Shown piece by piece: positions 1-64,000 of a stretch of 64,000 nucleotides of DNA (the stretch's first letter is position 1; each line of letters begins with the position of its first letter). The stretch covers positions 14,827,422-14,891,421 of the forward strand of contig JAJEKV010000033.1 of NCBI GenBank assembly GCA_021234155.1, given 5' to 3'. The position numbers were made by a program, and so were the translations under genes. The notes under the pieces are model-generated. The model was given only the letters and a program-made list of their open reading frames with translations, ran no database searches and was not told the origin of the DNA. The stretch comes from Isoetes taiwanensis (Eukaryota > Streptophyta > Lycopodiopsida > Isoetales > Isoetaceae).

Positions 1-564
1 TGATATTTTTTCTTCTATTATTGTCTAAATATATACAATAAAGTCTTTTTTTTTTCTTCGTCCTCTCACGATTCTAAATTGAGACACCAAGGCTTTTCTA
101 ATTTCCTTTGAGGTGAGTATTAAAAGAAGGCGCAGAATTTTGTTTCGTAAGCATGAGTTGGCGTGTTGCATTGATATGTAGAAGAAGAGTAATTGAAAAA
201 AAAACTAATAACGGGTGGTGCGCGTTCTTGCGCATAAATCTATTGATTCTATTGCGGTGAATTGAACTTAATTCCTTGCACTTATAAATGATGTTGCCTC
301 TTGTTGCATTTGGATAATTAATTTTTTTTCTAGGTGGCCCATTGATTCCTATAACTTTTAGTTTCGGATAGTCTCATTTTTTTCGACATGTTTTTTTTGC
401 ATTGGACATGACACTAAAAGAGGGGCATTAATGTATGTTTTGTGGTGACTTGCTCTAGAATTGTGCATGTACGTAGAAATTTTGCCCTAAGCCTAGATAA
501 CATCCAATTATAAACATAGCGATCTAAAAAAATATTCTAATATGGACCTTAGTGGCAACCATAA
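1..564 (+). repeat. Large inverted repeat, left arm, part 1
   Basis: It matches 56,233-56,812 in reverse complement, including tgatatttttcttctatt at the outer end and gcgatctaaaaaaatattct near the Helitron border. The repeat continues across the Helitron at 7451-7765. The left end is cut by the window, so the true outer boundary is unknown. I see no protein family in it. Confidence 0.88.
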
Positions 565-1290
565 TCTATATATAATAATAAAGCCGTTTTAGGATAGTTT
601 GTGCGCGATCTTGGCCGTTAATTTTATTGTGTGTGAAATCTTTTGTTGTAGGCCGTTTAATAATTAGTTATTATTTTGGTTTTCTAACTAGGTGAATGCA
701 TGCAGAAACAATGACCTATTTTCTTGCGAGTCTTTTCTTGGAGAAAACACTCGCCATGGCAGCATTATTCCAGCTCCGGCCTCTTCGTTGGTGATATCTC
801 CATCTCTTTTCTGTCCAATACGGGAGTATGCAGTCCGGTCAAGGCTAACAAGAGCAACAAGCCCAGGGGCATGAGCACAACGGATATCAAAGAAGCACAA
901 ACAGAATGGGATGTTGCTTCTCACAGATACGACATTCTATGGACAAATACTGGGAGGATGTGCAATTGCATGTCAGTTTGCAGTAGAAGAGGACTGTTCA
1001 TAGCCTTCCACAAGTGCAATCAACTGCCATTTGTGGGTTTAACATGTTTTGATTTAAGCAGCCTTACATTGTAAAGGTATGACTATTACCATCTGATAAC
1101 AGTTCTTATTTACGACAAGATTCGCTACGTTTCTTCTTTGTAGCATATATGTCCATTCTGTGATGTTCTCTTTGTGCCAATTACCACTGGATATCGTGAA
1201 GCTCATTCAAACTCTTTTTTTTTTCTATGCCTTGATTGTATATTTAGATAAGTTTACTGCCGATATTGTTGGTAATTTGGATGCTTGCAG

Positions 1291-1434
1291 GTAGTGGAAG
1301 CTCTCGATCCAAGTCATTATTGTTGTAATTATTGGATTGGAAATTCATGGGGGCCTTTTCAAGCTACAAATGGACATGAAAGCATTCCAGATTATTCGAG
1401 TATATATGACATGTTTCGCTCTTTCTTTGTCAAA
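1291..1434 (+). pseudogene. Captured exon of an unidentified gene (48 codons)
   Basis: A 144-bp open segment preceded by a good acceptor (gatgcttgcag) and followed by a consensus donor (gtaagt at 1435). It is in phase throughout and reads VVEALDPSHYCCNYWIGNSW... to ...FRSFFVK. I do not recognise the family. It sits inside the Helitron with introns retained, which is expected when Helitrons capture genomic DNA rather than cDNA. Further segments downstream (1694-2060, 2829-2880, 3431-3523, 3813-3905) may belong to the same gene. It is unlikely to be an intact gene because the intervening segments contain stops. Confidence 0.5.
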
Positions 1435-1693
1435 GTAAGTCAGAAGGAATTGTGGGCATTGCAGAGAAGGGACAAGATTGGAAGGATGCCTTCCAAGCTT
1501 TTGTACACACAGAGGGCTTTATAAGGAGATGGAATCCTTCGACCATTGAGTTATGTATGATCAAATAAGGGCCCCATTTATAGCGTTTATTATATCATTC
1601 TGGATCGTGAGCAAACCGGCCTGCTTCAACCTTGACTTCTTGTTTGTGGCTTAATTATGAGAAATTGATGGGACTCTTTTGCACATCTCGAAG

Positions 1694-2060
1694 AAAAGAA
1701 GTGTTTGGAAGATGGATTATCAGAAGCAAGCAGACTGACAGAATCAACTAGGAAGCACCTTAAACATGTAATTGTTCTATGTATTGTTCAGCAAGTCTTG
1801 CTCATCATATAGTCATGTGGGTTGTTACAGGTGCAATGTGAGCAGGAAATGACAAGATCTAATGCAGATTTGAGGGTATTAGGATTGAAACTACATTCAT
1901 AGGCTGAATCCGTCAACAATTTTTTGCTAAAGGCTTCTAAATCAGCTGAGGGGCTTGATAAACGCCTTGCCGGGATGCCCCGGAAATATGATATGTATCC
2001 TGAACTATTGGATAGCAGTAGTAGAGCACCAAGAAACAATCGATGCCTGTTTTCAGACAT
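1694..2060 (+). pseudogene. Captured exon fragments with a charged, helical reading
   Basis: Two open stretches are split by a likely intron ending ttgttacag at 1830. The first reads KKCLEDGLSEASRLTEST and the second QCEQEMTRSNADLRVLGLKL then, after one stop, AESVNNFLLKASKSAEGLDK. The composition (many E, K, S, L) suggests a helical or coiled-coil protein. One stop at about 1900 breaks the second stretch, so it is decayed or misread. I cannot assign a family. The position, between the 1291-1434 exon and the duplicated exon at 3431/3813, suggests one captured multi-exon gene, but this is inference. Confidence 0.35.
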
Positions 2061-2828
2061 TTGTTTCGAATTCTTGTGCAGTTTTATAAGCTAATAAAAG
2101 AATATATGTTACAAATCAATGGCAACTCTAAGACAACAATAAATGTGCAGTGGTAGGTTCTTGGCTTTCAAAATGCTGATTAAAATTGGTGGCTAAGGAT
2201 TTGATCTTTCTTAGGCATGCTTCAAAATAAAAGTTGCACATATGTTTTGTTAAGAAACAGGAATATAAATGGAGCAGACAAGGAGCAACTTACACAAGAT
2301 TTTATGGCTTCTTTTGTCATTTGAAATAGATGGATTTTGCCTTTTACTCATATTCCTAGGCATGGTCTGGTCTGCTCATAAGCAAGTAGAGTTATTCTAT
2401 CGCTTATGGTGCTATATATGGGAATATGATAGTGCAGGATTTAAATCGTTGAATTTTGTTATTCTATTTTTATCTCTTAGATCTTAGATGCAGCAGTTAT
2501 TTTATCCAGTTTGATTCCTTTCTCATTACGTGCAACCAAGATGGGGCTGCAGCAAATTGGGCTGATGCCTTTTTATTACCAATGGGAGGGGCGGGATGCA
2601 GTTATCTTAAATCCTGAAGGCAAATGCCTCTTCATTTTCTTTGTTCGCCCTAATGTAGCTTTCATATGCTAAATGTAGCCCAAAAAATGCTCTTCCTTAT
2701 TTTATGGGCAGATCTCACGGTAAGTCTCTTCTTTGCATCGGTTTTAAAAAATAGAACCTTGACTGAGTTAGGATTGGCTTGAGTGGAAGGAGCATATTAT
2801 TCTTGTCTAATCCAGCATTATTTTACAG

Positions 2829-2880
2829 GTTCTTCGAGAATATGACCAAATTTGGCAGAATGTTTTCGGAAGTACGAGAT
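2829..2880 (+). pseudogene. Possible captured exon
   Basis: After an acceptor-like ttttacag the reading VLREYDQIWQNVFGST is open. No clear donor was found, so the right border is uncertain. It lies in line with the other captured exons of the Helitron. Family unknown. Confidence 0.25.
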
Positions 2881-3430
2881 TTCTATAGAAGCTTACGCAA
2901 TACATTTGGACATTATATGGATCATCCTCATCCCCATGGCCGATGGTGCCACATATGGTATGTGGCATGAGGGAAGATAATGTTTTCACCAATGCCATGA
3001 TTGTATGGCCAATCGTGTATTTTTTTAGTTCTTTGGATGCCTCATGCTACACTGTAGTAGAGTTCATAATGGTCTTTTGAGCTTTCTCTATATGCTTTCA
3101 CAGGCCACATGCTAATCGATTGGAAATGTGTGGTATTGTATTATCAGTGGAGAATTAAATATGAAGCAGAGGGACTGGAAATAATGGACCTTTCAGATGT
3201 GTGCTCCAATCAGTTATGCTATTTCCCAGATGCGTGATATTGCACTTTTGTTTTCCTTCCAATAGATACAACATAGCCATGATTTTATGCACACAATGGA
3301 GAGGAGGGCTTAAACTATAAAAGATACCCATTTTGTTTCTTTCATGGTTCGATTTTGATAAGCCTCAAGCTGTACTTTAGAAGTCAGTCTGATATGTACA
3401 ACAAGGGAAGATGGCAATTTCATGGTGCAG

Positions 3431-3523
3431 GTTATGGAGGAAGGCCAAATATCGCATTGTCAAATCAATTTGCCTTATGGCTTTGCCAAGTTTTTACATG
3501 CCGCTTTTCGATCTGAGACAAAG
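3431..3523 (+). pseudogene. Captured exon, first of two tandem copies (31 codons)
   Basis: A 93-bp open segment is bounded by catggtgcag and gtataatc, a good acceptor and donor. It reads VMEEGQISHCQINLPYGFAK then FLHAAFRSETK. The length is a multiple of three, so inclusion of both copies would keep frame. I do not recognise the protein. The second copy at 3813-3905 differs at only a few residues (R for Q, W for S), so the segment was coding-like before duplication. Confidence 0.5.
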
Positions 3524-3812
3524 GTATAATCTTTGCCTAAATGGTTATATGCAAATAGCTTGATATGTCTTTTTCCGAATTGTGATACATAATGGCTTGT
3601 ACATACAAAGTTTATAGTTTCGTGATCAGAAAATTCAGGTCCAATAGATACATCATAGCCATGATTTTATGCGCACAATGGAGAGGAGGGCTTAAACTAT
3701 AAAAGATACCCATTTTTTTTCTTCCATGGTTCGATTTTGATAAGCCTCAAGCTGTACTTTAGAAGTCAGTCTGATATGTACAACAAGGGAAGATGGCAAT
3801 TTCATGGTGCAG

Positions 3813-3905
3813 GTTATGGAAGAAGGCCGAATATGGCATTGCCAAATTAATTTGCCTTATGGCTTTGCCAAGTTTTTACATGCCGCTTTTCGATCTGAGA
3901 CAAAG
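3813..3905 (+). pseudogene. Captured exon, second of two tandem copies (31 codons)
   Basis: The partner of the 3431-3523 exon has the same splice borders and length. It reads VMEEGRIWHCQINLPYGFAK then FLHAAFRSETK. It arose through the 382-bp tandem duplication. The open frame survives in both copies, while surrounding intronic sequence also matches, so this is a DNA-level duplication and not retroposition. Confidence 0.5.
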
Positions 3906-4768
3906 GTATAATCTTTGCCTAAATGGTTATATGCAAATAACCTGATATGTCTTTTTCCGAATCGTGATACATAATGGCTTGTACATACAAAGTGTATAGT
4001 TTCGTGATCAGAAAATGCAGGTAAAAAATCTTGAATTTGTGCAAAAGCATTGAAACTAGCTCCACTATCCTTATCCGCCCAACAGGTTTCCAGGATAACG
4101 AGAATAAGTTTTTTTCCAAATATGTCTGTACAGGCTGTAGTAGCTTCTAATGGTGTAGTAGCATCCCCTTGGTAATATCCATTGGTGAATATCCATTGGT
4201 GAAAGGACCATCCAAGACACTGGATCGTTGATTAAGCCTAGGCCGTTGACCAAGTGTATGGAATTCCCAAACTGCTTAATTTATTTCTTGATAAATGTGA
4301 AGCATATGTTTGTATATAGAAGCCTTCTTCATTGATATCATCAGCCGCCTTCATTTACATCATCGGTAAGTGAGAAGCAGGTAGAGAGCAAGTTCTGTTT
4401 GCAGATTCTCTGCCCTTGAAACTATAACTATAAAGGTATTTTTGCTCTCTCTCTTTTTTTTTTATCTATTACTCTTGAGTAAAAATGAACATATTTGCAA
4501 TGCTCTATTTTCCAAAGTAGTGTTATGTGACATTATTTGCGGCTGATGACATTCTACACAAGGCTTATGGATTTCTTTATCATCCTGTCCATTTGTTTCT
4601 CAGGCCATTTGTTTCTCATGCCATTCAGTTGTAGCATAGCAAATGGTATATCGTAATGGCACCATGCAGACATCAAGTCATAATTGGTCTGGAACTCATA
4701 TACTCATTTCATATCTCTTTTTCAGAGGACCCTTCTCCTGACCAGGAAATTGTATGCTACTTTAAGAT

Positions 4769-5574
4769 ATGACTGGTTTTTATTGTTCTAAAAAGATTCC
4801 TGGGCTGGCAGTGTTATTTGCCAACAAATTTCAGAATGGGAGGAATCTGCAGGAGGAGATTGACCTTGCCAGACTTTTGTTGGAAATCGCTCGGAATGAC
4901 GCATATCATTTTGTGCAGGAATGTAGAAAGGCAAAATGTCTTAAACTTGCAGGCAAGCGCAGTCACTTATACTTTTCAGCGGACATGATTCAATTGCAGT
5001 TCTGGGTGATCATCTTATAAAGCTTTTCTCTGACTGTAGAACCATTTGTGAAGCGAATCAGTCACTTTATAGAATTGCAAGAATTGCAGAGACAACTCCC
5101 TATACATGGGCTGCAATTATCTTGGCACATGTCAATATTGCACAAGGTTTCACCACTGAATTGTATTATGGAACGCGATAGTCATGTGTGAAAAATAATA
5201 CTCATAGTTCGCTTGCTATTCTCAAAGCATGCGCATTAATAAAAGAAATTTATCATGGAAGGATAATTCATAGTCAGATAATTCAAGATGGCTTCTACTG
5301 GATGTTTACTTGAGAAGCACCTGATTCACATGTATGCAACATGCTCAAGCCTGAGAGATTCATGTGAGGTCTTTGACAAATTGGTGAATCAAAATGTGGT
5401 AACATAGAATGTAAGCATCGCAGGTTACAGCTATTGTGGACAAGGTCATTTGGATTTTGAGTTCCTTGATAAGATCAAGTAGGATGGTATAGAACCTGAT
5501 ATAATTTCATGGAATTCAGTTATCTTGGGTTATTCGCAGCATAATGAATGGCTCAAGATACAATATCATACATG
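4769..5574 (+). pseudogene. PPR-protein gene fragment captured by the Helitron
   Basis: The translated + strand, followed across frame changes, gives PPR-like text: YHFVQECRKAKCLKLAGKR (about 4905), TPYTWAAIILAHVN (about 5097), SLAILKACALIKEIYHGRII (about 5211), HSQIIQDGF, EKHLIHMYATCSSLRDSCEV (about 5311), FDKLVNQNVV, and DGIEPDIISWNSVILGYSQH (about 5486). These are the helical repeats and W-N-S/W-N-V motifs of plant PLS-type PPR proteins, which bind organellar RNA. In-frame stops occur, for example after NQNVVT and after FLDKIK, and at least one frame shift lies near 5,020. No start, targeting peptide or C-terminal E/DYW region is present, so this is a dead internal fragment. Its place inside the Helitron marks it as captured host DNA. 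Confidence 0.8.
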
Positions 5575-5580
5575 ATTTTT

Positions 5581-5758
5581 ATTTGGTATTTGAAATTTCT
5601 TTACTGAAATATGTAGTGTCAATTATTCTCAAAGTTAAAGACAATTTAACTTTATTCATCTTTATTTGGTGCATCTTAATTTGAAATTTCTTTGATGTTG
5701 CTACATATAGTGTCAAATATTCTCAAAGTTAAAGACAATTTAATTTTATTCATCTTTA
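5581..5758 (+). repeat. Imperfect tandem pair of about 85-95 bp
   Basis: The segment 5581-5662 is repeated at 5664-5758, sharing atttggt, tgaaatttcttt, tagtgtcaa and ctcaaagttaaagacaattt. The second copy has a small insertion near its start. It lies just after the PPR fragment inside the Helitron. No coding potential is seen. Confidence 0.75.
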
Positions 5759-5759
5759 T

Positions 5760-7422
5760 GGGTTTTTATTCTAAGGTTGAACAGGAGCCATTGATTGTTA
5801 GAATATTCCTTCTATTGTGTCAAATCCAACATTTTGCCCAAAAATCAACATGCTACTTCCTATGGTCTTGATTGAACGTATGGGCTGAAAACAACATTTC
5901 CCAAATAAATATACAGTTTCTACAGAATTAATGGTCTCAAATCCATGTTTTTCTACAAAGTGCGGCTAAGACAAGAGGGCCAACTTATATACACGATTAC
6001 AGAAATGATCCAAAAATTCAATCAGGTCTGATTCGATTCGTCCGTATCCTCTGCTTGCCCCAAAGCTTGTCTATGGCAGAAAATGCTTTTGGGCATTTGC
6101 ATTCTCCCTGTGTGCATAGCCCATATCTGCTGCAGGAGCTTAGCAACCTACAATCCGCCATCCTTGAAGCAAGAAATTCATTCGCCTCCACTCAAACTGC
6201 GGCCACACATATCTGCGGCCAAGGATAAACCATATATTTTTGCCACCAAGAACCTGGGCTGGAGGAATTGAACCTCTGGGGCACACCGGCCTCTCTAGAA
6301 CCCCTAAAATAATGAAATAGAAATGAATTAGAGGCATCGTGTGCAGGTAAGGATTTGAAGCCCAAAAATTAAAACCGAGGAACTTGTTCAAGCATGGTCG
6401 TCCCTGCACTACACAACCCTTCATCATAGATCCCACCAAAGCCCAAAAACAGATCTCTAGCAGCAAACAACCCATCCTTCGCTGCCCCAATCTGCGACGA
6501 AGCATTCTCCCGATGATACTGGCATGCATAGAAGACCTGTCTGCCGACCAGATCTACCCATGTGTGCCCTCAAATGTTTCTATTCCATGTTATGCCCACA
6601 AAATAGCATAAAATTTATGCCCAAAAAAGTAATTTGACCTTCACCTGCAATTAAGCTCCTCAAACTTCGCAAAATATACGGTTTTGCATAGAATACGTCC
6701 CAAGAATCTTAGTCTCAACCATGCGAGAAAACCGTCTCGCAATATGAAACAAAGCAACTTCACACCACTTATCAAGTTATATAAAACATATGTAAAAGAG
6801 CTAGGGAGTTACATATAATAAGATTTATAAAGGTATAATTAGTCCTTTAGAGCATTGAACATTTACGAGAAAAATATTATATAAAATGCTCTAAGTTAGT
6901 ACACACCTGTGTATTATTAACATATGCTAGAATGATACTAAAAAATTGGAACTCATACCCTGATAAAATGTAAAGGGAAAAAGGGAGCTTTGCATAACAT
7001 CGTCATCCACAAGCGAATATTCATCAACCATTATGTTAGTTTGTTAACACCATTGCGATTGATCCTAGAAATTTGAGGCACTAGCCACTGGCAATGCTTG
7101 CTCTAATCTGATAGTGGAGTTGGCTCCAAATTTTTTTTTGGGCATTGACTCTCTAAAAGTACATTCCTTGCCCTCATATCCGTGGTTAGGGCAAGGTGAA
7201 TAAAACATTGTAAAACCTTGAGAGAATGCAATGTAGCTACTCATTTACTTCTCATTCCATGGATCCTTTCATGCATTTAATACATTAGAAATGCTAAACT
7301 TGAGCTTATCGACACTTTGACATAATCCAGGCTGATAAACATTTGCACAAATTCCAACATTAAAATTCCTTAAACTTTTAACACCAATCCAACATTTGCC
7401 TTCAATTTATGCCCGACGAAAA
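5760..7422. other. Helitron 3' interior, no recognised gene
   Basis: Opposing open stretches at 6083-6611 include a 129-codon minus-strand frame, but no family is recognisable and there are no matching splice sites. Most of 6,620-7,420 is AT-rich non-coding sequence leading to the terminal hairpin. Confidence 0.5.
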
Positions 7423-7450
7423 GCCCAGCAACGCTGGGCACTTTTTCTAG
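7423..7450 (+). other. Helitron 3' terminal hairpin and CTAG end
   Basis: The arms GCCCAGC (7423-7429) and GCTGGGC (7433-7439) are perfectly complementary around an AAC loop. A flanking A-run at 7419-7422 can pair with the T-run at 7442-7446 across a small bulge. CTAG at 7447-7450 is the CTRR terminus, and the next base is the T of the target. In Helitrons this structure acts as the rolling-circle termination signal; that role is known for the family, not shown here. Confidence 0.9.
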
Positions 7451-7765
7451 TAATATATAAATGTCAACACATTTGTGTTGAATTTGCTCTATTTTTTTCA
7501 GCAGACCAAACTTGGACAAAATTCCTTAAGAATGATTCCATTCTTTGAAAGAAGTTACAATGCCTGATAAATTAAATTGCAAAAAAAAAAAAAAAACCCA
7601 TCAAATTACCTTGGAAGATACTTAACGGATTGTTGAGACAACCTGCAATCCATGGTATTATTCTTTCCTGAACTCCAAAGAACTAAAATGCATTCTCTTT
7701 AGATAGATAAACTATATAATATCAATCAGTTGAAAAGCATGGAGAACTGTTTAAAACAAAGCACA
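7451..7765 (+). repeat. Large inverted repeat, left arm, part 2
   Basis: It resumes the repeat after the Helitron and matches 55,923-56,232 in reverse complement, for example tttagatagataaactata and the long A-run followed by cccatcaaattaccttg. Together with 1-564 it gives a continuous match of about 880 bp once the Helitron is removed. Homology to the other arm stops abruptly at about 7,765. Confidence 0.85.
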
Positions 7766-7767
7766 CA

Positions 7768-7995
7768 ATATATACAATAAAGTCGTTTTTTTTTTTGTCG
7801 TTCTTATTTTTAGTCCCTCGCTTTTTTTTGTCGTTCTTATTTTTCGATCCCTCTCGCGATTCTAAATTGAGACACCAAGGCTTTTCTAATTTCCTTTGAG
7901 GTGAGTATTAAAAGAAGGCGAGAATTTTGTTTCGTAAGCATGAGTTGACGTGTTGCATTGATATGTAGAAGAAGAGTAATTGAAAAAAAATAATT
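7768..7995 (+). repeat. Second copy of the window's first 200 bp
   Basis: The run atatacaataaagtc, gattctaaattgagacacca and gtagaagaagagtaattgaa repeats positions 30-205 in the same orientation. It has an extra duplicated tttttgtcgttcttattttt at about 7,790-7,840. It begins exactly where homology to the right arm breaks, so it marks a rearrangement point in the left arm. Confidence 0.8.
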
Positions 7996-8739
7996 GTCTA
8001 AATAATCAAGTCTCATTTTGTTCACCATCTCTATATGTTCATTGTATAACAACTCCAAATGAAGATATTGTAGCTCTCTTTTTGTCCTTTCTTCTAATTT
8101 CTTTTGAGGTGAATGTAAAAAGAGAAAGATGAAAATTTAGTTTTGATCGATACCAACAAGATAATTTCCCTCACATTGATAAATCAATGACCTTGATAGA
8201 CATACGTGTCATCAACAAGAGTTTGTGTAGACTCTCTGATTTTACGTCGATCGGTTGTAAACAACCGGCAAGCCAAAACCCTGTGGTAGTTTTGAAAATT
8301 TGGTGCTATTTCATAAAATATTGTTCAGATTTGTAGATCAGTCTATAGTAAATAAAGCAATTGACTTTCTTTTGAAGGGGGCAACCTGTATCCTAGAATT
8401 TCGTTGCAAGATTATTGGTTTTTTATGTCTTTGCTTGTTATATGTGTTGAATCACATGTTAAGGCAAAATGGGGACACGAGGCATTGGATAGTTCTATTC
8501 ATGCATTTGCTATTGTCCTTCCGACTCAAGTTCAGTGGGATCGGTCATCATTGACATGGTATGCATGATGATGTAGGAAGGTTGATTCGTTCATCACTAT
8601 CATGATAGATAGGCATTTGCTCTATGTGCGATCATGCAGCTTGCCGTTTTGCCAAGTCTTGATACCATCTTTAGAAGTTTAACTGGCACTTATTAGGCGA
8701 TATTTTTTTTTATTTGATGTGCCATCCATTACTTTCGGA
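7996..8739. other. Left-arm segment without a visible partner
   Basis: I found no match to the right arm and no recognisable gene. A short + strand open frame of 84 codons at 8300-8554 has no known motif. Confidence 0.4.
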
Positions 8740-9665
8740 AGAAACCTGTTGAAGTACGTATCTCTTTCGCCCATAATGTATTTTTATTGTGTAATCATGT
8801 TTGTACACTTTCCATTCGCTGTCTCGATGATTCAATTTAAAATTTATAGACTTGCTCAGTGCGATGTCTGATAAAATATCAATTAGTAACATTTACATTT
8901 ATTGTTTGCTCACATGTAGCAAGGTCATAGAATTGTTATGCCATATCATATAAATTAAGGCTAAGAATACCGCTGTTGCATTCGCCATTCTCCGCCATAG
9001 CAATATTTGTCGCTTTGTGTGTTCGCTTTTTCAGCTTTCCGGTGATACCGGATGGTGGGTGTCTTTACGACATCCATCGAAAGGTTGAAGTCTCGTTAGG
9101 GTTTGAATTATGCATCTGGCCCAGTGAATCACGGTTAGCATGTGGCATCATAAATGATTTTAAATTCTCTTGCGGATATTCTTTGAGTGCGAGAATGTTT
9201 TATCTTCATATAATAAGCTACAAGAAAATGGCATGAAAGTTCAATTTAGATTGGTTGCGAGAAAATTGCGATTTTTCACGGATGCTTTGTACTCCACGAA
9301 CAACGACATCATCTTGATTTTCACCATTCTAGGAACGTCACATTGTGGTGTTAGGGCATTATTGGGAGGAAGAGATATACATCGTGGCTAAAACTTTGTA
9401 TAGTCTATAATCAAATATCTTGTTCCTTTTTTTTTTTCGCAGAATACATCGGTACTTAAACTAACAGTAGCAAAATGTTGTCACGAGGGTCTTGAGGTGG
9501 CTCCGGTACACCCTCCACAATCAATGCTTGGTATCTGCAAGGAGAAAATCTTATCAGGACCAAACTTACCGTTTAAATTTGTGGTTTCGAAATTAGTACG
9601 CCAAAACAGCGGTGACCACCACTTTGTTTACCCAAGCATTGGCATATTCGGGCATATCTTGGGGT
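8740..9665 (+). repeat. Large inverted repeat, left arm, block II
   Basis: It matches about 53,270-54,190 in reverse complement. Shared anchors include cataatgtatttttattgtgt, ttgtttgctcacatgtagca, catcataaatgattttaaat, ctttgtatag and acaatcaatgcttg. Short open frames (8976-9391) fall here, but they are broken in both copies and match no family I know. Confidence 0.8.
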
Positions 9666-10494
9666 CAAAGCATATGAGTGGGGGTCACTTTTGTAAGCAC
9701 TTATAAACACCCTTTATATGATTTTTTAAAGACTTTTGTTTTAAGTATTTTACTTGTCGTTGCCCTTCCGCGTTTTTTGCGGCGGCTTTCCTACATTTAG
9801 CGTCTCTAGATGCATGTGCATGCGACGTGATTCAATCGTGTCGCGAGAGTTTCAAACCTTTGTGGATAAATTAGGAGGCCACAAATAATGCACGCCTTTC
9901 CGACCAAATGTGGAGACATCACCTTTTGACATCACAATCAACATTGTCAAAGATTCACTTACGCCTTTTCTTTTTCTATTGAAGCCCGGTTTCTTGCGGT
10001 CATCACACACGTAAGAGAGGGATCAATGATGCAGCCAAGACAAAAATAATTTAGTAAGCAACATAAGCCACCCAAAATCATGCTTACAACGTATACAAAC
10101 CAAGCTAAAATTCACGGAAACTTATGAACAGAACTTGAGATAAAAGTACATGGGGTGTTCACATCGTATTCGCGGTTTTGAACTTGGATGAGTAAGCCTC
10201 CCAAATGGGCATCGCAATCGGTCATTAAATCCCCATTCAATGAAAAATAATGGCCATAGAGCTAGCGACCCGGCCCTAGTCGCGAGGATTCTAAGTTTGA
10301 TTACGGTGGGGTGAAAGTGCGCCCAAGGCGGGAGAACCCAGTTCACGGCGCCCGGATTATAAAATTTCTTGGCGCCATGAACACCCGTCAACATTATTAT
10401 TACGTGTGAGGCCCAAAGATTTTTTAATGCGCCATGTATAAAAGCGCACCTACAAGCACCAAATTAGCCGTGGACACTAAAGTGTCCCCGACTA
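9666..10494. other. About 830 bp present only in the left arm
   Basis: In the right arm, the sequence around gcatattc leads straight into gaatatgccataaaccca, whereas here about 830 bp intervene. It holds a perfect GGACAC/GTGTCC hairpin at about 10,472-10,487 and no recognisable protein. It may be an insertion here or a deletion from the other arm. Confidence 0.45.
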
Positions 10495-11829
10495 TATGCG
10501 TTTACCCAGCGGCATATACGGAATATGCCATAAACCCACATGGGCGAGCTTGCCCTGGGAGCAACCCAAAAAGAAAGAAAATGCTCTTCATATCTTCAAA
10601 ACCATGCTAAAATACAAAAATCACAAAACTAGGGACTTTCTTGGTATCTGAAAGAGATTGATATGATATGAAAATGCATTTTTTTTGACTACAAAATATC
10701 CCATAAATGGCAGCTTTTTTAGCAAATATAGAAAATATGCATTTAAATTTGCCTTTTGCATACTATACAAGCCTTAGAAATACAATAGTTTTTAGAGATG
10801 GCTTATTAGTTAGGTTATAATTTTCTAAGACCTATAATATTGGAGTCGACTAAAATATTAGGGCTTTTTCGGCAAACATGGTGGCATGCAGGGGAATTAA
10901 GCCCAAAAGGGCATAGCGATTGATAGGTTTTGCTTGAGATGCGATGGTAAGAGATGATGATCTATTACGGTATAAGCTACCCACTTGGCCTCACGAAGGT
11001 GATCTTGCTTCAAAGGCTTATGTTATGAAGCCCGAGATCGGTTCTAGCGGTTTGATAGTAATGGTAGAGCATCAGAAATATAGATGCTTATTGCTTGTTT
11101 AAGAGCCAACTGCTTGTAGCAGCTAGAAAAATATGCAAGATAGATATGCATATCTGGAGTTTACAAACTAGAGTGCTTGGTCAAAATGCACAAACAAACT
11201 TATCTTGGATGTTGTATGATAGCTACGGCTTTAAAGCTATCATCAAATAATATATGGATAGCATAGATACGTGGCTTTAATCTAGCGGCGAGAGGAATAT
11301 ATCGGCATCGGGAAATTACGAAGACTTAAAATGTCAAGATAAATTTTAGTATGCTTGGTTATAACACGGATCCCAAAGGCAAGGTAAAAGAGATGTTATT
11401 TACGCCGCTATGCTGCGTGATTTTGACACAGCGGAAATGGTTTCTTCTTTCGTTTAGGTTATTCTTTTTATAATATGATGAGCTTCTACATTTTTAAGTT
11501 TTCAATAATTGTTATGGCTTTGCAGTCGTTGTGCTATGCCATGAGCAGGGATACTTGCATGTGGTACGCTTATTGCTTATGCACACGAGCTTGCTGCACT
11601 AGGCAATAGTATTAATTGCGGTGCACGTATGAATTTCAAACTAGAAGAATGTCTATAAGCGAGAATAAGTGGAGCCTTCTAAATCAGGTTTGATCTAAGG
11701 CGGTATACTTATGATTCCATAGATGGTAGATAATTATAAACCTTCTATTTGGTACCTCAAATTCTCAAAATTAGGGAATGGAACAAAAGTGTCTAAGATG
11801 CTTGTAGAAGTTAGATATATAGCAATGAG
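10495..11829. other. Non-coding stretch after the left arm
   Basis: The first 50 bp still match the right arm (ggaatatgccataaaccca at about 10,520). The rest is AT-rich with no open frame of interest and no repeat I could define. Confidence 0.4.
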
Positions 11830-12264
11830 CACATAACTATCATTAACATTAATTAATATAGACCATTGCATCCAACACATTTAAATCAAAATCCCCTGAA
11901 ACCCCCTTTGGTTTTGGGTGCATATTCTGGGAGGGGTTACTCACGGGCAGCGAGGAGGTGTCAGGATGGGCATATTTGCCCTTTATTCCAAGATCACCAG
12001 GTACGTACATACTTGATCTCGTTTGTGGGATATGCATGTACAGACACATTATCACAGCTATAGTAAGATTGCAAAAATACTATAAGGTTTGAGATAATGC
12101 TTAATGGTGTTAATTTTGTAAATGTATTGTAAATTTTTGGGGCTCTTGCTGCCCTCACGTAACTTGTGTGAATATGCACCCAAACCAAAGGGGGTTTTGA
12201 GGACCTGATTTAAATGTGTTGGATGCAATGGTCATATTGAGGTAATGTTAATGATAGTTGTGTG
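11830..12264. mobile_element. Foldback/MITE-like element with long terminal inverted repeats
   Basis: The left end cacataactatcattaacat is the inverse of the right end (minus strand cacacaactatcattaacat). Pairing continues through gaccattgcatccaacacat, tttaaatca, ccctttggttt and gggtgcatattc, then weakly through the gggcagc segment. The inverted repeats are about 110 bp each around an interior of about 210 bp. There is no transposase, so it would be non-autonomous. I could not see a convincing target-site duplication, so superfamily is unassigned. Confidence 0.75.
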
Positions 12265-13140
12265 ATTATATATTAAAAAAATTTGGGCCCTTGGACCCTT
12301 AAGAAAAATTTCACATATTAGAAACAACGATACAAACTATACTAAATGTTAGAAACAATGAGAGAGACTATATTAAAATGAGTCAATGTGTATTTTGGGC
12401 CCTTAGGGCCTGTAACAAACCGAACATGCAACACAACATGATCTTTATGGTAGGACCTCTTAATACATTTACAATATTGTACAAGCATCTCTTAAACACA
12501 TTCGCACAAATATTCTCTTAAATATTGTACCACAATGAAGCAAAATCCTCTACTTGACCTGCTGATGTGACACTTGTATCTTGTTTTTACATTTTGTGTA
12601 ACCGGTCTAGGTACCTTCTTTGTGATATTCCCATAAGGAAGGAAGGAAGGAAGATATAAGATGGCAATAATGGTCCTTGCTAAATAACTTGAATTACGCA
12701 TTAGAATATCTCTTGTGCCTATATGTTTTATTGGTTGAGTTCAAGCTCTTCAAAATTACTTGATAGAACATATTTTTACAGCCGAGGAAATAATTTTTCA
12801 TATCCCTTATTGATCACTTTGCAAATTTTTTCTGATTGAGTGAAGAACAAGGCAGGGCAAAATTAAACCAAGGCCATGCTAGGAATAGCGTTAATAATCT
12901 CATCGATGATTTTTTGGGTGAAATTTGATATTGGTACCCAATTTTGGTAACACCAAGCACTTGAAGCACCTAAATTGAGTAGCCATCTAAAATTCGGTAT
13001 ACATAATACATAGAATCTACATGAATTACTTTCACGGTTCCGTCAGCCTTTTATACGGCTTTCCCCTTTTTGATCCAAATTTTGAATCCCTGATTTCCGA
13101 GAAAGCTCCTCCAAGCGAAATCAATTTTTTTCCTTTTCAT
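12265..13140. other. Non-coding stretch
   Basis: AT-rich sequence with a short ggaagg run (ggaaggaaggaaggaag) at about 12,638-12,653. I see no gene or larger repeat. Confidence 0.4.
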
Positions 13141-13151
13141 CCTTAGATCCA

Positions 13152-13568
13152 ATGGATCTCGGCATGGCGAAGCGATTCACGAGCGGGGAAATTCGCAGAC
13201 ATTCACGGTTTTGCCGAGGAAGGAATTCCGGCCATCTTTGAGGCGAAATGGCGAACAAAATGCTAACGGATATGCAATGGTACTTTCGGTTTGGCAAGCG
13301 CAAACAATAAGATGAAACTTCTTATGGTCCATTACCGGCTCAGGAAAAATTAGAATACATTGTTGAAAGCTATATCAAAGCGAGAAAACATTCCCAACAA
13401 TGAAGTAAGCGAGGTAGCTTATGCTTTGCTTGGGAGAAATTGTAGCCAGTGACTCAGTGCTGCAAATCTGAAAATCATAAGATCAATTGAAAAAGTCTTT
13501 GGAGCTCAAATTATGAAATCGAGTTGCAGGTCAAAGAGGAGGAAGTTACAGCTTCAAGCAAAGGTACT
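13152..13568 (+). pseudogene. Possible first exons of the FCP1-like gene
   Basis: An ATG at 13,152 opens MDLGMAKRFTSGEIRRHSRF, and in other frames EKLEYIVESYIKARKHSQQ and IIRSIEKVFGAQIMKSSCRS follow. A donor-like gcaaag/gtactc lies at about 13,562. Stops interrupt the sequence, so at best this is a damaged or misread coding region. It lies upstream of, and in the same orientation as, the FCP1-like domain at 15,203, and I link them only by proximity. Plant FCP1-like proteins often have charged N-terminal regions, which would fit 13,600-14,900. Confidence 0.3.
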
Positions 13569-15200
13569 CCTACCCAAAACTTAAATTAGACCCGATTCTG
13601 CTTTGATAGAAATTTTGAGTTGATCAAATTAAATGCAAACAAACTTGAGAATGAGGAGGCGAAATGTTTGAAGAGAGTCTTGACGAATTGATGTCAATTT
13701 AAATTTGCTGAAGCTAAATCAATTCAAAATTTACTACTGAGTTAGAAGAGAAGCGAGGACAAAGTGAGAATTTGAAGATTTCATTTCTGAATTGGATGAT
13801 GAAAAGCGATTCGGGAAAAGATCTTGAGATGTCTCTCACTATGGAGATATATTATATGTCACGAGAGACTTCGAGAAGCTTATCACAGCAAGCTACTTGA
13901 GATCGGGGGAAACAAGTATTTTGAGGAAACAAAGGGTAGAAGATAGAGATAAAAGACAAGGATAGAAATTTTTTAGAATTGAGAGGGTACCTTAACCATT
14001 TGTGAGAACTGAAGCATGTGACGCTTCCACGCAGCGCTACGCATCAACACTATAAAGGAGAACACTACGGGGCTTTGCAATTTAGGTGCTAGCATTTGTG
14101 TGGCCTAACTTTCCATAGCAGGTACAAATTGTCATTGACCTTATTTTGTGATCATGAATACCATCTAGCATGTCTGACTTTATTGAAGGAAGGTAAGTGC
14201 AAGGCCATGTGATGTGTCCATTCATCAGTTTATATATTGAGCGGGCATGGCAATGAGAATTGCCTAAAGTAATAGATGTGCCGCGACAAGGCCTCTTGTA
14301 AGAGATGCGGCACATATGAATTAGAAGAGTCCTCTAAATCAACATAGGTACACTGCTAAGGCTGTTGGTGAAGCGGTCACGAGGAAATGCACAACAATTG
14401 TTAATGGACCAATTAATGATGAGTCCTAGGAAGATCTTGAGTCCTAGGAAGATCTTAAGGAGAAAGGCTGCGGAGTGAAGATAATTCTTGAAAAGAAGCT
14501 TCCATTTACAGAATCCTGGCGAGGATAAGGAACCTGTGACAAGGATGCGGTGACAATGAGAATTGAGAGAGTACACATTTAGAGAGAAGAGGGCAGCAAC
14601 CAAGAGGAAAAGTGCAGATGCTTGGCAGGAAATGGGAAACAAGAAGAAAGCAAAGAACATAGAATCAGCTAAAAGCAAGTAAGAAAGGAAAAAGAATCTT
14701 GCAGATAGGTTGTGAAGAGGAAATACAATTTCGGGAGGAGGGAGCACTTGATAGGACTTGGAAAAGGCGTCTGAGGCGGGGTAAACTTGGAATCGGAAGA
14801 AGGCTGCCGGTGCGAAACGAGCTACCGCTTCTGAGGCCTGATGGCGAAGAGGTGGTAGATGCAATTGAAGAGGATGAAAGAAATATTTGAAGATGCCGAA
14901 ATGACATGGCATCTCGGTGGGTTCACGACAAGGCTACGGTAACAAAAGGCTGAGATTGAAAGCAATGATAGAGTGTCGAGAAGGGGCAATGATAATGTGT
15001 CTATTAAAATTTCTATTAGCTAATGTTTTAATGCTTTCGGGTACACTTGTATTGGAAGAAGTGAACATGTTGAAATTGAACACTCAATTGAATCTTGTAC
15101 CATCTGGAGGTTAATATAATGGAATTTTGAAGTTGTGTTTTATTTAATAAGTGTCCTTTATGTTTTACTTTTATGTTTTTTTGGTGATAGGTTAATGCAG
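13569..15200 (+). other. Charged-protein-like purine-rich stretch upstream of the FCP1-like domain
   Basis: The + strand is rich in AAG/GAA-type codons in all frames but contains many stops. Open minus-strand frames here (up to 192 codons, rich in F, L and S) are the complement of that purine bias and not credible proteins. A perfect 18-bp tandem pair, gagtcctaggaagatctt, is at 14,421-14,456. The stretch ends at a plausible splice acceptor, ttggtgataggttaatgcag, at 15,200. Confidence 0.35.
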
Positions 15201-15202
15201 GG

Positions 15203-15790
15203 GCGGTCCTCTATGAAGAGAAACTGCTCATATTAGATGTTAATGGTGTTCTAGTTAAGACTTATCATAGGAGACGATCCGATTACATGTGAATGATAGC
15301 ACGTACATCACAAAAACAAAGCAGAGAAAAACTAGTTGTGGTAAGGCCTAATGCCGCGAGGAATTCTGAAAGGAAGCAATGACTCATTTTGATATAGCCA
15401 TTTGGTCTTCCATGAACCCGACACAATGTGAGAGATAGAGTTCTAGATGTGATGCTTCACCAATCATTAAGAGCGAGAACTTTGTATTTCATATGGGATG
15501 GAGTCTAAGTGCTTGGAGATACCATTTAGATAGCCAATTCGAGTCTTCAAAACCATTGTACATGAAGCCTGTCAAGAGTTGCTTGTGATTGACTACCACC
15601 ACAATATGATGGCTGCTGCATGTTGTTGGATGATGCCCATTCCTGAAACTTTTGCTTCTCCACCATTCACATCTCTCTCTTGATACCATCCTTCACACTT
15701 GATCCGGATGATACTATGTTGAACCAAATGCATGCGGTGCTTAAAGATGTTTCTCGGGGTTGAAGACTTCACACAAATTAGAAAGCAAGC
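15203..15790 (+). pseudogene. FCP1-like HAD phosphatase domain, frame-broken
   Basis: After the acceptor at 15,200 the frame opens AVLYEEKLLILDVNGVLVK, which carries the HAD motif I region. Further pieces in other frames keep the family order: KEAMTHFDIAIWSSMN (about 15,372), NVRDRVLDVMLHQ, TLYFIWDGV (about 15,479), and QYDGCCMLLDDAHS (about 15,603). The last is the DD-containing motif of FCP1/TIM50/SCP-type phosphatases. Motif I reads D-V-N rather than the catalytic D-x-D; a D-x-N form is common in plant FCP1-like proteins whose activity is uncertain. Several shifts and stops break the frame, so it is a pseudogene or a misread gene. A plausible donor, aaaaag/gtacaaag, follows at about 15,954. 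Confidence 0.72.
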
Positions 15791-16170
15791 TGCTGAACCC
15801 GAGAAAGATTACACCGCGAGGCTTGCCGGCATTTTGGATACAATGGCGAGCAACAATTGGGAGAGGAGACATATTGCTTGGTGAAGATTTATTGATAGTC
15901 AACTCTGATGGCTAAGGAGGAGACTTATCACTTTGAGGAAAACAGTGAAAAAGGTACAAAGTTTCCTTGACATGTAGTGATTACTTGTAATTTTTCATTA
16001 CAAATATACGGGCCACAATACATGAGGCTTTACAAGCCACAATTTGATGTACAAATTTTGATATAAATATAAATCTTGAGTTTACAATGCTTAAATAGAG
16101 TATGAATGTTTTTAAATCATTATCTCTTGCATCACAGGTTTTTGATTTGTAACTTCAACCCGAGGAGTTT
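15791..16170 (+). other. Tail of the FCP1-like region and likely intron
   Basis: Short open text continues to about 15,954, followed by AT-rich intron-like sequence ending ttgcatcacag at about 16,138. No domain is recognisable beyond the phosphatase core. Confidence 0.3.
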
Positions 16171-17800
16171 GGGAGGGTTACACATTGTTGTTAGCGAGGT
16201 GTCTTGGCCATAGTATACAATCCACAATTCTCTTCATCGCAATCATTTCAAAGGATTAGCTAATCTTACTAGATGGTTTGTACACACTAGCCACAGGAGG
16301 TTGGTCATCGGTAGCTCAAATTGGAGACCACCCAGCTGTTTATAATAATGTCACGAAACAATACTTGATTCAACCCCAAATACATTTCCCCATCCATCTA
16401 CATAGTCTTCCGGCAATGTGTTTTGCTTCTCACGCACTTTAAGACATAAAATCAACTCCCTCTTCATTACCTTCTTACGCATTGGCCCGGCAAAGTTATC
16501 TCAACCTCAACCATAGAACTAGTTATGTCATAGTCTTCTTCTTCTTCCTCCCTCTTCATGTTCATCTCGGGGGAAAATTTTTAAAAAGGGACCTATAATT
16601 TTTGTATAGAGTATAATGAATTGGCCATTCAGCAGCAGAATATGCCCCAAAAAGTGCTTAGCACAGTGGCCCATTTTTCCTATTTTTTTCAATGTGGATG
16701 CAACCCAATTGCTTGATTTTTGAACCAAATATCTAATATTAATGTAGCTCAAATGAAATTTTAGCTAGATTCTTATTAAATATAGAGCTAATTGTTAGCA
16801 CACATAAAAGCTAGCTACCACTATATAAATGTGTTTTAAGTTTCATGTTATATGAATTTCATACATGCCTGATTCTTTGGTACAGGGTGGAAATGGATCT
16901 TGAGAATCTTAAGTAAGAGGATTGAAAAGTACCTAGAGCATTTTATTTTCCAAAAGGCGAAATTATTAAGTAGTTGGTAGATATATTGGAATAAAATTTC
17001 TAATAATATTGGCCCCGGTATGTGATTTTTATGAGGGGCCTCTTAATGAATTAAGATATGGCGGGAACTTAAGGCATAGCTGGCCATTCCATAAGCATAT
17101 CTAGTAGTTCTCACTTGGGGTGAATGGCCCCCAAAAGTCGACACCACTCAATTAGCAAACATCTAGTGGCTATTCTAATGTCGTAATGGGCAATAAAAGT
17201 GTCCGCGAGGAAATATAGAATCTGAGGCGGTCCATAGGTAGGCATCCTACTCAAGCGGCCAAATTACGCATTTTACATACTTTTGAACACACGTAATTTA
17301 TTGTGGCCAAATGGCCCGCCCGAGAATACTAAAATTTTATTTGGTTCATCTTCTATCACGCAAGTCCTCATCTGGCTGTTTTATTAGCATCATTAAGCTG
17401 AGTTAATCTCTTTTCAGTTTTAGTTCACAAGTTTCAACCACCAATCATTGGTTTGGTGCCGCTATATAAATCCCATTGGAATTGAACACAACTCTCACAA
17501 AAGCAAGAAAGAGGTCTATAAGCTACCTTTAAGAGGTGTTCTCCTTTGTCACATGGTCTTATGCGGTGGAGTTGTGTAGTTCCTTCAAAGTATGACAATC
17601 AAACACATGCGTCTGTCTATTTTTGAGGATTCAATGTCCCAAAATACACAAGTGCCAAATTATTTGTAAGTGCTTGTAGTCTTGACATAGTCAAAAAAGA
17701 ATATATACATGTAAAATATGAACAAATATTCTTTAGTAGTAAGCGAGAGCACACTTGTAATGTGTGTAATATGCAAATTACAACCATAGCTACAAGAAAA
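16171..17800. other. No clear gene; possible minus-strand coding scrap at about 16,460-16,560
   Basis: On the minus strand, 16,560-16,460 reads MKREEEEEDYDITSSMVEVE then ITLPGQCVR, acidic and then hydrophobic. It is too short to assign. The rest is AT-rich with no repeat I can define. Confidence 0.25.
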
Positions 17801-17814
17801 ACAATATTTAGAGT

Positions 17815-18400
17815 TCAAACAGAACATTGTTTGAAGTAATTGAACCGCAGTGCTTTATGTAGAGGCTGACACTTCACGAGGGGATTCTGAGAAAAACATA
17901 AGCAAATTTTACCTTGATAAGTCATTATGAGGAAGGATTGTTCTTTGAAGTGCCACCTAGAAATGCAACCACCTCCTTTGCACACATTTGCAATTTCAGC
18001 TTCCATTATATTTCATACATTTCCTTTGTTAGAATCCCTCTTGATGGCTTGACTCCGGTACCATCATGCTCACCTTTTCCATGTGAGCTAGCAAAAATTC
18101 GAGATAATATCCTTTTCAAGTGATTGTGAAACACGCCAAGGAAGTAAAATGGTCTTGAAGACTTAAACACATCTTGAGAACTTAGCCATCACTCCAAAAA
18201 CATGTTTTTATAGTTAACTCCAATAATGGGTGTAGCCAATGCATGATTTTGGAGACAATCTTGAACAAACTTCGGTATCATGAGTTTTGTCATCAGCGAT
18301 GTGAAAATGAGTCTCCCTTCACAATTCCTTTCAAAGAGGAGTCTTGCCTTTTTCTCTTTTGCAGCGAGGGAATAGAATTACTAATGCATATTTCTATTAG
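17815..18400 (-). pseudogene. Possible decayed minus-strand gene, unidentified
   Basis: Minus-strand frames give protein-like text in pieces: LMIPKFVQDCLQNHALATPI, RPFYFLGVFHNHLKRILSRI and MEAEIANVCKGGGCISRWHF. Stops and frame changes separate them. The order is collinear on one strand, which favours a decayed coding region over chance, but I recognise no family. Confidence 0.3.
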
Positions 18401-19569
18401 CGGGAATGACTTTAGCTAAACTTGCTTGATATTAATCTCAAAACTTTTACGTGGTTTAGCTAAAACTCTATACATTTTCTCTCATACTTTTCTAGCATGT
18501 CTCTTATTCATAGATTAGGCATGTCTCGACATTTAACTACAACTGACTGAAATAAACTCCTGGAATACAAACAAATGCCATTTTAGTGTTTTCCAATAGA
18601 TCACATTCACTTGATCATGCCATCACCACGATTCGTTTTGGATTTTAATTTAAAATCACGAGGGGCGAGAAATGTCCATATGCTTTATACATATCTAACC
18701 AACATATGTGTGAGCAGTTACACCTCAAAAGAGCGAGGGAAAAATCACATACGCTGCCATTTGCCCGAGGGGAAAAACCATATGTGTAAGCACAAAGCGA
18801 GAATCTTGTAGGTAATGCTCATACTTTTGTGCTTGAGTTTCTCATATCCAGCAAATCGATCTCAATATGCTTATGCTTATCTTGTACAATGTTAGTAAAT
18901 AGAGGCGCCCTATATGTTAGTCAATAGAGTCAGATTGGATAAATTGGACCAACATGTAATTCCTCATGGATATGTATTTTGCTCTTGCTTCTGAGGTTAT
19001 GAGGAAATATTGCATGAGAAGGGCATGCTACTTGTTTGTAGTTCACCAAATTGTCGCGGTGTTGCTCACCCGCGACTCTTGACCACCGCGGTGTATGAGC
19101 TAAGACTGCCCCAATGATGTTCAGAGTGCAGTGGCCCAACCTTAAAGAGTAAAAGCCCAAATGGAGATTGACCAATGTCCATGGTACGTGAAATGGAGCA
19201 AGCAAATTTGATATTAGACGCAAAAGATATTCCTGAGTTAAAAATGGGAATAGCTTGCCTATAAGCTGCAAAATTTTAAAACTAAATACATGTCTTTACT
19301 TACATCTACCGTAAGGCGGTCTAATCGCAACATACGTACCAAGGCAGTTAAAAGACATGCTCAGCGGCCAGTTACTGTCTTAGCAGACCTCTTTGCTTCA
19401 CTAACATGAGAATGTAAAGCTACATTTACCTTTTCAAACACTTTCAATTAACATCTTACCTAATATTGTTAGCATTTCTCTCTAGGACATATACGAAGCA
19501 CACTTACGACAAACAAATAAATTAGATTACAAGACAATCAAAAGCGAGGGAGAAAGGGCCATTACCTTT
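18401..19569. other. No recognised gene
   Basis: A minus-strand open frame of 113 codons (18,930-19,271) has no motif. The two sides of about 19,052-19,092 (tcgcggtg ... caccgcgg) can pair, but nothing links this to a function. Confidence 0.3.
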
Positions 19570-19944
19570 TCAAACCACGCATAGTATTACTGCGTCGCGG
19601 TAGACATGCATGCTTATGCCATTCTTCATTCTCATCCTTTGAACACACAATGCAATGCTCCAATATTCACTAGTGGATTTGATAGTGTGTTCTTTAGCTA
19701 AACATGTTGGACTGAACCACAAATTACGCGCTTTACACTTTTGATACTTTTCATATAGATCGGTCCTCATTTTATTTATTGCTTGCATGGCAAATTCAAG
19801 ATCTGCGGATGGTATTGGCAACAACGGGTTTCTCTCTTTCTTGAAGCTTCTGATATAAACGCTTGGTTTCAACCTCTCCAAAGTACAACGGGATATCTTC
19901 CAAATGCGGCATGTTCCTTTTTGAAAGCAAGGTAAAAGCTGCAA
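19570..19944 (-). CDS. Hypothetical 124-codon open frame
   Basis: The minus strand is open for 124 codons, and the middle reads LEFAMQAINKMRTDLYEKYQ, which looks like a real protein: charged, helical and unbiased in composition. A splice-acceptor-like cttgcag lies just upstream on the minus strand (about 19,955). No family is recognised. It could be an exon of a decayed gene that also gave the pieces at 17,815-18,400. Confidence 0.3.
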   Translation of the reverse strand: MQLLPCFQKGTCRIWKISRCTLERLKPSVYIRSFKKERNPLLPIPSADLEFAMQAINKMRTDLYEKYQKCKARNLWFSPTCLAKEHTIKSTSEYWSIALCVQRMRMKNGISMHVYRDAVILCVV

Positions 19945-21170
19945 GCGGACAAAGAAAGATTCCGGATAATGTCAAAGGTGTTCACGAAACTAGACAAGCA
20001 TGTTAAAGAAACAAAAAAAGATTGACTCAAATGCTATCTTTTTGTCAATAATAATCTCCAATTCTGAGGACTAAGCATTGATTGTGGCAAGCGAGGCCTT
20101 GAGGTCGTTTTCTAGAGTTGGGAAACTAGTTCTAACTAAATAGGCATATTATTAACAAAAAAAAGAATCAAGAAACATACTGTGTAACTTCTAGCAAGTG
20201 TATTGGATGATCAATTCTTTTTCACCACTTTCGGTAACATGTTTTCTAACATGTTTCTTATAAGGTGAAACTTAGGTATTTTCATCCCAAAACTTTCTTG
20301 CTGCCCGGCTATCTCTTAGGGGGAAAGAGCATCGAGATCTCTTCTTCCTTGCATGCATTGACCATGGACCCGGCATCAAGCTTCGGCACATATTCTTCTT
20401 CTAAATGCTTGGGTTCTGATTTTTCACGGAATGGAAAGAAGCCTTGAAAATGCACTCGATTAATATCTTTAGCGGTGGCTGCCATTTGGGTGTGGACTTC
20501 CTAGCTATGAGTACCTCCGATTATTTCTTTGGAAATTTTTTGAGCTGCATAGTTTTCTCTAACATTGGAAATCCGTCTTTCATCACATTTAACTCCTTTG
20601 GATGCGCGCTAGAGTTACATGTGGTAAGTGTTGATTCTTTTTATAAAACTTCTAGGAGCTACTAATCCTTTAGAATTATCATTACTGTGGCAAGGTCCTA
20701 TATACTTTTATATATTTGGTAGAAGTGAAGTGGTGTTCTCTGAGCTTTGTAAAACCTTGAGTACAAATGGATCCCTCACCCCAAAGGGATAGATAAATTT
20801 GGAAATATGAACTTTAAATGCTCGAAACTAGACAATCATCGAGAGCATGATGAAAGCGAAAAGAATACAACATAAAGATGGTTTTTATCGCCACTTAGTG
20901 CGAGGTATTTGCTCCTCGCCGGGAAGAAGAACCACGCCTTCTTAGGTTTTGAGGAAACCAAGCAAATAGTTGAAGCAAGGCTACACACTATGGCAACCTA
21001 GGGCCTTGGAACAATACTGAGAATCAAAGGGCGAAAAGAAAAATAGCAGATCAAGCAGGTTAGGCGCCATAGGCAAGAAAAACTGAGGGCCCGAGGGACC
21101 ACTTGTAGAAAGAAATAGCGGCCGACCAATGGGGCGTCCGGCGGAATGACCATCGAGGAAAAACAGCGCC
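19945..21170. other. No recognised gene
   Basis: Two short + strand frames (20,265-20,665) have no motif. The string aaggtcctatatac at about 20,692 is the first of three spaced copies (see the 20,690-22,020 entry). Confidence 0.3.
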
Positions 21171-21179
21171 GATTAGTGC

Positions 21180-21690
21180 TGCCTCGGAGGCTTTACAATG
21201 CCGCAGCAGAAAAACAATAAATATGATCTGGAACCTTGGCGCCCGCGGCGAGAGAGAAACATGAATAATAAATATTAACTTTCAGGCTACAATGCCACCG
21301 CAGGAAAACATGAATGAATAAATAAAAACTAGTGCCGTAATACTGCGAGAAAAGAGTAAACCAATAAGTATGCCTTCTGTGGCAAAGGTCCTATATACTT
21401 TATATGTTGGCTGATGCGAAAAGGAGAATGGCTTCGTTAGAAGGTTAAAAGCTTCAAGAAGGGAACGTATCAAAACACAAAGGCATTAGAGGAAAACACC
21501 GCCAGCGAGGAAAAAACATCCGATTAGTCTTTGCCTTGGAGACTCTGATACCGCGTTAAGAAAAAATGAATAGTGAACAAACATTGCCTTGGAGACTAGC
21601 ATGTCATGTAGAGAAGAATGAAATGATAAATATGCCGGGAAATTTATAGTGCCGTAATAGAGAAAAATGAAGAATAAGAATATGCACTTG
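21180..21690 (+). repeat. Degenerate tandem array with primer-binding-site-like strings
   Basis: Four or five imperfect units of the type (ctt)ggaggct...atgccgc...gaaaaa.tgaataat.aat occur. The unit at about 21,533-21,560 contains gagactctgatacc, close to the reverse complement of the initiator-Met primer-binding site TGGTATCAGAGC used by many plant copia elements. The string is imperfect and recurs, so it could be the remains of minus-strand LTR junctions or only a tandem array. Confidence 0.4.
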
Positions 21691-21823
21691 AAAAGACATA
21701 GAAGAAAACACGAGAGGAATTTGAAGGAAGGTTGTGTGGGGACTTTCGAGAAAAATGGACAAAAAATAAAAGATGATGGAAGGACAACTCATAAGGGAGG
21801 GAGGGTAAGGGAAACTAGCATTA

Positions 21824-21991
21824 GGCTAGAAGAGAAGGAAAAACTAGCGAGAGAAAACTAGCTCAGAAGAGCGCCGATGAGGAAGAAGTAGAAAGCAGCA
21901 TTATATAAAAGGAAAAAAGGGGCTCAAATAGCGAGATGGCGTCCCTTGCCAAGAATGGCGGTTCTATTTAGCCCGCCAATAGAACCTTGAC
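21824..21991 (+). repeat. TATA-containing direct repeat, copy 1
   Basis: It matches 26,389-26,566 over about 170 bp, including ggctagaagag, gatgaggaagaagtaga and cccttgccaagaatggcggt. A TATA-box-like tatataaaagg lies at 21,903. Flanking sequences differ. The two copies bracket about 4.4 kb of purine-rich DNA. Confidence 0.85.
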
Positions 21992-24900
21992 GTGTGCTTA
22001 AAGGTCCTATATACACATATATGTTGGCCCGATAGAGAAGACAAATCCTAAAACTCACCAAAGAGAGTGAAGGAACCAAGAAGCGAGAGATCAAAGCGAA
22101 AGAGATAATGGAATCAAGTCAATAATAGGTACAACAAATAATGGGATAAAGAGGGAATGTGAATGATGGATACATGAGTCCTTATAGGAGTCAAGCTGAT
22201 AAGAAAAACTACTTGCTTAGCGAACAAAGAGGAGGGATACTAAGAAGCCAAAGGATACAAAGGAGACATGGAAAAAATGAAGCTCTCTGTGGCGGGGCGG
22301 GAAAGGTTTGAAGGGACACTAGGAGGCAGATGGAACATAAAGAGAGTACCCATAGCGGGGAGGGTTGGATGGATGGAGGGCAGATCGCGGCAAAAAGAGG
22401 ACATGATAAAGGGGGGTGGGACAAAAGAAATAAAAGCTGAGGCAAAGAAAGGCTCACATGGCATGGTGGATAATGGGAAGGAAACACAGTGGAAATAGTC
22501 AAAATCACAATAACAAGAAATAAAAGCTGAGGCAAGGCTCCTAGGGCATAAATGGATGGCCAGGAAGGGAAACTCATCAGCGGTCAAAATGCAATAACAT
22601 GTATATGGGCACAAAGGTGAGTAAAGAAACTTGGTAGGAATAAAGTAAGCTTGGCTGAAAAGCCAAATCAAAATGGAGACACAAGAAAAGATAGAATTGG
22701 TGAAAGGGAGAAAATGGATAAACGAGGAAACGAAGCAATGGGATAAGAGAACTTCGAATGGGTGCAAGACCAATGAGGGTCAAGGAAGAACCCATGGAGC
22801 GAAGCAACACGATAGCGGTAGAGTTGGGTTGATGAAAATGAGATTCTACTGACACATCAAGGACCAAATTAGGGAACATGAAATGAGAATTAAGCGAAGC
22901 CGAGAACCAGACAAGAGCGACAAAGTAAATAGAAATAGAAGAAAACATGTGAACAAAAAGGTGCACTACTAGAAGACAAAAAGGTAAAAAAGCGCTACAA
23001 CCAAACTAAGACATAGAAAAGGATTATCAATGCAAGCGAAATAAGCCCATATCAAGGGAAGAAAAGTAAATGAACACTTAGGTAATGAGCGATTAGTAGC
23101 AGGCGCCAAAAGAACAAAGCACACTATGTACCAAAAATAATAAAACCCGAAGGATTGAGGCAAACTAGAGGAGCAGAGACATCAAAGTGAGGGAAAATGG
23201 AATCCATGGAGCAAATGGAAGAAATATGAAAGTAAAAAAGAGCGGAGATACTTCTTCCGGCGGACTAAAAAGGAAGATGAAACCAAGAAGCCAAATGGAG
23301 CCAAAGGGAAAAGATGAAACAAGAAACCAGCGGATAAAAACGAGCAATGAGATACTTCGGAGATACAAGGGATAATGAGAGCTGAACCATGAAATGAATG
23401 AAATGAAGGGCGTAATAGGATAATCTCTGATAAGAGATGGGAAAAAAAGCAATACAAGATGAAGGACACAACAGAACAATGTTGTCAAAAGATGGGAGAA
23501 GGAGCAGAGACTATCCATGAACATAATGACATCAACAAATAAGGATCTTAAATGACTATTACACTAGTAAATATTACATCAATAAAAATCCAAAAATTCC
23601 AAGTAACCCAACTAAAAAGGAGCAAGAAAAATAGCCAAAAGAAAACGATGGGGAAACTAAGAAGGAATGATATCAATAAATTCAAATAGAACAACAAGCC
23701 AAAAGAGAGTTACTAAAAGGAAACAATACGAATAAGAAATGATATCATGATAGAGGATTAAAAACCGCGGTAGAGAAGAACAAAAGGATGAGACCAAATG
23801 GAATAATCACGGCAAGCTGGTAGAAATATTTAGACAAATGGAAGGAGGTACCTCTTAGAAGGCTGTGGCAGCCGAAGATACTGTTGAAGGCCCCACATTG
23901 GAAACGGATGAACTCAAGAAACCAATGAAGCCCAGAAGAGAAGATGATAATCAAAAATCAAATGGGACAAAGGAAGTAATGAAGTATGCTCATTAAAAAA
24001 ATGAGACAAAGGGATATCACGACAATGGGCAAAAATCAAATGGGACAAAGGGAAGTAATGAGGTAATATCGATAAAAATGAGACATAAAGGGATATCACG
24101 ACAATGGGCAAATGAACTAGAAAGGAGCAAGTAAGGGGGTCTAGAGTGCGAAAAGAGGTGGCTTAATGTGAGAGCAAAAACGCGAGAGCAACCTTGAGCA
24201 AAAAGAAGAAGATAAAGAGATGAATAAAAGGGGATAAGAGAGAGAAGGCAGAGAGCGGTGAACCTTGAAGGGAGTAAGAATGAGAACCACAGGAAAACCA
24301 AAGGCTATAGGATGCAAAAGGGAGATAATGAAACCAAGCTGAATGGAGGAAACTTGCATACACAACAAAATTGAGAAGCAATATCAATATGAGCTACTAT
24401 GAATGTGATCCACAAGAGTCATAACATCAGCAATGTTAAAGGAACAACAAGCCAAAGGCTGAATGCAAAGATAGCCGGCATAGAGAAATGATATCCTTGA
24501 GCTAAGGAGGATATAACAACCAAATGCGTGGCATAAACAAAACCATAAACCGAGGGAAGTGAGACCAGCCCAGGATAGATGAAGTAGGGAGGCAAAAATT
24601 GGCCTAGCAGAATGGATATGGAAAATAAGGAACAAAAGAACCCCCGAAAAGCCCGATGACCATACCAATGAACTCACAGGAAATAATGAGAGACAACATT
24701 GAAAAACAAGCGATATGGGCAACACATACGAGGTAGCACACACCTTAACCAACCAAAAAATCACCTTGATACCAAAAACACATGATGCATAAGATGCAAA
24801 AGCTACTCAAAATGAGGCGCCAATAATGCGATTTAACATCCAAGAGCGAAAGTTAGGGGAGATGATGAACTTTTAACAAGAAGTATTCTGTAAACCACGA
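21992..24900 (+). other. Strongly purine-rich repeat-derived stretch without a gene
   Basis: The + strand is heavily A+G. Minus-strand open frames (for example 22,240-22,773 and 24,384-24,764) are long but consist mainly of F, S, L and P, the complement of the purine bias, and carry no motifs. I see no gag, integrase or reverse transcriptase text. Composition resembles the LINE at 28.7-35.3 kb, so this may be retroelement-derived. Confidence 0.5.
23953..24110 (+). repeat. Tandem pair of about 79 bp
   Basis: The unit aaaatcaaatgggacaaagg ... gggatatcacgacaatgggc occurs at 23,953-24,030 and 24,031-24,110 with a few indels. Confidence 0.85.
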
Positions 24901-26388
24901 CTAGAAGCGACAAGAAACAAGATAGCAAGGAAATGCAAAGCGATTAAAGTCAAAGGGGCCGAGCAATCTAGGACTACTCTGACCCAGAACCGGACAAAGG
25001 TTTTATGGGCCTAAGTGCAAAACGAAAAATCATATTAACATAGATCCATAAACTATATTCTAAAATGTGAATAACTAGAGATCATGGCAACAAAATGAAA
25101 TAACCTCAAATATAAGAGGTCGAAATGCACCTGAAAATGCACATGACAAAATGATGTAAGTAGAACAAATAGGGATACGGTGCAAGACCCACTCAATCAC
25201 GAGAAACCCATAAAACAACGAAAGATAGCACTAGGACCAATATAGGATGTGATGGGACCTAGTATTAGTGGTAGCCTGAAAAACTTGTAGGTAGCACTAG
25301 AACATGAAGTGACAGAAACTTCTGAACCCATGCTCAAGTATAAAGATAGTATTATGCATACGAATTAGGTGAAATGTAATTACGTCACAATGTAAATCAT
25401 TGCATATCATGCGATCAAACCTTGATCCAAAAACAAGAAGTTAGAATAATTTCAATATCTTTTGGGCCATATTTATTATCCTTGTTCATGTATGAGGCAC
25501 CAAGCGTGCAAAAGCGAATATTAATAAAGGATTTCTAAAAACAACAAGCGGCGTATCAAAAATAAAAGCAAAACGGTAACAAACAAGGAAATATCAGGTC
25601 AAAAGCATCAAACCTCAAAACCAATTAGAATCATTACATACATCATCACGAAGGATGGCCGAGTGCACAGATACAAATGCTCTGACCATAGAATAAGGTG
25701 TGACACAAATAACCCATGAATCTGCATGCGCACCACCTCGAGGGTATCCTAGACAATTAGAACAAGTGCATAAAGATGCTTACTAACATGGAAAGTGCAT
25801 AGCCTGGCAGGCTAGACCTGGTATTCTAAACCAAATGGCGATAAATAAAAAGGGGCAAAATGAAACCCATGAAACAGCTTCAAGTTAAGGAACCCTTTTA
25901 ATAAAATAGCATACGATTAAATAGGCCTAAGTAGTGAGCGGCCCAGTATTAAACCATGGAAGAACCTAATCAAATAGAGAAGCTTAAAAGGCTATGCTTT
26001 ATTTTGCCGCTGAGATTTGGGATTGAATCAAAAGGATGTTGATCGGAAAAGCCACTATAAGTTCAAAGATGAAGGATGCACTTTGAGAAAAAACTATCTT
26101 GGATTACTTGACTCCAAGAAGCTGACTGTCTAGGTGACCCGGCTTTTTAATCAACTCCTTGGAAGTAAGAGGTTGCAATATTGATAAATCGGCCGAGCAC
26201 AGGCACAAAAGGAATTCAGAACTGACACATGAGAGAGCCAAAAACTATGGGATGGATCCTCCCATGTAGTCAATATACTAGATGCTCGAGGTCAATATAC
26301 TAGATGCTCGAGCGGAAAGACAGCACCCACAAAAGAACGAGGCAATCGATGGAAATTACCAAAGCATGGTCTGCGGGAATGAGGGAAA
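24901..26388. other. No recognised gene; one 22-bp tandem pair
   Basis: Mixed AT-rich sequence. A perfect 22-bp tandem pair beginning gtcaatatactagatgct lies at 26,269-26,312. Nothing else is recognisable. Confidence 0.4.
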
Positions 26389-26566
26389 GGCTAGAAGAGA
26401 AGGGGAAGAAAACTAGCGAGAAGAAACTAGCTCAAGAGAGAGCGCCCGATGAGGAAGAAGTAGAAGAAACTTGGCGTATATAAAGGAAAAAGGGGAAACA
26501 AAATAGCGAGATGGCGTCCCTTGCCAAGAATGGCGGTTCTATTGCTTGCGCCAATAGAACCTTGAC
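26389..26566 (+). repeat. TATA-containing direct repeat, copy 2
   Basis: The partner of 21,824-21,991. The TATA-like tatataaagg is at 26,478. Copies differ mainly by short indels, and the shared right end is caatagaaccttgac. It might be a terminal repeat of a non-autonomous retroelement, but no PBS or polypurine tract is visible beside either copy. Confidence 0.85.
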
Positions 26567-28700
26567 ATCAACACAATTCACTTACAATATGGAAAAGGAA
26601 TTCTGCTCCAACTCTTTGAAAGTTCTACATTGTCTTCTATGACTCAAAGAGCTCTTTTTATTTTTTCTGCGGTAGCAATATTCTCCTTCTCAATTCTCGA
26701 ATTCTCTTCACGGCTTCTCTTTTTCTCATGACATCTATAGCTCCAAATCTAAATTCTCCCGTTTTGCTGACTTCAAGCATTTTGAGGAGAACTTGCCATC
26801 GAATTGATATGAAAAAAGGAATTGCAATTTGCAATTTAGCCGGAAATTGCAATTAGCCCCATTATTAGTGTAAGCTTGTTCTTCAGAATGAAGAATTCTT
26901 GCAAGAAGCTGAGATTGTTCCGCCAAATAAAAATTTGAGGAAGAAATTTCGGCGTGGTATGATCGAGATTCAAATTGGCGCCCAAGGAATCAATCCATGT
27001 CATCGATCGGCTTCCTCGGGAGGATGATTGCTATTTCAGGAATATAGCTTCACCTCAAAATGTTATACTAGCAGTCGAATAAAAGCACTTTCAGCACTTA
27101 AAGCAAGTGTCAGGGCCGTTGCTTTTGGGTACAATATCAAATTTACCACCCTTTCTGTTGATCACGCATACGGTAATAACTAATTTCATTATTATTTATT
27201 GGGCTAACTTCCAATGCAAAGCAAGAAAAGTTATTTATCAACATATAATAGGATAGGTGCACTAATGAAATAAGGGGAAATAATGAAAATATAGGGCAAG
27301 GGCGATATTTCACGTGGTAATGAACAAGGTAACAAGGAAGCTGACGGTGAATATTACGTCTGAAATGGGAGAGCGGGGATGATGGGGACAAGACAAGCAT
27401 TAATACTTGACGGTAAGAGTGGATGGCGGGGAATTGAACTGAGACTTTATTAACCCTAAAAAGCGTATCAAACATTATATATGAGCCCAATTGTGAGGCG
27501 GTTCACAAGTCCCCTCGGCGTCGAGGAATGCGTGAGCTCTCAAATTCACATAAACCAAAGAGGCCTTAAATTATCTTCAACAAAAATCCTGCGCCTCGCC
27601 CGCAGCCTTGATTCTTTGAGATGGACAAGGGGAAAGAGGGGTAATGTCGGAGAATGCCGAATGAGGAAAGAAAAATCAGAAAGAGAGACCAGAATCACGG
27701 AGCTCAGGTTACCTCTGCGGTGCCCTTCAATCGGACACCGGAGGGATCTCAGCCCATGGTGTATCACGTGAACGGAAATTAATGATTGTCTAGGTCGAGT
27801 ACCATCTTCATTAGGCTGCGGCGAGAGTGCAGCATTTGTGCGGCAGAATCCACCATGCCTCTCAAGATATGCGAGGATAATGGTTTACACTTTAGAGGTA
27901 CATTGGAGGTTAGCAGCGGGGTGCTGGGCGACAAAAGCGACTTCGATAAAGGCGCCCGAGTTTGGATGATAGAACCATGCGGTGCTTTAATCGTCTGTGA
28001 TTCACTTTCGGCAATAGCGGTGTAAGATGTCCGGCGCCGTCTCACACAATATCGCGATCTCGGTAGGAATACGTATATATTGTTGTGGGGAAGAATCACG
28101 TGGATTCGTGTGCGAGCATATGTTGGAAGACGCCTTGGAAAGGTCAGGAAGAAGATGGGGATGATTAGAAGAAAGCCCCAATAATTGAATTGACGTGCGG
28201 AGATAGGGAAGGAGGATGGGCGGCATGTAATCTCTTTTGCATGATTTACACATTTTTTAACTCTTTACTTTTTTACTTTTACTCTCCTGCGTTTCTTTCA
28301 TGAACCAGTTTGTCAAATAGGTAAGTTGTATCGTGAGAATGTTATATGAAAAATATTTGAATGATCTTGAGGGAAGCCGGTTATAGCGAGACAAGTTAAA
28401 GCCGGGACGAAGACTGGCGTTTTTGTAAATTTGAATGCATAAGCGAATTATCACGAGAAATAGACATAGCCGAATACGAACATGTTTAAAAGGATCTGAG
28501 GGTTTAAATATGCTTTTTAATATGTAATATCTACGTATGGAGAAAATTTTTTTGGAATTTATTTTTGAATGAAGGAAATATATAGTAATAGTTGTCTCGA
28601 TAGAATGCAGTGATATGCATTCTTACGATACGTGGCTCCTTTATGTATTCTAAACACACGCCTAGATGATAAAGCGGTCCAGTCCATAGGATTATACCCC
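26567..28700. other. No recognised gene
   Basis: Contains repeated attgcaatt strings at about 26,820-26,855. Opposing open frames at 27,481-28,253 (96 codons on +, 106 on -) have no family signature. The stretch may be an upstream part of the LINE or unrelated. Confidence 0.3.
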
Positions 28701-29169
28701 GGGGGCAATGCGAACACATAGGAAATTATAGAAATTATGGACTCACAATTTAGAGCATAAATGAGGACTCTTGAAGACCCTCTTTGAAGAACTATAATCT
28801 GGCATTGGCGACACCGGAAGGCAGAAGATAGAAGATAGAATATAAACATAGGGAAAGGAAAATATTACGGTAGCCGTGGCGTGGGACATGGAGCGAGGAA
28901 GACGCACCATGCAAAAATAGACAAAAGGACCATAATGCGGGAGATATGTCGACTTCGGAAGGGAGGAGGAGTAGCGAAAAAACACTCAAAATAAGGAAAT
29001 ACAAAATAATGGGTGGCAATTGAAGTAGCCCAGAGATAGAAAGGAACAAGAATAATTGCGAGATATAACAAGCCCGTAAAAGATCACAATGAGGGGAGAT
29101 TGATGAAAGGACCACCTTGATACCTTGTGAGAGAAAAAAGTTTGAGTAAAAGGCCCGGGCCGGGGCAAG

Positions 29170-29545
29170 ATCTGGGGCAGAGAGGCTATGCCTCGTAGGT
29201 ACACACCCGAGGATAGCGAGAAATTTGAACCCACCAGCGGTAACGGACCACCAAAAACTCATCAGCACATGGAGAGCGGCATATGGCTTGTCTAGGGTAT
29301 GAAGAATACCTCAATTCTTGATGTATGGCAACCGCGAGGTAAGGTGGGCGGGAGACAAGTTACCACGGAACCCGGTGAGGCCAAGCCTCGCCCGTGCACC
29401 GAGGATAGCGGGGAGCTAGACCCCTGGCCAGTAACCCGGACCACTAAAGCTTCCAATATAACTAGCGATTTTAATATTTATAAAACAATATATGACTTCT
29501 AAAAGGGTATGAAGAATACCCCAGGATAGCCCGAAATTGCGACAC
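29170..29545 (+). repeat. Imperfect repeats in the LINE 5' region
   Basis: The string gggtatgaagaatacc occurs at about 29,295 and 29,504, and a ggatagc(g/c) phrase recurs at about 29,211, 29,403 and 29,523, giving related units roughly 120-200 bp apart. They may be 5' UTR repeats of the LINE. Confidence 0.5.
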
Positions 29546-29546
29546 C

Positions 29547-29816
29547 ATGGATGAGGGAAAGTATGGACAAGGGGGTTTCCCAACCTCACCACGGACTAGA
29601 ACGCGACGCGACTCCAGCGGAAGGCGATACATGCGCGAGGAAATGCGGGGAACGCGAGGAACTATAAAAGTGCGGTCACGATCACCGAGCGGGGCTGAAA
29701 ATACTGGCGTAATCCAATACGGACAGAAAAGCATCTACCCAACCACTCGATTTCGAGAAGCAGGAAGGATCAACCTTAGACAGCGGACGAAAAGTGACAA
29801 TAAAGGACCCAGTTGA
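29547..29816 (+). pseudogene. Basic ORF1-like segment of the LINE
   Basis: An 89-codon frame begins MDEGKYGQGGFPTSPRTRTR and is rich in R, G, S and T. Arg-rich proteins ahead of the endonuclease are typical of LINE ORF1 nucleic-acid-binding proteins, but no zinc knuckle or RRM is visible. Similar Arg/Gly-rich frames follow at 30,571-31,054. The assignment rests on position and composition only. Confidence 0.35.
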
Positions 29817-31117
29817 GAGCTAATTGGGGCCTTTTGGATTTTGAATTTTAAAATTTGAAATTCAAATCGAACTGATAATCATCAATAAAATCTGGTTTAA
29901 AGGCGAAAGGCAAATATATATAGTCTTAGGGAAAGCGGCGGTTATTTCACAAGCAAAGTCTATACGAAGCGCCTTTGCCCAGAGCACTACGCCGCGAGGG
30001 ATTCTCTTGCAAAGCGAGGCGATGGCCGATAGCATCAACTGCAGCCCGGCGAGGAGGAGATTGGGCCGGCAAGAGCCCAGGTGAGTCAACAAGACCTTGG
30101 ACTTTTACGGCACAAATGGATAAGCGGCTGAGGCAAGATCGAACGGATGCACTCCAGCGCATTGGTGAGACTTTATACTTGACAACAAAGTATGCATCAC
30201 TAGCATGGGCGTGAGAGTAGGAGGGTGGAGAAGATGAGCAATCACGGCGAATGGAATGAAATCGAAGAGGAGAAAGCAAAAAAGATCCTGCAAGGTTGGT
30301 TGAATTAGAAATCAAAATGTTGAGAGTACGGATGCATGGGAATCATATGATAGGATAAAAACCACATTTATTGGGTATGAGGGAAGGCGAGAATAAGATT
30401 AAACATGATGTTAGGCTAATTGGGATAGCGAAGGCCTAATGAGGATATATATCCGATTCACTGCGCGAAGTGATAGAGGCGGTGTTCAAGGAACGCGAGC
30501 GTCATCGTCAAAGCCCTAGGTCGGGCCAATGGAGGGGAGATCGAGGCACATCGGCTGACATTGAGGACGCATGGCAACCAAGGAGAGAGGATCTTCTGGA
30601 TGGGATCAGTTGAGGAATGGAATCAAAGTCACGAGGAGGGCATTAGCGGTGATGCGGAAGCCAGCGGGGCTACGGTGGCCAAGAAGCCGGGAGGCCCGAA
30701 CCAGCGGGGATACAAGCGGTCCAGAATGGCAAGGTATACATACACAAAAGGGTAAAGAAACCAAGGACTCAACAGCGGGAAGCCGAGGCCGGAAGGGTTG
30801 GGGGTAGCTAAAACCAAGGAGCAAGAGAAGGAAAATTCACATCTCATGTGAAACCCATACAGCAGTCTTTGGAGAGCGAGAATCACGAGGGAGGCACTAA
30901 GAGCAATCGCGGTAGATGGGAGCGAGAGCGAGCAATAGGAGGAGGCGAGGAAGCGGGGAAGCGAAGAGTGAGACAAATCAAGCAGGGGCTCGAGAAGGGG
31001 CCAACCGGAGCAATGAAAACCAGGGGAGGCCAAGGGAGGGAGAATGGGGAATAGCTTACGAGAAAACATGGAACCGAAGGGAGCAACCTCTCGGGGAAAA
31101 ACGTGACATTATGATGC
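29817..31117 (+). pseudogene. Arg/Gly-rich LINE interior before the endonuclease
   Basis: Broken + strand frames (30,571-30,807 and 30,916-31,131) are rich in R, G, E and N. Minus-strand frames of similar length are the complement of the purine bias. The stretch may code for the end of ORF1 and the start of ORF2. Confidence 0.35.
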
Positions 31118-31810
31118 TTGGAGCGTCATAGGGTACCCTATGGGATGATGGAGAAAAGACTAGAAGGTGCTTACGGTACTGCTGACATAATATGTTTTGG
31201 CGAGACATGGAGCATAACACTAAAAGGTTACGGAGGAGGAAGGGTGCGGTTGTTTACATGTGTTGGAAGGCGAGGATTTCAAGAAAGGAGAGGAGTCTTG
31301 GTCACGGCTTGTTATATAAAGAATAGTCAGGCTCACAATGCATGTATGTTACATTCGGATATCAATAAAAGATATATGGTTTTGAATATTCAATTGAAAA
31401 ACAAACAAAAGAGGTAGTTCGATAATTGCATATTACCTTAAGCAGCTGATAAGAAATTTTGGAATTCTTTAGGCGGGAGAACACTCTCGCGAAATGGAAG
31501 GGACAAGGACCAATGATTATAGTAGGAGATCCTAAATGCGAGAACCGAGACGGGAACAAAGCACAAGTGCATCTCTTGGATAGAAGATGGTGGATAATTG
31601 TACGAGGACCGCGAGGAGGAATGGCGGAGGATCTGAAGATAAAGAGGTGAGGTCAGCATGAGGAGGTGAGCTATTCTTTGATGCCTGCGGCAGGGGTGAT
31701 CATGGCCCAATAGCCGCGAAAAAATGGAGGAGGGATCGGGGAGGTTTTACGAGCCAAAACTCACATAGTAAGAGCATAGTGGATTATATAATTTTTGGCG
31801 ATAGCGTGAG
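31118..31810 (+). pseudogene. LINE APE-type endonuclease domain
   Basis: The frame from 31,118 reads ...ADIICFGETWS, the endonuclease motif with the catalytic Glu (family form DIxxLQET). It continues GRRGFQERRGVLVTACYIKN and YMVLNIQL. The next frame (31,459-31,650) gives AKWKGQGPMIIVGDPKCENR, matching the family GDFN motif, with Pro-Lys replacing Phe-Asn. At about 31,765, SHSKSIVDYIIFGDS matches the later S/D-containing motif. This enzyme nicks target DNA for LINE integration. Frames change at least twice and GDFN is damaged, so it is dead or misread. Confidence 0.78.
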
Positions 31811-32429
31811 AAAAAGATAGAAGGAGCTGATACTCACGGGGAATGGCGGCCGGGAAAAGGGAAAGCCATAGACGATCAAACTAACATTTAGATTGGATGA
31901 GGCATACAAAAGGATGGCCGCGAAATAAAGAAGGATAACAAAGAAACGGTAGAATTCAATTCGGGGAAAAGATCACCTTGAGAAACCTTTACCCAAATGA
32001 TCAAAGGAGAAATGGGAAAATGGAATTTGGGGAGCACTGTCACAATTGATAATGGGAATACCACCCTCAATGACATAATGATAAAATTTGCTTAGCAGAG
32101 ATGTGTTTTGGGGAGAAGGATCAAAATTAGGAAGAAGCAGGGGCATTGAACTTGAGTATGGTATGATGTGAGTCACCGAGGAAGAGAGAACACAAGAGGA
32201 AATTAAGAAAGCATAAGGGGAGGGTATACCCGAGGGAAGAGAAGGCGGCATACATAAGGTTACTAAAGAAGAAAAGATACAATAACACACTTCTAGCACC
32301 AATGGTACATGGGAAAGCTGGCGAAGAAAACAGCCAGAAGATTACGGAGAGGATTCAAAACAAAGGAGGGTAGCAATGTAAAAGCAAGGGGCCAGAACAA
32401 GATGACATTGGAGCAGGGGATGGGAGACA
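31811..32429 (+). pseudogene. LINE linker between endonuclease and reverse transcriptase
   Basis: Broken, charged + strand frames of the type seen in ORF2 linkers. Just before the RT, a short piece reads YLDKLYKSRPGYQYQ. No separate domain is visible. Confidence 0.5.
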
Positions 32430-33390
32430 TATCTGGACAAATTATATAAGAGCAGGCCAGGGTACCAATACCAATACGGCATGACCGGACAAACCATGCT
32501 TCAATATGTTGGAGTAATGTTAGCCCTAAACAAGATGGCTAATCACAAAGCACCCGGTTACTCATTTGGCCAGGTAGGTGTGAAATCTTGGCTGAGGCAG
32601 TGTGAGGCAGTGCTTGGGAACATTTTAATGGCATCATACATCACAGGGCTCCAGACGGATGGACATAGCAGGTCATACCCTACACCAAAGGCGGGGAATA
32701 GAAAGATCGAGGGAACTATGGGGCGATAATGGTAAAAAGCTGATTTTTTAGCAAAATGGTTTGGAAAGATGCTGGATAACAAACTAAAAGAATGGGGCGG
32801 GAGGAAGGGAAATGTGAGAGCACAAGGGCAAGGCGGGTTGGACGGAGCACTCAACCCACCCGAGATCATCGTGACCCGCCGGATACTAATAGAGAAGCGA
32901 GAACAAAGCGCATGGAGGAAAAACCATCTAGCTGCTTTTGTAGATTTGAAAAGCGTTTGATCTGATCCAGGAAATTTGCTAAAAGCCGATGGATATGCAA
33001 GCCACAGAAAACATGAGTACAGGATCGATCGCAAAATTTGTACCACAAGGTGTATGCTAAGATGGGCGGGAAGGGCGGCCGATAATATGTGACCACCGAG
33101 GGTGTGAAGCGGGGATGCGTTATCCCCAACTCTGTTTGGAATATACATAGATGCACCTCTGAGGGGATACATATGGTCAATGAGGGCAGTATGCCCCCAC
33201 CTTTGGGGAGACACTAAAGAATTACCAATAATGCTATATCGCGAGGACGATCTTAGTATGATGGCAACAAAAACAAGGGAGATGCCTGATTGCTCCAAAG
33301 AGTGCAGGAACAATTTTGTGAAGATACAGGGCTAGCAGTGAACCCTATAAAAACAAAGATAGTCATATTTGGACATAGGAGCGGGCATAA
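32430..33390 (+). pseudogene. LINE reverse transcriptase domain
   Basis: Motifs appear in family order. NKMANHKAPGYSF (about 32,530) is the KAPG motif. DNKLKEWG (about 32,775) is followed by LAAFVDLKSV (about 32,925), which carries motif A's Asp. LSPTLFGIYIDA (33,120) is motif B with SPTLF. LYREDDLSMMATKTREM (33,232) is motif C; the usual YADD reads YREDD, so catalytic Asp residues are there but the box is altered by an apparent short insertion. FCEDTGLAVNPIKTKIVIFG (about 33,311) is the following block. The enzyme copies LINE RNA at the nicked target. Stops and shifts separate these blocks, and the domain is inactive as read. Confidence 0.88.
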
Positions 33391-33489
33391 ACCTTTGAGA
33401 TATATAAAGAGAAGGAGATAGAGGAAGCAACAGAATACGGATATCACAGGTTATGATGCACATGGCGCGAGGGAAATGGAGCCCAACGA

Positions 33490-34195
33490 GGGGATAAGGT
33501 TACATGCGTGTAAATTATTTTTTAGGGCGTGTAAAAGTCAAAATACGTATTTTTTGGAAAAATACCCGTATTTTAGTATTTAATTTCGCCCGGCGGAAAA
33601 AAAATTTGCGTAAAGCGAAAACCTTGATTTACAAGCTTCTGGCGAAAATTAAAATGAATTTTAAGTAAGTGAAGAGCCGGTTCCAAGCTTACCGTAGCAG
33701 GTTCGGCGTAAGCGAAGCTGAAGGATTCGCTGCGTGTGCGAATGAAAAATCAAAAAATTTTTTTTTTTTTTTTTATTATTTAAACGTCGGCAATGACACC
33801 CACCCTCGGCATGGCACAATTCAATGTGGCACGCCCGGTGAGAATCACCCTTAATAATAATAATTAAATTTTTTTTTGAGTTTTCGTAAGCGAAAACAAT
33901 GGCGAAGGTTTAAACTACAGCCGATTCACTTCTCTTGAAAAAAAAGTTTGTATGTGAGAATTTTTTAAACCTTAGGAAAATTACTTTTTAATGATATTTT
34001 TGGCGTGATGGCGATCAAATTTGTCCCAGTAATCAAGCAATCATTATTCATTATAAAAGCATTATCACGATGATGTGAACCCATCCTGGGGCCAAAGGGA
34101 GCTAGCATGAAGTTCAATCAGCTATAGGAAGTTACTTTAACATGAAAACTTACGTAACGAAGTCGAATAATACGATTGGAACATCAAATGTTACC
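33490..34195. mobile_element. Probable AT-rich insertion within the LINE
   Basis: Composition changes sharply from purine/GC-rich LINE to AT-rich, and LINE-like protein text stops at about 33,510 and resumes at about 34,206. The segment has a T-run at 33,760-33,775, a taataataataatt run at about 33,853, and a short perfect palindrome gttttcg-taag-cgaaaac at 33,881-33,898. I found no clear terminal repeats or target duplication, so its class is unknown. It could also be unrelated spacer. Confidence 0.4.
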
Positions 34196-34205
34196 TATTT
34201 AGTGC

Positions 34206-35300
34206 GTGATAACAAGCCACCACCCGGTTATGCGAGGCGAGAAGCATGGGGGCGGGGCTTACTTGACTGGGAAGCGGGGAAAGGAATTTTTGAACAATAG
34301 CGCAGGAACCGAGGTGAGGGTAAGAACAAACCGCCCAGCGGCGGTCATGGTCCTCAGAGAAGCGGGGCGAAATGGAGTGGAAGTGAGAGCATGGGGAGAG
34401 AACCATAAGATACTTGCAGAGACAACTTGTTGGAGGACATCAAGGGAAGCCCATCGGCCATTGCAATCACCGAATCGGCAAAAATCCACACACACATCCT
34501 TGAAGGCCTTTGGATGGATTTGAGAGAGAGGTGGCAACATGGACGAGGCGAATCAGGACTAAACACGAGTAACGATAGAAGAAAAGCGATTAGATGAGAA
34601 TTGGGCTGAACATAGCGGCAAAGGCATGGGCTGCGAGACGCTCTAAAGACCCAAGGCAGAACTGGCTGCGTACAAGTTTTTTAATCGAGACCAACAAATG
34701 GGACACCCGGGTGTCACCCAGGGATAACATCTTGGGGAAAAACGAGAAGGGACATCTTGAAGTGCGGTCGGGGATGGGAAGTCACGATCTAAGAATCGAA
34801 AAGGGCCAATTGGAGAGGGATAGGCGAGGGGAGGGGCCGGGGATATACGGGGGTGTTGTGGCGAGGGGAATAAGGGGATGAAAACCACATGATTCTTGGC
34901 CCATCCGTCCTATGGGGACATCGAGGGGCGGATATAGAAATATAAAAGTGGGGGGAACCAATCCACGGGATGATGAAGATAGCCAGGTCGTTACGAGGAT
35001 CTCTGGCAGTCGATCAAAGAATGATGACGGAACCACGGAGAGGTACCGCCGATTGAAAGAGGGCTTGTAATATGATCACGTACAATCACCGGGTCATAGG
35101 CTCCACCTAAATTACTTCGACGGCAAGCTGATTGATACTTGGCCAGCATCAGCGCGGCCAGAAGCGGGAGTAAGCGGAGATGTGGTATTAAAAGGAAAAA
35201 GAGTAGGCCCAGCCGAGGGAAAGGCTACATTAAAGCAGTACGTGATGTGCTAGTAGCGCACCCTTTTAGGGAGCTAAGCCCATGCTACACAAGTCCGGGG
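34206..35300 (+). pseudogene. LINE ORF2 C-terminal region
   Basis: The frame 34,206-34,523 contains GKEFLNNSAGTEVRVRTNRP and related text of the kind found downstream of LINE RTs. At 35,041-35,250 there is RYRRLKEGL and DHVQSPGHRLHLNYFDGKLI then DTWPASARPEAG, an ordered pattern of basic and aromatic residues. The zinc-finger cysteines expected near many LINE C termini are not seen. The family assignment rests on position between RT and tail and on strand. Confidence 0.5.
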
Positions 35301-35335
35301 CCTTACGGCACAAAGGGACATAAATGTGATACATT

Positions 35336-35359
35336 GTATTCTATTCTATTCTATTCTAT
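35336..35359 (+). repeat. TATTC microsatellite, LINE 3' tail
   Basis: About four and a half copies of ttcta directly follow the LINE C-terminal region. Many LINEs end in a short tandem repeat rather than poly(A), so this is the likely 3' end. An inverted run of the same unit is at 55,356-55,388. Confidence 0.7.
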
Positions 35360-35360
35360 A

Positions 35361-37332
35361 ATATAATACACATAACAAGAAAAGGTCCTGGAATCTATGT
35401 AAAAGGAAAATTTGCCGAGAAATGGACAAAGCGGCATCTCGGGATCAACATTTGGCCATGAATATGAGTAGTGAATCTTAGACTATGAAGATAGTGTATC
35501 TTGGGCCGGAGATGCTACATCGACTTTTGAGCTGGCTCTCTGAATGAATTCTTACGCCATGTATGTTGTGCAAGCTGGCTCTCTCTGAGAATCAAAATTT
35601 TCCATAAAATATCAACAAAAGTAATGAGGGATGAATGATATGAAGAGAATCTTTGTGAGAATTTAGTTACATTATACATCTGAAGCAAGGGATTGCTTCA
35701 AAGAAATAATAGGGCCGAGCTGATAACACGTAGGCTGACTTTAGTAGGTACTCACGACAAGTTTTCAGCCGATGATAAGCTCACCGTGAGGAGTTTTTCT
35801 TCGATTAAGCCCAAGTTCTATAGCTGTAATTTGAGAAACAAAAGCAAATACATAAGTCAATTGATGTTAAAAGATTGAATACAAAATATAATATGTTAGT
35901 TGAGCTAACAAGAATAAGTTAGTTTATCGACAAGCTATTGTGAAGAAACATAAAGCGGGAAAAGGACTATTCATATACCTACTACATTGATATTCTCCAC
36001 AATATATAGAACATTATCTTGATTAATCTCCCCTTTATCCACAGGCTTCCAAAATGTGTTCAATTGCACATTTCTCATGCAGTACATCGGAAGCCCTTGG
36101 TACTCAAAATTTTCTGCTCATAATTTACATATATTGATAGCAGAAAGAGGTCACAAAAAGTTACGGCTGACAAGAACATCATGATTTCATACAAGGCCTA
36201 TTTAGTTTCTAAATGTTATACCATCATACTAACAAAGCAACCTAAGTGCGGGGAAATGATCTTACTTCGTTCTTCACCAAGAAGTAAGTCTTGAATAATT
36301 ATGATCTCTTTTCTTTTGACTTCCTTTGCGAAGTTTTCAAATATCCTCTCAAAAAAGGGCCTTAAAATGGGGAATATAGAGAAATCTCATTAGTTATGTC
36401 GAGAAGCTACGGGCCAATCTAAGCTTCTCCTAGCCATTCAAAGCAGAACTTCAAAACAAGGATCATCTTCCCTCTCAAACCTTCGATCAAACATCATCCG
36501 GTACATAATATTATACATCATAAAGGTACAACCTTTTTAGATAACAAGCTGTATTAGTTTTTACTCTTCTTTAGCCATCAAATCATATGCTTTCTTGTTA
36601 ATTTGAACTCCCAAGCAAATCTAGATTCTTCCGGACTACCTTGTTGGGAAAAATGTACGGTCATGATCCTTCTCATCACTCCTCAATGCTGCTTCATAAG
36701 AGCAGTGAACACCATATCTTTGCACCCTTTTTGGTAGAAAATATAAAAACCTAAGGCATGTGTCAAGCAAAACAAAATCAACGACAACAAACTCCTAGCG
36801 TGATGTGTATTCCGGAAGCAAAAGATAATAGAAACGAGCTCTCAATCTGGCCAAGAACTAATGTTTGAGAGCTTTTTGAATTAGAATTCATGTTAGCGTA
36901 AACAACCAATTCAAATTTGAAGAAAGAGGAATCTGAAGAAGCGGGCGGATACCAGAATCACCAGGGATGACCTTGAAGCTAAAAATGGAAGAGGCCCGGA
37001 TTAATTTGATGGGGATGAAGAAGGAGGGGAGCTACAAATTAAATACGATGCCACTAGCTGCAAACATTTGTAGTTTTGCCACACCTGCAAATTATAAGCG
37101 ATCATTCCTCACGTGAATATGTTAAAAAAGAGGCGTGGAAGGAAGTGAAATCCACAACACTTTGCTCCTTTCGGGGAAAGCGTTCCTTGCAAAACAATAA
37201 CTCTAGTAGGTTGTATCGCACTTTGCCGTCGAGGATACTTGAGACAAACAAATCCTTTACCCTAACGTAGGCTCTAATAAACCATAAAGTAAAGCTGCTC
37301 GAGCCTTGCATGCCTTTAGATTTTTTTTTTTT
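35361..37332. other. No recognised gene
   Basis: AT-rich spacer. Short frames at 35,693-35,878 and 37,076-37,270 lack motifs. Confidence 0.35.
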
Positions 37333-39720
37333 TTTTATGTTATGTACATACACATATGTCAACAAATTTTCTTAAAAATACGAGAGCAAACTTGTACCTT
37401 GTGTTGGTGCTTGTGCCTAGTAAAAAGATGGAAATATGGAATAGGCTGAATAAGTTCATTTTAGCATGCACATACAACTACATAAGGTAATTTTTACTCT
37501 TATTGACACTTTATTTAGGAACATGTTGGTGGTACTCTCAAATGAGGTATTTGGAAAAGCAGGCATATGAAGGCATGGATGGATGCGCTAGAGATATAAG
37601 GTTATTTTTCTAGGAAGGACACACCAAGTGCTTGGGGAAATATAGGACATATGGCGTACATTAATTGCATGAATATGCATAGTTAAAATGATGTGCTGGT
37701 CTCGATAAGATTTGGACCTTGAGGAAATGAAGGCGGCCTAAATTGGAAGAAAAACTTAGGGGTTTGATTCCCTCTGGCAAAATCCTTGAGACTTGGAGAA
37801 TGAGGGTGAGATTTAACGAATCAAGGTGCTGCCCGAGGGGCAGCCGAAATTGATGACCCAAGATCCTCTTGGGTTTTGCTGGAGCCATCAGGAAGGATGT
37901 GTTTTAACTCATCTGGTAGGTGCAGCATTTCAAAAGTTATTTAGAGCTTTTACTAAAACCAGCGAGAATGGGTAGTTACATTGAGTTTGAAGCCTTCTAG
38001 AATGAATAGCTTTCACGAGAAGAAGAAGAGCCGATGCATAAGAGCATTTTGCATGAAAATTTTGTGAGATTTAAGGATCTAAGTGAGCAGGGCCGAGAGA
38101 AAATGAGGATGGCGTCTTAGTGCCTTAGCAAATATGGTTTTGCAACATGTTCGTACTCCTAGAATAAGTGGATTGACAAGTTTGGCTTCAATGAAAAAGC
38201 TTGAGATGGCTAAAGCTAAACAGTTCATACATTGTAGATTCGAGTCTTGAAGCATTCTCCATGGAGAATGTAACAAAAGGACATAGATGCAGTGCAGAAA
38301 GGGAGTTCTTACGGTAGTGAGCGATGGCATCATGCCGGGGAAAGCAACATGGAGGCATTATCATGTTCACTGTAACCTACAATTAGCTAAGATGTAGAAT
38401 CAGCCATTGACCAACTTCAGGTATGTTCTTATGACTGTAGTTCTAATTTTTAAAACATGTCATAATAATTACTTGGCCGGCTTATGAACACGAGATTGTT
38501 ACACTACCAAGATATGGGCTGCGGCACTAAAATAATAGGAAGATAAGTTGGCCACTATTCTTAGAGTAAGACATATGCGGCATAATCTATTAGCACATGA
38601 GAGCGAGGTTCTTTTTCTAATTCTTTTCTAATTTTAGAATCTTTGTGAGATAGCATAATATATGTTAGGTTTAGAGCACATAAATAGATGGCCTTGTTTC
38701 CTAAGTTTATATCACGATTCGGGGAGATTGTATGCAGTCAAGACAATGGGCGTGACACTAAAATAAAAGGGAATAATTTCTATTCTTAGAGTAAAAGGCT
38801 TTTGTTTGTCATCATACGACGGTTGGATACAACAAATCTGGTGGTTAATTATGGGACACATGTTTAAGAGCTGCTCATGTTGTGATCTCTGTTTAGAACA
38901 AAAGTAATTTATGGATTTCTACTATATCCTAAATAATGATTGGAAGGATCACATATCTCTATAAGATGTCCTAGAAGTGCATCGATGGTAATAAGGATGT
39001 AATTTCTTCAGTGACAAAGTCTTTTTGGTTTGATGCTTGTTGTCTTAATATGCTTTTTACTAATCAAAGAGCAAAGATTTTACAATGGGTGAAGAGGCGA
39101 GAAAGAGCCCGAGAATCACCAAAGTACCTTTTAGCCCATGATACGTGCAGGGATTCGCTAATGTATACATGTGGTTGGTACTTGAGGCAAAACTGGTATT
39201 CTGCTCCCATTGTGCCTTCCTTTTCTTTGTTATGGTGTGTTTTAGCAAAAGAATTTGCATGTATCAACGAGAAAAGAAGATGTGGAATGGATTCAGTTCA
39301 AGATTGTTTTCTTACACATATGGTGTACTTTATGGCTACAAGTACGCTGCTGAGGGAGTTGCAATTAGATTATCTTGTACTATCATAAAACTTTGAAAGT
39401 AAACTATGTTCTGAGTATACAAAAACAATTTTTTTTGCTATTGATTACAACAATATTGGAACCATTGAATTATGCGGAGATGCACCCAGCGGTACTTTTG
39501 GCTTCAAAATTGCGTCTACTTACGTAGCAATTTCTTAGCCTAGAAGAGAGCTAAGTAATGATTTATAGATTACCTATATCACATTGTATCTTGCTTAAGC
39601 AATCTTGAGATAATGATACAAAGCTTTTTATACATGTGAATATATGTGAATGCATATGGGTTTTCGAGGGTTTTCGAGGAAAAACACAATAACGAGGTTT
39701 TTCTGAGACTCATATAGATT
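37333..39720 (+). repeat. 2.39-kb direct repeat, copy 1
   Basis: It matches 40,862-43,245 along its entire length in the same order, for example ctcctagaataa, catggatgg, ctattcttagagtaa, gcatcgatggtaataaggat and ctgagactcatat. Copies differ chiefly by short indels and a few GC-rich strings. Open frames at 39,011-39,396 encode text such as MWLVLEAKLVFCSHCAFLFF, partly kept in copy 2. No family is recognised. It does not start TG or end CA, and no primer-binding site follows, so an LTR role is not supported. Confidence 0.9.
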
Positions 39721-40861
39721 TTAAAAAATAGGTTATGGCTTATGTTCTTAAATAAGTTCGATCATTGGGGAAGCGTGATTGATATTGGGCTATGGAACAC
39801 CATGTCTGAGATAATTGATAAAGATGTACCTAGATATGGAGAAAAATATAAAATCTTGGTCAGTGAAATTAAATTGGTCCATGGGCAAAGATAAAATCCA
39901 GGTGGCTTTAGCGAAAGTACTATATAATGTAACTTGATGCCATGTGGGCAAGTTGGCATGTAATGTAGCATGATGGCATGCGGGGTGTATGCTAGGCTTT
40001 TGGATAAACATGCAAACAAGGTTTTTCTTACGGAAAATAAGTGATACTCTAAGGCCAAAAGTCAAAAGTGACTTTTTGACCATAGTAAGATGTCCCATCT
40101 ATGACTAACAGGTCATTGTGTATGGAATGATACAAGGCCTCTTGAGGGGATTGGTGATGTAGCTAGAGGCGCCTAGTAGGGGTTGTTGCTGAACTAGTGG
40201 TCTCGGGTTTTAGATATTTCATTTCATTGGTTTTACCCGATTAATGACATCTTAGCGGTAGTATAATGGAGCAAAGGCTTGATATATTGAATAATATTAA
40301 TGTAAATGATAAATTATGGTTTAGGGATCATGATGGTGCTCAGTGAGTACAATTTGGAATAGTTTATGCCATTTGTATGCGGAACAAGGACCTTGGAAAT
40401 GCAGTTGGATATGGTGCCAAAGATTGCGGAGACGGTGATGCAATAAGGTATGACAAAGCTTCAAAATCGGTATGACAAACTTTGCATGTCAAATTCTATT
40501 TGATAGAAAGATAATGGATGATTGTAATTTGAACTTTCCAAAATCAGTCACTACGAACAAATGATCTTTGGCATCTTACTTAGCCATGCTTTGCTATAAT
40601 GTTCCAAAAATTATGATAGCATGCCATTTGACCATGCTATGCTATCTTATAAAATGACTAATAAAGGATCAATAAGTATGATTTCAACATTGGTAAAATA
40701 TTTGAATACATCTATGGTTTTGGGCCTAAAATAAACTATAGGGTTATGGCGGACCCCTCTTGTAACAAATAGAGTGCGCCACCCTATGAATTATAGTATA
40801 ATAACCGATTTTTCTAAAAAAGAAAAATGGGGGTCTAAGAATAATCCTGATTAGGAGTAGG
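39721..40861. other. Spacer between the 2.39-kb repeats
   Basis: Opposing short frames (39,762-40,098, minus) have no motif. I see no primer-binding site, polypurine tract or protein. Confidence 0.4.
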
Positions 40862-43245
40862 GTTTTATGTTATGTACATGTACATATGTCAGCGAGTTTT
40901 CTTAAAAATGCGAGCAAACTTGTGCCTTGTGTTGGTGCTTGTACTTCTAGTAAAAAGATGGAAATATAATAAGTGAACCAAGTTCATTTTAGCATGCACA
41001 TACAACTACATAGATAATTTTTTACTCTTATTGACACATTATTTAGAACATGTTGGTGGTACTCTCAAATGGTATTTGGAAAAACGACATATGAAGAACA
41101 TGGATGGATCTAGCTAGAGATATAAGGTTATTTTTCTAGGAAGGACTACCAAGTGCTTGGGAAATAACGGTTATATGGCATGCATAATTGCCATGAATAT
41201 GCATAGTTAAAAATGATGTGCTGGTCTCGATGAATTTGGACCTTTGGAAATGTGAAGGCGCTAGCCCTAAGTGGAAGGAAAAACTTAGGGTTTGATTCCC
41301 TCGGCAAAAATCATGAGACTTGGAGAATCGAGGTGAGATTTAACGAATCAAAGATGGCACGCGGGGCAGCCCGAAATTGATGACAGATCCTCTTGGGTTT
41401 TGCTAAGAGCCATCGGAAGGATGTGTTTTAACTCATCACGGTAGGTCTCGCGGCTGACTCAAAAAGTTATTTAGAGCTTTTACTAAAACCAACGGAGGGA
41501 ATGGAGTAGAAGTTACATTTGAGTTTGGAAAACTTCTGAATGGATAGCTCACGAGAAGAAGAAGAAGAGCGATGCATAAGGATTTAGGCGATTGGGTCAT
41601 TTTGCATGAAAATTTTTGTGAGATTTAAGGATCTACCAAGTGAACCGGGCTGAAAATATGAGATGGCGGTACCATGCCTTAGCAAAATATGGTTTACAGC
41701 ATGTTCATGCTCCTAGAATAAATTCGTTGACAAGTTTAGCTTCAATGAAAAAGCTTGAGATGGCTAAAGCTAGAAGCGGTTCATACATTGTAGATTGCGA
41801 TCTTGAAGCATTCTCCATGGAGAGATAAGTAACAAGGACATAGATGCAGTAGAAGGAGTTCTTACGGTGAGTGAGCGATGGCATCATGCGAGGAAAGCAA
41901 CATGGAGCGATATCATGTTCACAGAAACACAATTAGGCGAAGATGTAGAATCAGCCATTGACCAACCGGGTATGTTCTTATGACTGTAGTTCTAATTTTA
42001 AAACATGTCATAATAATTAGCGGCTGACTTATGAACTTTGAGATTGTTACACTGCAAGATATGGGCTGCTGACACTAAAATAATAGGAATGGTGTCTATT
42101 CTTAGAGTAAGACATATGCAGCATAATCTATTAGCACATGAGCGAGGTTCTTTTTTCACAATTCTTTTCTAATTTTAGAATCTTTGTGAGATAGCATAAT
42201 ATATGTTAGGTTGGAAGCTTACATAAATAGATGGCCTTGTTTCCTAAGTTTATATACATATTAGGGAGATTGTGTACGGTGGGGCAATGGGCTGTGACGC
42301 ACCTAAAATAAAAGGAATCAATTTCTATTCTTAGAGTAAGGCACATTTGCATTAAATCACATCACGGCGGTTGGATACAACAAATCACAATTGGTTAATT
42401 ATGGGACTTTATGTTAGAGCTTTTGCTCGTATTTGTGATCTCTGTTTAAGAACAAAGTAATTTATGGTTCTACTATATCCTAAATAATGATTGGAAGGAT
42501 CACATATCTCTATAAGATGTCCTAGAAGTGCATCGATGGTAATAAGGATGTATTTCTTGAGTGACAGTCTTTTGGTTTGATGCTTGTTGTCTTAATAATA
42601 GCTTTTTACTAATCCAAGAGCAAAGGGTACAATGGGTGAAGAGGCGAAGAGCCGGAGATCGCAAAGTACCTTTGGCCTCACCAAGGATACTTGCTAATGT
42701 ATACATGGTTGGCTCTTGGTCACGTGGTGATACGCTCCCATTGTGCCTTCCTTTCTTTGTTATGGTGTGTTTTAGCAAAAATTTTGCATGTATCAAGCAA
42801 TGAGAAAGACAACGGAATGGATTCAATTCAAAGGCATTTTCTTACACATATGGTGTACTTTGGCTACAAAGGCTGCTGAGGGAGTTGCAATTGATTATCT
42901 TGTACTATCATAAAACTTTGAAGTAAACTATGTTCTAGGTATACAAAACAATTTTTTGCTATTGCGATATAACAATATTACTTGAGACCATTGAATTATG
43001 CGGAGATACATAAAAAACAGTATACTTTTGGCTTCAAAATTCGTCTGCTACGTAGCAATTTCTTAGCCTAGAAGAGAGCTAAAGTAATGATTTATAAGAT
43101 TACCTATATCACATTGTATCTTGCTTAAGCAATCTTGAGATAATGATACAAAGCTTTTAGCACATGTGAATATATGTGAAGATGCATATGGGTTTTCGGG
43201 GTTTTCGAGGAAAACACAATAACGAGGTTTTCTGAGACTCATATG
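40862..43245 (+). repeat. 2.39-kb direct repeat, copy 2
   Basis: The partner of 37,333-39,720 (2,384 against 2,388 bp), offset about 3,527 bp. It is separated by a 1.14-kb spacer. It ends just before the CpG-dense cluster at 43,281. It holds a shortened version of the open frame at 42,561-42,879. Confidence 0.9.
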
Positions 43246-43280
43246 GAATACAAAAAAACACAATAGGAGAAGGTCATTTA

Positions 43281-43508
43281 GCGGCGTCTAGGTCCCGCGT
43301 CGCCGACGTCTGACGGCGTGACCGCAGTGACCACGGGCACGTCGGCTATGAACCGCGTCGCGCATCTCGCGGCGTCGCGTCATCGCGGCTTGTCGGCCCG
43401 AGGCGTGACCTGTGAGGCGTGGCGCGAGCACGTGACTCGGGCGTGACTTCCGGGCGTGACTCCGGGCGTGCGCGTATGCGGCGTCTTGGCGTCTTGACGT
43501 GGTGTGCG
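43281..43508. repeat. CpG-dense GCGTC/GCGTGAC repeat cluster
   Basis: About 230 bp are dominated by imperfect ggcgtc, gcgtcgcg, ggcgtgac and cgtga(c/t) units, in an otherwise AT-rich region. It begins gcggcgtctaggtcccgcg. A similar cluster lies at 45,159-45,294 and shares aagcggcgtcta-type strings in the same orientation. Such subterminal GC repeats occur in some plant hAT elements, but terminal inverted repeats are not seen here. Confidence 0.75.
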
Positions 43509-44215
43509 AAAAATTAAAAAATTGGAAGAATTTTAGTAGTTAATTACAATATCATATACAAAAGAGGCAAGTGAAGTGGCTATCTTCACGTGTTCCACTG
43601 TTGAAGGGGAAAACCCGGTATAGCCAATTCTATAACAATACGACCAATATTAGACAATGACATTGAAACCGCGTGAACTAGGTTTATAGCACGCACTTGC
43701 AGTCTATGTAAAAGCCTTTGCGGCCCAGGGCAAGTGAGGCGGGGGTAGATTTTGCTTGAAGTTGCCTTAGCGGTCAGAGTGAGAGATGTTTTTCTTGGAA
43801 TCCTTTGCACGTTGAAAGTGATCGATTACAAGGAATACAACATAACAAGTTAAATATCTTATTTCGAATTGAATGAATGGCAACAAATAACAAATCTGTG
43901 ATATCTTCCTTATGGACAGATTAAGTGGTTTAGGGACCTTTGACCAATCGCCTCCCAATTTTTGCCATTAGAGCTTCAATTTTGCAATCACTCTTTGCCT
44001 TTTCTATAAATCGATAGATTAACACAAAAGAATAAAAAATAAGACTATGACTAGGTCATGTACGCTAACTTTTTTCCGAAGCGACTCTCCCCATCATGAA
44101 ATGAGCCCCTTCCAAATGCGGATTGAGTCGGATTAAAAAGCTAGAAGTTAGCTAACATAGGCTTTAGGGTTATAAGCTGGAATTTGACCACCTCTACCTA
44201 AAATTACAAGAAAAG
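43509..44215. other. Spacer after the first CpG-dense cluster
   Basis: AT-rich DNA with no open frame above 75 codons and no motif. Confidence 0.35.
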
Positions 44216-44220
44216 TTGAC

Positions 44221-44521
44221 TTGGACCCGAACACGTGCGTCTCCACTCGTAGTGGAGCCCTCTGAGTACCCTTGAACAAACCACTACAATTTTATTTTTA
44301 AACCTAAAAAATAACAAGTGGTACGTGGACTTGAACAGTGCGTGGCCCTCTCACTCTAGGTGGGCCCGTGGAGTGCCCTTAGACAAGCACCACTCCTTAA
44401 CCTAGGAAAAAATATATAGTAAAGTAGTGAAGTGGACTTGAACGGGGTACATGGTCCTCCCCACTCTAGAGTGGAGCGACCGTGCCCTTGAACAAAACCC
44501 TCCATCAATTTTTTTAACCTG
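44221..44521 (+). repeat. Three-unit tandem repeat, period about 105 bp
   Basis: Units start ggac(cc/tt)gaac at 44,223, 44,327 and 44,433. Each has a cactc(t/g) ... gtgg inverted pair and (a/g)tgccctt(g/a)(a/g)acaa near its end, followed by an A/T-rich run. No coding assignment. Confidence 0.75.
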
Positions 44522-44599
44522 CCAAAACTATAAAATAAAAATGCAAGTCGCGATCCAACTTACCAAAGAAGAACGTGTGTAACAAGATCTGACGGGTCC

Positions 44600-44965
44600 A
44601 AAAGCGAAATAGAAAGCAACAAAGAGTTGAAGAATAAGAACAAGCGAAAAAAAGATGAAGAAGAAACAAAAAAAGAAGATGAAAAGAAATAGTAAACAAG
44701 AAAAAAAAAAAATGAATCCAAAAGAAGAAGAAAGGGTGGGAGAAAGAAAGAGAAGGGGAAAGAGGAGAAAAAAAAAGATTAGGGGAAGAAAGAGAAGAAT
44801 GGAAGAAATAAGAGAATGAAATGGAAGAAGATAGAAGAATGGAAAGAATGGAAAGAGTGAAATGAGGAAGAATGTCGAGAAGAAAGAAATGGGAAAGAAA
44901 GAAGGAAAAAGAAGAATGAAGAAACAAAGAAGAAGAAAAAGAAGGAAAGAGATAGAAAAAAATTG
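44600..44965 (+). repeat. GAA-rich low-complexity tract
   Basis: The + strand is almost all A and G (gaagaagaaa, ggaagaa). The 137-codon minus-strand frame here is Phe/Ser/Leu-rich and is only the complement of this tract. Confidence 0.85.
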
Positions 44966-45158
44966 AAATCTACACTAAATCATTCAATCCAAAAAGCCAT
45001 TCAATCCAAAAACCATGATCTACTACTAACCTTAAAAAAGAGTGTTTACCGTCGTTCAAGATTAAATGGCAGCAGAAAATAAGCCCAAAATAGTCGATAG
45101 AAGGAAGCCTAGGAATAGTCGGGAAAAGGCGGCCAGCGGGTAGCGTAAAAAGCACCAT

Positions 45159-45294
45159 GGCGTCGCATCTCACGGCGTCAGCGGCGTCACATCGGCCGTA
45201 ATTTTAATCGTATATCACGATTTCAAAATGTATATAGGGTTTTAGCGTCGCATGCGGCGTGTCGCATGACGTATTTTGTTATAAGCGGCGTCTA
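45159..45294. repeat. Second CpG-dense GCGTC cluster
   Basis: Contains gcgtcgcatctcacggcgtc, gcggcgtcac, gcgtcgcatgcggcgtgtcg and aagcggcgtcta, with AT-rich gaps. With the cluster at 43,281-43,508 it may bound one element of about 2 kb. Confidence 0.7.
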
Positions 45295-45446
45295 ACACTT
45301 TTAATTTTTTTTGGTGGTTTTTTTCATCGATGGTCATGAAAGTTGTCCTTATGCTGAATTTGGACATTCACAGAGTCATATCGCGATCCAAAATCACATT
45401 CGGATTTAACCAATCTTCTATTGCTACTACTCTGAATGTAAGCGGG

Positions 45447-45488
45447 ATGTTTGAACTTTGGGGTGGCATGTTTGAGCTTTGGGGTGGC
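45447..45488 (+). repeat. 21-bp tandem pair
   Basis: atgtttga(a/g)ctttggggtgg is repeated head to tail with one difference. Confidence 0.9.
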
Positions 45489-45614
45489 GGTTTGATAAGT
45501 TCTCACGGGCCGGATGTTGGATTTTTTGGCCATGCTCCCGAGCGAGGGCCCATGAATGAAGGATTCAGCGATTGGGATAGGGGAGCCAGGATCAGGTGAG
45601 TGTGGTCTTTAAGC
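45474..45614 (+). repeat. Direct repeat of about 140 bp, copy 1
   Basis: It matches 46,590-46,722: gcggtttgata, ggatgttggattttt, gggcccatga, gaaggattcagcg and gtgtggtcttta. The spacing is about 1,110 bp. Confidence 0.75.
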
Positions 45615-46589
45615 GTATGGCCCGGTATTTGCCGAGAAGCTACCTCGAGGGAAACTTTTGGGGCTTCGCCTCACGGGGGTTGAACTCTCCCTCTAATGAG
45701 GCTGACCTTGCAAGGTCGGCCTTGTTTGACTTGAGCAAGTGTGCGGCTCGGTACGCCCAACAACGAGGACGTTCTAATGCAAACACTTTGATCTAAACCT
45801 TGTCCGAAAATTTTGGCTTGGCATTTTATGTTGGCGATGACTTATAGAAAACTGTGACACAAAAATCAATTTAATTCCAGGTACTATGCATTAATTACGA
45901 ATTTATGAATGTCTTGCCTCTTTTGCAAAAGGCTGCCCTTTACTTCTAAGCGCCACAGCGGAAGTCTGAGATCAAAACTCCATTCGTCGGTTCTACGCTT
46001 GCTTCGTGTTCTCGGCGCATCTTATCGGCCAGAAGTGCAAAAGACCAAAACTTCACGGCACCCAAAGCATAAACCACAGCACAGAACACACGGCAACTCA
46101 TAGGGTTTCGTTTGAATTTATCCTTGTCCCGGTCGACTAGGACCTTCTTGTAGATGTCTTAGTAGGGGTATTGGCCTTGAGCCGCGGATCCTAAAACTCC
46201 TATCCGGGCGGCTTACCCCAAAAGTCCTCTCGAAGGCCTACCCGGCGGACGGGCAACTTCCCCTCGAGGTCATTGATTAAAATACGCCCAATGGACTCGG
46301 GCGGTCGGCATTGCCACACGGGGACCAAGTTTAGGTGGCGAGGCCACCCCTTCTCGAGAGGTGTCAACTATCTCATGTCCAACACTGGTAGTCAATTGGC
46401 AGGAGGTGGCGGTCGAATCTTTACAGCGTGGGGGCGTAAGTGTTTCTTTCTTTTTGCAAAACTAAGCTGTGAAACTTGGCTCTAGGTAATTTGACCTCGG
46501 GACTGATGTGGCGAGGAATCGGCGAATCGCCATTCGAACCTCCGCCAATGTCTGAACCACAAAACACTTTGGTTTTCCGCGGTCGGCCT
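45615..46589. other. Spacer between the 140-bp repeats
   Basis: Relatively GC-rich sequence. Short frames (45,909-46,103 and 46,273-46,485) have no motif. Confidence 0.3.
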
Positions 46590-46722
46590 TGAGGGCGCTT
46601 GGCGGTTTGATAAAGTTCTCCGGACGGATGTTGGATTTTTGGATCTTGTCGAGGCGGGGGCCCATGAGCGAAGGATTCAGCGGTGGGATAGAGGCAGAGA
46701 TGCGAGTGTGGTCTTTATTTGT
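46590..46722 (+). repeat. Direct repeat of about 140 bp, copy 2
   Basis: The partner of 45,474-45,614. It lies directly before the start of the 4.8-kb repeat. Differences are mostly short indels. Confidence 0.75.
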
Positions 46723-46929
46723 CTACGACCCCGTGTCGTGGCTACCCGGGGAAAGGAGCTCATGGCCATCCTCACATACCTGCTTGGCCAGGAACCAACA
46801 TCTCTTTTTGCCATATTTTATGGCCCTCAATATTATGTCGATCTCGGTGCGCTGACTCCTGTATTTGTCCATTTGTTTGTATCACATTAAAAAGCTTCGT
46901 TGGCGTTCAACTCCCGGACACGCGAATCT

Positions 46930-47195
46930 AGCAGCTTGCGCCGATGCTTCTTGAAGGGTCGATGAAGAACACTATCTTCTATCATTATTTAGGGTCACTA
47001 TTGTTCTCAAAAATCACTGGCGTGATCTTATGCAACATCGGCTGTGGATCGCGGCCTCTCTCCTCTCGTGGCTTCTCAGTGCTCGTCCCCTTCCTTTTTC
47101 TATTTCAGCGTCTCATAGCTGGCCATAAGCGAACCATGGTTCAAAACAAGAAGCGTATGGCCTCCAAGGGTAAAAAATGGAGAGAAATAGCGTGA
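46930..47195 (+). CDS. Hypothetical open frame shared by both 4.8-kb copies
   Basis: The + frame reads MLLEGSMKNTIFYHYLGSLL and then hydrophobic text; copy 2 (59,355-59,618) reads MEGSMKNTIFYRDIYGVAIV. In copy 2 the opposite strand is also open (59,340-59,561, MASYEIAEIEKEGDEQLRSY), charged and more like a soluble protein. Minus text continues past it as ELNANAAFNAYKQM across a shift. The coding strand is therefore unresolved. No family is recognised. Confidence 0.25.
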
Positions 47196-50100
47196 GAATG
47201 TGGCTTCATTTTGTTGCTACATTTTCATGGCGGCATAGTTTTTGTGAGGGTTAATTCGGTTCCCTCTTCCCACTATTTTTCTGTTTCCCTGTTCACATCT
47301 ATTTTGTCGTCTATACATGTGTCGATTATTATTTTGTTTTGATTACATTGGTAGGAGATGCATCTTCGGTTTACTTGAGGCGTTGTAGGCAGAAGTCGGG
47401 GAATTTATACATAAGCAACAAAGCTTTATTGCATGATATGCATTTTCGTCCCGACTTCTACGTTTGATGCATGATGGTGGAATTCAATTATTTTTCTTGA
47501 GATAATCGATGTTTTCTTAGATCCGACTTCTATATGAGGAGTTGGTGATATATTTGATGAGAAATATGCACCTCAAACTAGAAGTATAAGGTATTATATC
47601 TTACTTAAAATTACACTTACATGTTACTTACTTAGTTTTCTACTATGGAATAATTCTTGCTAGAACCAAAGCTCTTTCAATACACATGATTCTTTTCAAT
47701 AATGCTTTTTGTTGAATGTGAAAATATTTCAAGGATATTTGCATGTTTAATACATCCTATTTGGTTACATGTTGCTTTTAGGGGCGTTAAATTGTATAAT
47801 GACATGCTAACTTATCTTCGCGAGAAAGAAAGCACACCTAATTATCTTTGGTTCATGATGATTTTAATGGATCGATCTTGGTTGTATTGGAAGGTAACAG
47901 CATTACTTGAGCATTAATGACGCAATTCTATCGATTTGTCTCAATTCTTCTCATTAGTATTTATAGGCTAATAGTTTCCTAGTTGTCCATCACACCAATT
48001 TATCTATTATTTTAGTTCTTAGTTTGTTCTACTTGAAAATATATGCTTGGCGGTAGTTACGCATTACAATGTATCGATACACTTGCATTTGATTCTTTGA
48101 TTATTTTCGGTGCTTATATGGCTTTCACTTTTTATTGTAATGCATCACATCTTTGCAAGCTGTGTTATTTTTGATGAGTTCTTATACATTGATTCCACTT
48201 AATCATTCTTTCCGAATCGTCATTTTTATTGATTCTTGACATCCCTGCGCGCCAGTGCGGGTGCCTTATGTATCGAGTTTGAGGCGTTTGAATCCATCTG
48301 GAATGCATCTGCAAGAAATGCGGTTGCAATGTCTATTCAAAATGGTCTCATTGCGTGTGCTTATTTTTGATTTGTTTGCATGAATGACACGATCATGTTC
48401 TACATGTGAGGTTGACCCCTATTATTTTAATCAGGTAGTAGATGCTAGGTAGTAGATGTTGCTTTCCTCGTTCTTAGTTCATATTCATCCTTTGATAGAA
48501 ACCAAAGCGGTACTTGATGAACTATCAAGAAAAGAGCAATTTATAAGGAAGAGCAATTAAGTTGAGGTTCTTGCTTGCTCATGTTTATCACAAAAGCTAT
48601 GTTTGAGGTAAATGGTTTATTTTCTTTGTTGCTATTTCTTATGGGTACTCTGTTTCCAAATCTTACTTACATTCATGGAAGAGATGTTCCTAAAGCGTGA
48701 TTTCACAACAATTTTCTTGACTACAATCCATCCTAGAATGGTAAGTTGACAAGCATGTTTGAAGCTTCTACCAAGATGATATGCATTTCTTATATCTTTG
48801 ATAATTGAGCTTTTCAACTATAATTTGTTTACATACATCTACATCGATTATGAAGCTATGGCTATGCTCAAAATCCACGTGTGCTTCAAATCCGATCCGG
48901 AACCACGTGACCCGATACAAGCCAGATCTCTCAAAGCTTTACCCCGGGCGGTCTGCTTCACGCTTACTGCCACGCGACTCCTACATTCCAATTGTAGTAT
49001 CAATATGGCATGACAACAATTCCAACAATAATTCTCAGGGAATGACCAATCATACAAACTGGTTTCTAATTTGCTTAGAAGGGTTTACGACCCTCTTGTG
49101 TTTTGTGGTATGAACAAGAGGCCATGGCTTTTTATTAAAGATCCAATGAGCGATAAAACACAGGTAATAGCCATGGAAAACTCCATGAAGAAAGTAGCTA
49201 CATTTTCAAATGGTACATTTTCAAATGAATCTAAATATGCGGTGCCAGCTGGGGATTTATGAAACTATGTTAGTTGAGCGGCCCAAGAAGCCAAAAGGCT
49301 GCAAATTCTTTTTGTATGGATTTCAATAAACACTATCCAAGTATTTCATACTTTGGTAAATGAAATGCTTCATATATTGCTCATCAAGTTGCTAAATGCG
49401 TTTTCAAATCTTGCTTCTCTGGTAAGTAAAGCAAAAGGAAAAGAAAAGAAAGCGTGTTAAAAGAAATACTTGAAGCGAATTTCACAAAATTTACTAAAGG
49501 AATATATAAAGAGAGAATAGTGAATAAAATAAAGAAATTGGCGCCTTGTACTTTTGTCTTTCAAAACCACAAACTAAAAAAGAAAAAGAAAAAAAAATTC
49601 ACAAAAGATTCCAAAAAGTAATAAAGCAAAATTTTTGAAATCGCTTGTTTTGGTATGTTATATGGCAATTTTGTATGCTTAATGGTTCATATGTCATTCA
49701 TGTTTTGAATTATTATTTTGACCACAAAAATAAGATCTCTCATAACACACCAAAACAAAGATTAGATGTGATCATAAAAGCCGGAGGGAATAATAGCAAA
49801 AGACAAAAAGGGACAGCAGGGGAACTACGAAGCAGGAAGAAATCAACTTCTACATCCCTCTTGCTGTAGCGTACCAATCGAGGAGGGATGGGCTAGGGGT
49901 CGAAAGGTGTAGCATGGGCGAGAGAATGGCCAAGACAATTGAAATAGCCCGGATGAAACAGCGAGAGGCCAGCACCTCCAAACCTTGTTAGTACTTGCTT
50001 TGGATCCGCGTTGCCTGAGACATTCAAATGCACCAATTTCGTCAGCGACAAAGATGACCTAGAAACATATTCTTGGATCAATCTAGCGGTAGCCAAGAAA

Positions 50101-50382
50101 AGCGAAGAATTTGACACGAGAGGGGTGGGTGATCTTGCTCCCATCAATACAACAAGTTTTTGTGGGAATTATAACCACATGTGTCTTGATCAATTTTGAC
50201 TCTCCAGTGTCTGGTAGTATCTAGCTGAACGTGGAAAGAATAAACAACTTGTATGAATAAAACAATAAATTTTGTTATTTCATTTGTATCTCTCTTCATT
50301 TGTTGTTTCACTTTCATAAAAGTACATAATAATTTGAGAACCATCTAAGGTTCAAGAGTTTCTTAAATTTAGAGCAATCAGA

Positions 50383-50620
50383 GCCTTAGTGCCTCGAGGA
50401 GCACGCAGCCTTCAATGGGCTTATTAAACTTCGGCGCCCGTTTGTCTCTTACATGCTGCAAATCTTGCTCACGAAGGGATCTTTCGATAAAGGGGTGTAG
50501 CGTCAGACTATTCAAGAGCCCATCAAAATGAAGCCCAGTTCACAAGATACATGATCACTCTTACAAGCAAGATTTCCAAGGAGTGCGGGTGCATTCATCT
50601 CTTTGTGCAATAGGAAAGCC
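50383..50620 (+). repeat. Internal repeat of the 4.8-kb unit, copy 1
   Basis: It resembles 51,001-51,230: gccttagtg.ctcgag, ccttc(a/c)atgggctta, tttgtctctt, aatcttgct and gaagggatct. The similarity is partial. The same pair occurs in the second 4.8-kb copy at about 62,845 and 63,455, so it predates the larger duplication. Confidence 0.6.
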
Positions 50621-51000
50621 TTGAGCTAAGTTGTATTGATCCTAAGAAGGCAGTCACAAGAACATGTGAAACCGGCGTGACGAGGAGGGAGTGCTTGGCT
50701 GAAATGTAGCCATTTAGGTTTCGACCATTGTGCTTTGTAGTGAGAACAATGATTCCAACTATAGTGCCCAAGGTAAGTCGATGCCATTGAGATATTACCT
50801 TTGGAGCACATTGAGACATGGAGGTGCATATGGGAACCGTGGTCTTGCAACCATGCCTCTCTCTAAATAATGGAGCCTAGAAAGTGACTACACCACATTG
50901 ATCGAGAGGCAGAGAAAGAAAAGGTAAGAATTCCGATTGCTTTCAACTTGAGATACTTAAGATTGTAGATGGCTCGTTCTAGAATTGAGGCAATGGTGAC

Positions 51001-51230
51001 CTTAGTGGCTCGAGAACATGCTGCCTTCCATGGGCTTACGAACTCTGACACCTTTGTCTCTTCGTGTTGCGAATCTTGCTGTGAAGGGATCTTCTAGCGG
51101 CGAGGGCCAAACCATGGCCGGACCATTCAAAGCCACGTGGAAGGGAGTTCTAAGATACACTGATCCACTCTTGCTGCTTGCATGCATATTCAAGTTCAAT
51201 GACATCACGTCCCTCGGACATCATGACCTT
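51001..51230 (+). repeat. Internal repeat of the 4.8-kb unit, copy 2
   Basis: The partner of 50,383-50,620, offset about 618 bp. The + frame 51,018-51,293 (MLPSMGLRTLTPLSLRVANL) and the opposite minus frame 51,002-51,208 are both open, so neither is credible alone. Confidence 0.6.
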
Positions 51231-51529
51231 CTTTGCAATGGGTACCATGGTTTCCACCATAGATTCCAAAGGGAAAAAGCGACGGATGTCTAGATATCAT
51301 TGACCTAGTTCTAAGGTTATCGCCGGACCCACTATGATTCTTTTCTCTTCTACGCCTGCGGAACCATTGTTTTCGGATACAAGATTTTATGATATTTCAC
51401 ACAATTATGGCATTTAGAATTGTGTTAAATTTTTCTTTGAAATGCAATAATAAATTGTGTGTGAAGTTGGCTGGCGATACATACATAGTTGTTCTTTTAG
51501 TGGATGCATATGTGTACAAACAACTAAAA

Positions 51530-53239
51530 GAAACAACTAAGTTTTCATATTACCTTGAAAGCATCACAGCTAGTTGTTCTTTTTAGTGGGTGCACATATC
51601 TAGCGCATAATATACTTGAGGGTTGGTTTTGTATTTTTGCTACTATTTTCCTATGGTTTTCATATGATTTAGCGTGAAGTACGCCAGGAACTACTAATTA
51701 GTACCTCTAGAGTGCATATCACGCCTACATTAATTTTAAGCGTTTTTTTGTTCAATGGTTTTTGAACCCATGGGCCATGTTGTATTTTTTCAATTAGCTT
51801 ATTCGGACTCCTTCACATGCAACCCTCGAGCCATTTAGAAATAGGGTTTGCTAGATAGGGTTTGCTAAGCGAGGAAGGCACAAATTACTAGCAGAGGGTG
51901 GAGCTTAGCATGCGTGGTGCCCGGTAGGCTAGAGCAAGCTATCGAGAACAAGAAGGCTGGAGCAAGCATCGGAAATGAATGTTCAACTTGCAGAAATGGG
52001 TGTTTCTTTTTGTGTCGAGGAGCTATGATCGTCGAAATCCGTGGCGGCACGTTTTGGTGATACGCAAATGTCGGTCTTTGTAGCTATAGATTCACATTCT
52101 TGGATGCAGTAGGCATTCACCTCCCTTTCTCTTTTTTCGCGATTACTCAGGCCTCTTTTAATTTGCCATCACTAATAGCAATTTACATATAATGCTTTAG
52201 AAAATTAATGTGAGCTTTTGGAGGAGTACTCCAAGGCTTTTTGATGCGTAGTAGCCCAGGATAATGTTGGGTCTACTCAAATCACGTACCGTCGAGAAGG
52301 GAAGAAAGGGTTTAAGGCGAATGCATCCTACTTATGGGGAAGAATACCATGATGAAAAGAACCATTGAGTTCACAGCGAGAGAAAGCTGAAATCTGAGAG
52401 TACATTTTGAATCGATATCTCTTCTCTTGGAGCAGCGTGGGACTTCTTTTTAGAAGGGGATCTAAAAGTCAGGAGAAGAGTTACCAAATACAAGGTGGTG
52501 CACCTGCCATTGTTGGGCTTGTAGCCCCAATTGATGTGACCATACCTCACGGAAACCACGGGGGCAGTCCTTCTCAAGCGTCCTTCTTCCATGTTCTTAA
52601 CATTCCACAAAGATTAATAAAGAGGAAGCTGTGGAAATTGTGTGTCCAATGTGGATCACGATTAAAAGGAGATAAAAAGTTGGTTCATGAGGCAACTTTT
52701 GCTTGCAAAACTTGGCGTGCGTCCATTTTCTTATGGTTGGAGTTTTTTTTATCCTGTGATCCTTGGCTTGATTGAGGATGATCCTGATGGCTAAGTTCTC
52801 TTACGGTGTTTCAATAATTGCGTTGCATTGTCATTGGCGATGAGATACCCTACTTTAGCGGCATTTTGCTCGACTATTACGTCAATTCGTATAAAAATGT
52901 TCTTTTCGGTTGCCCGCTTGCAGCGAATATTCATATCCACCAGGGCGGGAATCGAGGTTAAGAATTTTTTTGAAGGATCCCTCAAGTTTCTTTGTTGCTT
53001 TCTACGGCTCGATTCTTATGCTTCTTTGTGAGTTCTGTTGAGTTTGGAGTATTACCGTTTGCGGGATATCTTATTCGCGTAGTTGTGGCTATCAATTGGT
53101 GGCGACACAATATCGATTACAAATTAGGAGTTGTTTCACAAATTGAAGTCACATCTTATGTGCATGGTTATTGTTAGGTGTGCGAGGTAAGTTAGTAAAT
53201 TGTAATGCTTATTCTAGAACTGATTTCTTTGGAGTTATT
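51530..53239. other. No recognised gene; two weak coding candidates
   Basis: A + frame at 52,407-52,775 (122 codons) includes VGLVAPIDVTIPHGNHGGSP and CVQCGSRLKG with later Cys, faintly like a zinc-binding site. A minus frame at 52,791-52,985 includes RIDVIVEQNAAKVGYLIAND, with soluble-protein composition. Neither matches a known family. Confidence 0.25.
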
Positions 53240-54190
53240 CCTGCGTCCATGTGGGTTTATGGCATATTCAGGGTATATGCGGTATATACAGAATATGCCA
53301 ATGCTTGCAAGCAGTACGGTGTATTTGTTGTAGCCACTTTGGAAACCGACTAGCAGGTGTTTTAGTCGATAAGATTTTCGCTATACCCGGTCTTAACAAG
53401 CATTGATTGTGAGCGTCCGAGCCACGAAGACTAGAATAACATTTCTTGGCTCACGGGATAGCTAGCGGCTGATGTATCTATGAAAAAAAGGAACAAGCTA
53501 TTTGATTATGGACTATACAAAGTTTTGAGTCGCGATGCATATCTCTTCTTCCTCCCAAATAATTAAACTCAGGAACACCCGCAAGGACGTTCCTAGAATA
53601 GTGAAAGTCGAAGGTAATCTTGGTTGTGCAAGGTGAATTTCAGCATCAGAGAAAATGGTATTTTAACGCAACCACTAAATTGGAACTTTCATGCCATTTC
53701 TTGTAGCTTATTATATGAAGATAAAAACGTGCGCACTTGACCCAATATGCGCGAGAGAATTTAAAATCATTTATGATGCCATGCTAAGCGTATTGATTAC
53801 CGGTTGTGATGCATAATTCATAGGAACAAGACCAGCGGATGTGATGTCAAAGACACCCACCACATCTTAAGAATACTTTGGAGTTGAAAAAGGACATGGT
53901 CAAAAGACAACATGTTTTGCTTGGTGAGATCAAGAATAAGGAACAAGTGGGTCTCTTAGCCTCAGAATTCATAGACATGGCATAGCAATTTATGACCTTT
54001 GCTACATGTGAGCAAACAATAAGAATTGTAATTGTTATAGTGGATAAGCTTCATTGTACCGCGTAATTACAAGTCTATACCTAATTAGTGCAGGCGATAC
54101 TTGAAAGTGATAATGGAAAAGTGTACAAACATGACACAATAAAAAATACATTATAAGAAAAAGATGTCGATACTTTCTCTCTAATAGGTC
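53240..54190 (-). repeat. Large inverted repeat, right arm, block II
   Basis: The reverse complement matches 8740-9665, then about 10,500-10,545. Anchors include gcatattctg, ctttgtatag, aatttaaaatcatttatgat and ctacatgtgagcaaacaa. It lacks about 830 bp found in the left arm. Confidence 0.8.
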
Positions 54191-55922
54191 TTACTCCATA
54201 TAAAGTGTAGAACTTGTATCTAATACAATCCTGAAATTTGTATGTAACCAAATTTGTATGTAACCCATTTTCAATATATATGAGAACTTTTACAAGCATC
54301 TTAAACACTTCTTTTGTTTCCATTCCTTAATTTTGAGAATTTGAGTGTACCAAATAGAGAGGTTTATACTATCTCACGACTTCCATGGAATCCTTAAAGC
54401 ATCGTCTTAGATAAACTGATTTAGAAACACGATGCGAATAAAGACAAAAGCATGCAAACCGTAATGCGAGAATCGGCGAGACAAATATAAATGCTTTTTC
54501 ACGAAGTTGAACGGCTCCACTCACTCTACTCAATGTTATTTTTCTTCCTCAACATGAATGTTTCCTGAAGTTGTTTTGGGTTTGTCCTCTCTTAAGGATA
54601 TATAGCTAGATATCTAGGATATAGCTAAGGAAACGGTGCTTAACATCCACATGTAAATATTTATGGCCTTAAAACATGTTTTTCATGCTCCTTTGATAGA
54701 TAATATCTATATTTCTTTATCGCAGTCCAACTAACTCTATTTCTACCACAATAATGTATCCATTGATGCAATTTCTTAAAATCACATATTTAAAGTTCCA
54801 CAAGGTAGCTAAAATTTGCCACCAATTTATGTTATGTGCTTTGGAGTTACATTGAAAAGGATCTACTTTAGTGTTTTGTTTCTTATAAGTGTGTGTGCAA
54901 AGGCTTGCATACTTATGAGAACATGCTCGACAAATGGGACAAGTAATGAGCACGAGGTTTTCATTTCATTTTTATTCACGAGTATATTAATAAATGATTG
55001 GCCTTATGTAGAACCTTTGAAGTCTTTTGGAAATTATTCCATTCTCCTTTGGGGAATTTGGGAGTAAAAGCGCTTTGAGGCCTCTGTAGGGTATACAATT
55101 TTGTTATGTATACATTTGGTGTCTATTGAAGATGTCATCTGGTGTGAAACAAAAAATAAACATTCAACAAATCGCGTATGAAAAGAGGATTGACACACAA
55201 GGGCCGGATATATTTTCACTTATTTTTGATCCCATTTTGTAATGGTTTGGAACTTTGAGATGATTTGTATACTACCAACTCTTAATGTATATATGCTCAT
55301 TAAGGTCTATAAGCTCCTAGGTTTGTAATGCTACTTAATAGCCAGTTTGATCAAAAGAGAATAGAATAGAATAGAATAGAATAGAAAGAGCAACACTTAT
55401 ATTTTTTAGAACTCTTTTCTAATCCGCGTTAATAATTTGTTTTCTTGCCAAAAGTAAAATATGAAACTTTTTGAATCTTTCTTATTAGTCGTGTTGTTTT
55501 GCTTTCAAATGTATCTCGATTGCATCTAATAATAGGTCTTCACATTTAAAATGCATAAATTACCAAATCTTTTGTGCCAGTGTATGGAGCATATTGAATG
55601 GATTCGAGCCCTCAACTTTGGGGTTCATTTTAGATCTTTATCTTTCTTTTTTCATCATCCATGAGTCTTACCTTTACCATTATATATTCCATTTAGAGTG
55701 TTCGTGTAATGCATAGGCCGTATGAAATGCATCAAATCTTTGGAATTCTCCAACTAATGCTTCTTTTGGCTTTGTACCATATCAAATGGTTAGAGCAATA
55801 AAGCTTCACAAGGCGAGGAATAAAAGTTCATTTGGCTTTCTAGAATCGCCTTCAAGACAATATATAAGCTAAGGACTTTGTTTTGTTGACCTCTTCACTT
55901 CAATTCCTAGAATTGTAGTAGC
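54191..55922. other. Right-arm segment without a visible partner
   Basis: I could not align it to the left arm, which suggests a deletion or rearrangement there at about 7,765-8,740. A run of agaat units lies at 55,356-55,388. No gene is recognised. Confidence 0.4.
55356..55388 (-). repeat. AATAG microsatellite
   Basis: About five copies of aatag, the reverse complement of the LINE tail unit at 35,336-35,359. It could be the remnant of a 5'-truncated minus-strand LINE copy or a coincidental simple repeat. Confidence 0.75.
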
Positions 55923-56812
55923 TGTTTTAAACTGATTCTCATGCTTTTGGCCCAGTTGATATTATATAGTTTATCTATCTAAAAGAGGCATTTTAGTTCT
56001 TTGGGTTAGGGAAGAAGAATAATACCATGGATTGCGGGTTGTCTCAACAATCCGGATTCGTATCTTCAAGGTAATTTGATGGGTTTTTTTTTTTTTTTTT
56101 TTGTGCAATTTAATTTATCGGGCAGTGCCCTTCTTTCAAAAGAATGGAATCATTCTTAGGAATTTTGTCAAGTTTAGTGCAAAGAAAAAATAGAGCAAAT
56201 TCAGCACAAATGTGTTGACATTTATACTATTATTATGGTTTTGCCACTAAGGTCCATATTAGAATATTTTTTTAGATCGCTATGTTTTGCATAGTGGATG
56301 GTATCTAGGCTTAGGGCAAAATTTCTCACGTACATGCACAATTCTAGAGCAAGTCACCACAAAACATACATTAATGCCCCTCTTTTGAGTGAAAATTAAA
56401 CTGTCCAGTACCAAAAAACATGTCGAGAAAAAATGGGGACTATCGAAACTAAAAGTTATATAGGAATCAATAGGCCACACAAGAAAAATTAATTATCAAA
56501 TGCAACAAGAGGCAACATCATTTATAAGTGCAAGAGATTAAGTTCAATTCACATATAGAGCAAATATTTATGCAGGCAATGCAGAGACACCAGTCTAGTT
56601 TTCAATTACTCTTCTTCTACATATATCAGTACAACCGCGTCAACTCGTAACTACGAAACAAAATTCTGCTTCTTTTAATACTCACCTCAAAGGAAATTAG
56701 AAAAGCCTTGGTGTCTCAATTTAGAATCCTTGAGGAGCCGAAAAATAAGAGCGACAAAAACAAGAAGACTTTGGCCAGCATATATTTAGACAATAATAGA
56801 AGAAAAATATCA
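55923..56812 (-). repeat. Large inverted repeat, right arm, block I
   Basis: The reverse complement matches 1-564 joined to 7451-7765 and is uninterrupted by the Helitron. Anchors include ccttggtgtctcaatttaga, gtgttgacatttatact and ccatggattgcgggttgtct. Confidence 0.9.
56220..56245 (-). other. Empty Helitron target site in the inverted paralogous arm
   Basis: Read on the minus strand, this segment joins ...GGCAAAACCATAA directly to TAATAGTATAAATGTC.... These are the left flank (551-564) and right flank (from 7451) of the Helitron without the element. The junction falls between 56,232 and 56,233. It represents the pre-insertion state of the repeat and places the Helitron ends to the base. Confidence 0.9.
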
Positions 56813-57264
56813 ACTAAAAAACAAATTATCATCATAACCTATGCAACTTATTATTAAGACACAAAAAAGTATTCAATATATATTATATATATATAAATTC
56901 CTATACAAAAACCTAAAGACATTTACACAATGCCTTTTAGCGGAATCCTCTAGAAGAACAAATAAAACTAGTATTAAACATCATTACTCGATCTAAGGGT
57001 AGTGAGATATGAGGTGATAATTCTAGCCAGTCTCGATGAGATTTGATATTTAGGCACATGTGAAAGAAGAATCACAGTTTAACGATTTGCTTCACCAAGA
57101 AGTGAAATTCAATTGTATGATAGCCATTATCACCATCACCAGGACGGGTTTTGATAAGAATAATAAACCTTTCGGAAGAAACATCATTAAACTCCTTGGG
57201 AATGTCTACAATCCAATAATGCACATAGATATCTTTGTGCTCCAAATGATGAGGTTGATGCCTA
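56813..57264. other. AT-rich spacer
   Basis: Contains tatatattatatatatata at about 56,876-56,894. A frame at 57,060-57,314 has no motif. Confidence 0.35.
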
Positions 57265-57540
57265 AGAAGCACAAGAGGATGAGGATGGGGATGAGGAGGG
57301 GCGGATGGGGATGAGATTTGGGGTGTGAGGGGAGGAGGATCGCGGATGATGAGATTTGGAATGTTTGGGGTGAGGATGAGGGGCGAGGATGAGGTTTAGG
57401 ATGAAGCCGAGGGGGCCGGGGGATGAGATTTGGGATGTTTGGGGTGATATAAAAAAAGGATGATGAGGAAAGCGATTTGGGTTGTGAATGAGGATGAGGT
57501 ATGGGGGTGGTGAGGAGGAGGGTGAGGTTGAGGATTAGCT
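57265..57540 (+). repeat. G-rich degenerate minisatellite
   Basis: Units of the type gatgag(a)tttgggatgtttggggtgag and gatgaggatgggg recur with variation. Many runs of three or four G are on the + strand, so G-quadruplexes are possible. Confidence 0.75.
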
Positions 57541-59156
57541 GATGGAGATGTCATTTCTATCAATGGCAATCAATGAGTAGAAAGTTATTAGAAGGTACTT
57601 CCCAAGTTACAAATGATTCTAGTGCTGAAGCTCGAATGATTCTCTACTTAGGTGCGATCTTTTAGAGTCTTTGGAAATTTGGAGCTAGAGTTGGAGATGT
57701 TGAGTTAACTATGGTGATTTGTGTTGTTGGTGGTGTTGAGCTATTATCCCTTTTAATCGATTGTAATGATTGGAGGATGAGCAATTCGGCAAGAGGAACA
57801 AACTCCATATCTATACCTCATTGTGCATATAGGAAACCTTAATGTCAAAGGAAGCTGGATGTGTCTTTAGCTGTTTGAGAATTATCTCGTTTGTCATCAT
57901 CATCAAACATAAGGCTAAAGCATCTTCATTATTGCTTTTGCTAGGCTGCCATTTCAAACAACATTCTCTTCCAACTTTTTATAGCGGTTTTATGCCAATT
58001 ATGGAAGATTTTTTCTCTTTTGGGCCATTCCATCTAAAGATGTTTCTTTGGCCTATTATAGCTTCAAGCCATTGAAGGAAAGGCTATTTCCTTTGGGAGA
58101 AACCTTTGAGTGATTCGACGAGCAGCCGCGAGGATCGCGGACATCGGGCCGAGGAACTGAGGGTTCAATCCGATGGCATCTCTTTTCGGGGCCCACAGGT
58201 CAAGAAAACATGGCGCTTCACTTCAAAGCCCGATAAGCGGTTGGAATTCTCGTTTCTTCAATCCCGGTGAAGGCGGTATGGATAATTTTTCATTTGCGCA
58301 AGAATATTTAGGGTTAGTTTGCAGCTTCTCGTGTTGATATGTTTGGAGGGTTTTGACATATGTAATATTTAAATCTTCCAGATTCATACTTAGGAAGTTG
58401 AGAGGGGTTTTAAAATAGCTACTTATATATCACCTGACCCCTTTAATTAGGCGCAATCCCATGCTTAATTTGATCACGAAAACCATGGCTTGCCCGGGTG
58501 CAAAAGTGAGCATTTTCTAGCAATTTGCAGCCTAAGAGGAGGTCATTTCAAGCCTCAGGTTATTGTAATTTGTGTAAGGTCAAGCATGTAAAGATGACTT
58601 GAAGTTAAATACTTGTTCGACACTTCCTCATTGTAAAATGAAAATTTATCAGCCCGAGGATACAACAGCCCGCACTAAACTTGGCTTCTACAATTTTTAT
58701 TTATTCACAAAGAAGCTTGATTTATATATTACTACACAGCAATAGTTCGTCAACTACTTGTTAGCACTTTTTCACTCTTAAACACTGAGCCCAAAGCACC
58801 GGCCGGGTATCCATGACCCAAAGCCTCGGCCGGATGCAAGCCCTTAGAGCTTGTCCATGCAGCCTTCAAAGCCTCGGCCGGATGTCTGATGCAGTAGGAG
58901 AAGATAAAGGTTGAGGACTGGTTGAGCATTAAAATAACGATTCTGAGAGAGAGCAAGACTAATGTACCTCAATAGGCGGCATTATCCAGTTTAAGCTGAA
59001 ATGCGACTAGGAAAATTCGTGCAGCTCTAGTGTCTTCAATCATGTTCCGTTCTTTTCATTTTATCACCATGATCATGAACATGCTGACTATATTTCAAAT
59101 CTACCTTATCCATTGTCTCATGGCCGGGATGGGCAATGCTTTTCCTTATTTCGGTA
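57541..59156. other. No recognised gene; three short PAEAL-type repeats
   Basis: A + frame at 57,842-58,075 and text near 58,170 (MASLFGAHRSRKHGASLQSP) have no family. cggccgg with flanking aagc(c/a) recurs at 58,794-58,808, 58,820-58,835 and 58,868-58,884; on the minus strand it reads HPAEAL/YPAGAL in an open frame (58,750-58,956). Confidence 0.3.
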
Positions 59157-62100
59157 AGGTCATGGCCATCCTCACATACCAGCAATGATTCAACATCTCT
59201 TTTTTTTGCCATATTTTATGGCCCACCAGTATTATGTCTGATCACCGAGACACCGACTCCATAGCCATTTGTCCATTTGTTTGTATGCGTTAAAAGCTGC
59301 GTTGGCGTTCAGCTCAGGACACATTAGCAGATCTAAGCTTCACCTTGATGCTTCTTGGAAGGGTCGATGAAGAACACTATCTTCTATCGCGATATTTACG
59401 GGGTCGCTATTGTTCTCAAAATCTTCTTTGTGATGTATGCAACATCGGCTCCTTGGTTGCGGCCTCTCCTCCTCTCCGTAGCTTCTCAATTGCTCGTCCC
59501 CTTCCTTTTCTATTTCAGCGATCTCATAGCTGGCCATGGCGAAACCATGGTTCAAAACCATAAGCCGAGCAATAGTTCAAAACAAGAAGAGCGGCCATGG
59601 CAGAACCTCAAGGAGTAAAAAATGGAGAAATAGCGAGAATGTGAAAGCCGTTTGTTGCTACATTTTCATCCGAAAGTAGTCATAGTTTTTTTTGGCGGGG
59701 TTAATTCCACAGGTTTCCCCTCTTCCACTATTTTTCTGTGCCGTTTCACATCTATTTTGTGTGTCTATCATGTCGATTATTATTTTGTTTTACCCCGGTA
59801 CATTGGTAAGAGATGCATCTTCGGTTTTCTTGAGGCTTGTAGGCAAGTCGGGGGTATACATAAGCAACAGAAGAAGCTTTATTGCATGATATGCATTTTC
59901 GTCACGAACTTCTCGTTTGATGCATGATAATTGAGATTCAATTATTTTCTTGAGATAATCGGTGTTTTTCTTCTATGTCGAGTTGGTGATATATTTTGAT
60001 GAAATATATCTCAAACCTAAGAATAATAAGGTGAGATTATATACTTACTTAGGTACTTTTATGTTTACTTACTTGGTTTCTATGGAATAATTCTTGCTAG
60101 AACCAAGCTCTTTCAATACACATGATTCTTTCAATAATGCTTTTTTTGTTGAATGTGAAAATATTTCAAGGATGTTGCCATGTTTGTCTATCTATTTGGT
60201 TACATGTTGCTTTTGGGGCATTAAATTGTGTAATGACATGCTAACTTATCTTTGCCGAAAGCACTAATTATCTTTGAGGTTCCATGATGATTTTAATGGA
60301 TCGATCTTGGTTGTATTGGAAGGTACTTGACATTATGAGCATTAATGACACGGAGCAATTTATCGATTTGTCTCAATTCTTCCCATTAGTATTTATAGGC
60401 TAATAGTTTCCTAGTTGTCCATCACGCAATTTTATCTATTTTAGTTCTTACGTTTGTTCTACTTGAAAAATATATGTCTTGTGATAGTTCACATTACAAT
60501 GTATTAATGCACTTGCATTTTGATTCTTTGATTATTTTAGAGTGCTTATATATGGCTTCACTTTTTATTGTAATGCATCACATCTTTGCAAGCTGTATTT
60601 ATTTTTGATGAGTTCTTATCTGTTGATTCCACTTAATCCATTCTTTCCAAATCGTCATTTTATTGATTCTTGACATCCCTGCATGTCAGTCACGGGTGCC
60701 TTATGTATGCGAGTTTGAGACGTTTTGAATCCATCTGGATAAATACGCAAAAATCCGGTTGCAATGTCTATTCAAAAATAGTCTCATTGCGATGTGCTTA
60801 TTTTTGATTTGTTTGCATGAATGACGATCATATTTCTACATGTGAGGGGTTGAGAAGGCCCTAATGGTATTTTTAATCCGGGTAGTAGATCTCTTTGCTT
60901 TCCTCATTCTTAGTTTCATATTCATCCTTTTGATAGAAACCAAAGCGATTGCCATTGAACATCAAGAAAAGAGCATTTATAAGAAGAGCAATTAGAAGTT
61001 CGGGTTCTTGCTTGCTCATGTTCCATCACAAAAGAAAGCTATATGTTTGGGGTAAATTGTTTATTTTCTTTGTTTGCTATTTCTTATGGAGTACTCTGTT
61101 TCCAAATCTTACTTACTTGATCTATGGAAGATGTTCCTAAGCTGTACAATTTCACAACCAATTTTTCTTGACTACAATCCATCCTAGAATGGTAAGTTGA
61201 CAAAAGCATGTTTGAAACTACCAAGATGATATGCATTTCTTATATCTTTGCTGATGAGTGAGCTTTTCAACTATAAAATTTGTTTACATACATCTACGCG
61301 CCGATTATGAAGCTATGGCTATATAATCCTGTGCTTCCAAATCGATCGGCCACGGCTGACCCGACCACAACCCGATCTCTCAAAGCTTTACCGGCGAGAT
61401 GCGCCCGGTACACTTTGCCGCGACCTCCCTGTTCCAGTATTAATTATCAATATGGCATGACAACAATTCCAACAATAATTCTCCAAGGACAGCCAATCAT
61501 ACAAAGCCCGTTTCTAATAATTTCTTAGAAGGGTTTTAGACCCTCTTGTGTTTTGTGAGGTATGAACAAGAATATGGCTTTTGTCTTGAAAGATCAGTGA
61601 GAGCATTAAAAACTTTGAGTGTAATAAGCCATATAAAGCGCTCGCCAGTAGCATTTTTCAAATGGGTGCGCATTTTTTTCAAATGGATCCTAAATGTGCG
61701 TGCCAGCGGGAATTTAAAAGAAACTATGTTTGTTGAAACTGGCCCAAAAATAAAATTTCAAATTCTTTTTAGCATGGATTTCAATAAAGCAGCATCAAGA
61801 GTATTTCATACTTTGGTAAATGAAATGCTTCATATATTGCTCATCAAGTTGCTAAATCGTTTTCAAATATTTGCTTCTCTAGTAAGTAAAACAAAAGGAA
61901 AGAAAAGCGTGTTAAAAGAAATACTTGAGAGGCAATTTCACAAATTTACTAAAAAGGAATATACTTAAAAGAAGAGAATGAGTGAATAAAATAAAGGAAA
62001 TTGAAATACATGCTTGTACTTTGTCTTTCAAACCACAAACTAAAAAGAAAAAACCTAATTTCTAAGATTCCAAAAAAGTAATAAAGCAAAATTTTTGAAA

Positions 62101-64000
62101 TCCTTTGTTTTGGTGTGTTATGGCAATTTGTATGCTTAATGGTTCATATGTCATTCATGTTTTTTTGAATTATTATTTTGACCACAAAAAGATAAGATCT
62201 CTCCTGTACACCAAAACAAAGATTAGATGTGATGCGCCAAAGCGAAGAACAATAGCAAAAAGACAAAGGACAACCGGGGGAGCGAAGCCGAGAAGAAATC
62301 AACTACACCATCCCTCTTCTTTAGCATAGCGATACCAGGAGGAGGGTGGGCTAGGGTCCGGGTGTAGCATGGGGAATGGCCAAGACAATTGGAAATAGCC
62401 GGATGAAACCTTGAGAGAGAATAGCACCTCAAACCTTGTTGAGTACTTGCTTTGGATCCCGCGTTGGCGCGGACATTCAATGCACCAATTTAAGTCGCGA
62501 CAAGAGATGACCTAGAAACATATTCTTGGATCAATCCAAGCGGTAGCCAAAGAAAGCGAAGAATTTGACACGAGAGGGTGCAGGTGATCTTGCTCCCATC
62601 AATACAACAAGTTTTATTAGAATTAACCCGCGTACCTTGATCAGTTGACTCTCGATGTCGATGGCGTTATCTATACTTGAGGCGTGGAAGAATAAACAAC
62701 TTGTGGAATAAAACAATAAATTTGTTATTTCATTTGTATCTCCTCTTCATTTGTTGTTTTCACTTTCATAAAATTACATAATAATTTTGAGAACCATCTA
62801 AGGTTCAGAGTTTTCTTAAATTTAAAGGCATAATCCACCCGACCTTAGTGCCCTGCGAGAACACGCAACCTTCAATGCGGCTTATTAAACTCACAGCGCC
62901 GTTTGTCTCTTATCTTGCAAAATCTTGCTCACAGAAGGGATCTTCACGTCTTGAAGAGATTAGCAGCAGCAGAACTACTAAGAGCCCATCAAAATGAAAG
63001 CAGAGATTCTACATGATCCCACTCTTTAACAAGATTTCCAAGAATTCACGTGCATTCATCTCTTTGTGCAATAGAGCAGCAAGGAGCTAGGATTGTATTG
63101 ATCCTAAGAAGAGCGAATGCAGAAGGCATAATGGAAACACAAGCTGTGACGGAGGAATGGCAGCTGAAATGTAGCCATTTAGTTTCAACCATTGTGCTTT
63201 ATGGTGAGAACAATGATTCAACTATAGTGCCCAAGGTAAGTCGATGCCATTGAGTCATACCTTTGGAGCGGTGAACATGGAGTGCATATAGGAACGATGG
63301 TCTTGCAACCCGCGCCTCTCTAAATAATGGAACCTAGAAAGTAGCTACACCATTTGATCAGGAAGGCGGAGAAGATTAGAATTCAGGTTGCTTTCAACGG
63401 GATACTTAAGATTGTGATGGCTCTTTCCTGGGAGTCAGGGAGCAATGTTGACCTTAGTAATTTCGAGAACATCGCGCCTTCCATAGACTACGATTTCGAC
63501 ACTATTTGTCTCTTCTCGTGTTGCGAATCTTTGTGAGAGAGGATCTTTCTTGGCCGAAGGGGCCAAACCATGGCCGGAACCATTCAAAAGCCCGTGGAAG
63601 AAGCGGTTCACAAGATGCATAGATGCTCACTTCTTGCATGCATATTCAGAGTTCAATGACATACGTCCCTGGGACATCATGACCTTCTTTGCAATGGGTA
63701 CCATGGATTCCACCATAGATTCAAAAGGGAAAAAAGCGACCAGGATGTCTAGATATCATTGACCTAGTTCTAAGGTTATCATGGACCACTGCAGATTCTT
63801 TCTCTCTTCTCATACGGAACCATTGTTTTCAGTTACAGATTTTATGATATTTCACACAATTATAGCATTTGAGAGGAGGGTGTGTTAAATTTTTGAAATA
63901 CAATAAATTGTGTGAAGTATCATAAATCTTACAAGACTTTAATACGTGATACGCCCGCCCGCTAGTTCTTTTAGTGGATGCATATGTGTACAAACAACTA
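59157..64000 (+). repeat. 4.8-kb direct repeat, copy 2 (cut by window end)
   Basis: The partner of 46,770-51,529. Internal parts are better preserved here in places, such as the 140-codon frame at 61,546-61,968. Upstream of 59,157 homology stops. The right end is unknown. Confidence 0.93.
61546..61968 (+). CDS. Hypothetical 140-codon frame in 4.8-kb copy 2
   Basis: A continuous + frame contains KTLSVISHIKRSPVAFFKWV and later VFHTLVNEMLHILLIKLLNR, ending in a Lys-rich tail. In copy 1 (49,090-49,500) the same region is broken by indels, although pieces such as VLKEILE and FTKFTK remain. Composition is hydrophobic then basic. No family is recognised, and upstream starts are uncertain. Confidence 0.3.
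   Translation: MCFVRYEQEYGFCLERSVRALKTLSVISHIKRSPVAFFKWVRIFFKWILNVRASGNLKETMFVETGPKIKFQILFSMDFNKAASRVFHTLVNEMLHILLIKLLNRFQIFASLVSKTKGKKSVLKEILERQFHKFTKKEYT

Follow-up and report, generated by a model that had tools for sequence, protein, structure and literature searches.

A Helitron of Isoetes taiwanensis with borders fixed by paralogous empty sites, and a different Helitron at the same base of its host repeat

Helitron borders are hard to prove because no target duplication marks them. The present locus, from the lycophyte Isoetes taiwanensis, raises the question of where exactly such an element begins and ends, and of how a second, different Helitron comes to lie at the same base in other copies of the same host sequence. 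The stretch of DNA analysed (the window, 64,000 nucleotides, C1038:14827422-14891421) was compared with itself and with an assembly of 1,658,258,908 bases in 1,110 contigs. The following features are referred to throughout.

1..564, + strand: host flank on the left, belonging to the host repeat (BLAST)
565..7450, + strand: complete non-autonomous Helitron, 6,886 bp, here called element A; empty sites fix both borders, with A before and T after
565..678, + strand: conserved 5' terminal stretch, of which up to about 114 bp are common to other members (82-89%)
3258..4022, + strand: 382-bp unit present twice in tandem within element A (copies 96% alike)
3857..4231, - strand: captured PHI-1/EXORDIUM-like (phosphate-induced protein 1) fragment (PF04674, E 3.7e-9, 36.8 bits, cut-off 25)
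4745..5560, + strand: captured, broken PPR gene fragment (tblastn of the frame in locus L003, 69-84%, three pieces)
7094..7450, + strand: 3' terminal stretch common to a subset of members (query 6530-6886 matches elsewhere, 75-90%)
7423..7439, + strand: 3' hairpin GCCCAGC-AAC-GCTGGGC (read from the sequence; fold z = -3.8)
7447..7450, + strand: CTAG 3' terminus (read from the sequence; 28-mer tail at 2,059 places)
7451..7758, + strand: right host flank, same host copy (BLAST)
55923..56812, - strand: paralogue of the host copy, site empty, junction 56,233/56,232 (BLAST, genome search)

Borders of element A and the empty sites

The 5' border reads ...GGCAACCATAA(564)|(565)TCTATATATAATAATAAAGCCG, the element starting TCTATATATAATAATAAAGCCGTTTT with TC at 565-566, and the 3' border reads GCCCAGCAACGCTGGGCACTTTTTCTAG(7450)|(7451)TAATATATAAATG, with CTAG at 7447-7450, which fits CTRR. 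The hairpin, with a 7-bp stem and a 3-base loop, lies 7 bases upstream of CTAG, and none of 200 shuffles of the 3' tail folds as well (z = -3.8). The stem could be extended by way of the flanking A-run and T-run. No terminal inverted repeats were seen when the two termini were compared by eye. A domain scan of all 16 frames of at least 70 aa in element A detected neither Rep nor helicase, and when the longest frames at 12 RepHel loci were compared by tblastn with element A and four other members, there was no match. The preliminary description had proposed exactly these borders, with a TC start, a hairpin plus CTAG end and an A^T target, and had described the element as 6.9 kb without a helicase; the sequence and the empty sites bear out the former, the frame scan and the RepHel comparison the latter.

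The uninterrupted junction, GGCAAAACCATAATAATAGTATAAATGTC, is the reverse complement of about 56,217-56,245. It had been described earlier as an unoccupied junction in an inverted paralogue at 56,220-56,245, and when the joined flanks are set against the reverse complement of the 56-kb region, as had been suggested, they match on the minus strand without interruption (in self-BLAST 1-575 pairs with 56812-56222 at 83.5%, and 7451-7758 with 56232-55923 at 86%). The site is indeed unoccupied; the paralogue, however, belongs to a repeat of at least 47 copies in both orientations and is not half of a simple two-arm inverted duplication. A genome search with a 931-bp query over the empty copy (best 40 of 222 candidates scored) gave 45 matched rows, in both orientations and all on C1038, C1050 and C720. 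To identify the repeat, seven long frames in the window were compared with Pfam, without a match at E 0.01.

The joined window flanks align unbroken to all 17 fetched paralogous junctions, 11 of them letter-identical over the stretch printed; these 17 were picked because the host-repeat match crossed the junction, so that they are not a random sample. An unselected count over the genome places the 26-base empty junction at 47 sites with at most 3 mismatches (reversed control 0), 26 of them exact, one with one mismatch and the rest with 2-3. Some of the 47 lie on other contigs and are more distant relatives. Genome-wide, exact occupied 5' junctions stand at three places, namely the window and two copies, B1 and B2, of a second Helitron, element B (24 other places carry 3 mismatches; reversed control 4), and the occupied 3' junction is exact at the same three (reversed control 0). 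Element A has TAA on both sides, but the empty sites read CATAATAATA (TAATAA) without an insert; since they hold TAATAA beforehand, the flanking TAA is no target duplication, the one feature of the borders that had been named as contradicting the Helitron reading. Thus dozens of paralogous empty sites within one genome fix the borders of a Helitron to the base.

Among the empty copies compared, the 56-kb one diverges most, with a left flank 84.8% alike as opposed to 92.2-97.1% in the others, and the better empty-site evidence therefore comes from copies outside the window. As these are closer to the host copy of element A, the insertion can be dated after a divergence far more recent than that of the two arms in the window; the earlier statement that it followed their separation holds, and the event is moved to after the divergence of copies that are 92-97% alike.

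Family, cargo and a possible autonomous partner

The 28-base tail occurs at 2,059 places (1,014 + 1,045) and the 26-base head at 402 (202 + 200), in both cases with at most 2 mismatches and a reversed control of 0. Among 24 heads with at most one mismatch, on contigs up to C712, 18 are followed by an exact tail 3.2-11.2 kb further along that strand (limit 12 kb), where the chance of an exact tail near a head is about 0.007 per head; of the remaining six, two have an exact tail at 21 and 33 kb and four have none. A search with both termini, as the preliminary description had advised, thus does find other elements with the two ends. Five members compared (element A, C1083, element B on C1050, C101 and C601) have shared ends around unrelated interiors, the similarity covering at most about 115 bp on the 5' side and 33-180 bp on the 3' side. 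A member on C1044 resembles element A at 82-90% over both the PPR part and the last 690 bp. Element B begins TCTATATATA as well, yet BLAST misses its 5' end. Head-to-tail tandem arrays within this family were considered and rejected: an exact CTAG|TCTATATATA junction occurs no more than 3 times, and of 173 places with at most 2 mismatches, 100 of which were listed, most one-mismatch junctions among the matches listed read CTAG|TATATATATA and so look like ordinary target DNA.

The PHI-1 frame (PF04674) is the only one of the 16 in element A that passes its Pfam cut-off. The DNA of this fragment matches ten places at 79-81%, within 3.10-3.60 Mb of C1055, and to judge from the matches this cluster is its likely source. 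For the PPR part there is a 732-aa frame in L003 (on C1059; PPR_2, E 2.8e-109), which is still open where the fetched stretch ends, and the two are 88% identical in DNA over 974 columns; L003 may have been the actual donor.

The absence of a helicase had led to the expectation of an autonomous partner elsewhere in the genome. A search for RepHel (PF14214), in which the best 150 of 1,813 candidates were scored, found many with long open frames. From these 150 we chose 50 loci: 12 were taken as stretches of 6.6-7.3 kb, and for the others the DNA downstream of the Rep domain was read, over 2.6 kb in 20 cases and over 1.3 kb in 18. The exact tail CACTTTTTCTAG was present at none of the 50, which, as the sampled stretches are short, is not proof of absence, and the TGCCCAGCAACGCTGGGCA hairpin with [CT][AG]TTACTAG-type ends was present at 13. 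Of the long head-tail pairs, C101 (11.2 kb) and C601 (7.8 kb) had no RepHel match; the 21-kb pair C416 and the 32-kb pair C446 were left out of this test. The expected partner is plausible: RepHel genes are abundant, but what 13 of the sampled loci have in common with element A is its hairpin and not its exact tail. Either the hairpin-sharing RepHels act in trans, or the true partner lies outside the sample of 50 loci. We tentatively suggest, as a possibility of lesser weight, that the mover is a RepHel family ending TGCCCAGCAACGCTGGGCAC[CT][AG]TTACTAG, with the same hairpin, and not a RepHel with an identical tail. The 13 loci with such ends differ from the 28-base tail of element A by 2-5 mismatches, and the right flanks of same-hairpin RepHel loci (n=14) are likewise AT-rich; the 5' 200 bases of element A, on the other hand, have no similarity to the DNA upstream of two such loci (L054 gave no match, L055 one 11-base chance match).

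In the light of established Helitron biology, a RepHel made elsewhere would act in trans on the shared 5' end and the 3' hairpin/CTAG, one strand would be copied by the rolling-circle route, and the copied strand would be joined between the A and the T of the target. Imprecise termination would allow members to pick up pieces of host genes.

A second Helitron at the same base

The instructive surprise of this case is that two different Helitrons occupy one base. Two rows of the host-repeat search, C1050:6620012 and 6632170, break off at the base of the query at which the window copy also stops, and both contain element B, a different Helitron of 3,814 bp (TCTATATATAGTAATAAAAGC...GCCCAGCAATGCTGGGCACTTTTTCTAG) between CATAA and TAATATATAAATG. 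Both lie outside the sequence on which the preliminary description was based. Element B carries an N-terminal piece of acetyl-CoA synthetase (PF16177, 29.8 bits, cut-off 27), and its two copies are 95% alike over 3.8 kb. B2 has CTAG at the same base and an altered hairpin region. By BLAST, A and B have only the last 45 bp in common and their 5' ends differ within. No ends of this family were found at other breaks in host copies (11 fetched stretches), so that there is no further insertion to count.

How many insertions does this represent? B1 and B2 share, close to the junction, two altered bases in the left flank and one in the right, all absent from the host of A and from 18 empty copies, and the host of A has its nearest kin among empty copies (97.1% left, 98.7% right) as against 95.3% (left) to each B host. 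The two C1050 copies are best read as a single independent insertion of B that was later duplicated, and the occupancy of one base would fit best with two insertions in all, the B-occupied copy having probably been duplicated afterwards into B1 and B2. Against independence, two flank columns group A with both B copies versus the majority of empty copies; the same states also occur in 3-4 of the 18 empty copies. Flank trees have low support, and gene conversion among host copies could blur the ancestry. The simplest account would be that B, from the same terminal family, used the same base in another host copy. We consider it very probable that element A is a non-autonomous Helitron and that A and B are two independent insertions into one preferred target.

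It is improbable, by comparison, that a single ancestral Helitron insertion was common to the A and B hosts and that its interior was exchanged later by gene conversion or by recombination via the like ends. The two elements do lie at the same base, in the same orientation and with the same tail family, and a randomly placed insertion would meet this oriented A^T of a 921-bp host copy with a chance of about 1 in 188, but the flank changes of the B hosts are missing in the host of A, which is nearer to the empty copies than to the B hosts, and the 5' ends differ, the homology of the last 45 bp leaving little for an exchange of interiors. We see similarly little chance that the common base serves as a docking site, where an early insertion set the ends and Helitrons of the same terminal family later swapped interiors via their common termini; if this were true, one locus would carry different cargo in different paralogues. 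That the empty copies are excision products and not never-occupied sites is extremely unlikely, as, even though somatic Helitron excision, some of it footprint-free, is reported for maize in passages of PMC10095026 and PMC2267711, there are 47 empty versus 3 occupied junctions, none of the 17 aligned has a footprint, and an unoccupied ancestor is far simpler.

Target preference and comparison with known Helitrons

Two independent insertions at one base would be easier to understand if the choice of target is narrow. All 22 elements with both flanks read have A before and T after. With A and B left out, at least 6 of the 7 bases at +6..+12 are A or T in 20 of 20 elements (background 18%), and 10 of the 20 have a TATAA between +1 and +14, against a background of 2.3% (binomial p 5e-12), the background being the 10,332 A^T sites of the window. 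C1046 was left out of the flank counts, as its 5' match runs from query base 9 and the fetched left piece is without the start; the right flanks of C1046 and of L002 (C1044) enter the position matrix only.

The used site reads A^TAATATATAAATG; element A went in at an A^T with TATATAAA behind it. In a single host copy there are 188 oriented A^T sites; TATAA is present in +1..+14 at 13, and four of these 13 lie within 10 bases of the used site. The chance of reuse of the same base is thus about 1 in 188 without preference and, as an estimate (0.5/13), roughly 1 in 26 with it. The gapless position matrix of the target is weak: built from the family only, it ranks the used site 11th-14th among 184-189 host A^T sites, and 1st-4th only once the flanks of a related family join the matrix.

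An asymmetric downstream AT preference is not new, having been published for barley, rice, maize and Helraiser. In barley the favoured motif is AAA, beginning 8 bp downstream of the A-T (PMC5738225), the 3' flanks of rice and maize Helitrons are A+T-rich (PMC2575219), and the AT-rich flank of Helraiser is strongest on the 3' side (PMC4778049). In this locus the host sequence is repeated many times nearby, so that the exact ends of element A can be read and a second Helitron is visible at the same base, and the repeat becomes a natural illustration of narrow target choice. The present case also shows, in a lycophyte, Helitrons that capture genes and have an asymmetric target preference like that in flowering plants. 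The word Helitron is absent from the searched passages of the Isoetes taiwanensis genome paper (PMC8566536), and a full-text literature search for Isoetes and Helitron returned, among the matches listed, papers that each mention Isoetes once.

Compared with Helitrons described elsewhere, element A is of an ordinary kind, unusually well proved. The gene-capturing HelA-type Helitrons of maize, as presented in passages of Dong et al. 2011 (PMC3288121) and Du et al. 2008 (PMC2267711), have the same arrangement of TC, hairpin and CTAG, the same A^T target, conserved ends around unrelated gene-fragment interiors, and vacant sites as proof. They differ in the end sequences, and the vacant sites of element A are paralogous repeats in one genome; furthermore, the maize case consists of two adjacent head-to-tail elements, whereas A and B are two elements at one base in paralogues. 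Barley Helitrons (PMC5738225) have in common with our family the A-T target and, confined to the 3' side, an A-rich signal some 8-10 bp away, but the barley signal is AAA from 8 bp downstream, while in the family of element A it is TATAA/ATAA-like within +1..+14 (20 sites). Helraiser/Helibat of bats (PMC4778049) is alike in the CTAG end, the AT target and the mainly 3' AT-rich flank. Its 3' hairpin is a terminator, and element A, going by its sequence alone, likewise has a 3' hairpin; Helraiser, however, is a reconstructed autonomous element that was tested in cells, and element A is without a detectable transposase. Finally, the non-autonomous Helitrons of rice and maize (Sweredoski et al. 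2008, PMC2575219) are similar in having TCT at the 5' end, CTAGT at the 3' end, A before the element and an A+T-rich 3' flank. Few gene fragments are reported in the Helitrons of rice (PMC2575219), whereas A and B, the two elements examined for cargo here, both carry them.

Left flanks and the 5' border of the family

Among 20 other members compared from the terminal family of element A, the non-autonomous Helitron of the window, 12 carry TCTA or CTATA directly 5' of the TC start, and 2.2% of the background A^T sites of the window are preceded by either motif. Either the family prefers such targets or its 5' end is extended repeat by repeat, and in members with such a left flank the 5' border can be determined only when an empty site is available. 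Element A has neither motif before its TC start.

Ends and internal structure of other Helitrons

The second copy of element B, a different Helitron, was read from two stretches:
C1050:6632757-6636551 (L074 + L094), B2

The CTAG terminus of B2 falls on the same base as that of the first copy, B1, and its hairpin region, AAAAGCCCAAAGAATCTTGGGGCTTTT, is still palindromic, though unlike that of B1. In the 11.2-kb family member at C101:63441-74669 (L106 + L107) a 98-aa frame is present twice, 3,033 bp apart, which suggests an internal duplication.

At two Rep-helicase (RepHel) loci of another family, L008 (3941-3965, contig C1107) and L025 (reverse strand, ~922-940), a hairpin and CTAG are followed directly by TCTATATATAATAAAG or TCTAATATAATAAAG, i.e. 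a head-to-tail Helitron junction. This one genome holds several RepHel families with distinct 3' hairpins, of the types GCCCGGC, TGCCCGGC, GGCCGCCC and AGGGCCCGGCC (loci L010, L012, L014, L023, L026, L027, L031 and L033).

Repeated host sequence and direct repeats of the window

Within the left flank of element A, a piece of 161 bp (window 43-203) recurs past the right flank at 7830-7990, in the same orientation and with 94% identity, and two other host copies (C1050:5921938 and C1038:15234976) are likewise followed by a similar second piece. The window also contains two direct repeats:
46757-51434 and 59157-63894, ~4.9 kb, 82% identity
37333-39728 and 40863-43257, 2.4 kb, 85% identity

Past the former lies a 36-base exact match (51491-51526 and 63965-64000).
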